DNA of 64,000 bases from Janthinobacterium tructae (lineage in GTDB: Bacteria > Pseudomonadota > Gammaproteobacteria > Burkholderiales > Burkholderiaceae_D). Shown one piece after another: positions 1-64,000 of the stretch. The notes below the pieces were generated by a model. It did no database searches and was not told where the DNA came from. It saw only the letters and a program-made list of their open reading frames with translations. The DNA is taken from the NCBI RefSeq assembly GCF_006517255.1, contig NZ_CP041185.1:5394001-5458000 (forward strand), in the 5' to 3' direction. A program made the translations under genes and the position numbers. Each line of letters starts with the position of its first letter. Within the stretch, counting starts at the first letter, position 1.

Positions 1-1409
1 ACGTTGTTGCTCAGCAAGTAGGCCACGTTCAGCGAGGGCAGGGCCTTGTTATTGAGCAATTCGATCTTCTGGTCGACCGGCAAGTGGTTGTAGCGTTCCG
101 TCTTGATATGCTCGTAGCGCACGCCCGGCGTGATGCGCCAGGCATCGATGGCGATCTTGTCGTCGATATACACGGCTTGCGCATCGGTGGCATTGTTGGC
201 GAAGCGCGTCGGCTTTTGTTGCACGCCGCTGGCGATGAGCACGTTGTAGATGGTTTCGTCGGCCCGCTCGGCCAGGTAGCGGTAGCCGACGGTGACGTCC
301 TGCGAAACCTTGCCGGTGGTAAAACGCTGCGTGTAGCGGGGCTCGATGGCGGTCGTTTCATAGTTGCGCGGCTGGTGGCCCAGGTTTTTTCCGCTGATCA
401 GTGTGCTTTCGCGCGAGCTCTTGTTGTAATAGGCGCGCACCTCGAATTCCTGCGTGCCGGACAGGGCATTCAGGTAACCGATGTCGAAGGCCTTGCGCTC
501 GCCGCTCCAGAAGTCGGTGGGGCGCGTGTTCTGGAACGGGTCCGCCTTGTACTGGGCTGCCGTCAGGCCACCCGGCGTGCGCGACGTCACGTCGTAGTAG
601 GACAGCTTGCCGTAGACCTCGGCCGTGGGACTCAGGTCGTAGCGAAATTTCAGGGCGAAGTCGTTGACCTTCTCGTCGCTGCCGACGCGCCAGTCGCTGC
701 CGCGGATGCCCGAGTACAGCAACGCCAGGCCCAGGCCGCTGTCGAGTTGGGTGCCTGCAAAGACGCTGGCCTGCGTATTGTGGCCCACTTCGCTGTAAGA
801 GTTGTAGCGCACGCTGGCGTCGCCCGTGATGCCTGGCGTGGTGGGCACGCGGCGCGTCTTGAAGTTGATGATGCCGCCCACGTTTTGCGGACCGAAGCGC
901 ACGGCGCCGCCGCCGCGCACCACATCGACCGTCTCGACATTGGCCAGGCTGACGGGCGCGAACGACAGTTGCGGCTGGCCATACGGCGCCACCGACATCG
1001 GGATGCCGTCGAGCAACACCGTGCTGCGCGGCGAATAGCGTCCGGCCAGGCCGCGCACGCCGATGTTCAGGGCGATGGCGCTGCCGGCGCTGCCCGAGTT
1101 GTCGCTGATCTGCACGCCAGGAATACGGCGCATCACATCGCTGAGGCTGGTCGCGCCCGAGTTGTCGATATCGTCCTTTTGCACCACCGTGCGCGCGCCC
1201 GCGAAATTCTTCGTGCTGGCGGCCATGCTGGTGCCCAGCAGGTTGCTGCTGACCTGAATCGATTCCAGGATGGGGCCGGCGTTATCGGCTGTGCTGGCCG
1301 TATTGGCTTCCTGTGCCTGCGCGGCAAGGGAAGTGCCCAGGCAGGCGAGGGCGATGGCCAGGGCGCAGGGGCGCAGCGAAAACGGCAGTGTGGAAAGTGT
1401 GGCGGCCAT
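1..1409 (-). CDS. TonB-dependent receptor, FecA-like (3' part outside window)
   Basis: Outer-membrane siderophore receptor, read leftwards and cut by the window edge, so only about 469 residues are visible. The chosen ATG at 1409 is followed by a signal peptide ending near AAQAQEA. The plug domain has SLSDVMRRIPGVQISD, then a GVRGL segment, SPRSTVLLDGIP and VVRGGGAVRFGPQNVGGIINF. This is the typical plug of the ferric-citrate receptor FecA and resembles FecA more than catecholate receptors. A Fur box lies about 90 bp upstream, so iron-repressed expression is expected. No fecIR regulator genes are visible next to it and FecA's N-terminal signalling domain is not seen, because the plug starts soon after the signal peptide. 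Family is certain; the exact ligand is inferred. Confidence 0.9.
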   Translation of the reverse strand, partial: MAATLSTLPFSLRPCALAIALACLGTSLAAQAQEANTASTADNAGPILESIQVSSNLLGTSMAASTKNFAGARTVVQKDDIDNSGATSLSDVMRRIPGVQISDNSGSAGSAIALNIGVRGLAGRYSPRSTVLLDGIPMSVAPYGQPQLSFAPVSLANVETVDVVRGGGAVRFGPQNVGGIINFKTRRVPTTPGITGDASVRYNSYSEVGHNTQASVFAGTQLDSGLGLALLYSGIRGSDWRVGSDEKVNDFALKFRYDLSPTAEVYGKLSYYDVTSRTPGGLTAAQYKADPFQNTRPTDFWSGERKAFDIGYLNALSGTQEFEVRAYYNKSSRESTLISGKNLGHQPRNYETTAIEPRYTQRFTTGKVSQDVTVGYRYLAERADETIYNVLIASGVQQKPTRFANNATDAQAVYIDDKIAIDAWRITPGVRYEHIKTERYNHLPVDQKIELLNNKALPSLNVAYLLSNN

Positions 1410-1494
1410 GCATGGATCTCCGTAGTGACAATGTTTGCGCGGGCAAGCAGGCGGCGCGACAACAGCGTGGCGTGGACATCCGGCGCAAGGGGAT

Positions 1495-1519
1495 AAGAAT
1501 GATAATGATTCTCATTTTA
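1495..1519. promoter_or_regulatory. Fur box
   Basis: The stretch contains GATAATGATTCTCAT, a close match to the 19-bp Fur consensus GATAATGATAATCATTATC. It lies between the receptor reading left and the response regulator reading right. It sits about 90 bp from the receptor start and about 180 bp from the regulator, so control of the receptor is the likelier role. Confidence 0.8.
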
Positions 1520-1696
1520 TCCGTCAATTGCGCAAACTGCGTAGGGCTGGCTTTCTCCGCGCGGGGTGGGGAAGTGTTGCTGGCGCGGTACAGCGGGGCG
1601 CCTGGATTGCTGCTTGGCAGCATTGCTGGGGTGCGACGGCATTACGCGCGCTTCTTGTATACTGCCGTTTTTGCAGCCGTCAGACGTGAAGGTACA

Positions 1697-2143
1697 ATGA
1701 GCCAGACAACTGAAACGACACCAGGCAGTTCCTCCTCGGAACGCCGCCAGGGCGACCAGCCGGCAAGTGCTGCGCGCAAACTCAATCTGCTGGTGGTCGA
1801 CGACAACCAGGAAGTGGGCGAATCGCTGGCCATGCTGCTCGAAGCGCTGGGCCACCACGCGGTGGTGGTGCGCAACTGGCAGATGGCCGTCGAGCAAGTC
1901 AAGCTGTGCGTGCCCGACGCCGTCTACCTCGACATCGAAATGCCCGGCATCAGCGGCATCGAAATCGGCCGCCGCCTGCACCACAATCCCGAGACGGCCA
2001 ACGCCGTGCTGATCGCCGTCACCGGCCACAGCCTGCCCATGTACATGGACGACGCGCTGGCCGTGGGCTTCCGCCACTTCCTCGTCAAACCCGTGCGCCT
2101 GGAAGACCTGGCGACGACGGTGCAGTCGGTGTTGGCAGGCTAG
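1697..2143 (+). CDS. single-domain response regulator (CheY-like receiver)
   Basis: A 148-residue protein with a disordered Ser/Gln-rich N-terminus of about 28 residues followed by one receiver domain. LLVVDDNQE gives the acidic pair, YLDIEMPG the phosphoacceptor Asp, AVTGH the switch Thr and FLVKPV the conserved Lys-Pro. There is no output domain, so it probably acts by protein contact or in a phosphorelay. The ATG at 1697 is preceded by GTGAAGG. Longer readings upstream run into non-coding sequence. No histidine kinase is adjacent. The hybrid kinase at 37.2-39.9 kb is one possible relative, but nothing links them. Confidence 0.88.
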   Translation: MSQTTETTPGSSSSERRQGDQPASAARKLNLLVVDDNQEVGESLAMLLEALGHHAVVVRNWQMAVEQVKLCVPDAVYLDIEMPGISGIEIGRRLHHNPETANAVLIAVTGHSLPMYMDDALAVGFRHFLVKPVRLEDLATTVQSVLAG

Positions 2144-2315
2144 TCTTTCCGCTGCCACGCCTGATGAGTAGTCAGGTGTTCAGCGCTGCGGCGCGAAATT
2201 GCAAGCCGAGTGCATGCGTCACCTTAAAAATGGTGCCGAAGCTTGGATTGCCTTCGCCTGACATGCTGCGGGAGAAGAAGGCTGATGTTGCCTCATGCAT
2301 GTGTGCGGAAATGAA

Positions 2316-2349
2316 AAAAGGGTTACAAGCCGAAGCATGTAACCCTTTT
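2316..2349 (-). terminator. rho-independent terminator of tRNA-His
   Basis: A perfect 12-bp stem (2316-2327 with 2338-2349) with a 10-nt loop. Read on the minus strand it ends in a T-run, right after the tRNA-His 3' end. The other strand also has a short T stretch, so it may act in both directions. Confidence 0.75.
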
Positions 2350-2367
2350 ATTTTCCTACGCATTCTG

Positions 2368-2444
2368 TGGGGTGGCTGATGGGGCTCGAACCCACGACAA
2401 CAGGAATCACAATCCTGGACTCTACCAACTGAGCTACAGCCACC
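2368..2444 (-). tRNA. tRNA-His(GTG)
   Basis: On the minus strand the sequence starts GGTGGCTGTAGCTCAG, has the anticodon GTG in the loop TTGTGAT, a GGTTCGAGCCC T-arm, and ends AGCCACC followed by an encoded CCA. It is 77 nt long. The extra 5' G (G-1) opposite the C discriminator is the tRNA-His identity mark. Confidence 0.97.
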
Positions 2445-2585
2445 ACTGTCTTACTTGCCTGTTTAGCTGTTTTGCTGAACAGGTGCCGAATTATACAAAG
2501 AACTCGGCGAAGTGGCAAATCTAAATGCAGTCTTTTTTAAAGAATCGAAAGATTGCATGAAAACGGTCGCTTTTGCTCACACCGC

Positions 2586-3431
2586 TCACACGGACAGGTG
2601 GGTGACGGGCGGCTGCAAGTCCAGCAAACCGGAGAAGGCTTTCGCCAATGCTTCGACCTTGGCCGTCGTGTAGCCCTGCAGTCGCGGGGCGTCGTTGTCG
2701 ATGCGGCGCAGGCTTGCCGCGTCGAGCAAGCGGGCCAGCTGGCGCGCCACGGCGTCGCCTGTGTCCACCAGCGTAATTGTTTCCTGCGTGTGTGCGCGCA
2801 CCGTGCGGACGATGGCGTCCTGCACGAAGGGGTAGTGGGTGCAGCCGAGCACCAGGGTATCGACGCCTTGCGCCAGCATGGGCGCGATGTAGCGTTCGAG
2901 CATGGCGCTGGTAGCGTCCGTCGGATCATTGCCCAGCTCGCACTGCTCGATGCGGTCGGCCAGGCCGATGCAGGGCTGCAAGATGAACGTGGCGCCCGTG
3001 GCGGCGCTCACCTGTTCGCGCAGGGCCAGCAGCTTGTCGCCGCGCAAGGCGCGTTCCGTTGCCAGCACGGCGATCTTGCCGTTGCGGCTGATGGACGCCG
3101 CCGGCTTCAGGCCCGGTTCGACGCCGACGATGGGCAGATCCGGGTAGCGCGCGCGCAGCGCCTTGATGGCGGCGATGGTGGCCGTGTTGCACGCCACCAC
3201 CAGCGCCTTCGCGCCTTGCTGCAATAAAAAGGCGGTGATGGCCAGCGAACGGTCGACCACTTGCTGTTCCGTCTTGTCGCCATACGGCGCATAGCCGGAA
3301 TCGGCAAAGTACATCAAATCTTCCTGCGGCAGCTGCGCGCGGATATGGCGCAGCACCGACAGGCCGCCCACGCCGGAATCAAAAATGCCGATGGGCGCGT
3401 TTGGGCGGGCAGTGCTTGCAGTAAAAGTCAT
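2586..3431 (-). CDS. murI: glutamate racemase
   Basis: 281 residues. Interconverts L- and D-glutamate in the cytoplasm to supply D-Glu for peptidoglycan. The start IGIFDSGVGGLSV is the family signature. The two catalytic cysteines are visible in ACNTAT (C81) and LGCTHYPF (C197), and FADSGYAPYG forms the substrate pocket. Length is normal for the family. It is followed by tRNA-His on the same strand and preceded by the fumarase gene, also reading left. The N-terminal TFTASTARPNA segment is slightly extended. Confidence 0.96.
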   Translation of the reverse strand: MTFTASTARPNAPIGIFDSGVGGLSVLRHIRAQLPQEDLMYFADSGYAPYGDKTEQQVVDRSLAITAFLLQQGAKALVVACNTATIAAIKALRARYPDLPIVGVEPGLKPAASISRNGKIAVLATERALRGDKLLALREQVSAATGATFILQPCIGLADRIEQCELGNDPTDATSAMLERYIAPMLAQGVDTLVLGCTHYPFVQDAIVRTVRAHTQETITLVDTGDAVARQLARLLDAASLRRIDNDAPRLQGYTTAKVEALAKAFSGLLDLQPPVTHLSV

Positions 3432-3498
3432 AGGGAACCGTTGAAGATAAAAAAACGCCGCGCTGATGTTGCCGCGCGGCGTCTATGGTAGAGCTTGT

Positions 3499-5040
3499 TT
3501 AAGCGACCGTCACGGGAATCTTGCTGACGCTATTGAGTTGCTCGATCTTCGCCTGCCATTCTTTCGGGCCCGTGTTGTGCACCGAAGTGCCTTTCGCATC
3601 CACGGCCACCGTCACCGGCATATCGACGACGTCGAATTCGTAGATCGCTTCCATGCCCATGTCGGCAAAGCCCAGCACCTTGGCGTGCTTGATGGCTTTC
3701 GACACCAGGTAGGCGGCGCCGCCCACAGCCATCAGGTAAGCCGACTGGTGGCGCTGGATCGATTCGATGGCGACCGGGCCGCGTTCGGCCTTGCCGATCA
3801 TGGCGATCAGGCCCGTTTTTTCCAGCATCATGTCGGTGAACTTGTCCATGCGCGTTGCCGTCGTCGGACCGGCCGGACCGACGGCTTCGTCGCGCACCGG
3901 ATCGACGGGGCCGACGTAGTAAATCACGCGGTTCTTGAAGTCGACCGGCAACTCTTCGCCACGGGCCAGCATGTCCTGGATGCGCTTGTGCGCGGCGTCG
4001 CGGCCCGTCAGCATCTTGCCATTCAACAGCAAGGTCTGGCCTGGCGTCCACGAGGCGACTTCTTCCTTCGTCAGGGTATTGAGGTCGACGCGCTTGGATT
4101 TTTCCGTGTCAGGCGTCCAGTGCACTTCCGGCCACGACGACAGCGATGGCGGCGTCATGTAGGCGGGGCCGGAGCCGTCCAGCACGAAGTGGCCGTGGCG
4201 CGTGGCGGCGCAGTTCGGAATCATGGCGACCGGCTTCGATGCGGCGTGCGTCGGGTGCATCATGATCTTCACGTCGAGCACGGTCGTCAGGCCGCCCAGG
4301 CCTTGCGCGCCGATGCCCAGCGAGTTGATTTTGTCGCACAGTTCGATACGCAGTTCTTCCAGCTTGTTTTGCGGGCCGCGCTGTTTCAGCTCAAACATGT
4401 CGATGTCTTCCATCAACACTTCTTTTGCCATCAACATGGCTTTTTCGGCCGTACCGCCGATGCCGATGCCCAGCATGCCAGGCGGGCACCAGCCGGCGCC
4501 CATCGTTGGCACCGTCTTCATGACCCAGTCCACCAGCGAGTCGGACGGGTTCATCATGATCATCTTGGATTTGTTTTCCGAACCGCCGCCCTTGGCAGCG
4601 ACTTTCACGTCGACGGTATTGCCTTCGACCAGTTCCATGTGCACCACGGCTGGCGTGTTGTCCTTGGTGTTCTTGCGGTCGAAATGCGGGTCGGCCACGA
4701 TGGAAGCGCGCAGCTTGTTGTCGTCGAAGTTGTATGCGCGGCGCACGCCTTCGTTGACGGCGTCGGTAACCGTGCCGGAGAAGCCTTCGAAGCGCACGCC
4801 CATGCCGATTTTCAGGAAGACGTTGACGATACCCGTGTCCTGGCAAATCGGACGCTTGCCTTCCGCGCACATGCGCGAGTTGGTCAGGATTTGCGCGATC
4901 GCATCTTTCGCCGCCGGGCTTTGCTCGGCCGCGTAGGCGCGCGCCAGGTGCTCGATGTAATCAGCAGGGTGGTAGTAGCTAATGTACTGCAACGCTGCGG
5001 CGACGGATTCGATCAGGTCTTCTTGCTTTATGACAGTCAT
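3499..5040 (-). CDS. fumarate hydratase, class I (iron-sulfur)
   Basis: 513 residues. Interconverts fumarate and malate in the TCA cycle. It is the oxygen-sensitive [4Fe-4S] class I enzyme (FumA/FumB type), not the class II FumC. Cluster cysteines fit RPICQDTG, AGWCPPG and PNCAATRH. The N-terminal alpha half and the C-terminal beta half (VGPVDPVRDEAVGPAGPTT, then ADMGMEAIYEF) are fused, as in the single-chain form. The ATG at 5040 follows CGCGAGAACACC. A 23-residue upstream extension in frame (to 5109) has no supporting features and runs into a terminator hairpin. Confidence 0.95.
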   Translation of the reverse strand: MTVIKQEDLIESVAAALQYISYYHPADYIEHLARAYAAEQSPAAKDAIAQILTNSRMCAEGKRPICQDTGIVNVFLKIGMGVRFEGFSGTVTDAVNEGVRRAYNFDDNKLRASIVADPHFDRKNTKDNTPAVVHMELVEGNTVDVKVAAKGGGSENKSKMIMMNPSDSLVDWVMKTVPTMGAGWCPPGMLGIGIGGTAEKAMLMAKEVLMEDIDMFELKQRGPQNKLEELRIELCDKINSLGIGAQGLGGLTTVLDVKIMMHPTHAASKPVAMIPNCAATRHGHFVLDGSGPAYMTPPSLSSWPEVHWTPDTEKSKRVDLNTLTKEEVASWTPGQTLLLNGKMLTGRDAAHKRIQDMLARGEELPVDFKNRVIYYVGPVDPVRDEAVGPAGPTTATRMDKFTDMMLEKTGLIAMIGKAERGPVAIESIQRHQSAYLMAVGGAAYLVSKAIKHAKVLGFADMGMEAIYEFDVVDMPVTVAVDAKGTSVHNTGPKEWQAKIEQLNSVSKIPVTVA

Positions 5041-5082
5041 GGTGTTCTCGCGGTGGATAAGAAGGGTAGGACTCTTTGCTAA

Positions 5083-5119
5083 AAGCCCATGGCCGCCGCT
5101 GGCAGCCATGGGCTTCTTT
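5083..5119 (-). terminator. terminator between the YqhA-like gene and fumarase
   Basis: Perfect 11-bp stem (5083-5093 with 5105-5115) flanked by T/A runs on both sides. It probably ends transcription of the 5123-5737 gene before the fumarase gene. Confidence 0.65.
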
Positions 5120-5122
5120 TCT

Positions 5123-5737
5123 TTAGTGTGGTGCTCTGGCCTGGTTCTGCGTGACGGTCATGATGCGGTCCGTGTACGCAATCGCCATCGCCGACAGGAT
5201 GAAGACCATGTGTATCACCGTTTGCGCGATGATCACTTCGATCTTGTACGAGTTGGCGTTGATGAAGGTCTTCAGCAGGTGGATGGACGAGATGCCGATG
5301 ATGGCCATCGCCAGTTTCGTCTTCAGCACGGACGCATTCACATGCGACAGCCATTCCGGCTGGTCCGGATGGTCGTCGAGGTGCATGCGCGAGACAAACG
5401 TTTCATAGCCGCCGATGATGACCATGATCAACAGATTCGAAATCATGACCACATCGATCAAGCCCAGTACCACCAGCATGATGGTCGCTTCATTGAGCTT
5501 GGTCGGCAGGGCGCTGCCCGGTACGGCCACGGCCGTCAAGACGTGCTGCAGGGCCGCGTCATTGCCGAACACGGCGCCGATCAGGTCCGACAGTTCCACC
5601 CAGAAATGAAATACGTAGACGCATTGGGCAAGGATCAGGCCCAGGTACAGCGGCAGCTGCAGCCAGCGCGACATGAAGATGAAGGCGGACAGGGGATGCA
5701 GTTTGCTATGGGAGGGCTTTTGTGAGTGGTCGATCAT
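5123..5737 (-). CDS. TIGR00645/YqhA-like (UPF0114) inner-membrane protein
   Basis: 204 residues with four hydrophobic segments: FMSRWLQLPLYLGLILAQ, the ATIMLVVLGLIDVVMISN segment, the KLAMAIIGISSIHLLKTF segment, and the last near VIHMVFILSAMAIAYTD. The RWLQLPLYLGL start and the LxxIDxxLxxNLL pattern fit the UPF0114/YqhA family, integral membrane proteins of unknown function. The ATG at 5737 follows AGGAAACTCCAG. A nine-residue longer reading from 5764 is less likely. It is divergent from acs across 293 bp. Confidence 0.85.
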   Translation of the reverse strand: MIDHSQKPSHSKLHPLSAFIFMSRWLQLPLYLGLILAQCVYVFHFWVELSDLIGAVFGNDAALQHVLTAVAVPGSALPTKLNEATIMLVVLGLIDVVMISNLLIMVIIGGYETFVSRMHLDDHPDQPEWLSHVNASVLKTKLAMAIIGISSIHLLKTFINANSYKIEVIIAQTVIHMVFILSAMAIAYTDRIMTVTQNQARAPH

Positions 5738-6030
5738 CTGGAGTTTCCTGGGGGTAAATACCAATTTTTGGTATGCCCGACATTTTACACTCGCTGCTGA
5801 TCACTGCGCATACCCTCGATTTGGATTCTTGGCCTTGATGAAACACAAAGTGGCATCAAGTAGTTACGGTGTTGTCGGTTTTTCATCCTGAAGGCTGAAG
5901 GACGTACGCTTGACGCCCGTCGGCAGTGGCGATTATGGTTAGAATGGATCGAGGAAAACGCTGCATGTAAGGCGTCCGTAAGACAGCAGGAATATTGTGT
6001 TAACAAACAATTACTACACTGGAGACTAGC
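5738..6030. other. intergenic region between YqhA-like gene and acs
   Basis: 293 bp between divergent genes. No open frame or RNA was recognised. It must hold both promoters, but no clear -35/-10 pair was identified. Confidence 0.4.
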
Positions 6031-8037
6031 ATGGCCGCTATAGAGAACCAAGGGCAGGGCACTGAGCAGCAGGGACCGGAAGAGTCGCGCGTATTTGAAC
6101 CGTCGGCAGCATTTGCCGCACAGGCAACGATTTCCGGCATGGACGCCTACCGCGCCATGGTGGCCGATGCCGAACGCGACTACGAAGGCTTCTGGGCCAA
6201 GCTGGCGCGCGAAAACCTGAGCTGGAAAAAGCCGTTCACCCGCACCCTGAACGAAGACGACGCGCCGTTCTACAAGTGGTTCGAAGACGGCCTGCTGAAC
6301 GTGTCCTACAACTGCCTGGACCGCAACATTGAAAATGGCCTGGGCGACAAGACGGCCATCATCTTCGAAGCGGATGACGGCACCGTCACCAAGGCAACGT
6401 ATACCGAGCTGCACGAAAAAGTCTGCAAGTTCGCCAACGGCCTGAAAGCCAAAGGCATCGCCAAGGGCGACCGCGTCATCATCTATATGTCGATGTCCGT
6501 CGAAGGCGTTGCTGCGATGCAAGCCTGCGCGCGCATCGGCGCCACGCACTCCGTCGTGTTCGGCGGCTTCTCGGCGAAATCGCTGCAGGAACGCATTATC
6601 GACGCGGGCGCCGTCGCCGTCATCACGGGCGACGAGCAATTACGCGGCGGCAAGAAGCTGCCATTGAAATCCATCGTCGACGAAGCGCTGGCGCTGGGCG
6701 GCTGCGAGTGCGTGAAAAACGTCATCGTGTATAAACGCACGGGCAGCGACCTGCCGATGGTGGCCGGCCGCGACACCTGGCTGCACGACCTGGTCGAAGG
6801 CCAGAGCGCGCAATGCGAGCCGGAATGGGTCGATGCCGAGCATCCACTGTTTATCTTGTACACCTCCGGTTCGACGGGCACGCCGAAGGGCGTGCAGCAT
6901 TCGAGCGGCGGCTACCTGCTGTGGGCCGCGCTGACGATGAAGTGGAGTTTCGACATCAAGCCCGACGACGTGTTCTGGTGCACGGCCGACATCGGCTGGG
7001 TGACGGGCCACAGCTACATCGCGTATGGCCCGATGGCCGTGGGCGCCACGCAAGTGGTGTTCGAAGGCATCCCGACCTACCCGAACGCGGGTCGTTTCTG
7101 GGAAACCATCAAGAAGCACAACGTCAGCATCTTCTACACGGCGCCGACGGCCATCCGTTCGCTGATCAAGGCGGCCGACGTGGACCCGAAAGTCCATCCA
7201 AGCAACTACGACCTGAGCAGCCTGCGTTTGCTGGGTACGGTTGGCGAGCCGATCAATCCGGAAGCGTGGATGTGGTACTACAAGCACATCGGCGGCGAGA
7301 AATGCCCGATCGTCGATACTTTCTGGCAAACGGAAACGGGTGGTCACATGATCACCCCGTTGCCAGGCGCCACGCCGATGGTCCCCGGTTCCTGCACTCT
7401 GCCATTGCCGGGCATCATGGCCGCCATCGTCGACGAAGCGGGCCAGGACGTGCCGAACGGTCAGGGCGGTATCCTGGTGGTAAAACGCCCATGGCCGTCG
7501 ATGATCCGCACGATCTGGAACAACCCCGAGCGTTTCAAGTCCAGCTATTTCCCGGAAGAACTGGGCGGCAAGATGTACCTGGCAGGCGACGGCGCCATCC
7601 GCAACAAGGAAACGGGCTACTTCACCATCACGGGCCGCATCGATGACGTCTTGAACGTGTCGGGCCACCGCATGGGCACGATGGAAATCGAATCGGCCCT
7701 GGTGGCCAACCCGCTGGTGGCCGAAGCGGCCGTGGTGGGCCGTCCGGACGACACGACAGGCGAATCGATCTGCGCCTTCGTGGTGCTCAAGCAAGCGCGT
7801 CCGACGGGCGAGGAAGCGAAACGACTGGCGCTGGAGCTGCGCAACTGGGTCGGCAAGGAAATCGGCCCGATCGCGAAACCGAAGGAAATCCGTTTCGGCG
7901 ACAACCTGCCGAAAACCCGCTCCGGCAAAATCATGCGCCGCCTGCTGCGCGTGCTGGCCAAGGGCGAGACGATCACGCAAGACGTCTCGACCCTGGAAAA
8001 CCCGGCGATTCTGGATCAGCTGAAAGAAACGTCGTAA
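6031..8037 (+). CDS. acs: acetyl-CoA synthetase (AMP-forming)
   Basis: 668 residues. Activates acetate to acetyl-CoA through acetyl-AMP in the cytoplasm. The ATP-binding P-loop is [11 protein letters not shown]. The FWQTETGG motif, YLAGDGA and the hinge [16 protein letters not shown] are all present. [11 protein letters not shown] contains the catalytic Lys that is reversibly acetylated in this family. N-terminus: after about 35 variable residues comes the usual acs N-terminal domain ([19 protein letters not shown]). It probably works with isocitrate lyase (21.1-22.7 kb) for growth on acetate. Confidence 0.97.
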
Positions 8038-8131
8038 CAGACAGGCCAGTCCCTCCGGAAGTGCCGTGCGCAGCACTGGCGCGCATCCTTCCGCCGGGTC
8101 TGGCCAAACTTTTACCCCTGGGTAAATAACT

Positions 8132-8160
8132 TTGGCAGTCTGTAGAATCTTTGCTATAAT
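8132..8160 (+). promoter_or_regulatory. sigma70-type promoter of tRNA-Ser
   Basis: TTGGCA at 8132-8137 and TATAAT at 8155-8160 are separated by exactly 17 bp, about 68 bp before the tRNA. Just upstream, 8111-8126 is a palindrome TTTACCC-CT-GGGTAAA that could be an operator or the tail of the acs transcript. Confidence 0.75.
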
Positions 8161-8227
8161 CTGCGGCTTCGCGACAAGCGATATGCAGTACACAATGTGA
8201 GCAAGCAAGACGCGCGCATTGCCTTCA

Positions 8228-8318
8228 GGAGAGATGGCTGAGCGGCTGAAGGCGCACGCCTGGAAAGCGTGTATAGGGTAATACTCTATCGGGGGTTCGA
8301 ATCCCCCTCTCTCCGCCA
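8228..8318 (+). tRNA. tRNA-Ser(GGA), island insertion site
   Basis: Starts GGAGAGATGGCTGAGC, anticodon GGA in CTGGAAA, a long variable arm (TATAGGGTAATACTCTATC), T-arm GGGGGTTCGAATCCCCC, acceptor end TCTCTCC plus G and encoded CCA. 91 nt with CCA. Its 3' part is repeated at 19944-19959, and a tyrosine integrase gene follows directly, which marks this tRNA as the attachment site. Confidence 0.96.
8296..8311 (+). repeat. 16-bp direct repeat, putative attL (inside tRNA-Ser)
   Basis: TTCGAATCCCCCTCTC in the T-arm and acceptor part of tRNA-Ser. It matches 19944-19959 base for base. Together with the adjacent integrase it defines the likely left end of the island. Confidence 0.75.
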
Positions 8319-8363
8319 AAGATACAAATTGGCCAGTTCAAGGAAGTCCCAGAACGTCCACAA

Positions 8364-8398
8364 AAAACCGTTTTAGCCCGTGCTAAAGCGGTTTTTTT
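8364..8398 (+). terminator. terminator after tRNA-Ser
   Basis: AAAAACCG..TTTAGC pairs with GCTAAAGCGGTTTTT, ending in seven Ts. It follows the tRNA by about 45 bp and separates it from the integrase. Confidence 0.75.
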
Positions 8399-8409
8399 GT
8401 ATTCTGGCG

Positions 8410-8469
8410 TCCAGTACTGTCCAGCTGCATCCAGCTCATCGGGGGGCATTACCTAGGTCGTATGCCCCC
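8410..8469. promoter_or_regulatory. phased TCCAG motifs and inverted repeat before the integrase
   Basis: TCCAG occurs at 8410, 8420 and 8430, exactly 10 bp apart, so on one face of the helix. An 8-bp inverted repeat GGGGGCAT/ATGCCCCC (8442-8449 and 8462-8469) follows. The position next to attL suggests integrase arm-type or excisionase sites. This is inference from spacing only. Confidence 0.35.
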
Positions 8470-8538
8470 GGCTCTAGGAACCTTGCCCCCGGAAGTTGGT
8501 CAAAAGTAGTTTCCGGCATTGTGCCGAGGGAGACTACC

Positions 8539-9828
8539 ATGGCCAAGAACAACGTTTCGCTGACCGAGATGCAGGTCAGGAATGCCAAGCCCAGGGAAAA
8601 ACCTTACAAGCTATTTGATGGTGCTGGACTCTATCTTGAAGTCGCAACCAGCGGTTCGCGCATTTGGCGTTTGAAGTTTCGCCAATTGGACGGCAAGGAA
8701 AACCGGCTCACCTTCGGCCCTTATCCAGAAGTTACGCTACAGGATGCGCGAGAAAAGCGTCTGGAGGCGCGTCGATTGCTGCTGAAAGGAATAGACCCCG
8801 CCAAGCATCGCGACGACGCAAGGCGGCTCGCCGCCGAAAAATCCTCCAATACCTTCGAGAAAATCGCCAGGGAGTGGTACGCAAACAAGGTGCCAACATG
8901 GAGCGAGCGTACTGCCAAGAACATGCTGCAGCGTCTTGAAGCCGATATTTTTCCACGGATCGGCGACAGGCCGATCACGGAAATCAGGCACCGCGAATTG
9001 ATTGATACCCTGCGCAAGATCGAGGAGCGCGGCGCCACCGAGATCGCGCATCGCCTGAAGGCCGTCTGCTCGCAGATATTCAGCTACGCCATCCAGTGCG
9101 GCCTGGCCGACCGCAACCTGGTGGTGGACATGAAGGACGTCCTGAAGACCAAACGCGTCTCGCACTTCGCCGCCATCGATGCCGATGAATTGCCCGCCTT
9201 CCTGGACACGCTGGCGCGCAACGAGGCGCGCATGTTCGAGCCGACGCGCATCGCGCTGCGCCTGATGCTGCTGGTCTTCGTGCGCACCAGCGAACTGATA
9301 GAGACGCCATGGAGCGAAGTCGATCTGGAGAAGGGCGAGTGGATCATTCCCTGGCAGCGCATGAAGCGCGGCAAGCTGACCGTCAACCCCGACACGACCA
9401 ATCACCACGTTTGCCTGTCGCGCCAGGCGCTGGCCTTGCTGCGCCAGCTGCACACCATCACAGGCCGCGGCACATATCTGTTTCCCAACCAGCGCGACCA
9501 CGACAAGCCGCTGAGCAACAACACGATGCTGGTGGCGCTGGCCCGCATGGGCTACAAGGGCCGCATGACCGGCCACGGCTTCCGGGCGTTGGCCATGAGT
9601 ACCATCAAGGAGCGCCTGGGTTACCGTCATGAAGTGGTGGACCGCCAGCTGGCGCACGCGCCCAAGGACAAGGTGGCCAGCGCCTACGACCGCGCCCAGT
9701 TCCTGTCGGAGCGCCGCAAGATGATGCAGGAGTGGGCCGACTACCTGGAAGCCGTGGAACGCGGTGATACGCCGCAGCCAGGCCATCATGGATCGCTGGA
9801 ACTGGTGTGGCCAGCGCCGCGTCGTTAA
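8539..9828 (+). CDS. P4-family tyrosine integrase
   Basis: 429 residues. Site-specific recombinase of the island. The N-terminal arm-binding domain (DUF4102; LTEMQVRNAKPREKPYKLFDG, GLYLEV, FGPYPEVTLQDAR) spans about 1-90, a core-binding SAM-like domain about 100-190, and the catalytic domain follows. Catalytic residues are the first Arg in VFVRTSELIE, HGFRA for the H-x-x-R box, and the nucleophile Tyr in ASAYDRAQFLSERRKMMQEWADYLE. ATG at 8539. The gene is intact and next to tRNA-Ser. It ends 10 bp before the next gene, which has its own arm domain. Confidence 0.95.
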   Translation: MAKNNVSLTEMQVRNAKPREKPYKLFDGAGLYLEVATSGSRIWRLKFRQLDGKENRLTFGPYPEVTLQDAREKRLEARRLLLKGIDPAKHRDDARRLAAEKSSNTFEKIAREWYANKVPTWSERTAKNMLQRLEADIFPRIGDRPITEIRHRELIDTLRKIEERGATEIAHRLKAVCSQIFSYAIQCGLADRNLVVDMKDVLKTKRVSHFAAIDADELPAFLDTLARNEARMFEPTRIALRLMLLVFVRTSELIETPWSEVDLEKGEWIIPWQRMKRGKLTVNPDTTNHHVCLSRQALALLRQLHTITGRGTYLFPNQRDHDKPLSNNTMLVALARMGYKGRMTGHGFRALAMSTIKERLGYRHEVVDRQLAHAPKDKVASAYDRAQFLSERRKMMQEWADYLEAVERGDTPQPGHHGSLELVWPAPRR

Positions 9829-9838
9829 GGAGACAGCC

Positions 9839-10462
9839 ATGCCAAGACGAATTGAACCTCTGACAGAGCAACAGCTGATACAGGCGGAGCCTGGGGACAA
9901 ACCATTCAGGTTATTCGACGGCTACGGCCTGTATGTTGAAGTCATGCCGACTGGCTCGAAGGTCTGGCGCATGAAATTTCGCCAGAAGGACGGCAAGGAA
10001 AATGCCCTGACATTCGGCCACTACCCGGAGGTATCGCCAACGCTTGCTCGATGCCGCCGCGCAGTCGCACGCCAGATGCTGCATGATGGGCTGGACCCGC
10101 GTACAGAGTTCGACGCGGCCCACATGCGTCCACCGAAGCCCGTCAGGCGGCATTGCCTCCTTCCAGTTGCCATGGACGATAGAAAGGTGGAGCGCTGCGT
10201 AAGCCAAGTTGGCAGGCAAGCGTTGGAGCAGTTGCACGGCCTTGTGTTCCCGGCGCTGAGCCGCGTCGTGGCCGAGGAAGGTGTGAGAAGCGACATGCAG
10301 ATCATACTGGAGAAAATCCAGAAGGAGCGCAGCGCCGAAGTGATTGATTTGCTGTACGACTACTGCGCCGACATCATCTTTGGCTGCCTTGGATTGGGCA
10401 TTGATGAAGATTATTTGATCGAGGCCATGAGGGATGCCAGGGTGGCGCAGCGGCGGAGGTGA
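9839..10462 (+). CDS. orphan integrase-arm-domain protein, unknown C-terminal part
   Basis: 207 residues, ATG at 9839 with AAGGAGACAGCC ahead of it, probably co-transcribed with the integrase. Residues 1-90 are a second DUF4102 arm DNA-binding domain, close to that of the neighbour (KPFRLFDGYGLYVEV, WRMKFRQKDGKENALTFGHYPEV). The core-binding and catalytic domains are missing. Instead about 115 residues of unrecognised, helix-rich sequence follow (LHGLVFPALSRVVAEEG, MQIILEKIQKERSAEVIDLLYDYCADIIFG). It cannot recombine DNA. It may bind the same arm sites and modulate integration, or it may be a remnant fused to another sequence. Confidence 0.7.
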   Translation: MPRRIEPLTEQQLIQAEPGDKPFRLFDGYGLYVEVMPTGSKVWRMKFRQKDGKENALTFGHYPEVSPTLARCRRAVARQMLHDGLDPRTEFDAAHMRPPKPVRRHCLLPVAMDDRKVERCVSQVGRQALEQLHGLVFPALSRVVAEEGVRSDMQIILEKIQKERSAEVIDLLYDYCADIIFGCLGLGIDEDYLIEAMRDARVAQRRR

Positions 10463-10501
10463 GCGTATCTATGCCGCAGGTATCCCGGTACTTTTCCGGC
10501 T

Positions 10502-10819
10502 TCATTTGGCTCTGGTCCCTTTGTTACCGATTGGCCTGATGCTTGATGAAGTGTCGATTATTGAGGATGCCGTGTTTGCAGGTCTGCTGGCCTCGATACA
10601 CGCTTGCATCCAACGTAGCACCTCGCTTCTGAGCCATGCAGAGGAGCGTCCCTGCAGCTTGACAGGGGCGGGGAAGCGGCCTTCCTTGACGCCTGCATAA
10701 ACGCTGCTGCGCGACTTGCCGCAGGTTGCCAGCACTTCGCCCAGGCGGATGAAGCGCTCTTCGCCCATGCGAGGTTCCACGCGGCGCTCTTTCAGGTATT
10801 CGGCTGTCGCTGCTTTCAT
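10502..10819 (-). CDS. AlpA-family regulator/excisionase-like protein
   Basis: 105 residues, convergent with the preceding gene. A MerR-like winged-helix segment, RFIRLGEVLATCGKSRSSVYAGVKEGRFPAPVKLQGRSSAWLRSEVLRWM, matches the AlpA (Phage_AlpA) family, which controls integrase expression and excision in P4-like islands. ATG at 10819. A second start at Met18 (MGEERFIRL) is possible. The C-terminal 25 residues are low in recognisable structure. Confidence 0.85.
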   Translation of the reverse strand: MKAATAEYLKERRVEPRMGEERFIRLGEVLATCGKSRSSVYAGVKEGRFPAPVKLQGRSSAWLRSEVLRWMQACIEASRPANTASSIIDTSSSIRPIGNKGTRAK

Positions 10820-11411
10820 GGCGTCCCCCTTCGTGAATCAAAAATGCCAGCGGCAGCACCGGGGCGAATGGCATATGCCGCAGGCCTTGCCCTGCGACCG
10901 ATTCGTCCTTCGTCGAGACGCGCTCGCAATCATTATTCCGAAAACATGGGTCCAGTATCGAATGCCGTAATCGCTGGTGCAACAAGAATCGGCCTGCCAT
11001 GCCACTTGGATCAAGCCTGCCGCGCACTTTGTGTGAGATCAAGGCTGGACACAGGAGCGGGTTCGTGGAAGCTTTAGCAGCTAAAAATTCGGCAATCGAC
11101 AGCGCATTCTTCATGTGATAGATACATTGGCGCGGCCCAGATTTCATTGCTCCTGTTGCTGTATCGCCGCCACATGTGCATGCGACTGCTGGCATCTCAC
11201 GCCATCAATACCTGTCAGCAATCGTTTTGACCGCCTCCAGGGGGAGCTCTTTCTGTCCACGCGGAAAGGCGCAGCCATCGGGGGAGAAGCGTGCTATTGC
11301 CGTGTAGTACTCGTACAGCAGACTATGAAAATTTGTTCCTGACATTGATCAAGGTCGGCCCAGATGCATGTCAAATGTTCCCACTTGGACGCTGCCAATT
11401 GCCGCTGATCA

Positions 11412-11637
11412 ACCGTGCTACTTTCGGCATACATTCCTGCTAAATCTGCTCTCGTACCTGCAAAAAAATGGTTTGGTCGTGGTGTTACCCGGTGATTTAA
11501 GGGTTTCAGTCGCTGCACAGGGCGGAACTACCGTGCTAGTTTCGGCATACATTCCTGCTAAATTTGCTCTCGTACCTGCAAAAAAATGGTTCGGTCGAAG
11601 TTGCGTCCGATGATTTTTGTGGTTTAGTCGCTGCGCG
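11412..11637 (+). repeat. two imperfect tandem repeats, period 118 bp
   Basis: 11412-11529 and 11530-about 11637 are two copies. The first about 68 bp of each copy are nearly identical (ACCGTGCTA, TTTCGGCATACATTCCTGC, CTCGTACCTGCAAAAAAATG) and the remainder is diverged but alignable, ending in AGTCGCTGC in both. The function is unknown. Confidence 0.75.
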
Positions 11638-11653
11638 AAGCGGGGCAGGATAG

Positions 11654-11688
11654 GTGAAGTTAGCTAACCTTTGGTTAGCTAACTTCAC
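11654..11688. repeat. perfect 16-bp inverted repeat, 3-nt loop
   Basis: GTGAAGTTAGCTAACC (11654-11669), TTT, GGTTAGCTAACTTCAC (11673-11688). There is no T-run after it, so it is not a classical terminator. It lies 38 bp left of the IS element end. Confidence 0.85.
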
Positions 11689-11790
11689 ACCTGCTTATTC
11701 GCACCTGCGGTGCTCAACGGTCAATGTGTAGTGGTTTAATGTACCCGGACACTGATTTAGGCGAGAATGCTCGCCATGGAGAGGTGTTTG

Positions 11791-12000
11791 ATGAGCAAGC
11801 AAAGACGTACGTTTTCCCCTGAGTTCAAACGGCAGGCGGCATGCCTGGTACTGGATCAAGGATATAGCCATACAGAGGCAAGCCGGTCGGTCGGCATCGG
11901 CGAATCAGTGCTGCGCCGCTGGGTGCAGCAGCTTCAGTTGGAGCGGCAAGGCATCACGCCACAGAGTAAGGCAATGACGCCTGATCAGCAGCGAATATAG
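11791..12000 (+). pseudogene. IS3 orfA, truncated by a stop codon
   Basis: 69 residues of the helix-turn-helix protein OrfA (RRTFSPEFKRQAACLVLDQG, VLRRWVQQLQLERQG). After DQQRI the frame meets TAG at 11998, where family members usually have Gln (CAG). The sequence beyond still encodes the leucine-zipper part ([18 protein letters not shown]). A second lesion is likely at the A-run 12048-12053: relative to the orfA pattern [10 protein letters not shown] as I recall it, one A seems missing, which shifts the frame. Both inferences rest on memory of related elements. Confidence 0.75.
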
Positions 12001-12049
12001 GAACTCGAAGCACGCATTGAGCGTCTCGAGCGGGAGAAGTCCATTTTAA

Positions 12050-12952
<903 letters not shown>

Positions 12953-12960
12953 CCACTACA

Positions 12961-13292
12961 AAGTGCTGAGTGGCTGCCCCAAATAGGGGCAGGCTATGTC
13001 TGTCCCATCAAAAAGCCTCGCCCAATCCGAATTTTGATGCCAATATATCAACACAAGGGTTGTGTTGAGGAACTTGAGCGGGATGATGACGTTCTTTTTC
13101 TGCAAAAATTGCTCATGAGCAATCACTTTGGATACGAGTGTGTGCTTATTCCGTAGTGCTCGTTTGATGCAGAATTGGCCTGCGTAGCGCTATCCTTAAT
13201 TTCTTGCGGGCACTGACATCCTATAGTGACTGATGGTATGCTTGATGCAATAGCAACTTGACGCAGATTGCCGTAGACAATTAGGTACTTTA
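12961..13292. other. 332-bp leader before the HamA-like gene
   Basis: Between the IS end and the defence genes. A short hairpin TGCCCC-AAATA-GGGGCA lies at 12975-12991. No gene seen. It presumably contains the promoter of the two-gene operon; a TTGACG at about 13257 is the only weak candidate -35. Confidence 0.4.
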
Positions 13293-14075
13293 ATGCCATT
13301 AACTTTCAAGCCGATAAAAGATAAAACCAATTGGGCGGGCTGCCGGTGGGAGGTCGTAGATGACGACAAGCTTGCAGAGCTTATCGCACGAGTAGCCATG
13401 GGGCAGAGTAGGTACGTTCGCCGTGTACTTACTGAGTTAAGCGTTAGCGCGACAAAAGGGAAGTCAACGGCCTTAGACGGCGCAATTAAACTTCTTACAG
13501 TTGTAGATCCAGAATATCCCTTTCATCGGGATGGCTGGATGTTTCAAGTGATATCTTGGATTTCAGCGCATATGCAGGGTCTTGCAGACGTTATTGCATA
13601 TCCGCACACTATTCATGCCCATAAGGGATTCGATGGTGTCCATGTCCAATTCGATAAGAAAAAAAGATCGGTTTCGTTGGTTGTTATTTGCGAAGAGAAA
13701 GCAACGACAAATACGAAAAATTTGGTTGGTCGTATTTGGAAAGAGTTTGCGGAAATGGAATTGGGCAATCGTGACAATGAACTAACAGATCAATTAACCC
13801 ATCTTTTAGAAAATCGATCAGATATCGATGTCGATAAAGCAATTGAGGAAGTTATATGGAAAGATGCAAGGGCGTATCGGGTTTCGGTCACTATCGATGA
13901 TAAGTTTAATAGCGACGCGGGCTATGCTAATTTATTCAAGGGATATTCGACTACCATTTCTGGAAAAATAGATCGACGTCGGAGCGAAGTATTTTACTCT
14001 TCTGATATAAGAGATTGGTTCGATAAGTTGGCGGTTAAATCTATTGAATTCGCCAAAAAAATGGAAAAAAACTAA
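13293..14075 (+). CDS. HamA-like (DUF1837-type) putative nuclease of a Hachiman-like system
   Basis: 260 residues, AT-rich. A PD-(D/E)xK-type core is visible: D114 in GFDGV, then beta-strands VHVQF and VSLVVI leading to E134-E135-K136 (CEEKATTN). In published Hachiman systems HamA (DUF1837) is a nuclease with an E-x-K active site and is encoded directly upstream of helicase HamB; the same order is seen here. The stop TAA overlaps the next gene's ATG by one base (14075), so translation is coupled. The family assignment comes from gene order, size and the nuclease motif. It was not tested by search. A YfjL/AbpA-type relative is the main alternative. Confidence 0.7.
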   Translation: MPLTFKPIKDKTNWAGCRWEVVDDDKLAELIARVAMGQSRYVRRVLTELSVSATKGKSTALDGAIKLLTVVDPEYPFHRDGWMFQVISWISAHMQGLADVIAYPHTIHAHKGFDGVHVQFDKKKRSVSLVVICEEKATTNTKNLVGRIWKEFAEMELGNRDNELTDQLTHLLENRSDIDVDKAIEEVIWKDARAYRVSVTIDDKFNSDAGYANLFKGYSTTISGKIDRRRSEVFYSSDIRDWFDKLAVKSIEFAKKMEKN

Positions 14076-17000
14076 TGTACGATCCGATAACATCTCGTCT
14101 AATTAGAAGCTCCCCTCCTTTACAGGGTCTGGACAGAGATCGCTTGCCCGAAGAGATGGCCAAGGTATTTGCGGAAATATCTGCTGCACGCCTGCGCATT
14201 CGTGAAGGATTGGACGTCGAGACAGATGCTCTTAGAGGTGTGATTAATCGAATGCGTCGTTTAGCTCTGACTAACGAGGCATTGGTAGCAAGTACTCCGA
14301 ATCGATTGGATAGAGCCTCTGCTGCATTCGTTGCGGGGTCGGCCCATGTGCTAAGTTTTAACGCAAATAGCATTCTTGGAGATGCACCAAATCGTAGTTA
14401 CTTGGGTGCTCAAAGTATATCTACGGACTTAGCTGCAATACTTTTATTTTTAATTGCAGAGGCTACTCCGGATGCTGCGGAACTTGCTACTAAAATTCAG
14501 GCAGAAGATGGCCAAAATCCAATCGTTTTGAGCTTAATTGGTGCTGTACAAGGAATTGCGAAGGGAGAGCTTGAGCAGTTGTGTCAGCAAACGATACCAA
14601 CACTCGATCTCGGAAATTACGATTCTATGGCAGATGCTGCTATCCAAGCGCTCTACTTGGAAATCTTAAAAGGCGTCATTCGTCTAGCTCAAGAACTGTT
14701 GCATATCCAAGACCTGCAGTCGGAAAATGCTCAAGAGATATTTTTCCGGGTCAAAGGCTTAGCATCGGCAGCTCCCGATGACCAGGAATGGCTTACGAAA
14801 GAGATTGGTGCCTTCTCCGGCCCCCATCATTTAGCGTCGTTGCTTATAGCGTTAAGCTTAGATTTACCGGGGATAACAATTCATGGTATCCCCCCGCCTA
14901 CTGGGGTGTCTCCAGAAAAATGGCGGGAATCTATTCGACGGATTGCAATTGGAAGACCATATCTTTGGCGAAATCATCGTGAGGCGATTGATAAAGGGTA
15001 TTTGAACCCTGGGGTTTCTGCTGCCGTAGGATTTCCAACTGGGGCGGGGAAGTCAACTCTTTCAGAATTAAAAATTAACTCAACGTTGTTAATGGGTAAG
15101 AAAGTTGTGTTCCTCGCACCCACTAATGCGTTGGTCGGGCAGGTAACAGCCGCGCTAAAGCGAGTTTTTCCCAGTGAGCATGTAACCCAAGAAAATCTAC
15201 TAGATATCTCCTTCAACGACATCTCGACAAATACCCCAGAAGTGGTCGTGATGACGCCGGAAGCATGCCTTGCGCAAATCAGTGTCAATCCTTCGGGATT
15301 TGAAGATGTTGGCATGTTAGTGTTTGACGAGTGCCATCTGCTTCACAATGACGCTAACGCTTTCGGGAGGAGGGCTCTCGACTCAATGCTTTGTATACTC
15401 GGCTTCGCCTCTTTGGCACCCTCAGCAGACTTCCTCTTACTCTCTGCAATGATGAAAAACACTGGCGAAATTGCCAGTTGGCTACAGAGCTTTACCGGCC
15501 GTCCTTGCTTGGAACTCTCACTTGCTTGGAAACCTACTCGACAGCTAAGAGGGAGTGTTGTTTATCGACAAGTCGAACTAGAAGAGCTTTCTAAAGGACT
15601 TGTAATATCTAGCAAAGTTGGAAAAACAATTGCTCCTTCTACTAAAGACAAGGAAGCGTTAATCTGCCAACCTTTAGGGCTTTTCGGATTGCAACAGACT
15701 TGGGCAACTAGGAAGAAAGTGGATTATGCGCTACTGCCGCTGCTTAGTGAAAATATCAATCTTGGCGCCAATAAGTACTGGAAGATTACGCCTAATTCTG
15801 GTGAAGTTTCTTCTCGAATTGCAAATGAAGCTGCAAAGTCGGGATTGAAAACTCTTGTCTTTTTCCAAACTATTAAAAATGCTGCAAGCGCGGTTGCTAA
15901 ATTAAAAAAGCTTGGCGGCAGGACTTCTGTGAGACTTAATGAAAAAGAAAATAAATTATTAAAAATATCTGAGTTGGAAATGGGTGGCGCTGATCATCTT
16001 TATATCGATATAAAGAATGGTCGCCTGAATAATCAGTGTGTTGTTCATCACGGGCTTCTGCTAACGGAGGAACGTCACCTATGCGAATCTATATATGCAC
16101 GCCCAGATGGTGCTGCGGTAATGGTAGCAACCTCTACGGTAGCTCAAGGCATGAATTTTCCTAGCGAATTGGTAATTATTGCAGAAGATAGTAGATTTGA
16201 TGAAAACTTGGATAGACGTAAGGTATTGGAAGCTCAAGATCTTCTTAATGCAGCCGGTCGCGCAGGCCGGGCTGGTTCAAAATCTAATGGTATTGTGTTA
16301 GTTGTTCCAGGTAAAGTTGTTGGAGTTGATTTCAATAAAGGTATAATTGGTAGCCATTGGAATAGTCTGCAGGAAATTTTTGCGCAATCTGATCAATGTT
16401 TAGTTATTGACGATCCGATAACTGCAATACTTGATCGTGTGCATGCTAATACAGCCACCGCCAATGAAGTTGAGCGTTATGTTATTTCCAGACTGGGCAA
16501 TTCAGTGGCAGGGAAAGACGTATCTGAGAAAATTTCAAAAATCATATCAAGGTCTTTAGGAGCTTACCGTGCTATCAAGCAAGGCGACAAAAATTGGATT
16601 TCTGAACGGATTAACGCAGCTATAAAATTCTACGAAAACCATAACAATAATGATGAATTTGATAATGATGAATTGCAGATTGCGTCTACCTTAGGCATAC
16701 CAGTTTCGGTAGTTTCGGCACTGTCAAAAGAGGTCACTCCGGAGCTGATTTTAAAGCTGGATTCGGTCGAAAAATGGTGTAGTTGGATGTTCGCATGGAT
16801 ATCTAGGAATGCTGGATTTTTCAAAATGATTATTCGCGACGATACGCTTGAAGATCTATTTGGCGGCGTATTCGTAAAAATATCGAATGATGATGAGAAA
16901 GCTACCTATGCTTTGCCATATTTAAAAAAACTAACAAAACTATGGATGGCGGGTGCATCACTGTCGAAACTTGAGTTGGCGATGGGGACTGATGTTGATA

Positions 17001-17359
17001 ATTTGAAAGTATGTATAAAGGCTCGACGCTTTGTGTTACGAGTAATTCCAGAGCTAGCCTATTTCTTTGGAATACCTTTATTAGTGCATCAGCACAAAGT
17101 AAAAGACACTGAAATTCCTGTTGAATTTCCCGCTGCTTTGGCGCAGTTTGGCCGATGTGTCAAAGAGGGGTTTGATAGCTATGAAAAGTTTGCTCTTTCT
17201 CAGTTACGTCAAAATATAAATTTATCAAGAATGCAGGTCCATGATCTATTTGGGAAGATTGCGCCCTATTTAGATGAGCCTGCTAAGAGTGAAAGCTGGA
17301 AGTCGGCATTTAATCGCGTTAGGGGTGCACGTGATTCTTATGAAGATGATGACATGTAA
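14075..17359 (+). CDS. HamB-like Ski2-type superfamily 2 helicase
   Basis: 1094 residues. Motif I GFPTGAGKS (319-327), Ia FLAPTNALVGQ (346-356), II DECH (418-421), III LLSAMM (455-460), V VATSTVAQGMNFP (684-696) and VI QDLLNAAGRAGRAG (721-734) make a complete DExH helicase core. Motif VI of form AGRAGRAG is Ski2/HamB-like. About 300 helix-rich residues precede the core and about 350 follow. Coupled by a 1-nt overlap to the nuclease-like gene. In Hachiman, HamB is thought to watch for abnormal DNA and release HamA nuclease activity; that role is inferred here. Codon use is AT-rich, unlike the chromosome around it. Confidence 0.78.
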   Translation: MYDPITSRLIRSSPPLQGLDRDRLPEEMAKVFAEISAARLRIREGLDVETDALRGVINRMRRLALTNEALVASTPNRLDRASAAFVAGSAHVLSFNANSILGDAPNRSYLGAQSISTDLAAILLFLIAEATPDAAELATKIQAEDGQNPIVLSLIGAVQGIAKGELEQLCQQTIPTLDLGNYDSMADAAIQALYLEILKGVIRLAQELLHIQDLQSENAQEIFFRVKGLASAAPDDQEWLTKEIGAFSGPHHLASLLIALSLDLPGITIHGIPPPTGVSPEKWRESIRRIAIGRPYLWRNHREAIDKGYLNPGVSAAVGFPTGAGKSTLSELKINSTLLMGKKVVFLAPTNALVGQVTAALKRVFPSEHVTQENLLDISFNDISTNTPEVVVMTPEACLAQISVNPSGFEDVGMLVFDECHLLHNDANAFGRRALDSMLCILGFASLAPSADFLLLSAMMKNTGEIASWLQSFTGRPCLELSLAWKPTRQLRGSVVYRQVELEELSKGLVISSKVGKTIAPSTKDKEALICQPLGLFGLQQTWATRKKVDYALLPLLSENINLGANKYWKITPNSGEVSSRIANEAAKSGLKTLVFFQTIKNAASAVAKLKKLGGRTSVRLNEKENKLLKISELEMGGADHLYIDIKNGRLNNQCVVHHGLLLTEERHLCESIYARPDGAAVMVATSTVAQGMNFPSELVIIAEDSRFDENLDRRKVLEAQDLLNAAGRAGRAGSKSNGIVLVVPGKVVGVDFNKGIIGSHWNSLQEIFAQSDQCLVIDDPITAILDRVHANTATANEVERYVISRLGNSVAGKDVSEKISKIISRSLGAYRAIKQGDKNWISERINAAIKFYENHNNNDEFDNDELQIASTLGIPVSVVSALSKEVTPELILKLDSVEKWCSWMFAWISRNAGFFKMIIRDDTLEDLFGGVFVKISNDDEKATYALPYLKKLTKLWMAGASLSKLELAMGTDVDNLKVCIKARRFVLRVIPELAYFFGIPLLVHQHKVKDTEIPVEFPAALAQFGRCVKEGFDSYEKFALSQLRQNINLSRMQVHDLFGKIAPYLDEPAKSESWKSAFNRVRGARDSYEDDDM

Positions 17360-17544
17360 TTTCCATGAATTCTTGTTGATAAATTCCATATAGTGAGTAG
17401 ATTAATATATGGCGTCTGAGCAAATCTCAACTATTGGATACTTGGCAATTGCGAGCGGTGGGGAAGCGCTGGCAGCAACGACATTTACAGGCGCCAAGGG
17501 AATCTTTCGGTTGCCTTCCGCCGCAACGGTTTTTCGGCCGAACA

Positions 17545-18978
17545 TCAAGTTGAGGCATCATCAAGGCCGAAGATTTCAGGTACACGATCTAAAAATTCGC
17601 GATGCCAATTAGAGCGCCTTCTGCGTAGTGTCTCCGAACTGTACTGAAAGCCATGTTGGTGTATGAGTTTTGAAACGTAATCATCAAAATCGGATCGATT
17701 TTTGATTCCTAGTGGTTCTAGCTTATCTTTATTCTGATGTCGATACCTGTAACTATTTTCCGCAATTAATCCAGCCAAACAATATAAGATAGTCTTTTTA
17801 GAGCTGACGATCTTGCGCCGCATCCCATGACTGACGACAAGATGTCGAAGGCTGGGGGGTAATTTCTCGAGAAATTCTGCAGATTCTTTAGGCTTACTAT
17901 GACGCTTTTGCCATTCCAAATTTAGCCGCATCAAGAGAAGTGCCAGTTGCCGCCCAATGTCATGATTGGGATCATCAAGAGGAACAAGTAGGGCCAACGA
18001 ATCAAGAACTCCCTTGTCATATACACGAATATTCGCTCGATCCGAATCGATAATGCTGCGTCGAAGTATTCTAGTTTCTCGGTCATCCCCACTAAACATC
18101 AGTGTTGACGCTCGCAAGAACCAGATGCTGAATTGGCTATAGAAAAAATCGGAGGGGAGAATTTTTACGGCGACGCGTTGAGGGGAGAATCGTGCGTCGG
18201 AGACATATCCATAGTGGTTCAGCTGTGTATAGTGGCTGAGGGCGTTAAGGCTTGTGCGGCTCCCACTGAAACTTGCCAAATCGCTCCAAGAGTAGCACTG
18301 ATCTATCTTTAGTCGAATTTGCTTTGCTGTTGGAAGCAGCTCAGCGACAATTTCCATTCGCTTGATACGGGCAGGATCGGCAGCTATTCCCTCGACCCCC
18401 TTTTCATAGCTCTCGACTTCGGCAATGAGTTCGGACTGAACAATCCTTCCTGGACGGGAAGCAATCGCCATAATGCAAGCCGCTAATGCTGGCACGTGAA
18501 ATGGGAATTGTTCGCGCTCGCCAATCAAACGAATCCTTGTGCGTATTTGCTGCATGATGCGGCCCTTGGGGGTGCGATCATCAAGCGCTGCTTTGGCCTC
18601 CCGCACCAGCGAAACTACGACAAAGTACGGCGCTTTAGTTTCCCGATGGAGGCGCAATAAATCCTTATTAGTCGGCGATATTGACCAGTCTAGCAACGAG
18701 TATGAGAGTCCCCTTTCGTTAACACCAATGTTGTTTGCATGCTGAAGTGAGTTAAGAATCGCCCAGGCGGCTGATTCCCGATCACGTTCCGTCTCGAATA
18801 TGTGGGAAGACTCTCCAACCTTTTCTTTAACTAGCTTGGATAAGTTGCCAAGTTGCGTGAGTCCGTTACCCTGCTCGTGCTCCCAAGTCATGGTGAGCAA
18901 TAACTGGAGTTCAGCATCCATGAGATCGATAGATGCTGATTCGAATTCATGTAATTTTTGTTTTGTCAAGGGTAGCAT
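17545..18978 (-). CDS. unidentified island protein (477 residues)
   Basis: Reads towards the HamB-like gene, AT-rich. No known motif was recognised. The sequence is soluble-looking and helix-rich, starts MLPLTKQKLHEFESASIDLMDAE, has charged stretches such as HRETKAPYFVVVSLVREAKAAL and ends with a basic segment SSETLRRRRSNWHREFLDRVP. ATG at 18978 was chosen. A 25-residue longer frame begins with TTG at 19053 and would run through the palindrome. It is divergent from the 93-residue gene across 104 bp. Being inside a defence island, a defence role is possible, but nothing in the sequence shows one. Confidence 0.7.
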   Translation of the reverse strand: MLPLTKQKLHEFESASIDLMDAELQLLLTMTWEHEQGNGLTQLGNLSKLVKEKVGESSHIFETERDRESAAWAILNSLQHANNIGVNERGLSYSLLDWSISPTNKDLLRLHRETKAPYFVVVSLVREAKAALDDRTPKGRIMQQIRTRIRLIGEREQFPFHVPALAACIMAIASRPGRIVQSELIAEVESYEKGVEGIAADPARIKRMEIVAELLPTAKQIRLKIDQCYSWSDLASFSGSRTSLNALSHYTQLNHYGYVSDARFSPQRVAVKILPSDFFYSQFSIWFLRASTLMFSGDDRETRILRRSIIDSDRANIRVYDKGVLDSLALLVPLDDPNHDIGRQLALLLMRLNLEWQKRHSKPKESAEFLEKLPPSLRHLVVSHGMRRKIVSSKKTILYCLAGLIAENSYRYRHQNKDKLEPLGIKNRSDFDDYVSKLIHQHGFQYSSETLRRRRSNWHREFLDRVPEIFGLDDAST

Positions 18979-19035
18979 TCGTCGTGGTAGATGTGGACAT
19001 TTTATCCCTATCTTGAATGGGGCAGAATACCTAAC

Positions 19036-19051
19036 GGTGAACGAGTTCACC
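19036..19051. promoter_or_regulatory. palindromic operator candidate between divergent genes
   Basis: GGTGAAC-GA-GTTCACC, a perfect 7-bp inverted repeat with a 2-bp centre, 58 bp from one start and 32 bp from the other. This is the usual form of a dimeric helix-turn-helix repressor site. Confidence 0.55.
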
Positions 19052-19082
19052 AAAAACCTACCCCTAACTACGGAGTCATAGC

Positions 19083-19364
19083 ATGCTTACCAATGCAATT
19101 AAGCAAGTATCCGGCACTGCCGGTGAGGCGCTCGAAATGCGCGCGTATCAAAAACTCAAAGATCGCTACAAAGACGATGGTGTCATAAAGGCAATCATTG
19201 AGGGTGAGTTGCGCTCAGCAGGCGAGACGATGGAGTCGTTCAATATCTACCTCCGTGTAAAGACGAAAGTGCAAAACGACAAAATCAGCATCGTTCGCGC
19301 TGAAAAAGAAGCCGAGGAGCTTGCACAGAACTACCTGGGCTCAACCGGTTTTCGTAATGACTAA
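19083..19364 (+). CDS. small unidentified island protein (93 residues)
   Basis: ATG at 19083 with CGGAG about 10 bp upstream. Helix-rich, charged, no membrane segment: KQVSGTAGEALEMRAYQKLKDRYKDDGV, then ELRSAGETMESFNIYLRVKTK and a C-terminal helix EKEAEELAQNYLG. A clear terminator follows at 19388, supporting a real transcript. It may be the partner of the divergent 477-residue gene. Family not recognised. Confidence 0.65.
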   Translation: MLTNAIKQVSGTAGEALEMRAYQKLKDRYKDDGVIKAIIEGELRSAGETMESFNIYLRVKTKVQNDKISIVRAEKEAEELAQNYLGSTGFRND

Positions 19365-19387
19365 TCTGCAATTTTGAGCCTGACTCG

Positions 19388-19425
19388 AATCGGCGGCCGT
19401 CAATTTACGATAGCCGCCGATTTTT
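19388..19425 (+). terminator. terminator after the 93-residue gene
   Basis: AATCGGCGGC (19388-19397) pairs with GCCGCCGATT (19413-19422) and runs into TTTTT. Confidence 0.85.
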
Positions 19426-19708
19426 ATTTGTAACTCACTTAACCCCGTTACCACGCTCCCACTGTGCGTTGCCACTGCTGTATATTGGCTACTATGACGG
19501 CTCATTTTTTGGGAAAATTGGGGAAAATTTTTACGCCCCCTGCTTCGACAGTGGCGATAGTCATGGGGGAAATGTCTGAGGTGTCACTCGTTCACCTACT
19601 ATCACTTCTTTTACTCGTACAGCAGCGGCAGCGTGCGCAAGCCTACAGCCTAGGATTGGCCGTACCTAATAGGTATCCTACCTATAGGCTATCTTTAGTA
19701 AGAGCGAA

Positions 19709-19742
19709 AAAAAGAGCTACGGGCAAGTGCGCGTAACTCTTT
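19709..19742 (-). terminator. hairpin behind the tRNA-Phe fragment
   Basis: On the minus strand AAAGAGTTACG pairs (one mismatch) with CGTAGCTCTTT and runs into TTTTTTT. It sits where a tRNA-Phe terminator would be, so the fragment arrived with its own downstream flank. Confidence 0.6.
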
Positions 19743-19760
19743 GATTTTATTGCTTATTAT

Positions 19761-19810
19761 TGGTGGCCCGGGGCGGAATCGAACCACCGACACAAGGATT
19801 TTCAATCCTT
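19761..19810 (-). pseudogene. tRNA-Phe(GAA) 3' half
   Basis: Minus strand: anticodon arm AGGATTGAAAATCCT, variable loop, T-arm GGTGGTTCGATTCCGCC and acceptor end CCGGGCC with ACCA. The D-arm and 5' acceptor strand (GGCCCGG) are absent; the sequence upstream is unrelated. Such 3' halves are typical attachment-site copies left by tRNA-targeting islands. Confidence 0.85.
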
Positions 19811-19943
19811 AGCTCGAATGGATATTTTTTGTTGCATTAATTCATGGTGTAGGTAGCCAACTTTTTGGTAAGGGCATCGTTGGGGGTATTCTTTAATCTA
19901 CCATCCGTCGAAATCAGCCATCCATGCGCTTTGCCAGCTATGA

Positions 19944-19959
19944 TTCGAATCCCCCTCTC
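19944..19959 (+). repeat. 16-bp direct repeat, putative attR
   Basis: TTCGAATCCCCCTCTC, identical to 8296-8311 inside tRNA-Ser. Beyond it the sequence differs (GCTTCG against TCCGCC) and normal high-GC chromosome begins. Confidence 0.72.
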
Positions 19960-20105
19960 GCTTCGCTGCCAGCCGGCTGGACTGAGACTGGCTTGGCACG
20001 CGGGCGCGGTTTTGCATTACTCCCCCTCAAACCTTATCCCATCTCAATTCCCCATATTTTTCCCCCATGTATCGTAAGCCTCTCCCACCACCCCCGGAGA
20101 GTCCC

Positions 20106-20492
20106 ATGTCCTACACCTATACCAAAGTCGACGAACTGGAAAAAACCACCATGGTCGGCAACCATCAATGCGTCGCGCTGGTCCGCCATTACGCGGGCGC
20201 GCCAGCCCCGTTGGCCTGGAAGCAGGGGGAGGCAGCGTTGGGAAATCGCTTGCTGCGCAAGGGCACGGCCATTGCCACGTTTATCAACGGTAAGTATGCG
20301 AATCATCAACAAGGCAATCACGCAGCCCTGTATATGGGACAGACGCTGGACGGGATCATTGTCATGGATCAGTGGTCGGGCAAGCGCCTGGGCATCGTGA
20401 CTTCGCGCACCCTGCGTTCCAAAGGGCAATACAAGAATGGCTTGCATATCGATCCCAGCAACAATGCCGATGCTTTCTTCGTCATCGAATAG
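20106..20492 (+). CDS. BPSL0067-family protein, putative NlpC/P60- or CHAP-like amidase
   Basis: 128 residues, ATG at 20106 after GGAGAGTCCC. Conserved Cys in GNHQCVALVRHY (C22) and His in GNHAALYMG (H72) give the Cys-His pair of papain-like cell-wall amidases. The WKQGEAALGN segment and the DQWSGKRLG end fit the BPSL0067 family. No signal peptide, which suits a type VI effector delivered by the machine. The next gene encodes an exported STY0301-like protein, so an effector-immunity pair is likely. A T6SS satellite lies at 43.8-55.6 kb. Confidence 0.78.
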   Translation: MSYTYTKVDELEKTTMVGNHQCVALVRHYAGAPAPLAWKQGEAALGNRLLRKGTAIATFINGKYANHQQGNHAALYMGQTLDGIIVMDQWSGKRLGIVTSRTLRSKGQYKNGLHIDPSNNADAFFVIE

Positions 20493-20502
20493 GGGAGCAT
20501 CC

Positions 20503-20937
20503 ATGCAACCTAAACCTTTGTTGACCGGCGTCGCCTGCTGCCTTTTCCCGGTGCTCGCGCAGGCTGCGGTGACCGCCTCATATGCTTGTCCGGAGAGCGT
20601 GCCTGCGGCATCGATCAGCCTGACCGGCGTACCGGCTGGCTGGGCGCCGTATATCGACAGCCAGCTCTACCTGAGCGCCGCAGCGCCTATCGATGGCGCA
20701 CCGCAGCGCAGGGGCCAGCTCGTGCCCAGCGAGGAGCGCAAGAAGAAAGGGCAAACGACGCTCAGCTACCGACTGGAAGGCCGCTATCCAGATGGCAAGT
20801 GGCTGCAATGCAGCTATGGCGTGCATGGAGAAGTAACGCTGTCGAGGCGAATGGACGACAGTGTCAGCGTGTGCGAATTTACCTACAGGAAAGGCAGCAA
20901 GGCCGGGCAGAACGAGATCGATATCGATTGCCGGTAA
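20503..20937 (+). CDS. STY0301-family exported protein, putative immunity
   Basis: 144 residues, ATG at 20503 with AGGGGAGCATCC ahead, 10 bp behind the amidase-like gene. Signal peptide MQPKPLLTGVACCLFPVLAQA. The mature part carries two likely disulfide pairs (ACPES, LQCSYG, VCEFTY, DIDCR) and the pattern of STY0301 proteins, small periplasmic proteins often found beside BPSL0067 genes. A role as periplasmic inhibitor of the upstream enzyme is inferred. Confidence 0.72.
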   Translation: MQPKPLLTGVACCLFPVLAQAAVTASYACPESVPAASISLTGVPAGWAPYIDSQLYLSAAAPIDGAPQRRGQLVPSEERKKKGQTTLSYRLEGRYPDGKWLQCSYGVHGEVTLSRRMDDSVSVCEFTYRKGSKAGQNEIDIDCR

Positions 20938-21071
20938 GTGAGTTGGTATCAGCGCTATTGCTGGCGGGATCGCAGTCCGCAAAGCCCGATGCGCCTGCGG
21001 CTGTGCATTTCGGTTTACGCGTTCCGCTAAGCCGACCTACGAAATGGTCGCCTGCCCGCAGCGCAGACGCA

Positions 21072-21097
21072 AAAAAACCCGCCGAAGCGGGTTTTTC
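21072..21097 (-). terminator. terminator of aceA
   Basis: AAACCCGC-CGAA-GCGGGTTT with A and T runs on both sides, 23 bp behind the aceA stop. Confidence 0.85.
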
Positions 21098-21119
21098 AAT
21101 CTACAGCCAAACCAAAAAC

Positions 21120-22700
21120 TCAGAACTGGTTCATGGTGTTGTCTTTACCAGCCGCTTTCAGCGCCGCTTCGCCGCTGAAGTAATCCTTGTGATCGTCGCC
21201 GATGTCCGAGCCGGACATGTTTTGATGTTTCACGCAGGCGATGCCCTGGCGGATTTCCTTGCGCTGCACGCCGGCCACGTAGCCCAGCATGCCCTGGTCG
21301 CCGAAGTATTCCTTGGCCAGGTTGTCGGTCGACAAGGCGGCCGTGTGGTAGGTCGGCAGGGTAATCAGGTGATGGAAGATGCCGGCTTCGCGGGCCGAGT
21401 CGGCCTGGAAGGTGCGGATTTTCTCGTCGGCCGTGATCGCCAATTCCGTCTGGTCGTATTCCACGCTCATCAGCTGGGCGCGTTCGTAGGCGGACACGTC
21501 CTTGCCGTCGGCCTTCATGATGTCATACACCTGCTGGCGGAAGTTCAGGGTCCAGTTGAACGATGGGCTGTTGTTGTACACCAGCTTGGCGTTCGGGATG
21601 ACCTTGCGGATTTCGCTGACCATGCCGCCGATTTGCGCGATATGCGGTTTTTCCGTTTCGATCCACAGCAGGTCGGCGCCGTTTTGCAGCGAGGTGATGC
21701 AATCGAGCACGCAACGCTCTTCGCCGGAACCGGCGCGGAACTGGAACAGGTTGCTTGGCAGGCGTTTTGGACGCAGCAGCTTGCCTTCGCGCTTGAGGAT
21801 GACGTCGCCATTGCCCAGCGCATCGGCCGACACTTCTTCGCAGTCGAGGAAGGAGTTGTATTGGTCGCCCAGGTCGCCTGGTTCATTCGTGACGGCGATC
21901 TGCTTGGTCAGGCCGGCGCCCAAGGAGTCCGTGCGGGCAACGATGATGCCGTCGTCCACGCCCAGTTCCAGGAAGGCGTAGCGGATGGCGCGGATCTTGG
22001 CCAGGAAGTCTTCATGTGGCACCGTGACTTTACCGTCCTGGTGGCCGCATTGTTTCTCGTCCGATACCTGGTTTTCGATCTGGATGCAGCAGGCGCCCGC
22101 TTCGATGAACTGTTTCGCCAGCAGGTACGTGGCTTCCGCATTGCCGAAACCGGCGTCGATGTCGGCGATGATGGGCACGACGTGGGTGATGTGGCCGTCG
22201 ATCTTGGCCTGGATCGCTTGCTTCTCAGCACCTTGGGCCGCGTCCAGCTGGCGGAACAGGCCGCCCAGTTCGCGGGCATCGGCCTGGCGCAGGAAGGTGT
22301 ACAGTTCGCGGATCAGGCTGGTGACGGCGGTCTTTTCATGCATCGACTGGTCTGGCAGCGGGCCGAACTCGGAGCGCAGGGCGGCAACCATCCAGCCGGA
22401 CAGGTAGAGGTAGCGGCGGTCGGTGCTGTTGAAGTGCTTCTTGATCGAGATCATCTTCTGTTGACCGATGAAACCGTGCCAGCAGCCGAGCGACTGGGTG
22501 TACTTGGATGGGTCCGCATCGTAGGCAGCCATGTCGTTGCGCATGATCTTGGCCGTGTAACGGGCGATGTCCAGGCCGGTCTTGAATTTGTTCTGGGCGC
22601 GCATGCGGGCGGCGGACTCGGGATTGATGGCGTTCCAGGCGCTGCCTTGTTGCTCTTTCAAACCAGCAACAGCCTTGATGTCGTCTTGATATTGGGACAT
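21120..22700 (-). CDS. aceA: isocitrate lyase (long form)
   Basis: 526 residues. Cleaves isocitrate to succinate and glyoxylate in the glyoxylate shunt. The catalytic loop is EKQCGHQDGK with the active-site Cys. DIDAGFGNAEATY, QIENQVSDEKQ and VYNNSPSFNW are family motifs. The roughly 530-residue form with KQCGHQ is the type of Pseudomonas aeruginosa AceA, longer than the 435-residue E. coli enzyme. ATG at 22700 with TAGGAGATTCAC ahead. Works with acs on acetate. No malate synthase is seen next to it. Confidence 0.96.
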   Translation of the reverse strand: MSQYQDDIKAVAGLKEQQGSAWNAINPESAARMRAQNKFKTGLDIARYTAKIMRNDMAAYDADPSKYTQSLGCWHGFIGQQKMISIKKHFNSTDRRYLYLSGWMVAALRSEFGPLPDQSMHEKTAVTSLIRELYTFLRQADARELGGLFRQLDAAQGAEKQAIQAKIDGHITHVVPIIADIDAGFGNAEATYLLAKQFIEAGACCIQIENQVSDEKQCGHQDGKVTVPHEDFLAKIRAIRYAFLELGVDDGIIVARTDSLGAGLTKQIAVTNEPGDLGDQYNSFLDCEEVSADALGNGDVILKREGKLLRPKRLPSNLFQFRAGSGEERCVLDCITSLQNGADLLWIETEKPHIAQIGGMVSEIRKVIPNAKLVYNNSPSFNWTLNFRQQVYDIMKADGKDVSAYERAQLMSVEYDQTELAITADEKIRTFQADSAREAGIFHHLITLPTYHTAALSTDNLAKEYFGDQGMLGYVAGVQRKEIRQGIACVKHQNMSGSDIGDDHKDYFSGEAALKAAGKDNTMNQF

Positions 22701-23037
22701 GTGAATCTCCTAAAAAGAAAAGCTATGTTTGAGAAAATCGCCGAGTGCGCCACAACGTCTTGTCGAAGCAAACTGCATGACTAAATAGTAGGCCGATTCG
22801 CGCCAATGTTCAAGTCTTATATAAGACATATAACTTAAATTAAGTCTTTGTTTTTCAATGGCTTAATTATGATTTTTCAGGATGTGAAATGAATTTTCAA
22901 AAAGTGAGAGCATCAATGGCTGAGTCTGGCGGTTCAGATTCCGCGATGTGAAACGCCTTTTCAGAATTTGGTGCAGCGCGACAAATCGGGGGCGAAAAAA
23001 AACCGCCCGAAGGCGGCTTGGGGCGCAGGCGGCGCGT
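22701..23037. other. intergenic region between aceA and the MFS gene
   Basis: 337 bp without a gene. Holds the aceA control region and, at 23003-23016, a CCGCC/GGCGG hairpin with a T-run on the minus strand that probably terminates the MFS transcript. Confidence 0.55.
22814..22845. promoter_or_regulatory. two adjacent palindromes upstream of aceA
   Basis: GTCTTATATAAGAC (22814-22827) is a perfect 14-bp palindrome, and ACTTAA-A-TTAAGT (22833-22845) a second one 5 bp away, 114 and 133 bp before the aceA start. Likely regulator sites; the regulator is unknown. Confidence 0.55.
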
Positions 23038-24342
23038 TTAGCGTCCCACGGTCTGCCGCTGGTCCTTGATGAACAGCGCCGTCAGCATGCCGATTACGCA
23101 CACGCCGATTACATAATAGGCGGGGCCCAGCACGTTGTTCTTCAGCATCAGGGTCACGACCACGGGCGTCAGGCCGCCGAAAATCGCGTACGACAAGTTG
23201 TAGGAAAACGACAGTCCCGAGAAGCGCACCTGGGCCGGGAACGCCTGCACCAGCACGTAGGGCACGGCGCCGACGACGCCGACGAACAGGCCCGTCATCG
23301 CGTACAGGGGCAGCAGCAGGTCGGGGCGGCTGCCGACGGTGGTGTAGAAGATATATGTGCTGATGGCCAGCAGCACGGAGCCGACGAAGATCACGCGCTT
23401 GCCGCCCAGGCGGTCGGCCAGCATGCCGGCGATGATGCAGCCGAAGGCCAGGCACAGGGTGGCCACGGTATTGGCCACCAGGGTGGTGCGCGGCGCGATG
23501 TGGTGGATCTTTTGCAGCAGGGCAGGCGTCATCAAAATGACGACAACGATGCCTGCCGACAGCATCCAGGTCAGCAGCATTGACACGGCGACGGCGCCGC
23601 GGTGGCTGCGCAGCACGGATTTCAGGGGCATTTCCGTGGACAGCGCCTTGCGTTGCTGCATTTCCGCAAAGACGGGGGTTTCATGCAGCCAGCGGCGCAG
23701 ATACATGGCGCCAAAGCCGAAGAGGCCGCCCAGCAAGAACGGATAGCGCCAGGCGCCATCGGTGATTTCTGCCGGCGTGTAGACGGTGTTCAAGCCCGTC
23801 GCGACGAGCGAGCCGAGCAGAATGCCCACCGTCAGGCCGGCCGTCAGCACGCCGCAGGCAAAGCCCGTGAAACGGCTCGGCACGTGTTCGGACACAAACA
23901 CCCAGGCGCCCGGCACTTCGCCGCCCACGGCCGCGCCCTGGAAGACGCGCATCAAGAGCAGCAGCAGCGGGGCGGCCAGACCGATGGTGGCGTAGGTCGG
24001 CAGCAAGCCGATCAGCAGGGTCGGCACGGCCATCATCAGGATGGAGAGGGTGAACATGCGCTTGCGGCCGAGCAAGTCGCCAAAGTGGGCCATGACGATG
24101 CCGCCCAGCGGACGCACCACGTAGCCGGCGGCGAAGATGCCGAAGGTTTGCAGCAAACGCAGCCATTCCGGCATTTCCGGTGGGAAGAACAGCTGGCCGA
24201 TGGCGTTGGCAAAGAAGACGAAGATGATGAAATCGTAGAATTCCAGCGCGCCGCCGAGGGCGGCCAGCGACAGGGTTTTATAGTCTTGCTTGGTGAGGGG
24301 ACGGCTTGCGGCGTTGATTGCGGCGGTGTTGGAAGTAGGCAT
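23038..24342 (-). CDS. MFS transporter, metabolite:H+ symporter (MHS) family
   Basis: 434 residues, 12 predicted membrane helices. N-terminus ALGGALEFYDFIIFVFFANAIGQLFFP, the loop GDLLGRKRMFTLSI after helix 2, and RVFQGAAVGGEVPGAWVFVSEH are typical of the MHS group (ProP, ShiA, KgtP relatives), which import organic acids or osmolytes with protons. Substrate cannot be read from sequence. It sits upstream of aceA on the same strand, which would suit a carboxylate, but a terminator separates them. Confidence 0.88.
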   Translation of the reverse strand: MPTSNTAAINAASRPLTKQDYKTLSLAALGGALEFYDFIIFVFFANAIGQLFFPPEMPEWLRLLQTFGIFAAGYVVRPLGGIVMAHFGDLLGRKRMFTLSILMMAVPTLLIGLLPTYATIGLAAPLLLLLMRVFQGAAVGGEVPGAWVFVSEHVPSRFTGFACGVLTAGLTVGILLGSLVATGLNTVYTPAEITDGAWRYPFLLGGLFGFGAMYLRRWLHETPVFAEMQQRKALSTEMPLKSVLRSHRGAVAVSMLLTWMLSAGIVVVILMTPALLQKIHHIAPRTTLVANTVATLCLAFGCIIAGMLADRLGGKRVIFVGSVLLAISTYIFYTTVGSRPDLLLPLYAMTGLFVGVVGAVPYVLVQAFPAQVRFSGLSFSYNLSYAIFGGLTPVVVTLMLKNNVLGPAYYVIGVCVIGMLTALFIKDQRQTVGR

Positions 24343-24494
24343 GTGTCTCGTTCTTGTGTGTTATCGGAGATTGCCAGACCTAGCATACGCATTTCCGCCG
24401 TGTGAGTAAATGCGGTGCGTATGGGGAATAGCCTCAGCTGTGCTTAATACAACGCCGCTATCATCGGCGTTGACTTCATTGGAAAGGACACACA

Positions 24495-25211
24495 ATGCAC
24501 ATCATGATCGTGGGCGCCAGCCGGGGCCTGGGGCGCGCGCTGGTGGACGGTTTGCTCGCTGACGGACATACCGTCATCGGCGTATCGCGCCAGCAACCCG
24601 CCGACTTGCCTGCCGGCCAGGGCACACAGCTGCAATGGATCGCTGCGGACCTGGCCGCACCGGCCGAGGCCGTCGAACGCATCGCGCGTGTAGCGCCCGC
24701 CGTGCTGGATGCGGTGATCTACAACCTGGGCGTGTGGGAAGAAAAAGCCTTCAGCGATGACTACGCTTTTCTCGGCGATGCGGACGAGGCCATCGTCGAC
24801 ATGGTCAATATCAACATCACGGCGACGATATTGCTGCTCAAGCGCCTGGTACCCCGCTTGCTGGCCAGCAGCAAGCCGCAGCTGATACTCACGGGGTCGA
24901 CGTCCGGCCTGCGCCAGAGCGGCCGCCCGGAAGTGACGTTCAGCGCCTCGAAATTCGCCCTGAACGGCATCGCCGATGCCTTGCGCGAAGGTTTCCGCGT
25001 ACAGGGACTGGCCGTGACGGCGCTGCAGCTGGGCTATCTGAATACCTATGATGGCTTGTCCGTGCCTCTGGCGGACGCCGCCGCGCGGGGCGAGGGCGAG
25101 CTGATTCCCGTGCATGACGTCGTTGCCGTCGTGCGCATGCTGCTGAGCCTGTCGAATGCCTCGTTCGTGCGCGAACTGGTGCTGCCGGCGCTGCGCGACG
25201 AGCGTTTCTGA
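24495..25211 (+). CDS. short-chain dehydrogenase/reductase with Tyr-to-Phe active site
   Basis: 238 residues, GGAAAGGACACACA before the ATG. Rossmann start MIVGASRGLGRAL gives the cofactor site, YNLG replaces the usual NAG, and LTGSTSG contains the catalytic Ser region. The Tyr-x3-Lys motif reads F149-S-A-S-K153, so the proton-donating Tyr is Phe. Either the enzyme is inactive or non-redox (binding or regulatory), or it uses another donor. It is divergent from the MFS gene and convergent with the following gene by 3 bp. Confidence 0.85.
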   Translation: MHIMIVGASRGLGRALVDGLLADGHTVIGVSRQQPADLPAGQGTQLQWIAADLAAPAEAVERIARVAPAVLDAVIYNLGVWEEKAFSDDYAFLGDADEAIVDMVNINITATILLLKRLVPRLLASSKPQLILTGSTSGLRQSGRPEVTFSASKFALNGIADALREGFRVQGLAVTALQLGYLNTYDGLSVPLADAAARGEGELIPVHDVVAVVRMLLSLSNASFVRELVLPALRDERF

Positions 25212-25214
25212 CTG

Positions 25215-25733
25215 TCAGGTATCTTCGCCGTAGACCTCGGTCCAGCCGAGCCGCTCTTCCAGCCACTCGTCCACCTCCGAGCTATCCATGTGCAGCAGGG
25301 CAGCGCCCAGCCGCAGCTTGCCATTGGCAAGGGCCAGCACGGCAAATACGGATTCCAGCATGACGGGGTCCTGCTGGCCTTGCAGGTCGCGCGCGGCGAT
25401 GGCCGGTAGCTGCGCCCAGGCTGCCTGATAGCTGTCGGCCAGCCAGTCCGGCAGCGGCGGATTGTGCTTGCGGTGGCGCTCCAGCTCGATCAGGGCGATG
25501 AGCGCATAAAAATCTTCCTCGCGCGATTGCGCGTTGCCCAGCATGTGGACGAGCTGGGGCACGGCCGCGTACGAGGCGACGCCCACGTCGCCCTGGTGGT
25601 GCAGCTCTTCCCACAGTTCATGCCAGACGTCTTCGCCCGCCTGCATGGCCTTGAGCGCTGCGGCCACGTCGTAGGGCATGCGGTAGCCGCCTTCCAGGGT
25701 GGGCCAGATGGGATCGTCTAGTGAGAGCAGCAT
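25215..25733 (-). CDS. hypothetical protein
   Basis: 172 residues, helix-rich and acidic, no signal peptide. Features: LDDPIWPTLEGGYRMPYD at the start, ELWEELHHQGDVGVASYAAVPQLV, then AALLHMDSSEVDEWLEERLGW at the end. The pattern looks like a helical-repeat scaffold. The family is not identified. ATG at 25733 with a weak ribosome site (AGGAAACCC). It may form a pair with the DUF1993 gene upstream on the same strand. Confidence 0.75.
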   Translation of the reverse strand: MLLSLDDPIWPTLEGGYRMPYDVAAALKAMQAGEDVWHELWEELHHQGDVGVASYAAVPQLVHMLGNAQSREEDFYALIALIELERHRKHNPPLPDWLADSYQAAWAQLPAIAARDLQGQQDPVMLESVFAVLALANGKLRLGAALLHMDSSEVDEWLEERLGWTEVYGEDT

Positions 25734-25761
25734 GGGTTTCCTTGTTCAAACATGCAAGTCA

Positions 25762-26283
25762 TTATGCTTGGCGCGCATACGCAAACATATGCTGCACATA
25801 CTCGGCCTTGCCTAGCGGCACGCCGTTATGCCGCAGGATGTTGTAGGCCGTCACCAGGTGAAAATAGAACTGCGGCGTGGCCCAGTTGAGCGCGTATTCC
25901 AGGCCCGTCATGTCGAAGCTCAAGCCGCCAGCCAGGGTGATCGACACGGGCTGCTGCGCGCTGTCATCGACCGCTGCGCGATCCGCCGCAGCGAGCATTG
26001 CCAGGGTGTCCTCGATCAGCGTCTTGGCTTGCCGCATGTCGGCGGGCGTGGCGAGCTGGGGCAGCGCTTTCTGCGTCAGCCGGCACACGGCTTCCTGCGC
26101 CTGCGTGCACGTGAATTCCACCTGGCGCGCCAGGGTGTGCATGTCGGGTGCCAGGCGCGCGTCGAGCAGGTTTTGTACCTCAAAACCCAGCGCCTGGGCG
26201 CGTTCTTCGCCTTTGCTTAGCAGGGTGCTTAGGGAGCGCAGCATTTGTGCGAAGCAGGGGATGGTAATGGCGTAGACCGACAT
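25762..26283 (-). CDS. DUF1993 family protein
   Basis: 173 residues from ATG 26283. SVYAITIPCFAQMLRSLSTLLSKGEERAQALGF at the start, LLDARLAPDMHTLARQVEFTC, and FYFHLVTAYNILRHNGVPLGKAEYVQHMF at the end are the hallmarks of DUF1993, a DinB-like four-helix family of unknown function. Length is normal. A 28-residue upstream extension has no support. Confidence 0.88.
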   Translation of the reverse strand: MSVYAITIPCFAQMLRSLSTLLSKGEERAQALGFEVQNLLDARLAPDMHTLARQVEFTCTQAQEAVCRLTQKALPQLATPADMRQAKTLIEDTLAMLAAADRAAVDDSAQQPVSITLAGGLSFDMTGLEYALNWATPQFYFHLVTAYNILRHNGVPLGKAEYVQHMFAYARQA

Positions 26284-26482
26284 GGATAGTCCTCGATTGA
26301 GTGGAGATGCAGGGGCCTGGCGCCAGATGGGGCCAGGGCATGCCCAAGGCGGACCAGATATTAGCATATTGAAATTTGTAATGATTTGCTAAAGGACTGC
26401 CGTTCCCGCTACCATGGCAGCCTCGGATGGCCAGCCCAGGCTGGCTGCCCGGGTTTGCGTATTTTCCCTCGATAGGAACTCC

Positions 26483-27028
26483 ATGAAATCACTCGTCACC
26501 AGCGCCGTCTTCGCTTCCTTGCTGGGCTTGCTGCCGGCCGCTGCGCAAGCGCAAGATGCACGCGATCAATTCTTCGCGACCCTGGAAAGCCTGTGCGGCC
26601 AGCAATTTGACGGTGTGCTGGTGTATCCCAAGGATCCGCGGCATGATTTCGCGGGCAAGCGCCTGCATGCGGACTTTGCCGCTTGCGGCGAGCGGCAAAT
26701 CAAGGTGCCGTTCCAGGTGGGCGAGGACAAGTCGCGAACCTGGATCATCAGCCGCACGCCGGCGGGACTGGCCTTGCAGCACGATCACCGCCACGCGGAC
26801 GGTACGCCCGACGCCGTGACCATGTATGGCGGCATGGCCAGTACAGCTGGCTCGGCCTTGTCGCAATCGTTCCTGGCCGACGACTACACGGCCATGCTGG
26901 TCAAGGGTGCGGCCACAAATGTGTGGACCATCAGCATCAGCGCCGACGGCTCAACCCTTACGTATCACCTGGAGCGCGACGCCCAGCCGCGCGCCACCGT
27001 AGTGTTCAAGCGTAGCGGCGCCGGTTAA
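26483..27028 (+). CDS. secreted hypothetical protein
   Basis: 181 residues from ATG 26483, preceded by GATAGGAACTCC. Signal peptide MKSLVTSAVFASLLGLLPAAAQA with cleavage likely after AQA. The mature domain (ESLCGQQFDGVLVYPKD, LHADFAACGERQIKVPF, TWIISRT, LQHDHRHADGTPD) contains two Cys and a His-rich turn. It recalls a family of small periplasmic proteins but I cannot name it. Not in an obvious operon. Confidence 0.75.
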   Translation: MKSLVTSAVFASLLGLLPAAAQAQDARDQFFATLESLCGQQFDGVLVYPKDPRHDFAGKRLHADFAACGERQIKVPFQVGEDKSRTWIISRTPAGLALQHDHRHADGTPDAVTMYGGMASTAGSALSQSFLADDYTAMLVKGAATNVWTISISADGSTLTYHLERDAQPRATVVFKRSGAG

Positions 27029-27139
27029 GTTCAGTTCGGTCCGTTCCGGGTTCTTGCTGGAGGAGCTGCCGGGCCGTGCTCCAGCGTGCCCATCGGACAT
27101 GCTACAGTCCGCCATCGCCGCCTTCCTCGATCATTATCG

Positions 27140-27565
27140 ATGCCTACCTGGACTTCCCCGCCACAACTCGTCGCCCTTGCCGCCTTTTATGTGCAGGCGC
27201 AAGCCCAGCCGGATGCCTTCAGCGACGCGGCCTTCCTCGATGCCGTCAAGGCTGCCCACTGGCCCACCAACTGCTGGAGTTACATGGAGGCGTCATTCGC
27301 CATCATCGCCCCCGCTTGCCTGCTGCGTCCGCATCTGGCCGCCGAGCTGATCGCCATGCCTATCGACGCCATGATCGCGGGTGGCCTGGAGGATGCGGGG
27401 CAAGTCATCGCGATCGGCCTGGACTGCGCCAGGCGCGACGCGCCGTATGTGGCGCCGAGCGAGGAGGGCAAGCGCTGGCTGACGCAGGTGTGGCCGGGAT
27501 TGGGAGAACTGATCGGGCAGGTATTTGCGGCCAGGCTGCAAGCGGCGCTGGCCGATGAAGATTGA
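27140..27565 (+). CDS. hypothetical protein
   Basis: 141 residues if started at ATG 27140; a longer form starts at 27086. No clear ribosome site for either, so the start is uncertain. Helical: PPQLVALAAFYVQAQAQPDAFSD, YMEASFAIIAPACLLRPHLAAELIAMP, then LTQVWPGLGELIGQVFAARLQAAL. No motif recognised. It lies 27 bp before the next hypothetical gene on the same strand. Confidence 0.6.
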   Translation: MPTWTSPPQLVALAAFYVQAQAQPDAFSDAAFLDAVKAAHWPTNCWSYMEASFAIIAPACLLRPHLAAELIAMPIDAMIAGGLEDAGQVIAIGLDCARRDAPYVAPSEEGKRWLTQVWPGLGELIGQVFAARLQAALADED

Positions 27566-27592
27566 TGTAACTATAAACTGACAGGAATACAC

Positions 27593-28018
27593 ATGATTGC
27601 AGGAAATTTCTTCCCTCGCGACTATAAAAATTTTCCTTTCAAGCAAGGAGATCTGCTGCTTTCTCAAGACGAGGGCGGCAAGTTTTCTGTTTCCAAGGTG
27701 TTGAAGATAGATACAGTCGAGGTCGGCCGCGGCGAGGCGATTTACCTGGGCGGCAAGGACATCGTGGCAACGGAGGACGATTACCTGTTGATCATCGGCT
27801 GTGCGTACGGCGAATACGAGTTTGACACGGCCGAGGAGGCGCAGGCTGCGGCGCACGAGGGCAGCTGGACGGTCAGGATAGGCCACGCTCCGAATCGCAG
27901 TCCGGGCGCGGCGGCGGGGCAGTCATTGATTGGCCATGAACCCGTTCATGAAAGCGAGCTGGAGGGCTACCGTCTGTGGAAGGAAGCGTTTGATGCGGGC
28001 GAGGCTGGCGTGTTCTGA
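27593..28018 (+). CDS. hypothetical protein
   Basis: 141 residues, ATG at 27593. Probable beta-rich N-terminal half (FPFKQGDLLLSQDEGGKFSVSKVLKI, AIYLGGKDIVATEDDYLLIIG) and an acidic C-terminal half ending SELEGYRLWKEAFDAGEAGVF. It is more weakly GC-biased at its start than its neighbours. No known family recognised. Confidence 0.7.
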   Translation: MIAGNFFPRDYKNFPFKQGDLLLSQDEGGKFSVSKVLKIDTVEVGRGEAIYLGGKDIVATEDDYLLIIGCAYGEYEFDTAEEAQAAAHEGSWTVRIGHAPNRSPGAAAGQSLIGHEPVHESELEGYRLWKEAFDAGEAGVF

Positions 28019-28115
28019 CTCCGACGTGGCCTGTTGTGTGGCGGATACTTCCTCTTGACCAAGGAAACTGGTTTGCGTTAGGGTATACGTAACTACTTAC
28101 ATATATTCCGATCTC

Positions 28116-29072
28116 ATGTCCTCCAACCTGCAAACCTATGGTTCCCTGATGCTGGCCAGCCGCCTGCGCCGTCTTTCCGATCAACTGTATGCCGGTGTCG
28201 ATACCAGCTATCTGGCGGCCGGCGTCGAACTGACGTCGCGCTGTTTCCCCCTGTTATTGCTGCTGCGTGACAACGGTCCCACGGCGATCACGGCCCTGGC
28301 CGCGCAGATCGGGCAGACGCATCCGGTGGTGGTGCAACTGGGGCGCAAGCTGCTCGACGCTGGCGTGGTGGTGGAGCTGCCGGACGCCAAGGATGAGCGG
28401 CGCCGCCTGCTGGCGCTGTCCGACGCGGGGCGCGCTTTGCTGCGCACCATGGCGCCCCTGTGGGATGACGTGCGCGCAGCCGTCGATACGGTATTCGAAC
28501 ACGGTACGCCGCAATTGATGGCCAGCCTCGACCGCGCGGAAGCGCGCTTGCAATCGCAAGGTTTCGGCGAGATGATCGCCGCCTGCCGGCGCCAGCGCGA
28601 GCGGGCTGCCGTGGAAATCATCGACTACGCCGCGCCCTACGCGGCCGATTTCAAGCGCCTGAATATTGCATGGCTGGAACGCTATTTCTATGTCGAGGCG
28701 CTGGACGACATGGTGCTGTCCGATCCGCAACGTTCGATTCTCGACGCTGGCGGGCAGATTTTCCTGGCGCGCCTGGACGGCAAGATCGTCGGCACCTGCG
28801 CCCTGATCCGCGCCGGCGAGGCCAGCATCGAGCTGTCGAAGATGGCCGTCACGCCCGAGTGCCAGGGCCTGGGCATCGCGCGCCGGCTGATCGAACGGGC
28901 CTTCGACGCCTTCGAGGCCAGCGGCGCGCAACTGTTGTTCCTGGAATCGAACAGCAAGCTGGCGCCCGCCATCCGTCTGTATGAAAGCAGCGGCTTTGCC
29001 CACGTGGCGCGGCCCGCTGGCGACGCGCATTACCAGCGCGCCGACGTCTACATGGAGTGGCAGGGCAGGTAG
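28116..29072 (+). CDS. MarR-type regulator fused to GNAT acetyltransferase
   Basis: 318 residues. Residues 1-150 form a MarR winged helix (ITALAAQIGQTHPVVVQLGRKL recognition part, wing DAKDERRRLLALSDAG). Residues about 180-318 are a GNAT domain with the acetyl-CoA loop CQGLGIARRLIERAF and SGFAHV near the end. Such bifunctional proteins are common in this phylum. Substrate and targets are unknown. A partial inverted repeat (GTAA-CTAC-TTAC) about 20 bp before the start could be its own operator. Confidence 0.88.
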   Translation: MSSNLQTYGSLMLASRLRRLSDQLYAGVDTSYLAAGVELTSRCFPLLLLLRDNGPTAITALAAQIGQTHPVVVQLGRKLLDAGVVVELPDAKDERRRLLALSDAGRALLRTMAPLWDDVRAAVDTVFEHGTPQLMASLDRAEARLQSQGFGEMIAACRRQRERAAVEIIDYAAPYAADFKRLNIAWLERYFYVEALDDMVLSDPQRSILDAGGQIFLARLDGKIVGTCALIRAGEASIELSKMAVTPECQGLGIARRLIERAFDAFEASGAQLLFLESNSKLAPAIRLYESSGFAHVARPAGDAHYQRADVYMEWQGR

Positions 29073-29178
29073 CACACGCCAGGGCGCCACGCGGCGCTCC
29101 CCATCGGCCGTCTCCCGCGTTACAATACGCGCACCCATAACGGAACTCAGGTTCCACTATTCGAGACGCCGACGCCGC

Positions 29179-29817
29179 ATGCCTTCCTTCCCGATGCCCT
29201 TCCCGCAGATGATCGTTCCACCGGAGCCCACCCAGGCGCGCAGCAAGCAGGCGTTCGAGCGTCTGCTGCTGGTAGGCGAACAGTTGCTGGCGGAAAACCG
29301 TTTCGATGAAATCGGCGTGGCCGACCTTGCCAGGCTGGCGGAAACATCTGTCGGTACTTTTTACCGTTTATTAGGCGACAAGGACACCTTGAGCCGCTTG
29401 CTGCTGCAGCGCTTTTTTTCCGACATGGTGGAAAAGGTCGAGACCCTGACGGAGTTGCGCCAGTGGGAAGGGCGCAGCCTGGAAGACTTCATCCGCGCCA
29501 TGGTGGCCATGTTCGTGGCCGTGAATGGCGGGCGCAGCGGCGTCTTGCGGGCCTTGATCACGCGCGCGTCGCAGGATGCGCAATTTCGCGACAGGGTGCA
29601 CCAGATCAATCATCTGATTTCGCAACGCACGGTCGCCGTGCTGGCCAGCAAGTCGTCCAGCATCCGCCACCCGAATCCCACGCAGGCGATGATGGTGGTG
29701 CCGCCCGTGCTGCTGGGTATCCTGAACCAGCATACCCTGACGGGTTCGCTTTCCTTTTTGTCGGGCGCGGCACTGGAAGATGAACTGGTGCGTGTTGCTT
29801 TAAATTACCTGACTTAA
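29179..29817 (+). CDS. TetR-family transcriptional regulator
   Basis: 212 residues from ATG 29179; the Met at residue 6 or 11 is also possible. The N-terminal helix-turn-helix is seen in RLLLVGEQLLAENRFDEIGVADLARLAETSVGTFYRLLGDKDTL, followed by an all-helical ligand domain. The next gene on the same strand is an alpha/beta hydrolase, separated by 116 bp carrying two inverted repeats, which suggests local control. Confidence 0.88.
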   Translation: MPSFPMPFPQMIVPPEPTQARSKQAFERLLLVGEQLLAENRFDEIGVADLARLAETSVGTFYRLLGDKDTLSRLLLQRFFSDMVEKVETLTELRQWEGRSLEDFIRAMVAMFVAVNGGRSGVLRALITRASQDAQFRDRVHQINHLISQRTVAVLASKSSSIRHPNPTQAMMVVPPVLLGILNQHTLTGSLSFLSGAALEDELVRVALNYLT

Positions 29818-29842
29818 GATATTTATCGATTTAACTTGAAAT

Positions 29843-29888
29843 CGGAATTCGGATTCCGTATTATGTTTTCCAACAGCAGGAAAACATA
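29843..29888. promoter_or_regulatory. inverted repeats upstream of the alpha/beta hydrolase
   Basis: CGGAAT-TCGG-ATTCCG (29843-29858), then a perfect 10-bp inverted repeat TATGTTTTCC/GGAAAACATA (29862-29871 and 29879-29888). Either could be an operator for the adjacent TetR protein. Confidence 0.5.
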
Positions 29889-29933
29889 TTCCTGCACCTG
29901 AACACAAAGCATGTTCAACAGCAAGGAGACAGA

Positions 29934-30728
29934 ATGCGGCGTCACACGACATCCGATGTTCCATTGCATTACCTCGACCTGGGCAAGGGGCAGGGCGATC
30001 CCGTGTTTTTGTTGCACGGCCTCGGTTCCTGCGCCGAAGACTGGCGCCCGCAAATTGACGCGCTCGGCAGCAGCTATCGCCTGATCGTGCCCGATATGCG
30101 CGGTCATGGCGCCAGTCCGGCGCCAGACGGCGACTGGCAGATCGGCGACTTCGCCAACGACCTCTTCAACCTGATGGACCAGCTCGACGTGCCGCGTGCG
30201 CACATCGTCGGCTTTTCCCTGGGCGGCATGGTGGGCCTGGAAATGGCCAACCGCGCCCCCGGCCGGGTAGCCAGTTTGTGCCTGATCAACTCGCAACCGT
30301 TTCAGGGCAGCAAGCCGGCGTCTTTGCTGTTTGCCTACTGGCTGCGCCGCACGGTGATCGCTACCTTCGGCCTGAAATCCATGGGCAAGATCATCGGCAA
30401 GAAACTGTTTCCCGATCCATCCCAGCAAGCGCTGGTCGGGCGCTTCGCCACGCAGATGGCAGGCATGGACAAGCGCGCCTATCTGGCCGCGCTGGACGCC
30501 ATTTTCCACTGGGATATCGAACTTCACTTCCAGGCCCTGGCCATGCCCGTCTTCATCATGGCGGCCGACCAGGATTACACGCCCGTCGCCAGCAAGCGGG
30601 CCTTTGCCGCACAGTTTCAGCAGTGCGAGATCGAGATCATCGCGAACTCGCGCCATGCCACGCCCCTGGACCAGGCGCAGCGTGTGAATACCTTGTTGCA
30701 GTCCTTCCTCGCCACACATTCAAAATAA
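29934..30728 (+). CDS. alpha/beta hydrolase
   Basis: 264 residues with AGGAGACAG before the ATG. Oxyanion motif LLHGLGSC, nucleophile elbow GFSLGG, acid Asp in MAADQDYTP and His in SRHATPLD complete the catalytic set. DMRGHGAS is typical of the fold. No signal peptide, so cytoplasmic. Substrate unknown; 3-oxoadipate enol-lactonase-like and esterase members look alike. Possibly controlled by the TetR protein upstream. Confidence 0.88.
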   Translation: MRRHTTSDVPLHYLDLGKGQGDPVFLLHGLGSCAEDWRPQIDALGSSYRLIVPDMRGHGASPAPDGDWQIGDFANDLFNLMDQLDVPRAHIVGFSLGGMVGLEMANRAPGRVASLCLINSQPFQGSKPASLLFAYWLRRTVIATFGLKSMGKIIGKKLFPDPSQQALVGRFATQMAGMDKRAYLAALDAIFHWDIELHFQALAMPVFIMAADQDYTPVASKRAFAAQFQQCEIEIIANSRHATPLDQAQRVNTLLQSFLATHSK

Positions 30729-30875
30729 ACAGGCCACTCGCCGCACGGGCAGGGGCCGGGAAACAGTCATCGCAGGGCAGGTGCACGCTTTTTGCGCGCG
30801 GGTACCGTTACGTCTTGCGATCCTGGAATCCGGCCGTCTTCCCTGGTGGTAAGCAAGCCTGACATTGGAGACGCT

Positions 30876-33080
30876 ATGAAACTTGCTTTGAAATTAATGC
30901 CCGCCGCCCTTGCCGTTGCCGGTGCCTTTGCCACCCAGGCCCAGGCGCAGGAAGCCACTCCCGCTGCTGCCAGCACGGCCCAGGAAGCCAGCGATGCGAA
31001 AGAACGCATGGAAACCGTGACGGTTTCTGCCCGCCGCCGCGAAGAGCGGCTGCAGGACGTGCCGCTGGCCGTCACGGCGTTTTCCGCCAAGGCCCTGGAA
31101 CGGGCGAATATCCAGAACCTGGCCGACTTGCAGGAGCGCGTGCCGAACCTGACCGTGTACGCCTCGCGCGGCACGAATACCACGCTGACGGCCTTCATTC
31201 GCGGCGTGGGCCAGGCCGACCCCGTCTGGGGCGTGGATCCGGGCGTGGGCATTTATTTTGATGACGTCTACATGGCCCGTCCGCAAGGCGCGCTGCTCGA
31301 CGTGTTCGACGTGCAGCGCATCGAAGTACTGCGCGGCCCGCAAGGCACCCTGTACGGCAAGAACACCATCGGCGGCGCCATCAAGTACATTTCGCGCCCC
31401 CTGGCGAAGGAAAACGGCGCCTCGGCGGAAGTGGGCATTGGCAATTACAACCAGCGCAACTTCAAGGCGGCCTTCAACCTGGCCAACGAGAATGGCACCT
31501 GGCGCGCGCGCCTGGCGGCCGCCAAGCTGGACCGCGATGGCTTCGGCCGCAACACATTTAATGGCGAACAGGTAAGCGACCAGGACAGCACGGCAGCGCG
31601 CCTGTCCGTCGGCTACTTTTCGCAGGACATCCCCCTCACCGTCGTGCTGAGCCTGGACGCCACGGATGACAAGTCGGGCGTGCGCGGCTTCCAGCGCATG
31701 GGCGTGAGCGCCTTCGACCCGCTCAAGCGTCCCGCCAGCATGGATGCGTATGACATCCAGAGCGGCATGCCGGGCAACAACTTCACGCACAACCGGGGCG
31801 GTTCGCTGGTGGCCAACTACACGCTGTCGAACGAGTGGTCCGTGAAAGTGATCGGCGCCAAGCGGCGCAGCACGTCCGAGCAAACCATCGACTTCGACGG
31901 CTTGCCGCAACCGATTGCCGACGTGTTTGGCGATTCGCGCGACGAACAGAAAAGCCTGGAATTGCAGGCGTCATATAGCGGCGACTACGGCGCCGGCGTG
32001 ATCGGCCTGTACCGCTTCGAAGGCACGGCCGGCGGCGGCATCTACAACAACTTCCTGGGGCGCCAGTTCACGGCCGCTGTCAGCACGGTAGAGACGGACA
32101 GCACGGCGCTGTACACGGACTGGACCTGGCCGCTGGGCAGGGTGTGGAGCATCAATGCGGGCTTGCGCCACACGCGCGAGGAAAAGCGCGCCATCGTGCT
32201 CAACCGCGCCTTTGCCGACGTGGGCTTCACGCGGCCCATCCAGACGGCGGCCGACTTCGACAAGTCCTTGTCGGTCAGCAATACCTCGCCGAAAATCTCC
32301 GTGCGCTATGAAGCGTCGAAGACGACGAATTTCTACAGCAACCTGTCGCGCGGTTTCAAGTCGGGCGGCTACAACGTGCGCGCCAACAACCTGGTGGTGC
32401 CCGATTCCGCGCGCCCCTACAAGGATGAAAAACTCGACGCGCTGGAAGTGGGCATGAAATACGCGGCACCCGACGACACGTTTGACGCCAACGTGGCCCT
32501 GTTCTACAACCGCTACAAGGATATTCAGTTGTCCGTGTTTACCAGCTATGTGCAGCCGGGCGGCGTGCCGGGCTTCTATGGCGACTTCACGAATGCGGGC
32601 AAGGCGACGGTGAAAGGCGCGGAATTCGAATTCTCGTGGCGGCCGAACCGCCAGTGGGAAGTCAACGGCTTCCTCGCCTTGCTCGATGCCAACTATGACG
32701 AGTTCATGAGCGGCGGCAAGAACATTGCGGATACGCAAAAGTTCAGCAATACGCCAGCGCGGCAAGTGGGCTTGAATGTGACGCGCACGGACCGCGACGT
32801 CTTCGGCGGCGCCCTGCGCAGCATGGTCGGCTACGGCTATCGCAGCAAGGTCTACCCGACCACGGACTTGAGCGAAACCCTGGCGCAAGGCGGCTACAGC
32901 ATCTGGACGGCTGGTGTCGTGTGGGAAGCGCCGAAGAACTGGACCTTCAGCCTGCACGGCAGCAACCTGGGCAACAAGCGCTACCGCACGGATGGCTACA
33001 ACATTCCCGCCGTCTTCATCCTCGACGGTTTCTATGGCCCGCCGCGCCAGATCATCGCCAAGGCGGGCTACAAATTTTAA
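30876..33080 (+). CDS. TonB-dependent receptor
   Basis: 734 residues, ATG 30876 with TTGGAGACGCT. Signal peptide ends AQAQE. TonB box METVTVSARRREERLQDVPLAV, plug FIRGVGQADPVWGVDPGVGIYFDDVYMARPQGALLD and VLRGPQGTLYGKNTIGGAI. The barrel ends GPPRQIIAKAGYKF with a C-terminal Phe. This is the subfamily with RRREExxQDVP, common in sphingomonads and Oxalobacteraceae, and often for non-iron ligands. Ligand unknown. Confidence 0.92.
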   Translation: MKLALKLMPAALAVAGAFATQAQAQEATPAAASTAQEASDAKERMETVTVSARRREERLQDVPLAVTAFSAKALERANIQNLADLQERVPNLTVYASRGTNTTLTAFIRGVGQADPVWGVDPGVGIYFDDVYMARPQGALLDVFDVQRIEVLRGPQGTLYGKNTIGGAIKYISRPLAKENGASAEVGIGNYNQRNFKAAFNLANENGTWRARLAAAKLDRDGFGRNTFNGEQVSDQDSTAARLSVGYFSQDIPLTVVLSLDATDDKSGVRGFQRMGVSAFDPLKRPASMDAYDIQSGMPGNNFTHNRGGSLVANYTLSNEWSVKVIGAKRRSTSEQTIDFDGLPQPIADVFGDSRDEQKSLELQASYSGDYGAGVIGLYRFEGTAGGGIYNNFLGRQFTAAVSTVETDSTALYTDWTWPLGRVWSINAGLRHTREEKRAIVLNRAFADVGFTRPIQTAADFDKSLSVSNTSPKISVRYEASKTTNFYSNLSRGFKSGGYNVRANNLVVPDSARPYKDEKLDALEVGMKYAAPDDTFDANVALFYNRYKDIQLSVFTSYVQPGGVPGFYGDFTNAGKATVKGAEFEFSWRPNRQWEVNGFLALLDANYDEFMSGGKNIADTQKFSNTPARQVGLNVTRTDRDVFGGALRSMVGYGYRSKVYPTTDLSETLAQGGYSIWTAGVVWEAPKNWTFSLHGSNLGNKRYRTDGYNIPAVFILDGFYGPPRQIIAKAGYKF

Positions 33081-33095
33081 GGGGGGGTAGAAGTG

Positions 33096-33119
33096 CCGGC
33101 TTGACGGGCGTCAAGCCGG
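33096..33119 (+). terminator. terminator-like hairpin after the TonB receptor
   Basis: Perfect 11-bp stem CCGGCTTGACG/CGTCAAGCCGG with a 2-nt loop, 16 bp behind the stop. It lacks a clean T-run. Confidence 0.6.
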
Positions 33120-33164
33120 GTCGTTGTCGCTGTTTTCGTCGTGAATAATAATCAGGAGACTGGC

Positions 33165-34160
33165 ATGGCACATCTGCATCAGCAACTGCGTCACTTCTTA
33201 TCCGCAATCATCGCCGCCTGCGGCTTGCTGGCCGCGCTGCCGGCGGCCGCTGGCCAGTGGGACTTCGGCCTGTACGCGAGCCTGTGGGGCACGCGCGAAT
33301 ACCAGGTCTGGCTACCGAGCAATTACAATCCGAACACGCCGCTGCCCGTGGTGCTGATGTTGCACGGCTGCGGTTCCGAACCCAACAGCATGGCCGCCGT
33401 CAGCCGCTACAACCAGCTGGCCGACAGCGAGAATTTCATCGTCGTCTATCCGCGCCAGAACGCCACGGCCAACCCCATGCGCTGCTGGAATTTCATGTTG
33501 CCGCTGAATCAGGAGCGGGGTACGGGCGAGCCGGCCGTGCTGATGGGTATCTTGAACAAGGTCAAGAACAAGTATGCGGTACAGGACAGCCGCGTGTACG
33601 TGACGGGCATCTCGGCAGGCGGCGCCATGGCTTCCATCATGGCCGCCTGCTATTCGGACGTGTTCGCTGCCGTGATGGTGCATTCGGGCGGCATGTACAA
33701 GGGCGCCATCGGCATGCTCACGGCCGCCGATTCGCTGTTCAACGGTAGTTCCTTCGACCCGAAAGTGCGCGGCAAGGATGCCTGGCGCTGCTCCGGTTCG
33801 CCGCGCCGCCTGATGCCGACGATGGTGTTCCACGGCACTTCCGACATCGTCGTCAACCCCGTCAACGGCGAGCAAACCATCGAGCAATTCCTGCAGACCA
33901 GCGATGTTGGCGACGATGGCCTCGACAATGACAGCGTGCGCTACCGTGCCGACAGCATCGTGCGCCAGACGGTGCCGTACGGCCGCAGCTATTCCATCGA
34001 CACGTATCTGCACAACGGCGCCGTCATCGCGCAAAAGTACACGGTCGAGGGCATGAATCACGCGTGGAGCGGCGGTCCTCCCGGCTGGCCCTTCAGCGAT
34101 GAGCTGGGCCCGGACGCCACCGTGATCAGCTGGAATTTCTTCAAGCATTACCAGCGTTGA
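33165..34160 (+). CDS. exported PHB depolymerase-family esterase
   Basis: 331 residues; ATG 33165 with AGGAGACTGGC was preferred to a GTG eight codons earlier. Signal peptide ends LPAAAG. The mature enzyme has LMLHGCG for the oxyanion hole, the lipase box GISAGGAMA (S150), FHGTSDIVVNP for the acid, and GMNHAWSGG with the catalytic His. This is the Esterase_PHB pattern found in secreted polyhydroxyalkanoate depolymerases and feruloyl/acetyl-xylan esterases. No substrate-binding domain follows. Confidence 0.9.
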   Translation: MAHLHQQLRHFLSAIIAACGLLAALPAAAGQWDFGLYASLWGTREYQVWLPSNYNPNTPLPVVLMLHGCGSEPNSMAAVSRYNQLADSENFIVVYPRQNATANPMRCWNFMLPLNQERGTGEPAVLMGILNKVKNKYAVQDSRVYVTGISAGGAMASIMAACYSDVFAAVMVHSGGMYKGAIGMLTAADSLFNGSSFDPKVRGKDAWRCSGSPRRLMPTMVFHGTSDIVVNPVNGEQTIEQFLQTSDVGDDGLDNDSVRYRADSIVRQTVPYGRSYSIDTYLHNGAVIAQKYTVEGMNHAWSGGPPGWPFSDELGPDATVISWNFFKHYQR

Positions 34161-34188
34161 TGGCGTGAGGAACTGCGGCTTGTACAAT

Positions 34189-34209
34189 GGGGCGCAGCGA
34201 TTGCGCCCC
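34189..34209 (+). terminator. hairpin before the HExxH lipoprotein gene
   Basis: GGGGCGCA/TGCGCCCC with a 5-nt loop, ending 5 bp before an ATG at 34215. It would bury the ribosome site of that ATG, favouring the start at 34233. No T-run, so it is either a weak terminator of the esterase gene or a leader structure. Confidence 0.5.
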
Positions 34210-34232
34210 ACTTTATGCCTGTGAAAGATCCC

Positions 34233-35096
34233 ATGCCTGCTTGCCGCCTGTTGTCCTGTCTTGCCCTTGCATTGCTGTCCGCCTGCTCCAGTGTCGGCCC
34301 GTCTGCGCCATCGACGGCCGACGTGCAGGCGTTCGAGCGTGCCGCCCAGCAAGACAGCATGCGCAGCGAATGCGACTGGAGCGTGCGCTATGCGCCCGTC
34401 GCACCGAAGGACGCCAGCGTGGCGCAACTGCAGGCGATCGCCACGGCGCGCCTGGGGGCCTTGCAACTGCTGCCCGCCTGGACCCTGTCCATGCCCGACA
34501 GCGCGGCGCGCGCCTTTACAGAGTCGGAGCAAGACCGCGCCGGGCTGCAATTGTTGCTCAGCATCGTACTGCCCGCCATGGAGCGCTACCCGGTCGGCGT
34601 CTTCGCGCGCACGGGCTTGCGCCACGTCGTCCTTGTCAAGGATCTGAGCGTGGACGGCCAGCGCCGCCTGGCCATGCCGGCGCCGGAAATCGACAGCGTC
34701 GTCTACGCCGACAACCTGCTGGCCGCCCTGTGTCCATCCGGCATGGAGCTGCGCGTGCACCACGAGTATTACCACTTCATCGAATACCGCCTGTTCAACG
34801 ATTTCTACTACCGTGACCCCGCCTGGCTGGCCCTGAACCCGCCCGGCACAGCCTACGGCCAGGGCGGCGCCACGGCCTACGGCAAGGGCTTCCAGAACCT
34901 GGGCCACCCGCAGCCTGGCCTCGTCAGCCTGTACGCCGCTTACGGTCCCGAGGAAGACAAGGCGGAAGTGTTCGGGTGGATGATGACGCCGGCGTACGCG
35001 CTGCGGCTGGAGCAGTGGAGCTTGACGGACGCAGCGCTGGCTGCAAAGCGGCACGTCTTGCGGCAAGTACTGGACAGCAAGACAACTTCTGACTAA
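34233..35096 (+). CDS. lipoprotein with HExxH metallopeptidase motif
   Basis: 287 residues from ATG 34233 (an ATG at 34215 adds six residues). Lipobox LLSAC with Cys18 makes it a lipoprotein. H177-E-Y-Y-H181 in RVHHEYYHFIEY is a zinc-binding HExxH, and SLYAAYGPEEDKAEVFGWM with E241/E245 offers the third ligand, the layout of the putative zinc-binding metallopeptidase families. Likely acts in the periplasm or on the outer membrane. Substrate unknown. Confidence 0.8.
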   Translation: MPACRLLSCLALALLSACSSVGPSAPSTADVQAFERAAQQDSMRSECDWSVRYAPVAPKDASVAQLQAIATARLGALQLLPAWTLSMPDSAARAFTESEQDRAGLQLLLSIVLPAMERYPVGVFARTGLRHVVLVKDLSVDGQRRLAMPAPEIDSVVYADNLLAALCPSGMELRVHHEYYHFIEYRLFNDFYYRDPAWLALNPPGTAYGQGGATAYGKGFQNLGHPQPGLVSLYAAYGPEEDKAEVFGWMMTPAYALRLEQWSLTDAALAAKRHVLRQVLDSKTTSD

Positions 35097-35218
35097 AGAT
35101 CAAGCTGGTTTCTCCAACTGGCGCACGTCCTGACGCCCGCTCCTCCCTGTATTTCCTGGTAACTATATAATCTGCGCTTGGGCGATCCCCGCCCCTGAAC
35201 GTCGATTGAAGGAATGCC

Positions 35219-35881
35219 ATGCCAGGATATTTCATGCGCTCTGTAGCGCTCTTTACCGTATCGGCCGTGTGCATCTCAGCCAGCGCCGCCGAGGTGGTGG
35301 CAGTGGATGCGCAGCAGCGCGCGTCCTTGCTGGAATTTTATGCGCAGCAATATCCGGGCGAGCCCGCTGCGCGCACCGTGTTCGAGAGCGTGCCCGTGGT
35401 AGGCGGCCGTGGTAGCGAAGTGGTGGGCAGCGTGGAAACGTCGCCGTATCGCGGTCATGGTGCGCTGTGCCGTACGCAGCGCACCAAGTTCGTGCTGCAC
35501 GGCGAGGGCAAGCAGGCGCGCTGGCAGGAGGCGGGCATGGAGTATTACGCCTGGCTCGACCGTGGCACTTGCCGCGCGGTGGCTGAACCCGTGCGCATGC
35601 TGCAACGGATACCCGATGTGGAGCTGGAAGGCGTGTTGCTGTACCAGAAGCCGCTGCTGGAGCGGGCGCGATTATTGATGGCGGGTAACACGGCCTGCGC
35701 GCCGCTGCGTGCGCTGAAGTTTACGCTGGCGGCCGTCGACGTGGGCGCCGCCGCACCGCGCGCCGAAGAGCGCTATGCGCTGGTGTTCAAGAGCGACCGC
35801 GACAGCTACGCCCGCGTCTGGCTGCGCAAGAGCGGCGCCCAGTATGACGCCTGGAATGTGACTTGCCCACCAGTGCTGTAA
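35219..35881 (+). CDS. secreted hypothetical protein
   Basis: 220 residues, ATG 35219 after GAAGGAATGCC. Signal peptide MRSVALFTVSAVCISASA within the first 25 residues. The mature part has four Cys (GALCRTQ, RGTCRAV, NTACAPL, VTCPPVL), probably two disulfides, and a beta-rich look. No family recognised. Followed closely by the DUF695 gene on the same strand. Confidence 0.75.
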   Translation: MPGYFMRSVALFTVSAVCISASAAEVVAVDAQQRASLLEFYAQQYPGEPAARTVFESVPVVGGRGSEVVGSVETSPYRGHGALCRTQRTKFVLHGEGKQARWQEAGMEYYAWLDRGTCRAVAEPVRMLQRIPDVELEGVLLYQKPLLERARLLMAGNTACAPLRALKFTLAAVDVGAAAPRAEERYALVFKSDRDSYARVWLRKSGAQYDAWNVTCPPVL

Positions 35882-35920
35882 GCTGCGCCTCCTCGATTTA
35901 TTTTTTTGACTGTTGCAACC

Positions 35921-36355
35921 ATGAACGAAAATTCCACTTCCGCCCGCAGCTGGGGCACCATCGTCACGCATAGCGACGAGATGGCCATCATCTACCGCTA
36001 TGTCGACACCTTCCATGACGACTGGGACCTGTCGTCGCAGCCGGACCGCATCATCATCGCCTGGCGCTACGAAGATGAAACAGGCATGCCCGCGCCGAAC
36101 GAGCGCGAGCACATGGAAGAGCTGGAAGCGGCGCTGGCGCCCGTGGTGGAAGAGGGCGGCTTCGCCACGCTGGCGCTGGTGTCGACCGGTGAAAACTTGC
36201 GCGAATGGATTTATTACACGCAGTCGGGCGAAGAGTTTTTCAACCGCCTCAACACAGCGCTGGCATCGCGTCCGAAATTCCCGATTGAAATCCGCAGCGC
36301 GGCCGACCCCGCCTGGTCGACTTACGCGGGCTTTATGGCTTCCCTGCCGAAGTAA
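35921..36355 (+). CDS. DUF695 family protein
   Basis: 144 residues, ATG 35921. RIIIAWRYEDETGMPAPNEREHMEELEAAL followed by ATLALVSTGENLREWIYYTQSGEEFFNRLN is the DUF695 pattern (RraB-like fold, function unknown). Cytoplasmic. Its stop codon TAA (36353-36355) directly abuts the stop codon of the convergent beta-lactamase gene, with no base between. Confidence 0.88.
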   Translation: MNENSTSARSWGTIVTHSDEMAIIYRYVDTFHDDWDLSSQPDRIIIAWRYEDETGMPAPNEREHMEELEAALAPVVEEGGFATLALVSTGENLREWIYYTQSGEEFFNRLNTALASRPKFPIEIRSAADPAWSTYAGFMASLPK

Positions 36356-37249
36356 TTACGCCAATGCGGCCACCACGATGCGCGTGGCGGCCGTGATGAT
36401 GTCCTGGTTCGTGTCCGCTTTTTTCTGTTCGCGCGTGTAGTACACGGCGATGACCAGCGGCGCGCCGCTGGGCGGGTAGGCCACGCCAATATCGTTGACG
36501 CTGCCATGCGCGCCCGAGCCCGTTTTATCCGCCACCTGCCAGCCGGCCGGTACGCCGGCGCGGATGCGCTTGTCGCCCGTCGTGTTGCCGCGCATCCAGG
36601 CGTCCAGCTGCTGGCGCTGCGGCGCCGGCAAGCTATTTCCCAACAATAATTGCTGCAAGCTGTGCGCCATCGACGCGGGGCTGGCCGTGTCGCGCACTTC
36701 GCCGGGGATGGCGCTATTGAGTTCCGTTTCCCAGCGTTCCAGCTGGAATACCGTATTGCCGATGCTGCGCGCAAATGCCGTCACGGCTTGCGGCCCGCCT
36801 AATAATGTCATCAAGAAATTGGCTGCGCTATTGTCGCTGTACTGCAAGGCGGCGGCGCACAGGTCGGCCACGCTCATGCCGTCGGCCAGATGCTTTTCCG
36901 TGATGGGTGAATACGTGACCAGTTCCTTTTTCTCGTAACGCACGTGCTGATCCAGCAATCCCGGCTGGCTGACGCTGCGGGCCAGCACGGCGCCTGCCAG
37001 CATCGCCTTGAAGGTGCTGGCCAGGGGGAAACGTTCGTCGGCGCGATAGGTAACGCGCAGCTCGCTGCCCTGGCGCCAGGCGGCAACGCCGAGGCGCCCG
37101 CCAGCGGCCTGTTCCAGCGCGGCCAGTTGTGTATGGGCGGCGGCGATGCCGGTGGCGGGTGCGGCAAACAGCAGCGGTGCCGGGCACAGCAGGGCGGCGC
37201 CACTGGCCAGCAGGAGGTGGCGGCGGATGTGGTTCGGGGATTCAGTCAT
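36356..37249 (-). CDS. class A beta-lactamase
   Basis: 297 residues. Hydrolyses beta-lactams in the periplasm. All class A motifs are present: S78-T-F-K81 (Ambler S70xxK), S138-D-N140 (SDN loop), E174-T-E-L-N178 (Omega-loop E166xxLN) and K242-T-G (KTG). The signal region HIRRHLLLASGAALL carries two arginines, so Tat export is possible. The start overlaps the 3' end of the histidine kinase gene by 8 bp, so both are probably on one transcript. No ampR-like regulator is adjacent. Confidence 0.95.
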   Translation of the reverse strand: MTESPNHIRRHLLLASGAALLCPAPLLFAAPATGIAAAHTQLAALEQAAGGRLGVAAWRQGSELRVTYRADERFPLASTFKAMLAGAVLARSVSQPGLLDQHVRYEKKELVTYSPITEKHLADGMSVADLCAAALQYSDNSAANFLMTLLGGPQAVTAFARSIGNTVFQLERWETELNSAIPGEVRDTASPASMAHSLQQLLLGNSLPAPQRQQLDAWMRGNTTGDKRIRAGVPAGWQVADKTGSGAHGSVNDIGVAYPPSGAPLVIAVYYTREQKKADTNQDIITAATRIVVAALA

Positions 37250-39917
37250 GGTTTGTCGGTGTTTTAGGTGTGGAAAGGGTGGCCAGCAATTCGCCGATGG
37301 CGAGCAGGTTGGCCGGTTTGGTCAGATGGTGGTCGAAGCCGGCCGCGCTCGATTGGCTGCGGTCGTTTTCGGCGCCCCAGCCCGTCAATGCGACGAGCAC
37401 GACGTTGGCGCCGGCCGGTATCCGGCGCAGCGCGCGCGCCACCTCGTAGCCGTTCATGCCGGGCAAGCCGATGTCGAGGAAGATAACGTCTGGCAAGAAT
37501 TGCGGCGCCATGGCCAGCGCCTGCGCGCCATCGTGGGCCACTTGCGTGGCATGGCCCATCATGTCGAGCACGGCGGCGAGGGTATCGGCCGCATCGATAT
37601 TGTCGTCGACCACCAGCACGCGGAAGTGGGGGCCGCTGGCGCCGTGGACCGGCGCGGCCGGTGCGGCGGGCGCTTTCGTTTCCGCCAGCAGCAGGGGCAG
37701 GCGCACGCTGAAGGTGCTGCCCAGGCCGGTGCCGGGACTGGCCGCCGTGGCGCTGCCGCCATGCAGCTCGGCCAGGCGCCGCACCAGCGACAGGCCGATG
37801 CCCAGACCGCCCTGCGCGCGGCCCATGTTCTGTCCCACCTGGGTAAACATGTCGAAGATGGTGGCGATCGACTCGGCGGGGATGCCCACGCCGCTATCGC
37901 TGACCTCGATCAAGGCCTCGTTGCCATCGCGTACCGCGCGCAAGCTGATATGGCCACCGGCGGGCGTGTACTTGGCGGCATTGTTGAGCAAATTGCCCAG
38001 TACTTGCGCCAGCCGCGTGGGGTCGGCATCGAGCTGCAGCGGGTCTTCAGCGAGTTGCATCTGGAACTGGTGGTGGCCCGCTTCGATCAGTGGCATGCTC
38101 GTTTCCACGGCGCTGGCGATGATGGTTTTCAAGTCCGCGCGTTCCAGCCTGAGTTCGATCTTGCCCCGCGTGATGCGGGCCACGTCCAGCAAATCATTGA
38201 CCAGGTGCACCATCTGATTGACTTGCCGCTCCATCACGTCGCGCACGCGCGCCATGGTGGCGGGCTTGTCGGCAGCCAGGCGCATGATCTGCAAGCCGTT
38301 GCGGATGGGCGCGAGCGGGTTGCGCAGTTCGTGCGCCAGGGTGGCCAGGAATTCCGTCTTGCGCCGGTCCATCTCGGACAGGTTGTCGGCCAGCTGGCGC
38401 AATTGCTGCTCCGAACGCTTGCGCTCGCTGATGTCGCTGAACAGCACCGTCAGCAGGCGGCTGCCGGGGCCGCCCAGGCGCGCGGCGAAGACTTCGAACC
38501 AGCGCTCCATGGCCACGGCTTCGTTTTCATAGCGCACGGGTTCGCCCGTCTTGACGACCTGGTCGTACAGGTCGAACCAGTGCTGGTCGTGCTCGGGCAC
38601 GAAGCTGCGGATGGTCTTGCCGATGGCATTGTCCAGACCCGACTGCTTGACGAAGGCGGCGTTGCCTTCCAGGTAGCGGAAATCGATGGGGCGGCCTTGC
38701 TCGTCGTACAGCATTTCGATAACGCAAAAGGCCTGGTCCATCAGCTCGATCAGGGTGCGGTAGCGTTCCTCGCTGCGGCGCAGCGCATCTTCCACCTGTT
38801 TCTGGCGCGTGATGTCGAGCAGGACGCCGGGAAATTGCAAGGGTGTGCCATCGGGTGCGTATTCCGCGCGGCCCCGCGCAATGACCGAGCGGTACTGGCC
38901 CTCGCCGGCGCCGATGCGGTAGCTGGCCTCGAATGGCGTGTGCGCGTGCACCGCCTGGCTTATCTGCGCGCTGACTTGCTCGCGCTCATCGGGATGGATG
39001 AGGTCCAGGTAGCGTGCCAGCGGTGCCGCCTTGGCCGCTTCTGCATTGACGGAGAACAAGCGCGCCATATTGCTGTCGGCCGTGACCCGGTCGGCCACGA
39101 TGTCCCAGTTCCAGGTGGCCACTTCACCGGCCTCCAGGGTCAGGCGCAGGGTTTCTTCGTTCTGCTTGCTGGTCGTCAAGTCGAGCGAGATGCCGGACAG
39201 GGCGATCACGTTGCCGGCGCCGTCGCTGGTGCAGGTGCCGCGCATGTGCGCCCAGTGCAGCGATCCATCGGGCCAGCGCACGCGGATGTCGATCTCGAAA
39301 TCGCTGGCGCTGGCGATGGCGGCATGCACCACCGTTTGCCAGTGCTGCAGTTCGCCGTCGAGCATGGCACCGGTCAGCTGCGCGTAGTCGATGTGGCTGG
39401 CAGGTGGCAGGCCCAGATTGGCCTTGAACGCGTCGGAGCCGGCCATGCTGCCGCTGCCCAGATCGATCTCCCACGTGCCCATGCGGCCGCCCTGCATGGC
39501 CAGGCGCAGTCGCTGTTCCGTCTGCCGTTGCTGCGTCACGTCGCAATGCGAACCCAGCCATTCAACGATGCTGCCGTCGGGTGCCAGCACAGGCAGCATG
39601 CGCACGACCATATTGCGGTAGGTGCCGCTGACGTGGCGCAGCCGGTATTCCGCTTCGAACACGCTCGTCAGGTGCGACGGCATGACGTAAGGCAAGTTGC
39701 GGTCGTCCGGATGCAAGGCATTGAGCCAGCCGCGGCCCAGCAGTTCGGCTTCGGTCTGGCCCGTGAAGGCGCGCCAGGAGGGCTGGTCGGCATCGAACTG
39801 GCCGAAGGTTTTCGTGCTCCAGACGATGTCGCAATGGGCGCGCAGCAGTAAATGGGCGGCCTGGGCGGCGGCGATGGAGGACGGGACGGCGTTGCTGGGC
39901 TGGCTCGGTTCTGGCAT
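37242..39917 (-). CDS. hybrid sensor histidine kinase/response regulator with PAS repeats
   Basis: 891 residues from ATG 39917; a GTG at 39956 is possible, and neither has a good ribosome site. No membrane helix. Four PAS/PAC units fill the first 490 residues (PAC ends such as GSIVEWLGSHCDVTQQR and PLQFPGVLLDITRQK). HisKA with the phospho-His in LATLAHELRNPLAPIRNG (about 526), HATPase with NLLNNAAKYTP, SDSGVGIP and GLGIGLSLVRRL, and a C-terminal receiver with the Asp in VIFLDIGLPG. No DNA-binding output, so it must pass its signal on. The gene overlaps the beta-lactamase start. Confidence 0.92.
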   Translation of the reverse strand: MPEPSQPSNAVPSSIAAAQAAHLLLRAHCDIVWSTKTFGQFDADQPSWRAFTGQTEAELLGRGWLNALHPDDRNLPYVMPSHLTSVFEAEYRLRHVSGTYRNMVVRMLPVLAPDGSIVEWLGSHCDVTQQRQTEQRLRLAMQGGRMGTWEIDLGSGSMAGSDAFKANLGLPPASHIDYAQLTGAMLDGELQHWQTVVHAAIASASDFEIDIRVRWPDGSLHWAHMRGTCTSDGAGNVIALSGISLDLTTSKQNEETLRLTLEAGEVATWNWDIVADRVTADSNMARLFSVNAEAAKAAPLARYLDLIHPDEREQVSAQISQAVHAHTPFEASYRIGAGEGQYRSVIARGRAEYAPDGTPLQFPGVLLDITRQKQVEDALRRSEERYRTLIELMDQAFCVIEMLYDEQGRPIDFRYLEGNAAFVKQSGLDNAIGKTIRSFVPEHDQHWFDLYDQVVKTGEPVRYENEAVAMERWFEVFAARLGGPGSRLLTVLFSDISERKRSEQQLRQLADNLSEMDRRKTEFLATLAHELRNPLAPIRNGLQIMRLAADKPATMARVRDVMERQVNQMVHLVNDLLDVARITRGKIELRLERADLKTIIASAVETSMPLIEAGHHQFQMQLAEDPLQLDADPTRLAQVLGNLLNNAAKYTPAGGHISLRAVRDGNEALIEVSDSGVGIPAESIATIFDMFTQVGQNMGRAQGGLGIGLSLVRRLAELHGGSATAASPGTGLGSTFSVRLPLLLAETKAPAAPAAPVHGASGPHFRVLVVDDNIDAADTLAAVLDMMGHATQVAHDGAQALAMAPQFLPDVIFLDIGLPGMNGYEVARALRRIPAGANVVLVALTGWGAENDRSQSSAAGFDHHLTKPANLLAIGELLATLSTPKTPTNHD

Positions 39918-40436
39918 GGAGGCGATCGACGATGGTGCGGGGTACCGCCGCCGCACTGGGATGGGGCGGCATGGCAGCTCAATTCTGGCGATATTACAAC
40001 TATTTTTACCCTCAGGGTTGTCTTGCAGGACGCCAATTCTGCTTTCTGCAGGCCATGAGAAAAAGGCGCGCCGTGCAGCAAATCATCGGGTGAAACAGCC
40101 ACGCATTGGCGCTGTTGTGGCTGAATAACCACTAGTCAGCCCTTTATGTTGATGAATGAATATTTTACATAACAATATTCTTGCAGCGCATAAGGCGCTT
40201 GAATTAAATTGGCGCCTTACTTAAAAGTTGGTGTTCATCAGACATCCCAGAGATGCGGCCGCCACCGCTGTCAGCTTGGACGACAGCCAGGGCAGAGCCA
40301 GTGACGCCAGGAGCGGAGAAACATCCGCTCGCGCTGCTGCACCATGACGGTGCAGAGAACGCCAGCGCCGTACATAAGCCGGAGACAGGTTGGAAGACAG
40401 ATTTCGCAATTCTTTTTTAAACTTCTGGGAAACAAC
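39918..40436. other. 519-bp region between divergent kinase and TonB receptor genes
   Basis: No gene recognised; open frames here are shadows extending from the two flanking genes. The AT-rich part at 40130-40230 is the most likely promoter area. Confidence 0.45.
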
Positions 40437-42668
40437 ATGACCAAGATGTCCAAGATGCACCAGCGTTTGTGCGCCAAAAGCGCCGCCATGCTGGCACTGT
40501 CCGCTGCCTTGCCTATCGGCTCGGCGTATGCTGATGAAGTCGCTGCTGATACGACCCCTGCCGCCAGCCAGCTGGAAACCGTGACCGTGACGGCGCAGCG
40601 CCGCAAGGAAAATATTCGCGACGTGCCCGTTTCCGTATCGCTGTTGCGCGACGAGAAGCTCGACGTGCTGGTATCCGGCGGACAAGATATTCGCGTGCTG
40701 GCCGGCAAAGTGCCTAGCCTGAACGTGGAATCGTCGAATGGCCGCACCTTTCCCCGCTTCTACATCCGCGGCTACGGCAATACGGACTTCAATACGTTTG
40801 CATCGCAACCTGTTTCCCTGATCTACGACGATGTCGTGCAAGAAAATCCCATTTTGAAGGGTTTCCCGATTTTTGACGTGGCCGGCGTGGAAGTGTTGCG
40901 CGGCCCGCAAGGTACCCTGTTCGGCCGTAACACGCCGGCCGGCGTGGTGAAATTCGAATCGGCCAAGCCCAAGCTGGAGAAGGTCGAAGGCTATTACAAC
41001 GTCTCCGCCGCCACGCACAACACGACCAATTTCGATGGCGCCGTCAACGTGCCACTGAGCAAAGAATGGGCCATGCGTGTCTCGACCCTGCGCCAGCACC
41101 GCGACAATTATGTCGACAACACGTTTACGGGCAAGAAAGATGCGCTGGACGGCTACAACGAACACGCCGAGCGCGTGCAACTGCTGTACGCACCGAACAC
41201 CACGTTCAACGCCCTGTTCAATGTGCATCAGCGCACCACGACCGGCAGCGCGCGCCTGTTCTTCGCCAATGCAATCAAGAAGGGCACGAATGACCTGGTC
41301 GATGGTTTCGACCCGCAAAAATCGTACACCAATGGCCAGAACTTCCAGCGCCTGCGTACCAGCGGCGCCAGCGCCCGCCTGAGCTGGGACCTGGACAGCG
41401 TCAAGCTGTTCTCGATCACCGGCTATGAAAAGGTCAACAATTACCTGAGCCATGGCGACATCGACGGCGGCGTACCTGGCCCTTCGAATAATTTGCCATT
41501 CCAGGTGGAGACGGCTGGCGGCATCAGCGGCGTCACCCAGTACAGCCAGGAATTCCGCGTCGAATCGAAAAACGCCGGTCCTTTGAACTGGCAGTCGGGC
41601 CTGTATTTCTTCGATGAAGATGCCAACGGTTTCACCGACAACTTCAATAGCGACACGGGCGCACTGACCTCGCACGTGGCCAGCCATCAGAAAAACAAGG
41701 CCTGGGCCGCCTTCGGTTCCGTCAACTACGCCGTCAACGAAGATTTCATGTTGCGCGGCGGCTTGCGCTATACCAAGGACAAGAAGGATTTCAACACGGT
41801 CGAAGCGGACCGCGTGAAGCAAATCTCCCCCACCAGCGCCGATGTCAGCAAGGGCAAGGTCAACTGGGACTTGAGCGGTACCTATAAATACAACAAGGAC
41901 GTGAACTTCTACGCCCGCATCGCCACCGGCTTCCGCGCGCCGAGTATCGCGCCAGCTGGCGACAAGGTGCCTGTCACCATCGCTGATGCGGAAACCATCC
42001 TGTCCTACGAGGCCGGCATCAAGGCTGACTTGTTCAACCGCCGCGCCCGCGTCGCCTTCAGCATTTACGATTACGAGATCAAGAACCAGCAACTGACCGT
42101 GGTCGGCGGCAGCTCGAACGTCAACCGCCTGATCAATGCTGCCAAGACCAGCGGCCGTGGCGTTGAGCTGGACCTGGAAGGCTTCGTGACGCCTAGCCTG
42201 AAAATGTCCCTGGGTGGCAGCTACAACTTCACCCAGATCAATGACGCTGGCCTGGCCGTCAGCAAATGCGGTTTTGCGTCCTGCACCATTCTTGATCCGA
42301 TCAATGCCGCCGGCAACGTCGTTATCAACGGCAATCCGCTGCCACAGGCGCCAAAATGGATCGTCACGGCCACCGGCCGCTATTCGATCCCGCTGGAAAA
42401 CGGCGAACTGTTCCTGTTCACGGACTGGGCATACCGCAGCAAGATCAACTTCTTCCTGTACGAAGCGGCCGAATACACGGGCAAATCGTTGCTGGAAGGC
42501 GGCTTGCGCGTAGGCTACATCTGGGATGCTGGCAAGTATGAAGTGGCCGCTTTTGGCCGCAACATCACCGATACCCGCCGCATCACGGGCGCCATCGACT
42601 TCAACAACCGCACTGGCTTCATCAATGAGCCACGTCAGTTTGGTGTGCAATTCAAGGGCAACTTCTAA
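40437..42668 (+). CDS. TonB-dependent receptor
   Basis: 743 residues from ATG 40437. Signal peptide ends GSAYADE. TonB box LETVTVTAQRRKENIRDVPVSV, plug FYIRGYGNTDFNTFASQPVSLIYDDVVQENPILKGFPIFD and VLRGPQGTLFGRNTPAGVV. Barrel to the C-terminal QFGVQFKGNF. Same broad subfamily as the receptor at 30.9 kb but clearly distinct. A terminator follows. No nearby enzyme gene shows the ligand. Confidence 0.92.
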   Translation: MTKMSKMHQRLCAKSAAMLALSAALPIGSAYADEVAADTTPAASQLETVTVTAQRRKENIRDVPVSVSLLRDEKLDVLVSGGQDIRVLAGKVPSLNVESSNGRTFPRFYIRGYGNTDFNTFASQPVSLIYDDVVQENPILKGFPIFDVAGVEVLRGPQGTLFGRNTPAGVVKFESAKPKLEKVEGYYNVSAATHNTTNFDGAVNVPLSKEWAMRVSTLRQHRDNYVDNTFTGKKDALDGYNEHAERVQLLYAPNTTFNALFNVHQRTTTGSARLFFANAIKKGTNDLVDGFDPQKSYTNGQNFQRLRTSGASARLSWDLDSVKLFSITGYEKVNNYLSHGDIDGGVPGPSNNLPFQVETAGGISGVTQYSQEFRVESKNAGPLNWQSGLYFFDEDANGFTDNFNSDTGALTSHVASHQKNKAWAAFGSVNYAVNEDFMLRGGLRYTKDKKDFNTVEADRVKQISPTSADVSKGKVNWDLSGTYKYNKDVNFYARIATGFRAPSIAPAGDKVPVTIADAETILSYEAGIKADLFNRRARVAFSIYDYEIKNQQLTVVGGSSNVNRLINAAKTSGRGVELDLEGFVTPSLKMSLGGSYNFTQINDAGLAVSKCGFASCTILDPINAAGNVVINGNPLPQAPKWIVTATGRYSIPLENGELFLFTDWAYRSKINFFLYEAAEYTGKSLLEGGLRVGYIWDAGKYEVAAFGRNITDTRRITGAIDFNNRTGFINEPRQFGVQFKGNF

Positions 42669-42712
42669 TTGCCTGATACCAGGCGCCGGCCCTTGCGGCC
42701 AGCGCCTGCTTC

Positions 42713-42746
42713 AACCCGCCCGGCTTGCGCCGCGGCGGGTTTTTTT
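42713..42746 (+). terminator. terminator between TonB receptor and gluQ
   Basis: AACCCGCC pairs with GGCGGGTT across an inner loop, followed by TTTTTT. It can serve the receptor gene; gluQ ends at the T-run from the other side. Confidence 0.75.
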
Positions 42747-43665
42747 ATGTGCGCTCGGGAAGGCGCGCCAGCCGCTGCGCCCAGGCAGGAATGGCTTGCC
42801 GCCAGAAATCTTCCACGTCGTCGGCGCGCACGTCGAGACCGAGGAAGCGGGCGGCCGGCAGCAGCGCCGACGCCAGCAGTTCGCCGGCATGCGTGCCCGT
42901 ATCGAAGGCGATGGCGCCCGTCTGCTTCGACAGTTTCTCGCCGCTGGCATTGTTGACCACAGGCACGTGCAGAAAGCCCGGATGCGGCAAGCCCAGCACA
43001 TCCTGCAGATACAGCTGGCGCGGCGTCGAATCGAGCAAATCCGCCCCGCGCACCACCTGCGTGATGCCCTGCACGCCATCGTCAACCACCACGGCCAGCT
43101 GGTACGCCCAGTAACCATCGCCGCGCAGCACGACGAAGTCGCCCACCTCGCCAGCCAGGTCCTGCCGCTGCGGACCATGCCAGCGGTCGGCAAAGCCATA
43201 CACGGCTTGCGGCCCCTCTGGCACGCGCAACCGCAAGGCCCGCGCCGCCTTGCCCGGCGCCAGACCGTGGCGGCAGGTGCCCGGATACACGGCGGCCCCG
43301 CCTTTGGGTACACCTGCCTGCAACACCGAATCGTGGATCTCCTTGCGCGAACAGCCGCACGCATACACGAGCCCATCGTCCTGCAAGCGCGTCAGCGCCG
43401 CCTGGTACAGCGGCAGCCTGCGGCTCTGCCACGTCGCCTCGCCATCCCACGTCATGCCGCAGCGCTGCAAGGTGGCCAGGATCGCCATATCGGCGCCCTC
43501 GACATTGCGGTCATAGTCCAGGTCCTCGATGCGCAGCAGCCACGTGCCGCGATGCACCTTCGCATCGAGATAACTGGCCATGGCGGCTACGAGCGAGCCC
43601 ATGTGCAGGGGACCGGAGGGAGAGGGGGCGAAGCGGCCGATGTAGGGAGGGATCGTTAAGGTCAT
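42745..43665 (-). CDS. gluQ: glutamyl-Q tRNA(Asp) synthetase
   Basis: 306 residues. Attaches glutamate to the queuosine base of tRNA-Asp. Truncated GlnRS-like catalytic domain: GRFAPSPSGPLHMGSLVAAMASYL (HIGH-type motif), RIEDLDYDR, zinc-binding CGCSRKEI with YPGTCRHG, and KLSKQTGA as KMSKS equivalent. The anticodon-binding domain is absent, as expected for GluQ/YadB. Length is normal. Confidence 0.95.
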   Translation of the reverse strand: MTLTIPPYIGRFAPSPSGPLHMGSLVAAMASYLDAKVHRGTWLLRIEDLDYDRNVEGADMAILATLQRCGMTWDGEATWQSRRLPLYQAALTRLQDDGLVYACGCSRKEIHDSVLQAGVPKGGAAVYPGTCRHGLAPGKAARALRLRVPEGPQAVYGFADRWHGPQRQDLAGEVGDFVVLRGDGYWAYQLAVVVDDGVQGITQVVRGADLLDSTPRQLYLQDVLGLPHPGFLHVPVVNNASGEKLSKQTGAIAFDTGTHAGELLASALLPAARFLGLDVRADDVEDFWRQAIPAWAQRLARLPERT

Positions 43666-43825
43666 GCGAAATTTTTTTACGATAATCTGATGTGCGGGTG
43701 CCGCAGTGTTGGGTGGTATGTCCTAAGACTGCAAGAGAAAGTATCGTTTAGAGTGAAAAACAAGTCAAATTTTGAGCTTGATTTTATGAATATTTTGTTC
43801 TTGAAGTAGCCTTTTAAATTGTCTT

Positions 43826-44275
43826 TCATGAGTACTGATATCGATAGTTACAAATAATTGATGTCGTAAGGTTGTGAGGATCATAAAATGCATCTACCTC
43901 ACCCCATGACCCAGATTGTGGAAGAGTAATTTGAAAGTTTTCAAAAAACCAGTTCCTCATAATTTTCGTATATTTCCCTTCTGGTTTTGATTGAATTTCA
44001 TTAATGTTATTTTCTGGTCCAAAGTCCCAGAATTTTATGGGGCCATCATTTTTTTCAAAAAAGACAATTAAAATTAAAGTCTCTCTTGGATTTTTTTCAT
44101 TTTTCAATGTTGTTTTGTAGGATATTACCTCATCATCTCTTGTTATCCAGTCTTTCCATATTTGTTTTTTTGACTGTGAAAGTAGGTCATGTCGTTTCAT
44201 ACCTTTAAATACGGATATGTATTTCCCGGCATTAAGGGATCCATCAGAAGTATGCATTTTCATAATATATGTCAT
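43826..44275 (-). CDS. putative immunity protein of the Rhs toxin
   Basis: 149 residues, very AT-rich against the GC-rich Rhs core. The start overlaps the Rhs stop as ATGA (44272-44275). No signal peptide or membrane segment, so it should act in the cytoplasm. Features: KKQIWKDWITRDDEVISYKTTL, ETLILIVFFEKNDGPIKFWDFGPENN and a YRYQYS end. No family recognised. The position right behind the toxin tip is what supports immunity; a second start at Met5 is possible. Confidence 0.75.
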   Translation of the reverse strand: MTYIMKMHTSDGSLNAGKYISVFKGMKRHDLLSQSKKQIWKDWITRDDEVISYKTTLKNEKNPRETLILIVFFEKNDGPIKFWDFGPENNINEIQSKPEGKYTKIMRNWFFENFQITLPQSGSWGEVDAFYDPHNLTTSIICNYRYQYS

Positions 44276-47200
44276 TTCAATTTTATTTTTGTACCAATTT
44301 TTATAACTTTGGTTTTGAAATCAGACAAGAAGAATTGTTGGCCGCCACCATTGCCAAAAATAGTAGCATCTTGAGCCATTGCAACGCTTGTTGCTACACA
44401 CGTATCTTTTTTAACTCTATAAGCCTGTACGTCTGGACGATAGCCAAATTTTCTATGCGGTAATACTTGCAATAATTCGCCTAGCTTTGACTTGCTTCCC
44501 GATGCTTTTTTTAATGTATCTTCGTCAAAATAAAATCCCGATTGCCCTGGAACTCCTCCGTAAATAACGGTATTTGCTTTTAAGATGGTATTTTTCCAAT
44601 TGTCTCTGCCTTTGTATTCACCATGTCCTTGCCATTGGCTTGCCCAAGCTGCTGGATTTTTTCCAATACATGGATCGCAATTTGTATTTTTATTGCATTT
44701 TTTTGATAGTCCTAGTGGGTCGACCCAACCAGTTGGATTTGTGGCATATCGATAGCAATTCAATCCTCCCAGTAATCTGATGGGATCTTGCGTCAGGTAA
44801 CGTCCTGGCTCTGGGTCATAGTACCGGTAGCGATTGTAAAACAGCCCCGTTTCCCCATCCTCATACTGCCCCTGAAACCGTAGCGGCTGTTCGATTTCTC
44901 CCTCAGTGTGCAGCAAGCGCCCCCAAGCCTTGTAGAGCGCGCTCCAGACCACGTTTCCTTGCGCATCCGTCAGCTCGCGCGGCGTGCCCAGGTGGTCGCA
45001 GTGGTATTGGGTGATGCGGTCGTGTGTTGCCGCGTCATCGGCTGCCGCTTGGATACCTTGCCATGCCGATACCTGCAGCGTTTCGGTGTCCGCCTGTTCT
45101 TGCGCAATCGCTGCCTGCAGTTCGGCGTCGTGGCGGGTGGCCGGTAAATCCCATTGCGCGACGCGCGGCAGGTGGACCGTGCTGGCCTGGCGACAGGCTG
45201 GCGAAGCGATCCTTGCCAGCGGTACGAAGCTGTCCGGCTCGTACAGGTATGTGATCGTGTCTTCTTGCCCAAGTTCCTGTGCCAGCGTGTCGCCATCCCA
45301 GACGAAGAAGGTGGTGGTGGCGTTCGTGCGGGCGGGCTGGTCTTTGGTGATGTCTTGCTGCTTGCTCCAGCGTGCTTCGTCTACCCGCTTGGCGATGCGG
45401 CGGCTGAAGGCGTCATAGAAATAGTGTGCGCGGTGGCGTGACTGGCGTTCCGTCCTGGTGGCGTGGCTGAGGCGGTTTTCGGCGTCATATTGCAGTTCCA
45501 GGTCGCTCCAGGTCGACTCCCTGCCCGGCGGATGGAAGCGCTTGCTGGTGGCATTGCCTTGTTCGTCGTAATCGTATTCGGTATCGCCATAGCTGTTCAG
45601 GACGTTACCAGGCGCGGGAGCCTTGTCGAGCAGATTGCCTGCCGGATCGAAGGCGAAGTGTTCGGCCAGGCCCGGTTGCACGGCGGCCAGCAACTGGCCG
45701 ACGGGGTCGTAGGTATAGCTGAGTTTGCCAAGCGGGCCGGCAGTGGTGGTGCCTGTTTGAAAAATGGTGCTCAGGTTGCCTTGCGCATCGTATTCGAAGC
45801 GGCGTTCGCGCACGGGGGCGGGCGCATTGGGGCCGCGCGCCAGGGTCATTTGCGTGAGCCGCGATTGCGGGTCGTACTGGCGCGTGGCGAGCAAACCGCT
45901 GTTGCCCAGCTGCCGCTGCTTTTCGCGGTGCAGCTTGTCGCGCTCGACATCGACCACGGCCTTGCCTTGCCACAGCACGCCATGCCAGTGGCCGGAACCG
46001 TAGCGCAAGGTGTCGATGCGGCGTCCGTTCGGCAAGACCGTCTGGATGCGGTTGCCCAGCTCATCATAGGCGTGCGTCATGACAAAGCTGGCATCCGGCA
46101 TGCGCGGGGCGTTGGGCAGCCTGCCGGCGTCGGGCAGGAATTGCAGAAAATATGCGCTGCGCTCTTCGGTCAGCTGGCCCAGCGCATCGTGGAAGAAACG
46201 CTGTTCGGCTTGCGGCGCGGATACGGCCGTCAGGCGGCCCAGCGCATCGTAGGTGTAGCGCACCACGCCGTCCGCCGTGGTCTTGACGGATAACAAACCG
46301 AGCGCGTCGCGCAGCAGCTGCGTGCGCCGGTTGCCGCACTCGGTGGCGGTGAGGTTGCCGGCCCGGTCATAGCTGTATTGCGTGCGCTTGCCGTCGAAGC
46401 CCGTTTCCGACGTCAGCCAGCCTTCCGCGTGATACGCGAGCCGGTAGCTTTCGCCCTTGGCGTTGATCAATTCCGTCAGTTGCAGTGCGGCATCGTAGCG
46501 GTACTGCACCGTCTGGCCGACGGCGTCCGTGCGCTCCACGGGCAAGCCCTGGCCGTTGTAGCGGTAGCGCGTCTGCTGGCCGGCGCCATCCACGTGCGAG
46601 ACCAGATTGCCGTCTGCATCGTAGGCGTAGTGTTCCCGTGTTTTGTCTGGTGCGATGAGCCCGGTCAGGCGGCCGAGGCCATCGTACTCATAGCTGCTGA
46701 CGTGGCCCATGGCATCGCGTGCCGCCGTCAACCTTCCCTGCCTGTCGTAGCTGTATTCACTGCTGTGGCCGGAACAGTCCGTGTAGCTGGTAAGCAAGCC
46801 CTGGCGGTTGTACTGGAAATGCTTGCTGCCGCCCCTGGCGTCGATCAGTTCCACCAGCTGGCCGCGCTGGTCGTAGCGGTAGCGCGTGACGTGGCCCAGC
46901 GCATCCGTGATGCTGACGGGACGACCTGCCGCATCGTATTCGCGGCGTGCGGTGTTGCCCAGCGCATCCGTGAAGGAGACGGGCTGGTTCTTGCCGTCGT
47001 AGCCGATGCTGCTGCTGTTGCCCTTGGCATCGGTGCTGCGGGTCAGGTTGCCGGATGCATCGTAGGTGTAGCGCGTGGCGGCGCCGTTGGCGTCGATATC
47101 GGCCAGCAGCATGCCATCGCGGTCCCACTCGCGCCGGCCCAGCGAGGCGGCCTTGCCGTCGATGACGCGGCGCACTTCGGTGACCAGCAAGTTGGCGTCG

Positions 47201-49242
47201 AATGTGTATTCGAGGACGCCGCCGTTTTCCGTGACGCGGCTGGTGTCGTTGTCCACGTAATCGATGCGCGTATGCTCGCTGCCATCGTGCGCCCGCGTGA
47301 CGATGGCGCGCGCCTGGTAGCTATTAGCCAAGTTGACGGGATGGCGCTGCGCCAGTTCCGGTTCGCTCAATGGGGAACCGCTCCAGCGGGCGCGCAGCGC
47401 GTCCAGGCTGATCCATTCCAGCTCGTAACTAAAACCCGTGTAGCTGCTGCACGACGTGAGCAGGTGGTGACGATAGCTGTAGCGGCGCGTGTCGCCCAGG
47501 GCATTCGACTGGTTGACCAGGTTGTGGCGGGGCGCGAAGGGCGGCTGGGCATCGTCCGTTTCGCTGGCATAGTCGTAGCGGACATGGCAGAGTCGGCTGC
47601 CGTCGGGTAATACCTCGTCGATTCTCTCGATGTGGATGGCCTTTTCCGACTCCCCGCGCATGGCTTCGAGCACGCTGCCGTCATCGCTGCGCAGGCGCAG
47701 CAGCACTTCGCCCGGTTTTGCCTCCATGAAACGGTCGATGCTGATGCCGCGTCCATCGCGCCCCTCGCTGCGCACGAGCGCAAAACGCTGCGTGGCAATC
47801 GGCGTCGACGGGGCCAGCATGGCGTTCACGCCGTCGTAGCCGTGTGGTAGCCAGCCGTCTTCAGCGCGCGCGTAGCGGTCGATGCTGCCGTCGCGCCATA
47901 GCACGGTAAAGGTGTCGGCGCCGTCGCGCGTGAGCGTAAAACCTTCCTTGCGGCTGTCGTGTTGCTGGCCCGGTTCCAGGCCAGGCAGGCGCAGGGCGCG
48001 GCCGCTGTCATCGTGCAACACGATGCCGGCTTCGCACAGCGACAGGCTGGTGGTGTAGGGCGTGGACCAGCGCGCGCCCAGCAAGCCCCAGTCTTCGCAT
48101 TCGGCGCCGGAGCGATAGCAGCGCGTCCAGGCGATGGGGATGCTGCGTTCGAGCGCGAAATCCGTCTGGTACAGGATTTCCTGGCCCGTGCCGAAATGCA
48201 CGGGCTTGCGGCCCTTGACGGGTTTTTTGGCCGGGCCGCTATCCTTGGGGCAGCAGTCGGAGGGGGCTTCCGATTTCGGTTCCTTCTTGCCCCGGCTCTT
48301 GCCGTCGTCACCGCCATTTTTTGGGGGAGGTTTGTCGAGTTTTGGGGGCGGCTTGTCCGGTTTCTTGCCGACCAGCTTGTCCTTGACCTTGTTGATGGTC
48401 GGCGCCGTTTTTTTGCCGAGAAACTTGCTCAGTATTTTTCCGCCGGGAATCTTGCTGAACACTGCCGTTTGCAATAATGTGCCTGCCGCATTCATGACGA
48501 TGTCTGAGGCGGTATTGAGCAAATCTGGTGTCTTGCCTGTCAATATGTAGTCCGTCGCCTGGTCGAGCACCGTGGCCGATGCTTCCATTGCCGTGCCTGT
48601 CGTAACGGTCGCCGTGCCGGCAACTGCGCCGGTTGCTGCCGCTGTTTCCATCGCGGCAGCTGCCGGCAGGCCAACGCCAGTTGCCGCAACGCCCACTCCG
48701 GCGACTCCCAGCACGGCGCTGCCTGTCAGGACGGTGCCACCCGCATCCACGAGGTCTTCGGCAGCGCCATGCATGCTCTTCGAACCATGCTCCTTGTAGT
48801 CTTGTGCCGTTTCCCGTATCGCCGCCTTCAGGTCCTTGAGCACGGGCTTGGCCGCCTCCGCGCCCCGCTCGTAAATCTTGCCCACGGTATTGCGCGAATT
48901 CATCCATACTTCGCGCCCCATCTGCACCAGGCTGGCGCCGTTGGCGCGGTGGATGGGGCTGGCGACCTTGGTGTCGACCTGCTTGCCGACGGTGCCGCTC
49001 TTGACGCCGCCCGCCTTGCCGGCCGCGTCGCCCTTGACGGTGGGAATGGTGCTGCGCTGGTGCAGGATGACGGGTTCGCTGTGCGACTTGACGTTGGGCG
49101 AAGCGTTCTGTGCTTCCGAGAATTCACCGATGATGCTGTAGGGAATAGGCGGCGTGCTGGAGCCGACGGGCGTCTTGCAAATGTCGGGGCTGAGGCTGAC
49201 GCAATAGAAGCGCGAGGCTTTGGTGACGGTTTCATTTGTCAT
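44272..49242 (-). CDS. Rhs-family polymorphic toxin, PAAR-like N-terminus
   Basis: 1656 residues. Type VI secreted toxin carrier. N-terminus (CKTPVGSSTPPIPYS, GDAAGKAGGVKSGTVG) is a DUF4150 PAAR-like spike tip. Residues about 165-245 are Ala/Gly-rich hydrophobic helices. From about 345 (PVHFGTGQEIL) runs the YD/RHS shell, ending in LFYNRYRYYDPEPGRYLTQDPI and DPLGL (1508-1512), the usual self-cleavage boundary. The 144-residue tip (about 44275-44706) contains VIYGGVPGQSGFYFDED and FGYRPDVQAYRVKKD; it is AT-rich and not identified. It overlaps the DUF2169 gene by 11 bp. Confidence 0.93.
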   Translation of the reverse strand: MTNETVTKASRFYCVSLSPDICKTPVGSSTPPIPYSIIGEFSEAQNASPNVKSHSEPVILHQRSTIPTVKGDAAGKAGGVKSGTVGKQVDTKVASPIHRANGASLVQMGREVWMNSRNTVGKIYERGAEAAKPVLKDLKAAIRETAQDYKEHGSKSMHGAAEDLVDAGGTVLTGSAVLGVAGVGVAATGVGLPAAAAMETAAATGAVAGTATVTTGTAMEASATVLDQATDYILTGKTPDLLNTASDIVMNAAGTLLQTAVFSKIPGGKILSKFLGKKTAPTINKVKDKLVGKKPDKPPPKLDKPPPKNGGDDGKSRGKKEPKSEAPSDCCPKDSGPAKKPVKGRKPVHFGTGQEILYQTDFALERSIPIAWTRCYRSGAECEDWGLLGARWSTPYTTSLSLCEAGIVLHDDSGRALRLPGLEPGQQHDSRKEGFTLTRDGADTFTVLWRDGSIDRYARAEDGWLPHGYDGVNAMLAPSTPIATQRFALVRSEGRDGRGISIDRFMEAKPGEVLLRLRSDDGSVLEAMRGESEKAIHIERIDEVLPDGSRLCHVRYDYASETDDAQPPFAPRHNLVNQSNALGDTRRYSYRHHLLTSCSSYTGFSYELEWISLDALRARWSGSPLSEPELAQRHPVNLANSYQARAIVTRAHDGSEHTRIDYVDNDTSRVTENGGVLEYTFDANLLVTEVRRVIDGKAASLGRREWDRDGMLLADIDANGAATRYTYDASGNLTRSTDAKGNSSSIGYDGKNQPVSFTDALGNTARREYDAAGRPVSITDALGHVTRYRYDQRGQLVELIDARGGSKHFQYNRQGLLTSYTDCSGHSSEYSYDRQGRLTAARDAMGHVSSYEYDGLGRLTGLIAPDKTREHYAYDADGNLVSHVDGAGQQTRYRYNGQGLPVERTDAVGQTVQYRYDAALQLTELINAKGESYRLAYHAEGWLTSETGFDGKRTQYSYDRAGNLTATECGNRRTQLLRDALGLLSVKTTADGVVRYTYDALGRLTAVSAPQAEQRFFHDALGQLTEERSAYFLQFLPDAGRLPNAPRMPDASFVMTHAYDELGNRIQTVLPNGRRIDTLRYGSGHWHGVLWQGKAVVDVERDKLHREKQRQLGNSGLLATRQYDPQSRLTQMTLARGPNAPAPVRERRFEYDAQGNLSTIFQTGTTTAGPLGKLSYTYDPVGQLLAAVQPGLAEHFAFDPAGNLLDKAPAPGNVLNSYGDTEYDYDEQGNATSKRFHPPGRESTWSDLELQYDAENRLSHATRTERQSRHRAHYFYDAFSRRIAKRVDEARWSKQQDITKDQPARTNATTTFFVWDGDTLAQELGQEDTITYLYEPDSFVPLARIASPACRQASTVHLPRVAQWDLPATRHDAELQAAIAQEQADTETLQVSAWQGIQAAADDAATHDRITQYHCDHLGTPRELTDAQGNVVWSALYKAWGRLLHTEGEIEQPLRFQGQYEDGETGLFYNRYRYYDPEPGRYLTQDPIRLLGGLNCYRYATNPTGWVDPLGLSKKCNKNTNCDPCIGKNPAAWASQWQGHGEYKGRDNWKNTILKANTVIYGGVPGQSGFYFDEDTLKKASGSKSKLGELLQVLPHRKFGYRPDVQAYRVKKDTCVATSVAMAQDATIFGNGGGQQFFLSDFKTKVIKIGTKIKLK

Positions 49243-50536
49243 TGTTTTGACCTTGCCTGGCCGCCTTGCCCAGTGCTTCCTGCGCCTGTTCCAGCAGTTC
49301 GATGCGTGCGATCTGCGCCGGCTCCATCGCGTGCAGCAGGCGCGACGCGACCTGGCCCGCGTCGGCCGGCACGAGGGCGCGCCAGACCAGCTCCACGGTG
49401 CTCGCTTGCGGGTCGATCAGCACCGTATCGATGGCCAGGCGCCAGACGAGCAACTGGTCGTTCTTGTCTGCCAGCAGCAGGCACAGCACCTGTTGCGGCA
49501 GGCCGAAACGCAGCACCGTGTTGCCGCGCGGGTCGATGCGGGCCGAGCGATGGTCGTGGCGGCACAGATTGGTCAAGGTGAATTGCTCCAGTCCCGCCAG
49601 GTGCGGACATTGCTGGTCGGGCGGCGTGCTGTTCCAGTAGGCGAAATCGAAGTCTTCCGGCAGGGTAGGGACTTCATCGGCATCCCATTTGTCCTTGACC
49701 ACGATGCTGCCTGCCAGCGCGCGGCGCGGCAGCCAGCCACGGCCGATAACGGCCAGCCCCGCCGGCGCGGGCAGTTCCTTGCCGCCGGCGCCATGCCAGA
49801 ACTGGGTGGCCGTGCATGGCAGAGATACATCCAGGATGCGCGGTGCGGGCACCTCGTCGATCTGTTTCGCATCCAGGTACCAGTGCCGCGCAAAGCCCCG
49901 TCCCAGCGGATTGGCCTGGCAGGAATCGTGCGCCGCCGCGTTGCAGTCATCGGCTTCGATGCGGCGTTGGCCGCCATACGCGTAGGCGTAGTGCAGCGGC
50001 AATTGCAGGAACGCTTCCGGTGCGGATAGCTGCCACGGATTGGGCCGCAGCAAGCCCACGGTGGCGATGCGGGCGCAGCCCTGCGCCAGGCGGGTGAGGA
50101 CGGCTTTCTTGCGGAAGGCGCGCTCGCCACACACTTGCAAGGTCTTGTCGATCAGGGTCTTCTTTTCTGACCGCACCTTCAGGTTGACGAGAAATTGCGG
50201 CATCGCCTGCCCGCGCGGCGCGTGCGCCACGCCATTGACGATCACGTCACAGCGCGGTTTATAGGGCGCGAAGTCGCTTTCCTGTACCGTACCCGCCTGC
50301 GTGTCGCCGTCCAGGTGCCGGTCTTGCGTAGCCAGCGGCGACTGACGCACCATGGGCAGCAGGCTGGCCAGGCCGTCCGCGCCGCAGGGGCCCAAGGTGT
50401 AGCCCATGCGTGCCACCACCACATGAAAGGCCTCGCCAAACTGGTCGACCATGTCGAACTGGCTGGCCGCGTGCGGCGTGCGGTTGTCGAAGAGCAGGTT
50501 GGGGATGTTGAAATGGGCTGTGCCGGCGTCGTTCAT
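49232..50536 (-). CDS. DUF2169 protein, T6SS effector adaptor
   Basis: 434 residues. FNIPNLLFDNRTPHAASQFDMVDQFGEAFHVVVARMGYTL at the start and PLHYAYAYGGQRRIEADD are typical of DUF2169, found between vgrG and PAAR/Rhs effector genes and thought to help load them on the spike. It starts 2 bp behind the vgrG stop and overlaps rhs by 11 bp, so it is part of the same operon. Cytoplasmic. Confidence 0.9.
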   Translation of the reverse strand: MNDAGTAHFNIPNLLFDNRTPHAASQFDMVDQFGEAFHVVVARMGYTLGPCGADGLASLLPMVRQSPLATQDRHLDGDTQAGTVQESDFAPYKPRCDVIVNGVAHAPRGQAMPQFLVNLKVRSEKKTLIDKTLQVCGERAFRKKAVLTRLAQGCARIATVGLLRPNPWQLSAPEAFLQLPLHYAYAYGGQRRIEADDCNAAAHDSCQANPLGRGFARHWYLDAKQIDEVPAPRILDVSLPCTATQFWHGAGGKELPAPAGLAVIGRGWLPRRALAGSIVVKDKWDADEVPTLPEDFDFAYWNSTPPDQQCPHLAGLEQFTLTNLCRHDHRSARIDPRGNTVLRFGLPQQVLCLLLADKNDQLLVWRLAIDTVLIDPQASTVELVWRALVPADAGQVASRLLHAMEPAQIARIELLEQAQEALGKAARQGQNNDK

Positions 50537-50538
50537 CG

Positions 50539-52680
50539 TCAGCCCGGGTTGTTGTCGATGTCGTCGCCATGGATCTGCACCTTCGACCTGCCGCGGATGA
50601 TGATTTCATCGGCAACGAGTTCGATGCGTCCCGGCGTGATGGTGATGCTGGACGTGCCAATAGTCATCGTGTGCGAATCGGTGGCCGTGAGCGTGCTGTC
50701 GGCGCCGACGATGACGCTTTTCGTCAGGCCGACTTGCTCGGCCTGCGCCAGCACCACGGTGGTGTTCATGGCGCCGATGACGGTGGTCTGGTAGGCTGCG
50801 CCGATGGTCAGCACCTTGGCCAGGCCGATCGTTTCGTCCTTGGCCAGGGTCACCCGTTCCGAACGGTGGCCGTCGATCTGCACCTGCTCGTTGCCGCCCA
50901 CGTGTTCGCGGCGGTTGTCGCCGATGTCGATGTGTTCGTCGTGGTCGACGCGCTCACGGCGGTTGTTGTGCACGGTGATGTCTTCATCGTGGTCCACCGT
51001 TTCCGTGCGGTCGCGCTTGACGTGCACCGTTTCATCGCGGTCGATGGTTTTGCGCCGGTCGTTGCCGACCCAGTGCGATTCGTCGTGCTCGACTTCGATG
51101 CGCTGGTCTTTTTCCGCATGCAGCCATAGCTCTTCCGCATCCTTGCGGTCTTCGAAGCGCAAGGCGTTGGCGTGCGCTGCGGAACCTTTTTTTGACGAGC
51201 GGCTCAGCATGCCGCTTTGCGTCTTGTTGGCCGGTAGCTCCTATGGCGGCATATTGCGCGCGTTGTAGACGCAGCCGATGATGATGGGCATGGCGACGTT
51301 ACCGTCGAGAAATTGCACGGCCACTTCCATGCCCACCCGGGGCAGGCTGATGTGGCCGAAATTCGGGCCGGCCCAGTTCGATATCACGCGTATCCACGGC
51401 GAACTTTTGTCGTCGAAGGTGCCGAGGCGGTCCCAGTGGAATTGCACTTTGACTCTTCCGTAACCGTCCGTATGGATCTCCTCGCCGGGCGGCCCGACGA
51501 CGGTCGCCGTCTGCACGCCGTAGATCTTCGGTTCGCGGCTATGAAAATTGCGGCCTGGGCGCCAGGGGATGGCGCGGGGGATGCACGTAAATGTGTTGCT
51601 GTAGTGCGAGGTGGCGCCGTGCCCTTGCTGATAGTTATTGCTGGCGTAGTGGTGCACGGACAGGATCAGGTATTCGCCAGCTGCGCTGTCGAAATGCCCG
51701 TCCAGGGTGAACCAGCGTCCCGGCTGCGCCGTGCGGTCATTGCCCTGCGCCTCGAACAGCTGGCCCTGGGCATCAACCTCTTCCATGCGGCGCTGGGCCA
51801 GGGCTTCGCCATCGTCGATGTTTTTAAAACCGTAGCTGCCCGTGTTTTCATACACTTCCAGGGACGGCACGGCGCCTTGCCGGTTCAGCGAGTCGCGGCT
51901 GGCGCGGGCGCTGCGCGGATTCTTGAAGTTGAAACTGGCCACCGTCATCTGGGCCGGGGTCATGCGCCGCACCGTGCGCCATTGATGTACGCCATCGTCT
52001 TCCAGGGATCCGGCCTGGTGCTGGAAGGGCATGGCGCTCGACTCTCCATCGATGGACTTGCCGGTAGTGCTGTCGTCGTCCAGCCACAAGGTGTGGCCGT
52101 CAAGGCGGTGTTCGTAGCGGTAGTGCCAGCCCAGCTGTTCCCAATGGCGGTGCAGCAGGTTGTGGTCGCTCTCGTTGTGCTGGCACGTGTAGGTGATGGC
52201 GGGGTCCAGGCCGCTGGCGGCCAGCTTGTAGTCGCGCATCAGGTAGTCATCGAAGACCTTGTCCGTCAGCGCCGCCACCGTCAGGCCGTGGAAGGCGACA
52301 TTGTTTTTCCGCAAGTGCAGATGCGACAGCCATGGCTCCAGCACCATTTCATAAAAGGCGAAGCCGCCGTCCGTGCGCAGGAAGCGGAACTCGAACACGT
52401 AACCATTAAAGTAGCGCAAGGTACCGTCTTCGCGCACCAGTTCGACGGTCACCATCTTGCCCATCACCTTGTCGAGCGCGATGGCGGCGTCGTCGGACAG
52501 CACTTCCACCACATGGGAAAAATCGCGCGACAGGCTTTCGCTGGCGTCCAGGCTGTTGGCCAGGAACTGGATGCCGGCGGGGCCGTCGCCATGCGGAAAG
52601 TGCAGGCGCAGCAGGCGCTGGCCCTGCATGTCGCCCGTTAATGCCGTCCATGCCGCTGTCGTATCGGGGAACTGGCTCAT
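50539..52680 (-). pseudogene. vgrG: vgrG (tssI), interrupted by an in-frame TAG
   Basis: T6SS spike protein. From ATG 52680, 479 residues run through the gp27-like part (HFPHGDGPAGIQFLANSL start, HWEQLGWHYRYEHR) and the gp5 OB-fold (YGRVKVQFHWDRLG, PIIIGCVYNARNMPP). Then TAG at 51241-51243. The same frame continues without shift as ELPANKTQSG and 223 more residues (RFEDRKDAEELWLHAEKDQRIEVEHDE, then a DUF2345-like beta-helix ending IIIRGRSKVQIHG). Intact homologues read Tyr at this place. Without readthrough the needle is lost. A base-calling error is the main alternative. Confidence 0.88.
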
Positions 52681-52757
52681 CGCGCATCGCTTCACGGTAG
52701 GAATCGTTGACCGACTGTAGCAATAGCGAACACGGGCGTTTTGCGCCGCCGCAAGCT

Positions 52758-53810
52758 TCAATCTTTGAGTGAGGGCATCAATTGCATTTCGTAATGCATG
52801 TCGTCGCGGTGGCGCGGTGATGCTGCAGCACCGAGGAAACTGTTGCAGCCGAGGCCAGCTTGCCCGTTGGCCGTCAATGCCAGTCCCCTTACCTCGCTGG
52901 CGCGCAGCACCAGCACGATCTCGTAGCGCACGAGCGGCTGGCCGAACAGCATCAGCATGTGCCGCAGCGCCTCGCTGGCCGGGGCGCGCGGCAAAAAGCT
53001 GGCGTGCTGCTCTGCCGTGAGCGGACCGAGGCGCAGGCGTACGGCCAGGTCGGGGCGGCGGCAGCGCTCGCCGATGGTGGCGCGCTGGCCCAGCACGGCA
53101 TTGGCCATGCACAGCGCCGTTTGTTCGCGCGGCGCCAGTGCGTCCATGGCGCCCGTCGCTTCGTCGATGTGGCAGGGCACGCCAAAGTGGTCGCCGAGGA
53201 TGCGCGCCATGACGATGGACGAGATGTTGCGTTGCTGCAGCAAGCCGGAGTACAGGCCGATCGCCGCCTCGTCCTGGCCCTGGCCCTGGCCCGACTGGCA
53301 GGCGGCCAGGTCCAGCAGGCGCGACAGGAAGGCGCCGCTGTGGCTGGCTTGCTCGATGCGGTATTTTTGCCACGCGTGGTAAAACAGGGTGACGGCACGG
53401 CTGGAAAACAGGTCGAGAAAAGCGCGCGCGCTGGTGTCGCGCTCGCTATGCTGGTGCGCGGCGATGCGCTCCGAATAGTGGCTGGGCAAGCTGCCCTGGC
53501 AACCCAGCAGGCCCATGAAGGCGGGCGTGAGGTGGATGTGCTGGCTGTGGCCGGACAGCAGCGCCTGCAGCAAGGCATCGGCATCAGCGATGCCGTTTGT
53601 CGTGAGCGCCTCGATCTGGCTGGCGGGAAAGCGCAGCGAGACGCTGTTGTCGAAGCGCATGATCTTTGCCAGCGCCGTGTGCTCATCGATGCCGTGTTCG
53701 GCCAGCCAGGCCAGCAGCAGGCGCAGCGCCTGGAAGCACTCGAAGCGCTGCGGCGCGTCGAGCATTTGCTGGATCACGCTGGGATGGCGTCGGCGCTGCG
53801 TTCCGGGCAT
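52758..53810 (-). CDS. tssG: type VI secretion baseplate protein TssG
   Basis: 350 residues. RFECFQALRLLLAWLAEHG, IMRFDNSVSLRFPASQIEAL, AFMGLLGCQGSLPSHYSERIA and FLDLFSSRAVTLFYHAWQKYR are the ImpH/VasB (TssG) signature. It forms the baseplate wedge with TssF and TssE. Overlaps tssF by 37 bp, followed by vgrG. Length is typical. Confidence 0.94.
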   Translation of the reverse strand: MPGTQRRRHPSVIQQMLDAPQRFECFQALRLLLAWLAEHGIDEHTALAKIMRFDNSVSLRFPASQIEALTTNGIADADALLQALLSGHSQHIHLTPAFMGLLGCQGSLPSHYSERIAAHQHSERDTSARAFLDLFSSRAVTLFYHAWQKYRIEQASHSGAFLSRLLDLAACQSGQGQGQDEAAIGLYSGLLQQRNISSIVMARILGDHFGVPCHIDEATGAMDALAPREQTALCMANAVLGQRATIGERCRRPDLAVRLRLGPLTAEQHASFLPRAPASEALRHMLMLFGQPLVRYEIVLVLRASEVRGLALTANGQAGLGCNSFLGAAASPRHRDDMHYEMQLMPSLKD

Positions 53811-55618
53811 CGCAGGATTTCCTCGCCGCTGCGCTGGGACAGCAGCGTCAGTTGGCTAAAGCAGTTGAGCTGGCTGTTCAGGGCGAAGTAGCGCTGCAGC
53901 ACCTGGGCAAAAATATAGATGCTGCTGCCGACGAAGGCTTGTTCGTCGATGCCCAGGCGGATGGCGATGCCGGGCATCAGGGTGGGAAACGGCACGGTCG
54001 GCATCCACGCGCGCGTGCTGCCGTGTTCCAGCGTGACGATGCCCTGGATCAGGCGCTGCGTGGTGGGCGAACGGGGCAGGTCGTACAGGCTGAGCATTTT
54101 CTGGAATTCGCCCAGGCCCGCTTGCGTCAGGCCCGAGTAATTAAGCGACAGGTGCGCAATCAGCCGCCAGTGCGTGTCCGCCAGGAAGCGCATGCTGGGC
54201 GTGGGCTTGCGCAGGAAGCGCGCGGGGATGCCGTCGGGCACGTCTTCGGCCAGCAGGTCGCCGCCGGGCAAGCCGTAATGCAACTGCGTGGGCAAGTCGC
54301 GGTTGCTGCACAGCAGTTGCGTCGAGACGGTGGCGCAGGCCGCGCTGCCCGGCGAAAATTGCGGGTCGATCAGGCAGAGGCGCATTTCATGGCCGGGGCT
54401 GATGGCCGCCACCGTTTCGTCGCGGCGCGCCAGCCAATACTGTCCTTGCGTTAGGCCATGCTCTGCCTGAGAACCCTGCAGCGAGGCATACAGCGGTAAA
54501 AAAGTGCTGAGGCGCTCGCCGGCCTCGTCCTTGCGCACCACGGTAACGGCCTCGATGCTGTGGATGTCATAGGCAAACGCATGCGTGGCATCGGCCAGCA
54601 GGGCGTAGTCGGGCTCGGTATGCGTGAGGCGGATCGGCACGCCGGACTTGGCAAACAGGTTGACGACAGGCGTGCATCCCAGCAAGAGGTTGTCGCGGCT
54701 GACGCCGGACAAGAGCCGCGCCTCGTGGCTGTCGCTGCGCACGCCCTTGAGGGGCAGGTGCAAGGTGAACTGGCGGCATTGCTTCGGCAACAGGGCCGCC
54801 AGCCGTGACCAGGCGATATCGATGAAATGGAATTTTTCCGGAAAGGCGAAATACTCGGTCAGCAGGCGCAGCGCCGGGTGCGAACGGGCGGAAATGGGGA
54901 TCAGCGCGTCGTCGTCCGCATAGCCGGCCGGCGCCAGTGGCGTGCCATCGACAGCCAGCCACGGACTGTGTTCATCCAGCGCCACGTACGCGCCCGCGCC
55001 GCGCAGGAACAGGGCGTCGAGCAGGGCCGCGCGCACGGACGGTTCGCCATCGGCAAACAGGCGCAGGTTGGCAAAACCCGGCTGGTCCAGATGGTAGTTG
55101 TCACTGCTGCTGGTGAATTGAATGCTGAGCAAGGCGCTGGCGCCGTCGGGCAGGCGCAGGCCGGGCGGCGCGTCGATGATGGCTGAAAAATGCAGGCGAG
55201 AAACGGCCAGCGGCGCCAGGGTCACGTCATACACGCTGGTGAACTTGCAGGCCACGCCTTGCACCGGCTGCGAGCGCAGCACGGTGCCGCGCGGGACATG
55301 CGCCAGCTGGCCGCCACCGGGCGCCTCGTCGGCGGCGATGCGCACGATGGAGCATGCGGGAAACGGCCGCAGATAGTGCGGGTACAGGGTGTCGAGCAGG
55401 GCATGGGTGAATTGCGGATAGGCGTCGTCGAGGCGCTTGGTGACCCTGGCCGTGAGCAGGGCGACGGACTGGATCAGGCGTTCGACATGCGGATCTTCGC
55501 AGGTGTCGCCGGCGATCAGCAGGCGCCCGGCCGCTTTCGGATAACGGCTGGAAAACTCGCGCGTGTACTGGCGAAACAAGCCCAGCTCACGCTCGTAATA
55601 CGGCAGCAGTTGTTCCAC
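53774..55618 (-). CDS. tssF: type VI secretion baseplate protein TssF
   Basis: 614 residues. MEQLLPYYERELGLFRQYTREFSSRYPKAAGRL and DPHVERLIQSVALLTARVTKRLDDAYPQFTHALLDTLYPHYLRPFPACSI are the ImpG/VasA (TssF) start. Baseplate component, the first gene of this leftward set. tssE, which normally precedes it, is not here: the next gene upstream is a porin, so the other secretion genes must lie elsewhere. Confidence 0.95.
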   Translation of the reverse strand: MEQLLPYYERELGLFRQYTREFSSRYPKAAGRLLIAGDTCEDPHVERLIQSVALLTARVTKRLDDAYPQFTHALLDTLYPHYLRPFPACSIVRIAADEAPGGGQLAHVPRGTVLRSQPVQGVACKFTSVYDVTLAPLAVSRLHFSAIIDAPPGLRLPDGASALLSIQFTSSSDNYHLDQPGFANLRLFADGEPSVRAALLDALFLRGAGAYVALDEHSPWLAVDGTPLAPAGYADDDALIPISARSHPALRLLTEYFAFPEKFHFIDIAWSRLAALLPKQCRQFTLHLPLKGVRSDSHEARLLSGVSRDNLLLGCTPVVNLFAKSGVPIRLTHTEPDYALLADATHAFAYDIHSIEAVTVVRKDEAGERLSTFLPLYASLQGSQAEHGLTQGQYWLARRDETVAAISPGHEMRLCLIDPQFSPGSAACATVSTQLLCSNRDLPTQLHYGLPGGDLLAEDVPDGIPARFLRKPTPSMRFLADTHWRLIAHLSLNYSGLTQAGLGEFQKMLSLYDLPRSPTTQRLIQGIVTLEHGSTRAWMPTVPFPTLMPGIAIRLGIDEQAFVGSSIYIFAQVLQRYFALNSQLNCFSQLTLLSQRSGEEILRCPERSADAIPA

Positions 55619-55696
55619 GGTCGCGCTCTCCGCCAGCTGGAAAGCTTCATGCTGGCATCAGGCGCGACCGTGGATGTTGATGCGTGACAATGATTC

Positions 55697-56560
55697 TTAG
55701 AAATGGTACTCCGCGCGTATCATCGGCGTCTTCGCCGTCTGGCCCACATTGCCCGTGGTGGCGGCCGAGTTGCCGAACTTGTTCTTCCAGTACTGGTATT
55801 CCAGGCCCACGCGGAAGGTGTTTTTCGGACTGCCCAGAGCCGCGCCCACGTCGAACATCACCTGCATGTCGATATTCGTTTCCACCGCCGTCTTGCGTCC
55901 CACTTCATCGTTGCCTTTGGAGTCGATGAGGTTAAAGAAGCCTTCGAACGAGAACAGCGGCGACAGGGGAATGCCCCAGGCGCCCGTCAGCATGGCGTGC
56001 GTTTTATACGTGTAGCGGCCCGTCACTTGCGAGATGGGCGGGAAGGCGCCGCTGGGGGCATTGCTTTCACGCAGCAACAGCAGGCTGGTATTGAAGAATC
56101 CGGGCACGTCCCACATCAAGGTCGGGCCGGCCACCAGCATGCGCTTGCGCGAGTTGTAGCCGACGTCATTTTTCGTGTTGACATCGAAACCCAGGGTGAC
56201 GCCGACGCCGCGCACGGGGCCGAACTTGATGTCGCTGCCGCGCACCTTGCCGATGTCGATGGTGTTGCGGTACACCAGATACGCCTCTTGCGCGCCGGAA
56301 GTCTTGCCCAGCGCGCCAGGGTCCTTGCTGTCGGACATGAGGAAATCGAGGTTGACGAAGTTGCTGCCGTATTTGTAGCCGCTGGCGTGCGTGATGGCAA
56401 AGATGTTTTTCTTGATGTCATCGGGATTGAACGGCTCGCGGTAATCATTGCCGGCGCGCCAGCTCAGCGCGGTATCGCTCCATTCGGCAGCCTGGGCGGT
56501 TGCACCCACGCCGAGGGTGGTAGTGAGGCAGAGCAATAGACACGGTATGGTTTTTGGCAC
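55697..56560 (-). CDS. Tsx-like nucleoside-type outer-membrane channel
   Basis: 287 residues. Signal peptide ends GATAQAAEWSD. WSDTALSWRAGNDYREPFNPDDIKKNIFAITHASGYKYGSNFVNLDFLMSD is the OmpTsx/nucleoside channel start; the barrel ends PMIRAEYHF with a C-terminal Phe. Tsx channels pass nucleosides. It is divergent from a nucleoside-type ABC importer, which supports that substrate. The minus-strand gene is followed by tssF, with a 78-bp gap. Confidence 0.85.
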   Translation of the reverse strand: MPKTIPCLLLCLTTTLGVGATAQAAEWSDTALSWRAGNDYREPFNPDDIKKNIFAITHASGYKYGSNFVNLDFLMSDSKDPGALGKTSGAQEAYLVYRNTIDIGKVRGSDIKFGPVRGVGVTLGFDVNTKNDVGYNSRKRMLVAGPTLMWDVPGFFNTSLLLLRESNAPSGAFPPISQVTGRYTYKTHAMLTGAWGIPLSPLFSFEGFFNLIDSKGNDEVGRKTAVETNIDMQVMFDVGAALGSPKNTFRVGLEYQYWKNKFGNSAATTGNVGQTAKTPMIRAEYHF

Positions 56561-56949
56561 TTTCGGCTCCTGATGGCGGTGTTGGAAAACGGATACAAGG
56601 GATGGCGGGGCGCGTAGGGCGCATGATGCGCTGCGTTGCCGCAGAATGCGCGCCGTTCAATCCATGATGGGAGAGGCGCGGCGTCAGATAATATGCAGTA
56701 TTTACATACCTACTATCATTTCTTGCATATAATCATCGCATCTTCCAGCCCTTGTGGGGCAAGGCGGGGGCTGTAAAGCAGCTAATTTTTTTCAAAATTG
56801 TATACAGGTGTTGTTTTTTTGTAGAAATAGAAATGGACTGCCAAACGCCAGCCCCCAAGCATCCGCGGATGCCGATACGATAGCTATCGCGATGGCTTGA
56901 TGCCGCGCCGATCGATAGACGGACAACTTAGCGAGGCACGAAAAAAACA
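56561..56949. other. 389-bp divergent control region (porin / ABC importer)
   Basis: No gene. AT-rich between 56690 and 56830. A widely spaced TATGCA...TGCATA pair (56694-56699 and 56732-56737) may be regulatory. No defined promoter could be fixed. Confidence 0.4.
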
Positions 56950-58464
56950 ATGACGGCACGTCTCGAATTACACGACATCAGCAAGCGCTATCCGTCCGTG
57001 GTGGCGAATGACGGCATCCACCTCAGCGTGGCGCCCGGACAGATTCACGCCGTGCTCGGCGAAAACGGTGCCGGCAAATCGACCTTGATGAAAATCATCT
57101 ATGGCGCCGTGCAACCCGATGGCGGGCGCATCCTGTGGAATGGCCGCGAGGTCGAGATCGCCAACCCGTCGGCTGCGCGCGCGCTGGGCATCGCCATGGT
57201 GTTCCAGCACTTTTCCCTGTTCGACACGCTCACCGTGACGGAAAACATCGCCCTCGGTTTGCCCGCCGGCACCAACATGGCGGAACTGGCGCAGCGCATC
57301 GAGGCGACGGCGCGCCAGTACGGCCTGGACCTGGAACCGCAGCGCCACGTGCACACCTTGTCGGTGGGTGAATGCCAGCGCGTGGAAATCGTGCGCGCCC
57401 TGCTGGCCAAGCCGCAACTGTTGATCCTCGATGAACCGACTTCCGTGCTGACGCCGGGCGCCGTGGAGAAACTGTTTACTACCTTGCGCCAACTGGCGGC
57501 CGAAGGCTGCAGCATCCTGTACATCAGCCACAAGCTCGACGAAATCCGCGCCCTGTGTCATACCTGCACGGTGGTGCGCGCCGGCAAGAACGCGGGCGTG
57601 TGCGATCCCACTCAGGAATCGGCGGCCAGCCTGTCGCGCATGATGATCGGCGCCGAACCGCCCGCCGTCACGCGCGTGGCGCGCACGCCCGGTGCCGTCA
57701 TGCTGAGCGTGCGGCAGTTGGACTTGCCGAAGAGCCACCCGTTTGCCACGCAGTTGACGGACATTAATTTCGACGTGCGCGCGGGAGAAATCGTCGGCAT
57801 CGCGGGCGTGTCCGGCAATGGCCAGCAGGAATTGCTGGCCGCGCTGTCGGGCGAGGACATGCGCGCGGCCCCCGCCAGCATCGTGCTGAACGGCACGCCG
57901 GCAGGCCGCTTGCCGCCGGGACGCCGGCGCGCCCTGGGCTTCGGCTTCGTGCCTGAGGAGCGGCTGGGTCGCGGCGCCGTGCCCGACATGGGGCTGGCCG
58001 ATAACGTGTTGTTGAGCTTGCAGACCCCCGCCACCATCCGCCACGGCTTCGTGCGTCATCACGTCATCGCGCAGCGGGCGGCCGCCATCATCGCCCGCTT
58101 CCAGGTGAAGGCGGGCGGGCCGCAGTCGCTGGCGCGCAGCTTGTCTGGAGGCAATTTGCAGAAATACATAGTCGGACGCGAAGTCATGCGCGAGCCCACC
58201 GTGCTGGTGGTGGCGCAGCCGACCTGGGGCGTGGACGTGGGCGCCGCCGCGCAAATCCGCGCCGAGTTGCTGGCGCTGCGCGACGCCGGTTGCGCGCTGC
58301 TCGTCGTTTCGGAGGAACTCGATGAATTGTTCGAGATCAGCGACCGCCTGCTGGTGATGGCGAAAGGAAAAATTTCACCTTCGCTCGAGGTGGGCGAGGC
58401 CAGCGTGGCCCAGGTGGGGCAATGGATGAGCGGGCTGTGGCCACAGGAGGTAGCCCATGGCTAA
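56950..58464 (+). CDS. ABC transporter ATPase, nucleoside (BmpA-type) importer
   Basis: 504 residues with two ATPase domains. Domain 1: Walker A GENGAGKST, signature LSVGECQRVEIVRALL, Walker B LLILDEPTS. Domain 2: degenerate Walker A (GVSGNGQQELL), signature SLSGGNLQKYIVGRE, and VVAQPTWGVDV in place of a canonical DEP. This two-domain layout is typical of the sugar/nucleoside group (YufO, RbsA). Overlaps the first permease by 8 bp. Confidence 0.93.
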   Translation: MTARLELHDISKRYPSVVANDGIHLSVAPGQIHAVLGENGAGKSTLMKIIYGAVQPDGGRILWNGREVEIANPSAARALGIAMVFQHFSLFDTLTVTENIALGLPAGTNMAELAQRIEATARQYGLDLEPQRHVHTLSVGECQRVEIVRALLAKPQLLILDEPTSVLTPGAVEKLFTTLRQLAAEGCSILYISHKLDEIRALCHTCTVVRAGKNAGVCDPTQESAASLSRMMIGAEPPAVTRVARTPGAVMLSVRQLDLPKSHPFATQLTDINFDVRAGEIVGIAGVSGNGQQELLAALSGEDMRAAPASIVLNGTPAGRLPPGRRRALGFGFVPEERLGRGAVPDMGLADNVLLSLQTPATIRHGFVRHHVIAQRAAAIIARFQVKAGGPQSLARSLSGGNLQKYIVGREVMREPTVLVVAQPTWGVDVGAAAQIRAELLALRDAGCALLVVSEELDELFEISDRLLVMAKGKISPSLEVGEASVAQVGQWMSGLWPQEVAHG

Positions 58465-59533
58465 GTTTGCCTTGCGCCTGGAAGCCCGTCCCACCCCGTC
58501 GCGGCTGATGTCGTGGCTGTCGCCCGTGCTGGCCGTGCTGCTCACCGTGCTGTGCGGCGCTTTGCTGTTTCTGGCGCTGGGACACGATCCGCTGGCGGGA
58601 CTGGCCGTCTTCTTCGTGGAACCCTTGCGCGACGCGCACGGCTGGTCCGAGCTGGGCATCAAGGTGGCGCCGCTGCTGTTGATCGCCGTGGGCCTGGCCA
58701 TCTGCTTTCGCGCCAACATTTATAACATCGGCGCGGAAGGGCAGCTGACCCTGGGCGCCATCTGCGGCGGCGCGGCGGCCCTGTACCTGGACGATGGCGT
58801 GGGCGGCGCGACCGTCATCGGCGTGTCCCTGCTGGCCGGCATGGCGGGCGGCATGGTGTGGGCGGGCCTGGTGGCGTGGCTGCGCGACCGCTACAACGCC
58901 AGCGAAATCCTCGTCTCGCTGATGCTGGTCTACATCGCCCAATTGCTGCTCAGCTATCTCGTGTACGGCGTGCTGCGCGACCCGGAAGGCTTCAACTTCC
59001 CTCAGTCGAAACTGTTGTCCGACGGCTTGCTGTTGCCGATGGTGATCAGCGACACGCGCTTGCATGTGGGCATCATCTTCGCCTTGCTGGCCTCGCTGGG
59101 CGGCTGGCTGTATTTGTCGCGCAGCATCGCCGGCTTCCGCCTGCGCGTGGGCGGCATGGCGCCGGCCGCCGCGCGGTATGCGGGTTTTTCTTCGCGCAAG
59201 ACCTTGTGGTCGTCCCTGCTGATCTGCGGCGCCCTGTCCGGCCTGGCGGGCGCCTGCGAAGTGCTGGGACCGATGGGGCAGTTGACGCCCACGGTCTCGC
59301 CCGGCTACGGCTTTGCCGCCATCATCGTCGCCTTCGTGGGGCGGCTGCATCCCGTCGGCGTCCTCTTTTCCAGCTTCGTCATGGCCCTGTTCTATATCGG
59401 CGGCGAACTGGCGCAATCGCGCCTGGGGCTGCCCAGCGCGATCACGGGCGTGTTCCAGGGCATCTTGCTGTTTGCCTTGCTCGCTTGCGACGTGCTGATC
59501 CAATATAAATTGCGCTGGAGAAAACATGGATAA
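58457..59533 (+). CDS. ABC transporter permease (nucleoside, YufP-like)
   Basis: 358 residues, about nine membrane helices. NIYNIGAEGQLTLGAICGG and GFAAIIVAFVGRLHPVGVLFSSF are the BPD_transp_2 signatures of the nucleoside/sugar permeases. It pairs with the second permease to form the channel. ATG at 58457 overlaps the ATPase gene; its end overlaps the next gene by 8 bp. Confidence 0.92.
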   Translation: MAKFALRLEARPTPSRLMSWLSPVLAVLLTVLCGALLFLALGHDPLAGLAVFFVEPLRDAHGWSELGIKVAPLLLIAVGLAICFRANIYNIGAEGQLTLGAICGGAAALYLDDGVGGATVIGVSLLAGMAGGMVWAGLVAWLRDRYNASEILVSLMLVYIAQLLLSYLVYGVLRDPEGFNFPQSKLLSDGLLLPMVISDTRLHVGIIFALLASLGGWLYLSRSIAGFRLRVGGMAPAAARYAGFSSRKTLWSSLLICGALSGLAGACEVLGPMGQLTPTVSPGYGFAAIIVAFVGRLHPVGVLFSSFVMALFYIGGELAQSRLGLPSAITGVFQGILLFALLACDVLIQYKLRWRKHG

Positions 59534-60455
59534 CCTGGCCCTGACGATAGCGCCCTTGATCGCCGCCAGCATCAATGCGGGCACGCCGCTGATGCTCGCC
59601 GCGCTCGGTTTATTGGTGAATGAAAAGGCGGGCGTGGTGAACCTGGGCGCGGAAGGCATGATGCTGGTGTCGGCCATCACGGGCTTTGCCGTGGCCGTCA
59701 ACACGGGCAGCCCCACCCTGGGCTTCCTGGCGGGGGCGGGCGCCAGCATGGTGCTGTCCGGCTTCTTTGCCTGGCTGACCGTGTGGCTGGGCACGAACCA
59801 GTACGCGACGGGCCTGGCTTTATCGCTGTTCGGCGCGGGCGCCTCCACCTACATCGGCCTGAAGTATGTGGGCAACAGCTTGCAGAACGGCCGCTTCGGC
59901 ATCCCATTCCTGGAAGACATTCCCGTGCTGGGGCCGGCCCTGTTCCGCCAGCATCCGATGGTGTATCTGTCGCTGCTGCTGTGCGTGGCCATCGCCTGGT
60001 TTTTGTACCGCACGCGGGCGGGACTCGTGCTGCGCGCCGTGGGCGAGTCGCCCGCTTCCGCGCATGCGCTCGGTTACCCCGTGCGCCGCATCCGCCTGGC
60101 GGCCGTGCTGTTCGGCGGCGCCTGCTGTGGCCTGGCCGGCGCGTTTTTGTCGCTCGTGTACACGCCGCTGTGGGTCGAGGGCATGGTGGCGGGGCGCGGA
60201 TGGATCGCGCTGGCGCTGACCACGTTTGCCACCTGGCGCCCCGCGCGCGTGGTGGGCGGCGCCTACCTGTTTGGCGGCATCACCATTCTGACCTTCCATG
60301 CGCAGGCGCTGGGCGTGCCCATCGCTTCGCAACTGCTGTCGATGTTGCCGTATCTGGCGGCCATCGTCGTGCTCGTGCTCATTTCCAGCAATGCCAATTA
60401 CATCAAGCTCAACATGCCCGCTTCGCTGGGGAAAAATTTCAATCCCGGAAATTAA
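59526..60455 (+). CDS. ABC transporter permease (nucleoside, YufQ-like)
   Basis: 309 residues, about eight membrane helices. ATPLMLAALGLLVNEKAGVVNLGAEGMMLVSA-type start and RAVGESPASAHALGYPVRRIRLAAVLFGGACCGLAGAFLSL are the second permease's hallmarks. Overlaps the first permease by 8 bp; followed 21 bp later by the binding protein. Confidence 0.92.
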   Translation: MDNLALTIAPLIAASINAGTPLMLAALGLLVNEKAGVVNLGAEGMMLVSAITGFAVAVNTGSPTLGFLAGAGASMVLSGFFAWLTVWLGTNQYATGLALSLFGAGASTYIGLKYVGNSLQNGRFGIPFLEDIPVLGPALFRQHPMVYLSLLLCVAIAWFLYRTRAGLVLRAVGESPASAHALGYPVRRIRLAAVLFGGACCGLAGAFLSLVYTPLWVEGMVAGRGWIALALTTFATWRPARVVGGAYLFGGITILTFHAQALGVPIASQLLSMLPYLAAIVVLVLISSNANYIKLNMPASLGKNFNPGN

Positions 60456-60476
60456 TCACTCACCACAAGGAAAACC

Positions 60477-61553
60477 ATGTCCAAGAAATTACTGTGCGCC
60501 GCCGTTTGCAGTGCCATTCTGATGCCTGCCATGGCCGCCGCGCCCGCCGCCGCTCCATTGAATGTCGGTTTTGTTTATATCAGCCCCATCGGCGACGCGG
60601 GCTGGACCACCCAGCATGACCAGGCGCGCAAGGAAATGGAAAAGGCGCTGGGCAACAAGATCACCACCAAGTTTGTGGAAAACGTGCCGGAGAGCGCCGA
60701 TGCGGAACGCGTGATCCGCGACTTGGCGCAAACGGGCAGCAAGCTGGTCATCACGACCTCGTTCGGTTACATGAATCCCACCTTGAAAGTGGCGAAGCAA
60801 TTTCCTAATGTGAAGTTCATCCACCTGACTGGCTACAAGACGGCCGTCAACGTGGCCAACACGAATGCCCGTTTCTACGAAGGCCGCTACCTGGCCGGCG
60901 TGTTGGCAGGCAAGATGAGCAAGACGCATGTGGCTGGTTACGTGGCGGCGTTTCCCATCCCGGAAGTGTTGCAGGGCGTTAATGCCTTCACGCGTGGCAT
61001 GCGCAGCGTCGACCCGAAGGCGGAAGTGAAAGTGGTGTGGGTGAATAGCTGGTTCGACCCGGGCAAAGAGCGCGACGCGGCCATCACCCTGATCGGCCAG
61101 GGCGCCGACGTGGTCACCCACCACACGGACTCGACCGCCGTGGTGCAGGCGGCGGAAGAGAAGGGCAAGTATGCGATCGCCTACCACTCGGACATGAAAA
61201 AGTACGGGCCGAAGGCGCAGCTGGCTGCCGTCACCCACCATTGGGGCGAGTACTATACGAAGCAGGCACAGGCTGTGCTGGACGGTACGTGGAAGTCCAG
61301 CAGTACCTGGGGCGGCATCAAGGATGGCATGGTCAAGCTGGAAGGCATCAACGCCGCCGTGCCCGCCGATGTGAAACAGTTTGTATTGGCGCGCGAGAAA
61401 GACTTGGTGGCTGGCAAGCTCAATCCTTTCAGTGCACCGATCAAGGATAACGATGGCAAGGTGCGCCTGGATAAAGGCGTGCTGGACGATGCGGCGCTGA
61501 CGAAGATGGATTATTTTGTCGAAGGCGTGGCAGGGAAAGTTTCCGGAAAGTAA
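60477..61553 (+). CDS. BMP-family ABC substrate-binding protein
   Basis: 358 residues, ACAAGGAAAACC before the ATG. Signal peptide MSKKLLCAAVCSAILMPAMAAAPA. LNVGFVYISPIGDAGWTTQHDQ, TTSFGYMNPTLKVAKQFPNVKFIHLTG and AYHSDMKKYGPKAQLAAVTHHWGEYY are the Bmp (PF02608) signatures, purine-nucleoside binding proteins. It has no lipobox, so it is a soluble periplasmic protein. Last gene of the importer operon. Confidence 0.93.
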   Translation: MSKKLLCAAVCSAILMPAMAAAPAAAPLNVGFVYISPIGDAGWTTQHDQARKEMEKALGNKITTKFVENVPESADAERVIRDLAQTGSKLVITTSFGYMNPTLKVAKQFPNVKFIHLTGYKTAVNVANTNARFYEGRYLAGVLAGKMSKTHVAGYVAAFPIPEVLQGVNAFTRGMRSVDPKAEVKVVWVNSWFDPGKERDAAITLIGQGADVVTHHTDSTAVVQAAEEKGKYAIAYHSDMKKYGPKAQLAAVTHHWGEYYTKQAQAVLDGTWKSSSTWGGIKDGMVKLEGINAAVPADVKQFVLAREKDLVAGKLNPFSAPIKDNDGKVRLDKGVLDDAALTKMDYFVEGVAGKVSGK

Positions 61554-61599
61554 TAGGTTTGAGTCAGAACTTGCTGTAATATTGCCGGAAACGGGAGCA

Positions 61600-61629
61600 G
61601 GGCCGGGAGTACATGCGCATTCCCGGCCC
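61600..61629 (+). terminator. terminator-like hairpin after the importer operon
   Basis: GGGCCGGGA (61600-61608) pairs with TCCCGGCCC (61621-61629), 12-nt loop, no T-run. Located 47 bp behind the stop of the binding protein. Confidence 0.5.
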
Positions 61630-61674
61630 CTCCATAGAGCAGAGCTTGAACAAGCCCGTACCGGAGATCGACCC

Positions 61675-62511
61675 ATGGACAGACTGGAAGTATTCAAGAT
61701 TATCGCGCTGCAAGCGAGCAAGGGCGAGCTGACGTTCCCCGCCAACGTCAAGGCCACCTTGAAGTTGCAGGAAGCGCTGGACGACCCCGATTGCCATATC
61801 GAAGCGGCCGCCCGCATGGTCATGGCCGAGCCGCTGCTGTCGGCGCGGGTCGTGGCCTTGGCCAACTCGGCCGCCTACAACCGTTCCGGCAATGAAATCG
61901 CCAATGTGCGCGCAGCCGTTTCGCGCCTGGGCTTTGCCACATTAAAGTCGATGGTGGCATCGGTCATCGTGCGCCAGCTGGGCAGCCAGATCACCGACCC
62001 GCAATTGCGCGCCAAGGGGGCCAAGCTGTGGGAGCACACGGCCCACGTGGCGGCGTTGAGCCAGGTGATCGCGCGGAAAGTCACGCATGTGGACGTGGAA
62101 ACGGCCATGTTCGCCGCCATCGTGCACGAGGTGGGCGGCTTTTATCTGCTGTCGCGCGCCGAGGAATATCCGGGCTTGCTCGATGACAACACGGAAGACT
62201 GGATCGAATACGGCGAAAAACTGATCGGCCGCGGCGTGCTGCGCCAGTTGCAAGTGCCCGACATGGTCTTGCAGGCCGTGGAAGGCATGTGGCACGGCGG
62301 CAGCCCGTTCCCGCCCCGCACCCTGGGCGCGACCCTGGTGCTGGCCAACGATCTGTCGCCTGTTGGCTCGCCCCTGCACCCGCCGGAAAGCGCCGAGCGG
62401 CGCCTGGCGGCGGCGAAGATCGACTTCGGGATTGGTGGCAGCACCCTGCACACGATACTCGATGAATCGGCCGAAGAGATCGAATCGCTGGCGGCGGCCC
62501 TGCTGGTCTGA
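61675..62511 (+). CDS. HDOD-domain signalling protein
   Basis: 278 residues from ATG 61675 (longer readings overlap the hairpin). LTFPANVKATLKLQEALDDPD, AEPLLSARVVALANSAAYNRSG, IANVRAAVSRLGFATLKSMVASVIV and TAMFAAIVHEVGGFYLL make a complete HDOD domain, related to HD hydrolases but without the catalytic His-Asp (His-Glu here). Such proteins act in signalling. No GGDEF or EAL domain is fused. Confidence 0.9.
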   Translation: MDRLEVFKIIALQASKGELTFPANVKATLKLQEALDDPDCHIEAAARMVMAEPLLSARVVALANSAAYNRSGNEIANVRAAVSRLGFATLKSMVASVIVRQLGSQITDPQLRAKGAKLWEHTAHVAALSQVIARKVTHVDVETAMFAAIVHEVGGFYLLSRAEEYPGLLDDNTEDWIEYGEKLIGRGVLRQLQVPDMVLQAVEGMWHGGSPFPPRTLGATLVLANDLSPVGSPLHPPESAERRLAAAKIDFGIGGSTLHTILDESAEEIESLAAALLV

Positions 62512-62530
62512 CGCTTTTTCCATCGTATTT

Positions 62531-62557
62531 CCCCGCCCTTGTTGCGGGGATTTTTTT
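62531..62557 (+). terminator. terminator after the HDOD gene
   Basis: CCCCGC/GCGGGG stem with a 7-nt loop, followed by seven Ts. Confidence 0.88.
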
Positions 62558-62649
62558 CGTCCGCATTTTGATCCATCTTTCCCCATGGCATACAATCGCC
62601 GGCCCGGCTATCCGCCGGACCGCTTTCCTCCTCTTACCCAAAGGATCTT

Positions 62650-64000
62650 ATGCAGAAGCTGTTTTCTTCCCTCGCCTTGACTGCGCTGGCGTTTTCCGCG
62701 CACGCCGCTGCCGGTTTGCCCGTGGTACAGGAAGCGCCCTTGCGCGCCCACCTGGCCTTCCTGTCCAACGATTTGCTGGAAGGCCGGGGCACGGGCCAAC
62801 GGGGCGCCGACCTGACGGTGGCGTATCTGGAAACCCAGGCGCAGATGGCCGGTTTGCGCCCCGTGCGCGGCAACAGCTACCGCCAGAGCGTGCAAATCGC
62901 CGGCGTGAAGTCGCTGCCTGCCGAGAGCAGCCTGCAGGCGCTGGCCGGGGGCAAGGCCGTGCCGCTGGCGTTCGGCCCGGACTGGGTCTGGGCCACGGGC
63001 GACTCCGTTGCCGTGCACACCTTCGATGCGCCGCTGGTGTTCGTCGGCTACGGCATCACGGCGCCGGAAGAGGGCTGGAACGATTTCAAGGGCGCCGATG
63101 TCAAAGACAAGATCGTCGTCATGATGGTCAACGACCCGCAAGCCACTGCTCTTGATCCGAACCGCTTCGCGGGCAAGGCGCTGACTTATTATGGCCGCTG
63201 GACGTACAAATTCGAGGAAGCCAAACGCCAGGGCGCCGCTGGCGTCTTGCTGATCCACACGAAACCGTCCGCCTCGTACGACTGGAGCGTGGTGCAGAAC
63301 AGCTGGAGCGGCAGCGAGCGCTTCCAGCTGGCGGATCGCACTGCCGGCACTCCCCTGCAGGGCTGGATCGCGGAAGACGCGGCGCGCCGTCTGTTTGCGG
63401 CCGGCGGGCAGGACCTGGACGCCTTGCGCGCGCAAGCGGAAAGCAAGGACTTCAAGGCCGTCGCCTTGAACGCCAAGCTGAGCGGTGAAATGAAATCGGC
63501 CGTGCGCAAGGTGGAACAATTCAATATCGCCGGCATGGTGCCAGGCACCGACCCGGCATTGAAGGATGAAGCCGTCATCTACAGCGGCCACTGGGACCAT
63601 CTGGGCAAGCAAGGTAAGGATGACGAAAAAGCGGGCGACACGATTTACAACGGCGCCGTCGACAATGCCTCGGGCACGGCCGGCTTGCTGGCCATGGCGC
63701 AGGAAGCCGTCAAGAAACCGGCGAAGCGCACGCAGATTTTCCTGTGGGTGGCGGCCGAAGAGCAGGGTTTATTGGGCAGCGCCGCGTATGCGGCCGACCC
63801 GCTGTGGCCCCTGAACAAAACGGCGGCCGCGCTAAACCTCGATAGCTTGAATTTCGTCGGTGCCACGCATGATATCGGCGCGCAAGGCAGCGAGCGCACG
63901 GACTTGGGCGCGATGGCGGCGGCAACCGCCAAAGCCATGGGCATGCATATCGCTGCCGCGCGTCCCGACCTGGCCGGCGGCTATTTCCGCAGCGACCATT
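62650..64000 (+). CDS. M28-family metallopeptidase with PA domain (3' part outside window)
   Basis: Cut by the window end after 450 residues. Signal peptide MQKLFSSLALTALAFSAHAA. N-terminal part HLAFLSNDLLEGRGTGQRGADLTVAYLE is typical of bacterial secreted aminopeptidases. The PA domain is about residues 130-240 (VFVGYGITAPEEGWNDF). Zinc ligands: SGHWDHLG, GAVDNASG, AAEEQG, LNLDSLN and RSDH at the edge. It probably releases N-terminal residues from peptides in the periplasm. Confidence 0.93.
   Translation, partial: MQKLFSSLALTALAFSAHAAAGLPVVQEAPLRAHLAFLSNDLLEGRGTGQRGADLTVAYLETQAQMAGLRPVRGNSYRQSVQIAGVKSLPAESSLQALAGGKAVPLAFGPDWVWATGDSVAVHTFDAPLVFVGYGITAPEEGWNDFKGADVKDKIVVMMVNDPQATALDPNRFAGKALTYYGRWTYKFEEAKRQGAAGVLLIHTKPSASYDWSVVQNSWSGSERFQLADRTAGTPLQGWIAEDAARRLFAAGGQDLDALRAQAESKDFKAVALNAKLSGEMKSAVRKVEQFNIAGMVPGTDPALKDEAVIYSGHWDHLGKQGKDDEKAGDTIYNGAVDNASGTAGLLAMAQEAVKKPAKRTQIFLWVAAEEQGLLGSAAYAADPLWPLNKTAAALNLDSLNFVGATHDIGAQGSERTDLGAMAAATAKAMGMHIAAARPDLAGGYFRSDH

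Follow-up and report, generated by a model that had tools for sequence, protein, structure and literature searches.

The gene pair that opens at position 13293 and closes at position 17359 of the analysed window (a stretch of 64,000 nucleotides from Janthinobacterium tructae) very probably encodes a HamAB-type genome-integrity sensor from a strongly diverged branch of Hachiman, an anti-phage system. Hachiman is among the better understood phage defences that respond to DNA damage. Both open reading frames are intact, their catalytic residues and helicase motifs are in place, their pairing is conserved among relatives and they reside at a site where congeners carry matches to defence models, while predicted models support the folds of both products. 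The upstream gene (13293..14075, forward strand) encodes a putative HamA-like PD-(D/E)xK nuclease of 260 amino acids, and the downstream gene (14075..17359, forward strand) a putative HamB-like Ski2/Hel308-type DExH helicase of 1094 amino acids. As described in the initial annotation, the two genes are joined by a single shared base, with the TAA stop codon of the nuclease at 14073-14075 and the ATG start codon of the helicase at 14075-14077. This arrangement, in which the nuclease gene lies directly upstream of a co-directional helicase gene, is that of Hachiman (HamAB). In the relatives, the A and B genes most often share 8 nt (11 of the 14 loci measured; the remaining three show a 1-nt overlap and gaps of 2 and 18 nt), which suggests coupled translation.

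Several lines of evidence demonstrate that the association of the two genes extends well beyond this genome. With the locus itself left out, 19 of the 21 related loci examined have the helicase gene immediately behind the nuclease gene; the 19 comprise the loci found with the helicase (L002-L004), those from whole genomes (L023-L027, with the contig stopping within the helicase in L023 and L026), those from viral contigs (L028 and L029) and those from plasmids (L030-L038). In the two exceptions (L039 and L040), the nuclease gene is truncated or fragmented and lies close to transposition genes. A plasmid search started from the helicase side returned 10 records at E<=1e-20, nine of which also contain the nuclease; the tenth, from Agrobacterium F2, carries part of a helicase next to an insertion sequence. 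When 75 of the 120 listed nuclease homologues (those with a contig of 4.5 kb or longer) were compared with 119 typed members of the 120 listed helicase homologues, 37 of the 75 shared their longest-contig size with a helicase homologue; in 100 shifted controls, such coincidences averaged 0.23 and never exceeded 2. The nuclease-helicase pairing is conserved and does not reflect chance. Some relatives are truncated or broken (L039, L040 and L105, together with L033 and L034, in which the helicase is matched in pieces or annotated as split), and the present pair could by extension be viewed as a degraded or inactive Hachiman remnant. However, both open reading frames are full length here and retain all catalytic residues and motifs, which makes such decay extremely improbable.

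In the small protein, D114, E134, E135 and K136 occupy the positions given in the initial annotation, and D114, E134 and K136 are invariant in all 47 relatives (A1) and in all 19 members of a more divergent set (A2). Assigned from motif and spacing, without superposition, these three residues supply the D-E(x)K signature that characterizes HamA in Hachiman. The protein is a member of a real family rather than a chance reading frame, with 334 homologues at E<=0.01 in a single-sequence search and 795 at E<=0.001 when a profile of the 47-member family is used. Among the 120 homologues listed, in single-sequence and profile searches alike, none carries a precomputed Pfam domain. One of the homologues (P0103, from Roseovarius albus) bears a UniRef name beginning 'Anti-bacteriophage protein A/HamA', and another (P0014) one beginning 'Restriction endonuclease'.

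The assignment of the small protein to DUF1837, as originally proposed, did not hold. It scores 15.9 bits against the Pfam HamA model PF08878, under the cut-off of 25, and 13 bits (E 0.012) against the PADLOC HamA model, so that neither curated HamA/DUF1837 profile is reached. PF08878 matches at E<0.1 were observed in 16 of the 47 relatives (best E 0.0012, estimated at about 19 bits); in the divergent set, two of 19 members match the Pfam model at E<0.5 (best 0.0051) and one of 19 matches that of PADLOC. Profile-profile comparison by hhalign gave a similar picture: the 47 relatives align to six PF08878 proteins (L011-L016) with a probability of 15%, confined to the GFDG...EEK stretch, and to three further PF08878 proteins (L017-L019) with 1.8%, and the values for the 19-member divergent set against PF08878 proteins are 4.4% and 0.4%. 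The family profile A1 misses the PF08878 protein of genome G035, a PF08878 model search misses the small protein of this pair, and HamA is absent among the matches listed when PDB sequences are searched with phmmer and with the profile. Matches to DUF1706 (E 0.0074) and to a ribosome-silencing factor (E 0.059) were rejected as below curated cut-offs. By sequence rules alone, the small protein is not HamA.

Structure prediction leads to a different view of the same protein. The AlphaFold 2 model of the nuclease (pLDDT 90.6) has HamA (8vx9_A) as its best match in both Foldseek and VIA-align, at only 7% identity to E. coli HamA, which supports the nuclease fold anticipated by the initial annotation. 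The small protein is therefore outside the profile-defined HamA family and, according to its predicted model, inside the fold-defined one. The suggestion that failure of DUF1837 would signify a new nuclease-helicase pair is accordingly borne out for profiles but not for the predicted fold. The model also matches 8zue, a 531-residue chain, at 261-537; judging from its length, this chain is possibly AbpA. The E. coli AbpAB system likewise combines a HamA-like domain with a helicase. AbpA is, however, described as carrying an N-terminal Cap4 nuclease (PMC10732053) and as having an inactive HamA site (PMC12278908), whereas the protein here is a stand-alone 260-residue polypeptide with an intact site and a nearly full-length match to HamA. 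AbpAB was rejected as an identity for the pair, since no Cap4 match to the 260-residue protein was detected with PADLOC or Pfam.

The large protein is a Ski2-like SF2 DExH helicase of the kind found in Hachiman, and the complete motif set previously ascribed to it was located in full: I (PTGAGKS, 321), Ia (348), Ib (393), II (DECH, 418), III (SAM, 457), IV (594), V (685) and VI (GRAGRAG, 728). Among 7999 candidates scored, 1505 homologues were recovered at E<=1e-20. The PADLOC comparison envisaged in the initial annotation succeeded for the helicase, although it barely registered the nuclease: two HamB1 models rank first (118 and 110 bits; best E 7.8e-35), ahead of the candidate model PDC-M23B (102 bits, E 5.2e-30). 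In NCBIfam, the best matches are models of Hel308-kind DNA helicases (85.6 of 887 bits, far under the cut-off), and in a search of PDB sequences HamB (70 bits) ranks behind Ski2 helicases with two cassettes (94 and 72 bits).

The AlphaFold 2 model of the helicase, built with 46 sequences (pLDDT 84.1), is predicted to consist of a helical region (1-293), the RecA1 and RecA2 domains (about 294-770) and a helical C-terminal part. The first three Foldseek matches are all HamB (8vx9_B, E 1.9e-24, TMq 0.65, 16% identity), and the next is Hel308 (E 3.2e-19, TMq 0.47). In VIA-align, Hel308 has the higher Z score (27.5, compared with 22.3 for HamB), but the alignment with HamB 8vxa_A covers 901 residues spanning 12 to 1094, while none of the other rows listed exceeds 660 residues. 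Because the HamB alignment starts at residue 12, at least 69 aligned residues must lie before residue 263. Other listed rows that start before 263 (e.g., 7aju_EN at 5 and 4xgt at 100) include at most 587 residues, and those of Hel308 and the Pol theta helicase domain begin at model residues 262-276 and leave the N-terminal helical region unmatched. Hel308 and Pol theta helicases are not known to include a HamA-like partner.

In the account of Tuck et al. (PMC12278908), the N-terminal helical domain binds HamA and is common to all HamB proteins; close Ski2 relatives lack it. In the present model, the corresponding helical bundle appears to be retained at the level of fold only: the N-terminal region by itself shows no sequence similarity to two long HamB proteins (hhalign probability 0.3%). 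A longer hhalign alignment covers residues 24-807 with a probability of 99.9%, but it is not independent evidence for the N-terminal region, given the result for that region alone. At the other end, residues 781-1093 of the model contain no strands of three or more residues, and a C-terminal OB barrel is not discernible; the benchmark for this feature is the OB-like barrel of E. coli ECOR31 HamB, and its presence across all HamB proteins is not assumed.

These departures bear on whether the pair might be a separate defence system, in which a PD-(D/E)xK nuclease was joined independently to a Ski2/Hel308-type helicase and came to resemble HamAB by convergence. In favor of such an origin are the C-terminal part of the model, in which no barrel is seen, the lack of a significant sequence or profile link between the small protein and HamA, and a tree that places all 15 helicases of this family on a branch of their own (100/99), apart from both sampled HamB forms (two long and six short HamB); this tree has 23 rows and no outgroup, and the program flags long branches and uneven letter composition. 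Such an independent origin is considered unlikely.

The closest characterized counterpart is HamAB of E. coli ECOR31, whose complex has been solved (PDB 8vx9, 8vxa and 8vxy; Tuck et al. 2024, PMC12278908). Both systems have the A-B gene order, a small D-E(x)K nuclease of the same fold (as predicted here) and a large Ski2-like DExH helicase of similar length (1094 residues here, 1174 in ECOR31 HamB) that combines an N-terminal helical domain and two RecA domains. In addition to low identity in both subunits, the barrel not seen in the model and the sub-threshold HamA score, they differ in motif II, which is DECH here and DEGH in ECOR31 HamB. Short-helicase Hachiman loci (L043-L046), which encode a PF08878 HamA and a helicase of 711-879 residues, share the A-B order of nuclease and helicase; however, their HamA proteins score 115-193 bits against PF08878, and their helicases align over the core only (residues 309-744 of the helicase described here) and branch apart in the tree. 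As for the PDC-M23 candidate of PADLOC, the likeness observed lies in the helicase: no PDC-M23 model matches the small protein, both HamB1 models outscore PDC-M23B, and the name 'PDC-M23' was not found among the papers listed. PADLOC Hachiman type II is described as having a HamC (DUF3223) gene beside hamAB (PMC8565338). This type was rejected, as no HamC was seen and neither of the two open reading frames downstream of the pair (17545-19053 and 19083-19364) matches any PADLOC model at E<=0.1. In other described variants, Hachiman is supplemented by a nuclease-protease pair (PMC12799240); beside the present pair, no protease gene was identified. A literature search that largely comprised sources other than subscription papers and bioRxiv preprints listed no paper on this Hachiman-like branch.

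The genomic setting agrees with the tRNA-Ser island and integrase context noted at the outset. A tRNA-Ser (GGA) gene identified by ARAGORN (8228..8318, forward strand) represents the integration target, and its 3' part contains the left att repeat TTCGAATCCCCCTCTC (8296..8311, forward strand), an exact 16-nt copy of which marks the end of the island (19944..19959, forward strand). Adjoining the tRNA gene is a tyrosine integrase (8380..9828, forward strand; Pfam Arm-DNA-bind_3, Phage_int_M and Phage_integrase), followed by a second, partial integrase-like open reading frame with the arm-binding domain only (9764..10462, forward strand; PF13356) and an AlpA-like regulator (10502..10819, reverse strand; PF05930). 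The open reading frames upstream of the pair that were scanned with Pfam correspond to a transposase, AlpA and integrases. The AT-rich composition was likewise confirmed, with a GC content of 0.39-0.49 over 13.0-20.0 kb compared with 0.62-0.63 (7-8 kb) and 0.59-0.62 (20.5-22 kb) in the sampled flanks. Neither promoter-like sites (6 vs 10.0 in shuffled sequences) nor terminator-like sites (2 vs 4.1) are in excess.

A flank search of 41 genomes, including the present one, identified seven congeners with both flanks on one contig within 20 kb. The right flank is matched over more than 450 nt in G416, G407 and G400, and over 28-30 nt, at the repeat only, in G409, G399, G415 and G421; the exact 16-nt repeat is present at both ends of the site in three of six genomes tested (G421, G415 and G399). 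When 24 open reading frames chosen from these seven congeners, rather than every one, were compared with PADLOC, 17 gave matches (E<=1e-5 or E<=0.001), a raw count uncorrected for background. Matches to defence models occur at the site in all seven: C5 methyltransferase and type II restriction genes in G416, DRT2 in G407, retron II-A in G409, RT_UG29 in G421, type I RM in G415, RmrA-like and QatC-like genes in G399, and retron III-A PRTase-like and REase_II-like genes in G400. The tRNA-Ser site is therefore read as a defence hotspot. Together with the gene order and the solved HamAB subunits found as best Foldseek matches of both proteins, this location upholds the original designation of a Hachiman-like nuclease-helicase pair, except in its literal DUF1837 sense.

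The distribution of the genes is sparse. The nuclease was detected in 11 of 72,556 plasmid records, six of the 11 predicted to be conjugative, in four of 398 genomes sampled across the phylum (the present genome counted), in one of 78 genomes from the class of one carrier (that same carrier genome) and in two of 385 genomes of another class sample; a search of a phage collection with the small protein gave no match. The helicase has no carriers among the 36 congeners searched, which yielded two weak matches, one of them in G422 (L010), where a short HamB-like gene stands behind an open reading frame with a GEAK motif. The absence of the helicase from these congeners (apart from the two weak matches), the matches to defence models at the same site in all seven congeners examined and the better full-length Foldseek match to HamB than to Hel308 all speak against a repair or recombination pair of the mobile element, in which a Hel308-like helicase and a processing nuclease would serve the element instead of immunity, and this possibility is regarded as very remote.

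If the pair acts as a HamAB-type sensor, its mode of action can be outlined by analogy with the E. coli system (PMC12278908), from which complex formation, inhibition, 3'-end sensing, DNA degradation and abortive infection are all extrapolated. While surveying intact DNA, the HamB-like helicase would use its N-terminal helical domain to keep the HamA-like nuclease switched off. Phage replication, recombination or DNA damage would expose a free 3' end of single-stranded DNA; on entry of this end into the helicase, ATP hydrolysis would shift the N-terminal bundle, and the nuclease would be released or activated. Its D114/E134/K136 site would then degrade cellular and phage DNA without discrimination, so that phage multiplication would be halted and the cell sacrificed. 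The shared predicted folds, the catalytic triad and the conserved pairing make this mechanism the most economical reading. More speculatively, and less likely than not, the family may constitute a lineage of nuclease-helicase genome-integrity sensors distinct from both sampled HamB forms, and thus a third one, with its own sensing mode, an OB-less helicase and an almost wholly rewritten nuclease sequence, possibly tuned to another DNA end or to competition among mobile elements; defence surveys would largely miss such a lineage, since its nuclease lies beyond the reach of HamA models.

The pair does not appear to be a routine member of Hachiman: its predicted models indicate homology at the fold level, yet the curated sequence definition of HamA is not satisfied, and for this reason it is classed as a variant. 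Surveys relying on curated HamA models would probably undercount Hachiman. Such a divergent pair also offers a probe of which parts of HamAB are essential, in that the nuclease triad and the predicted N-terminal helical region of the helicase persist, whereas the sequence is for the most part not conserved and the model shows no OB barrel.

The island that carries the nuclease-helicase pair is delimited at both ends by an exact 16-nt repeat of tRNA sequence (8296-19959). Immediately upstream of the pair, a transposase ORF (12131-12952) with Pfam rve and HTH_21 matches is enclosed by two 32-nt stretches, 11722-11753 and 12934-12965, that form an imperfect inverted repeat, and the segment 11722-12965 is probably an IS3-type element. 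Also inside the island, two 118-nt copies that are 81% alike lie in tandem at 11404-11639. Downstream of the pair, a 502-aa ORF with a TTG start occupies the minus strand (17545-19053); scans against Pfam, NCBIfam and PADLOC all gave no match at E<=0.1, and this ORF possibly represents additional island cargo. Between it and the right att repeat, a 93-aa ORF on the plus strand (19083-19364) had only sub-threshold Pfam matches (best E 0.024) and no match in the PADLOC and NCBIfam scans.

Related genes were also observed on plasmids. On the Agrobacterium tumefaciens F2 plasmid (L105), an IstB/integrase pair adjoins a piece of a HamB-like helicase of the same family, and the LysR/dehydrogenase/antiporter neighbourhood of this piece is common to the full-length pair of Rhizobium sp. 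ZX09. In a Shewanella putrefaciens plasmid (L033), the nuclease gene is followed by a helicase gene matching only in pieces, with predicted qnr and dfr resistance genes nearby. In three Sulfitobacter plasmids (L030, L038 and L039, the last with a truncated or fragmented nuclease gene), a Fic-family gene lies directly upstream of the nuclease gene.

At the same tRNA-Ser site in a congener, locus L101 contains a 2698-aa ORF (5627-13723) that combines a DnaG-type zinc finger, a Toprim domain and a reverse transcriptase, and matches the PADLOC model RT_UG29 at 2778 bits. In all seven of the congeners examined, this site is occupied by different DNA whose genes include matches to defence models, so the tRNA-Ser site looks like a defence hotspot that is worth mining.
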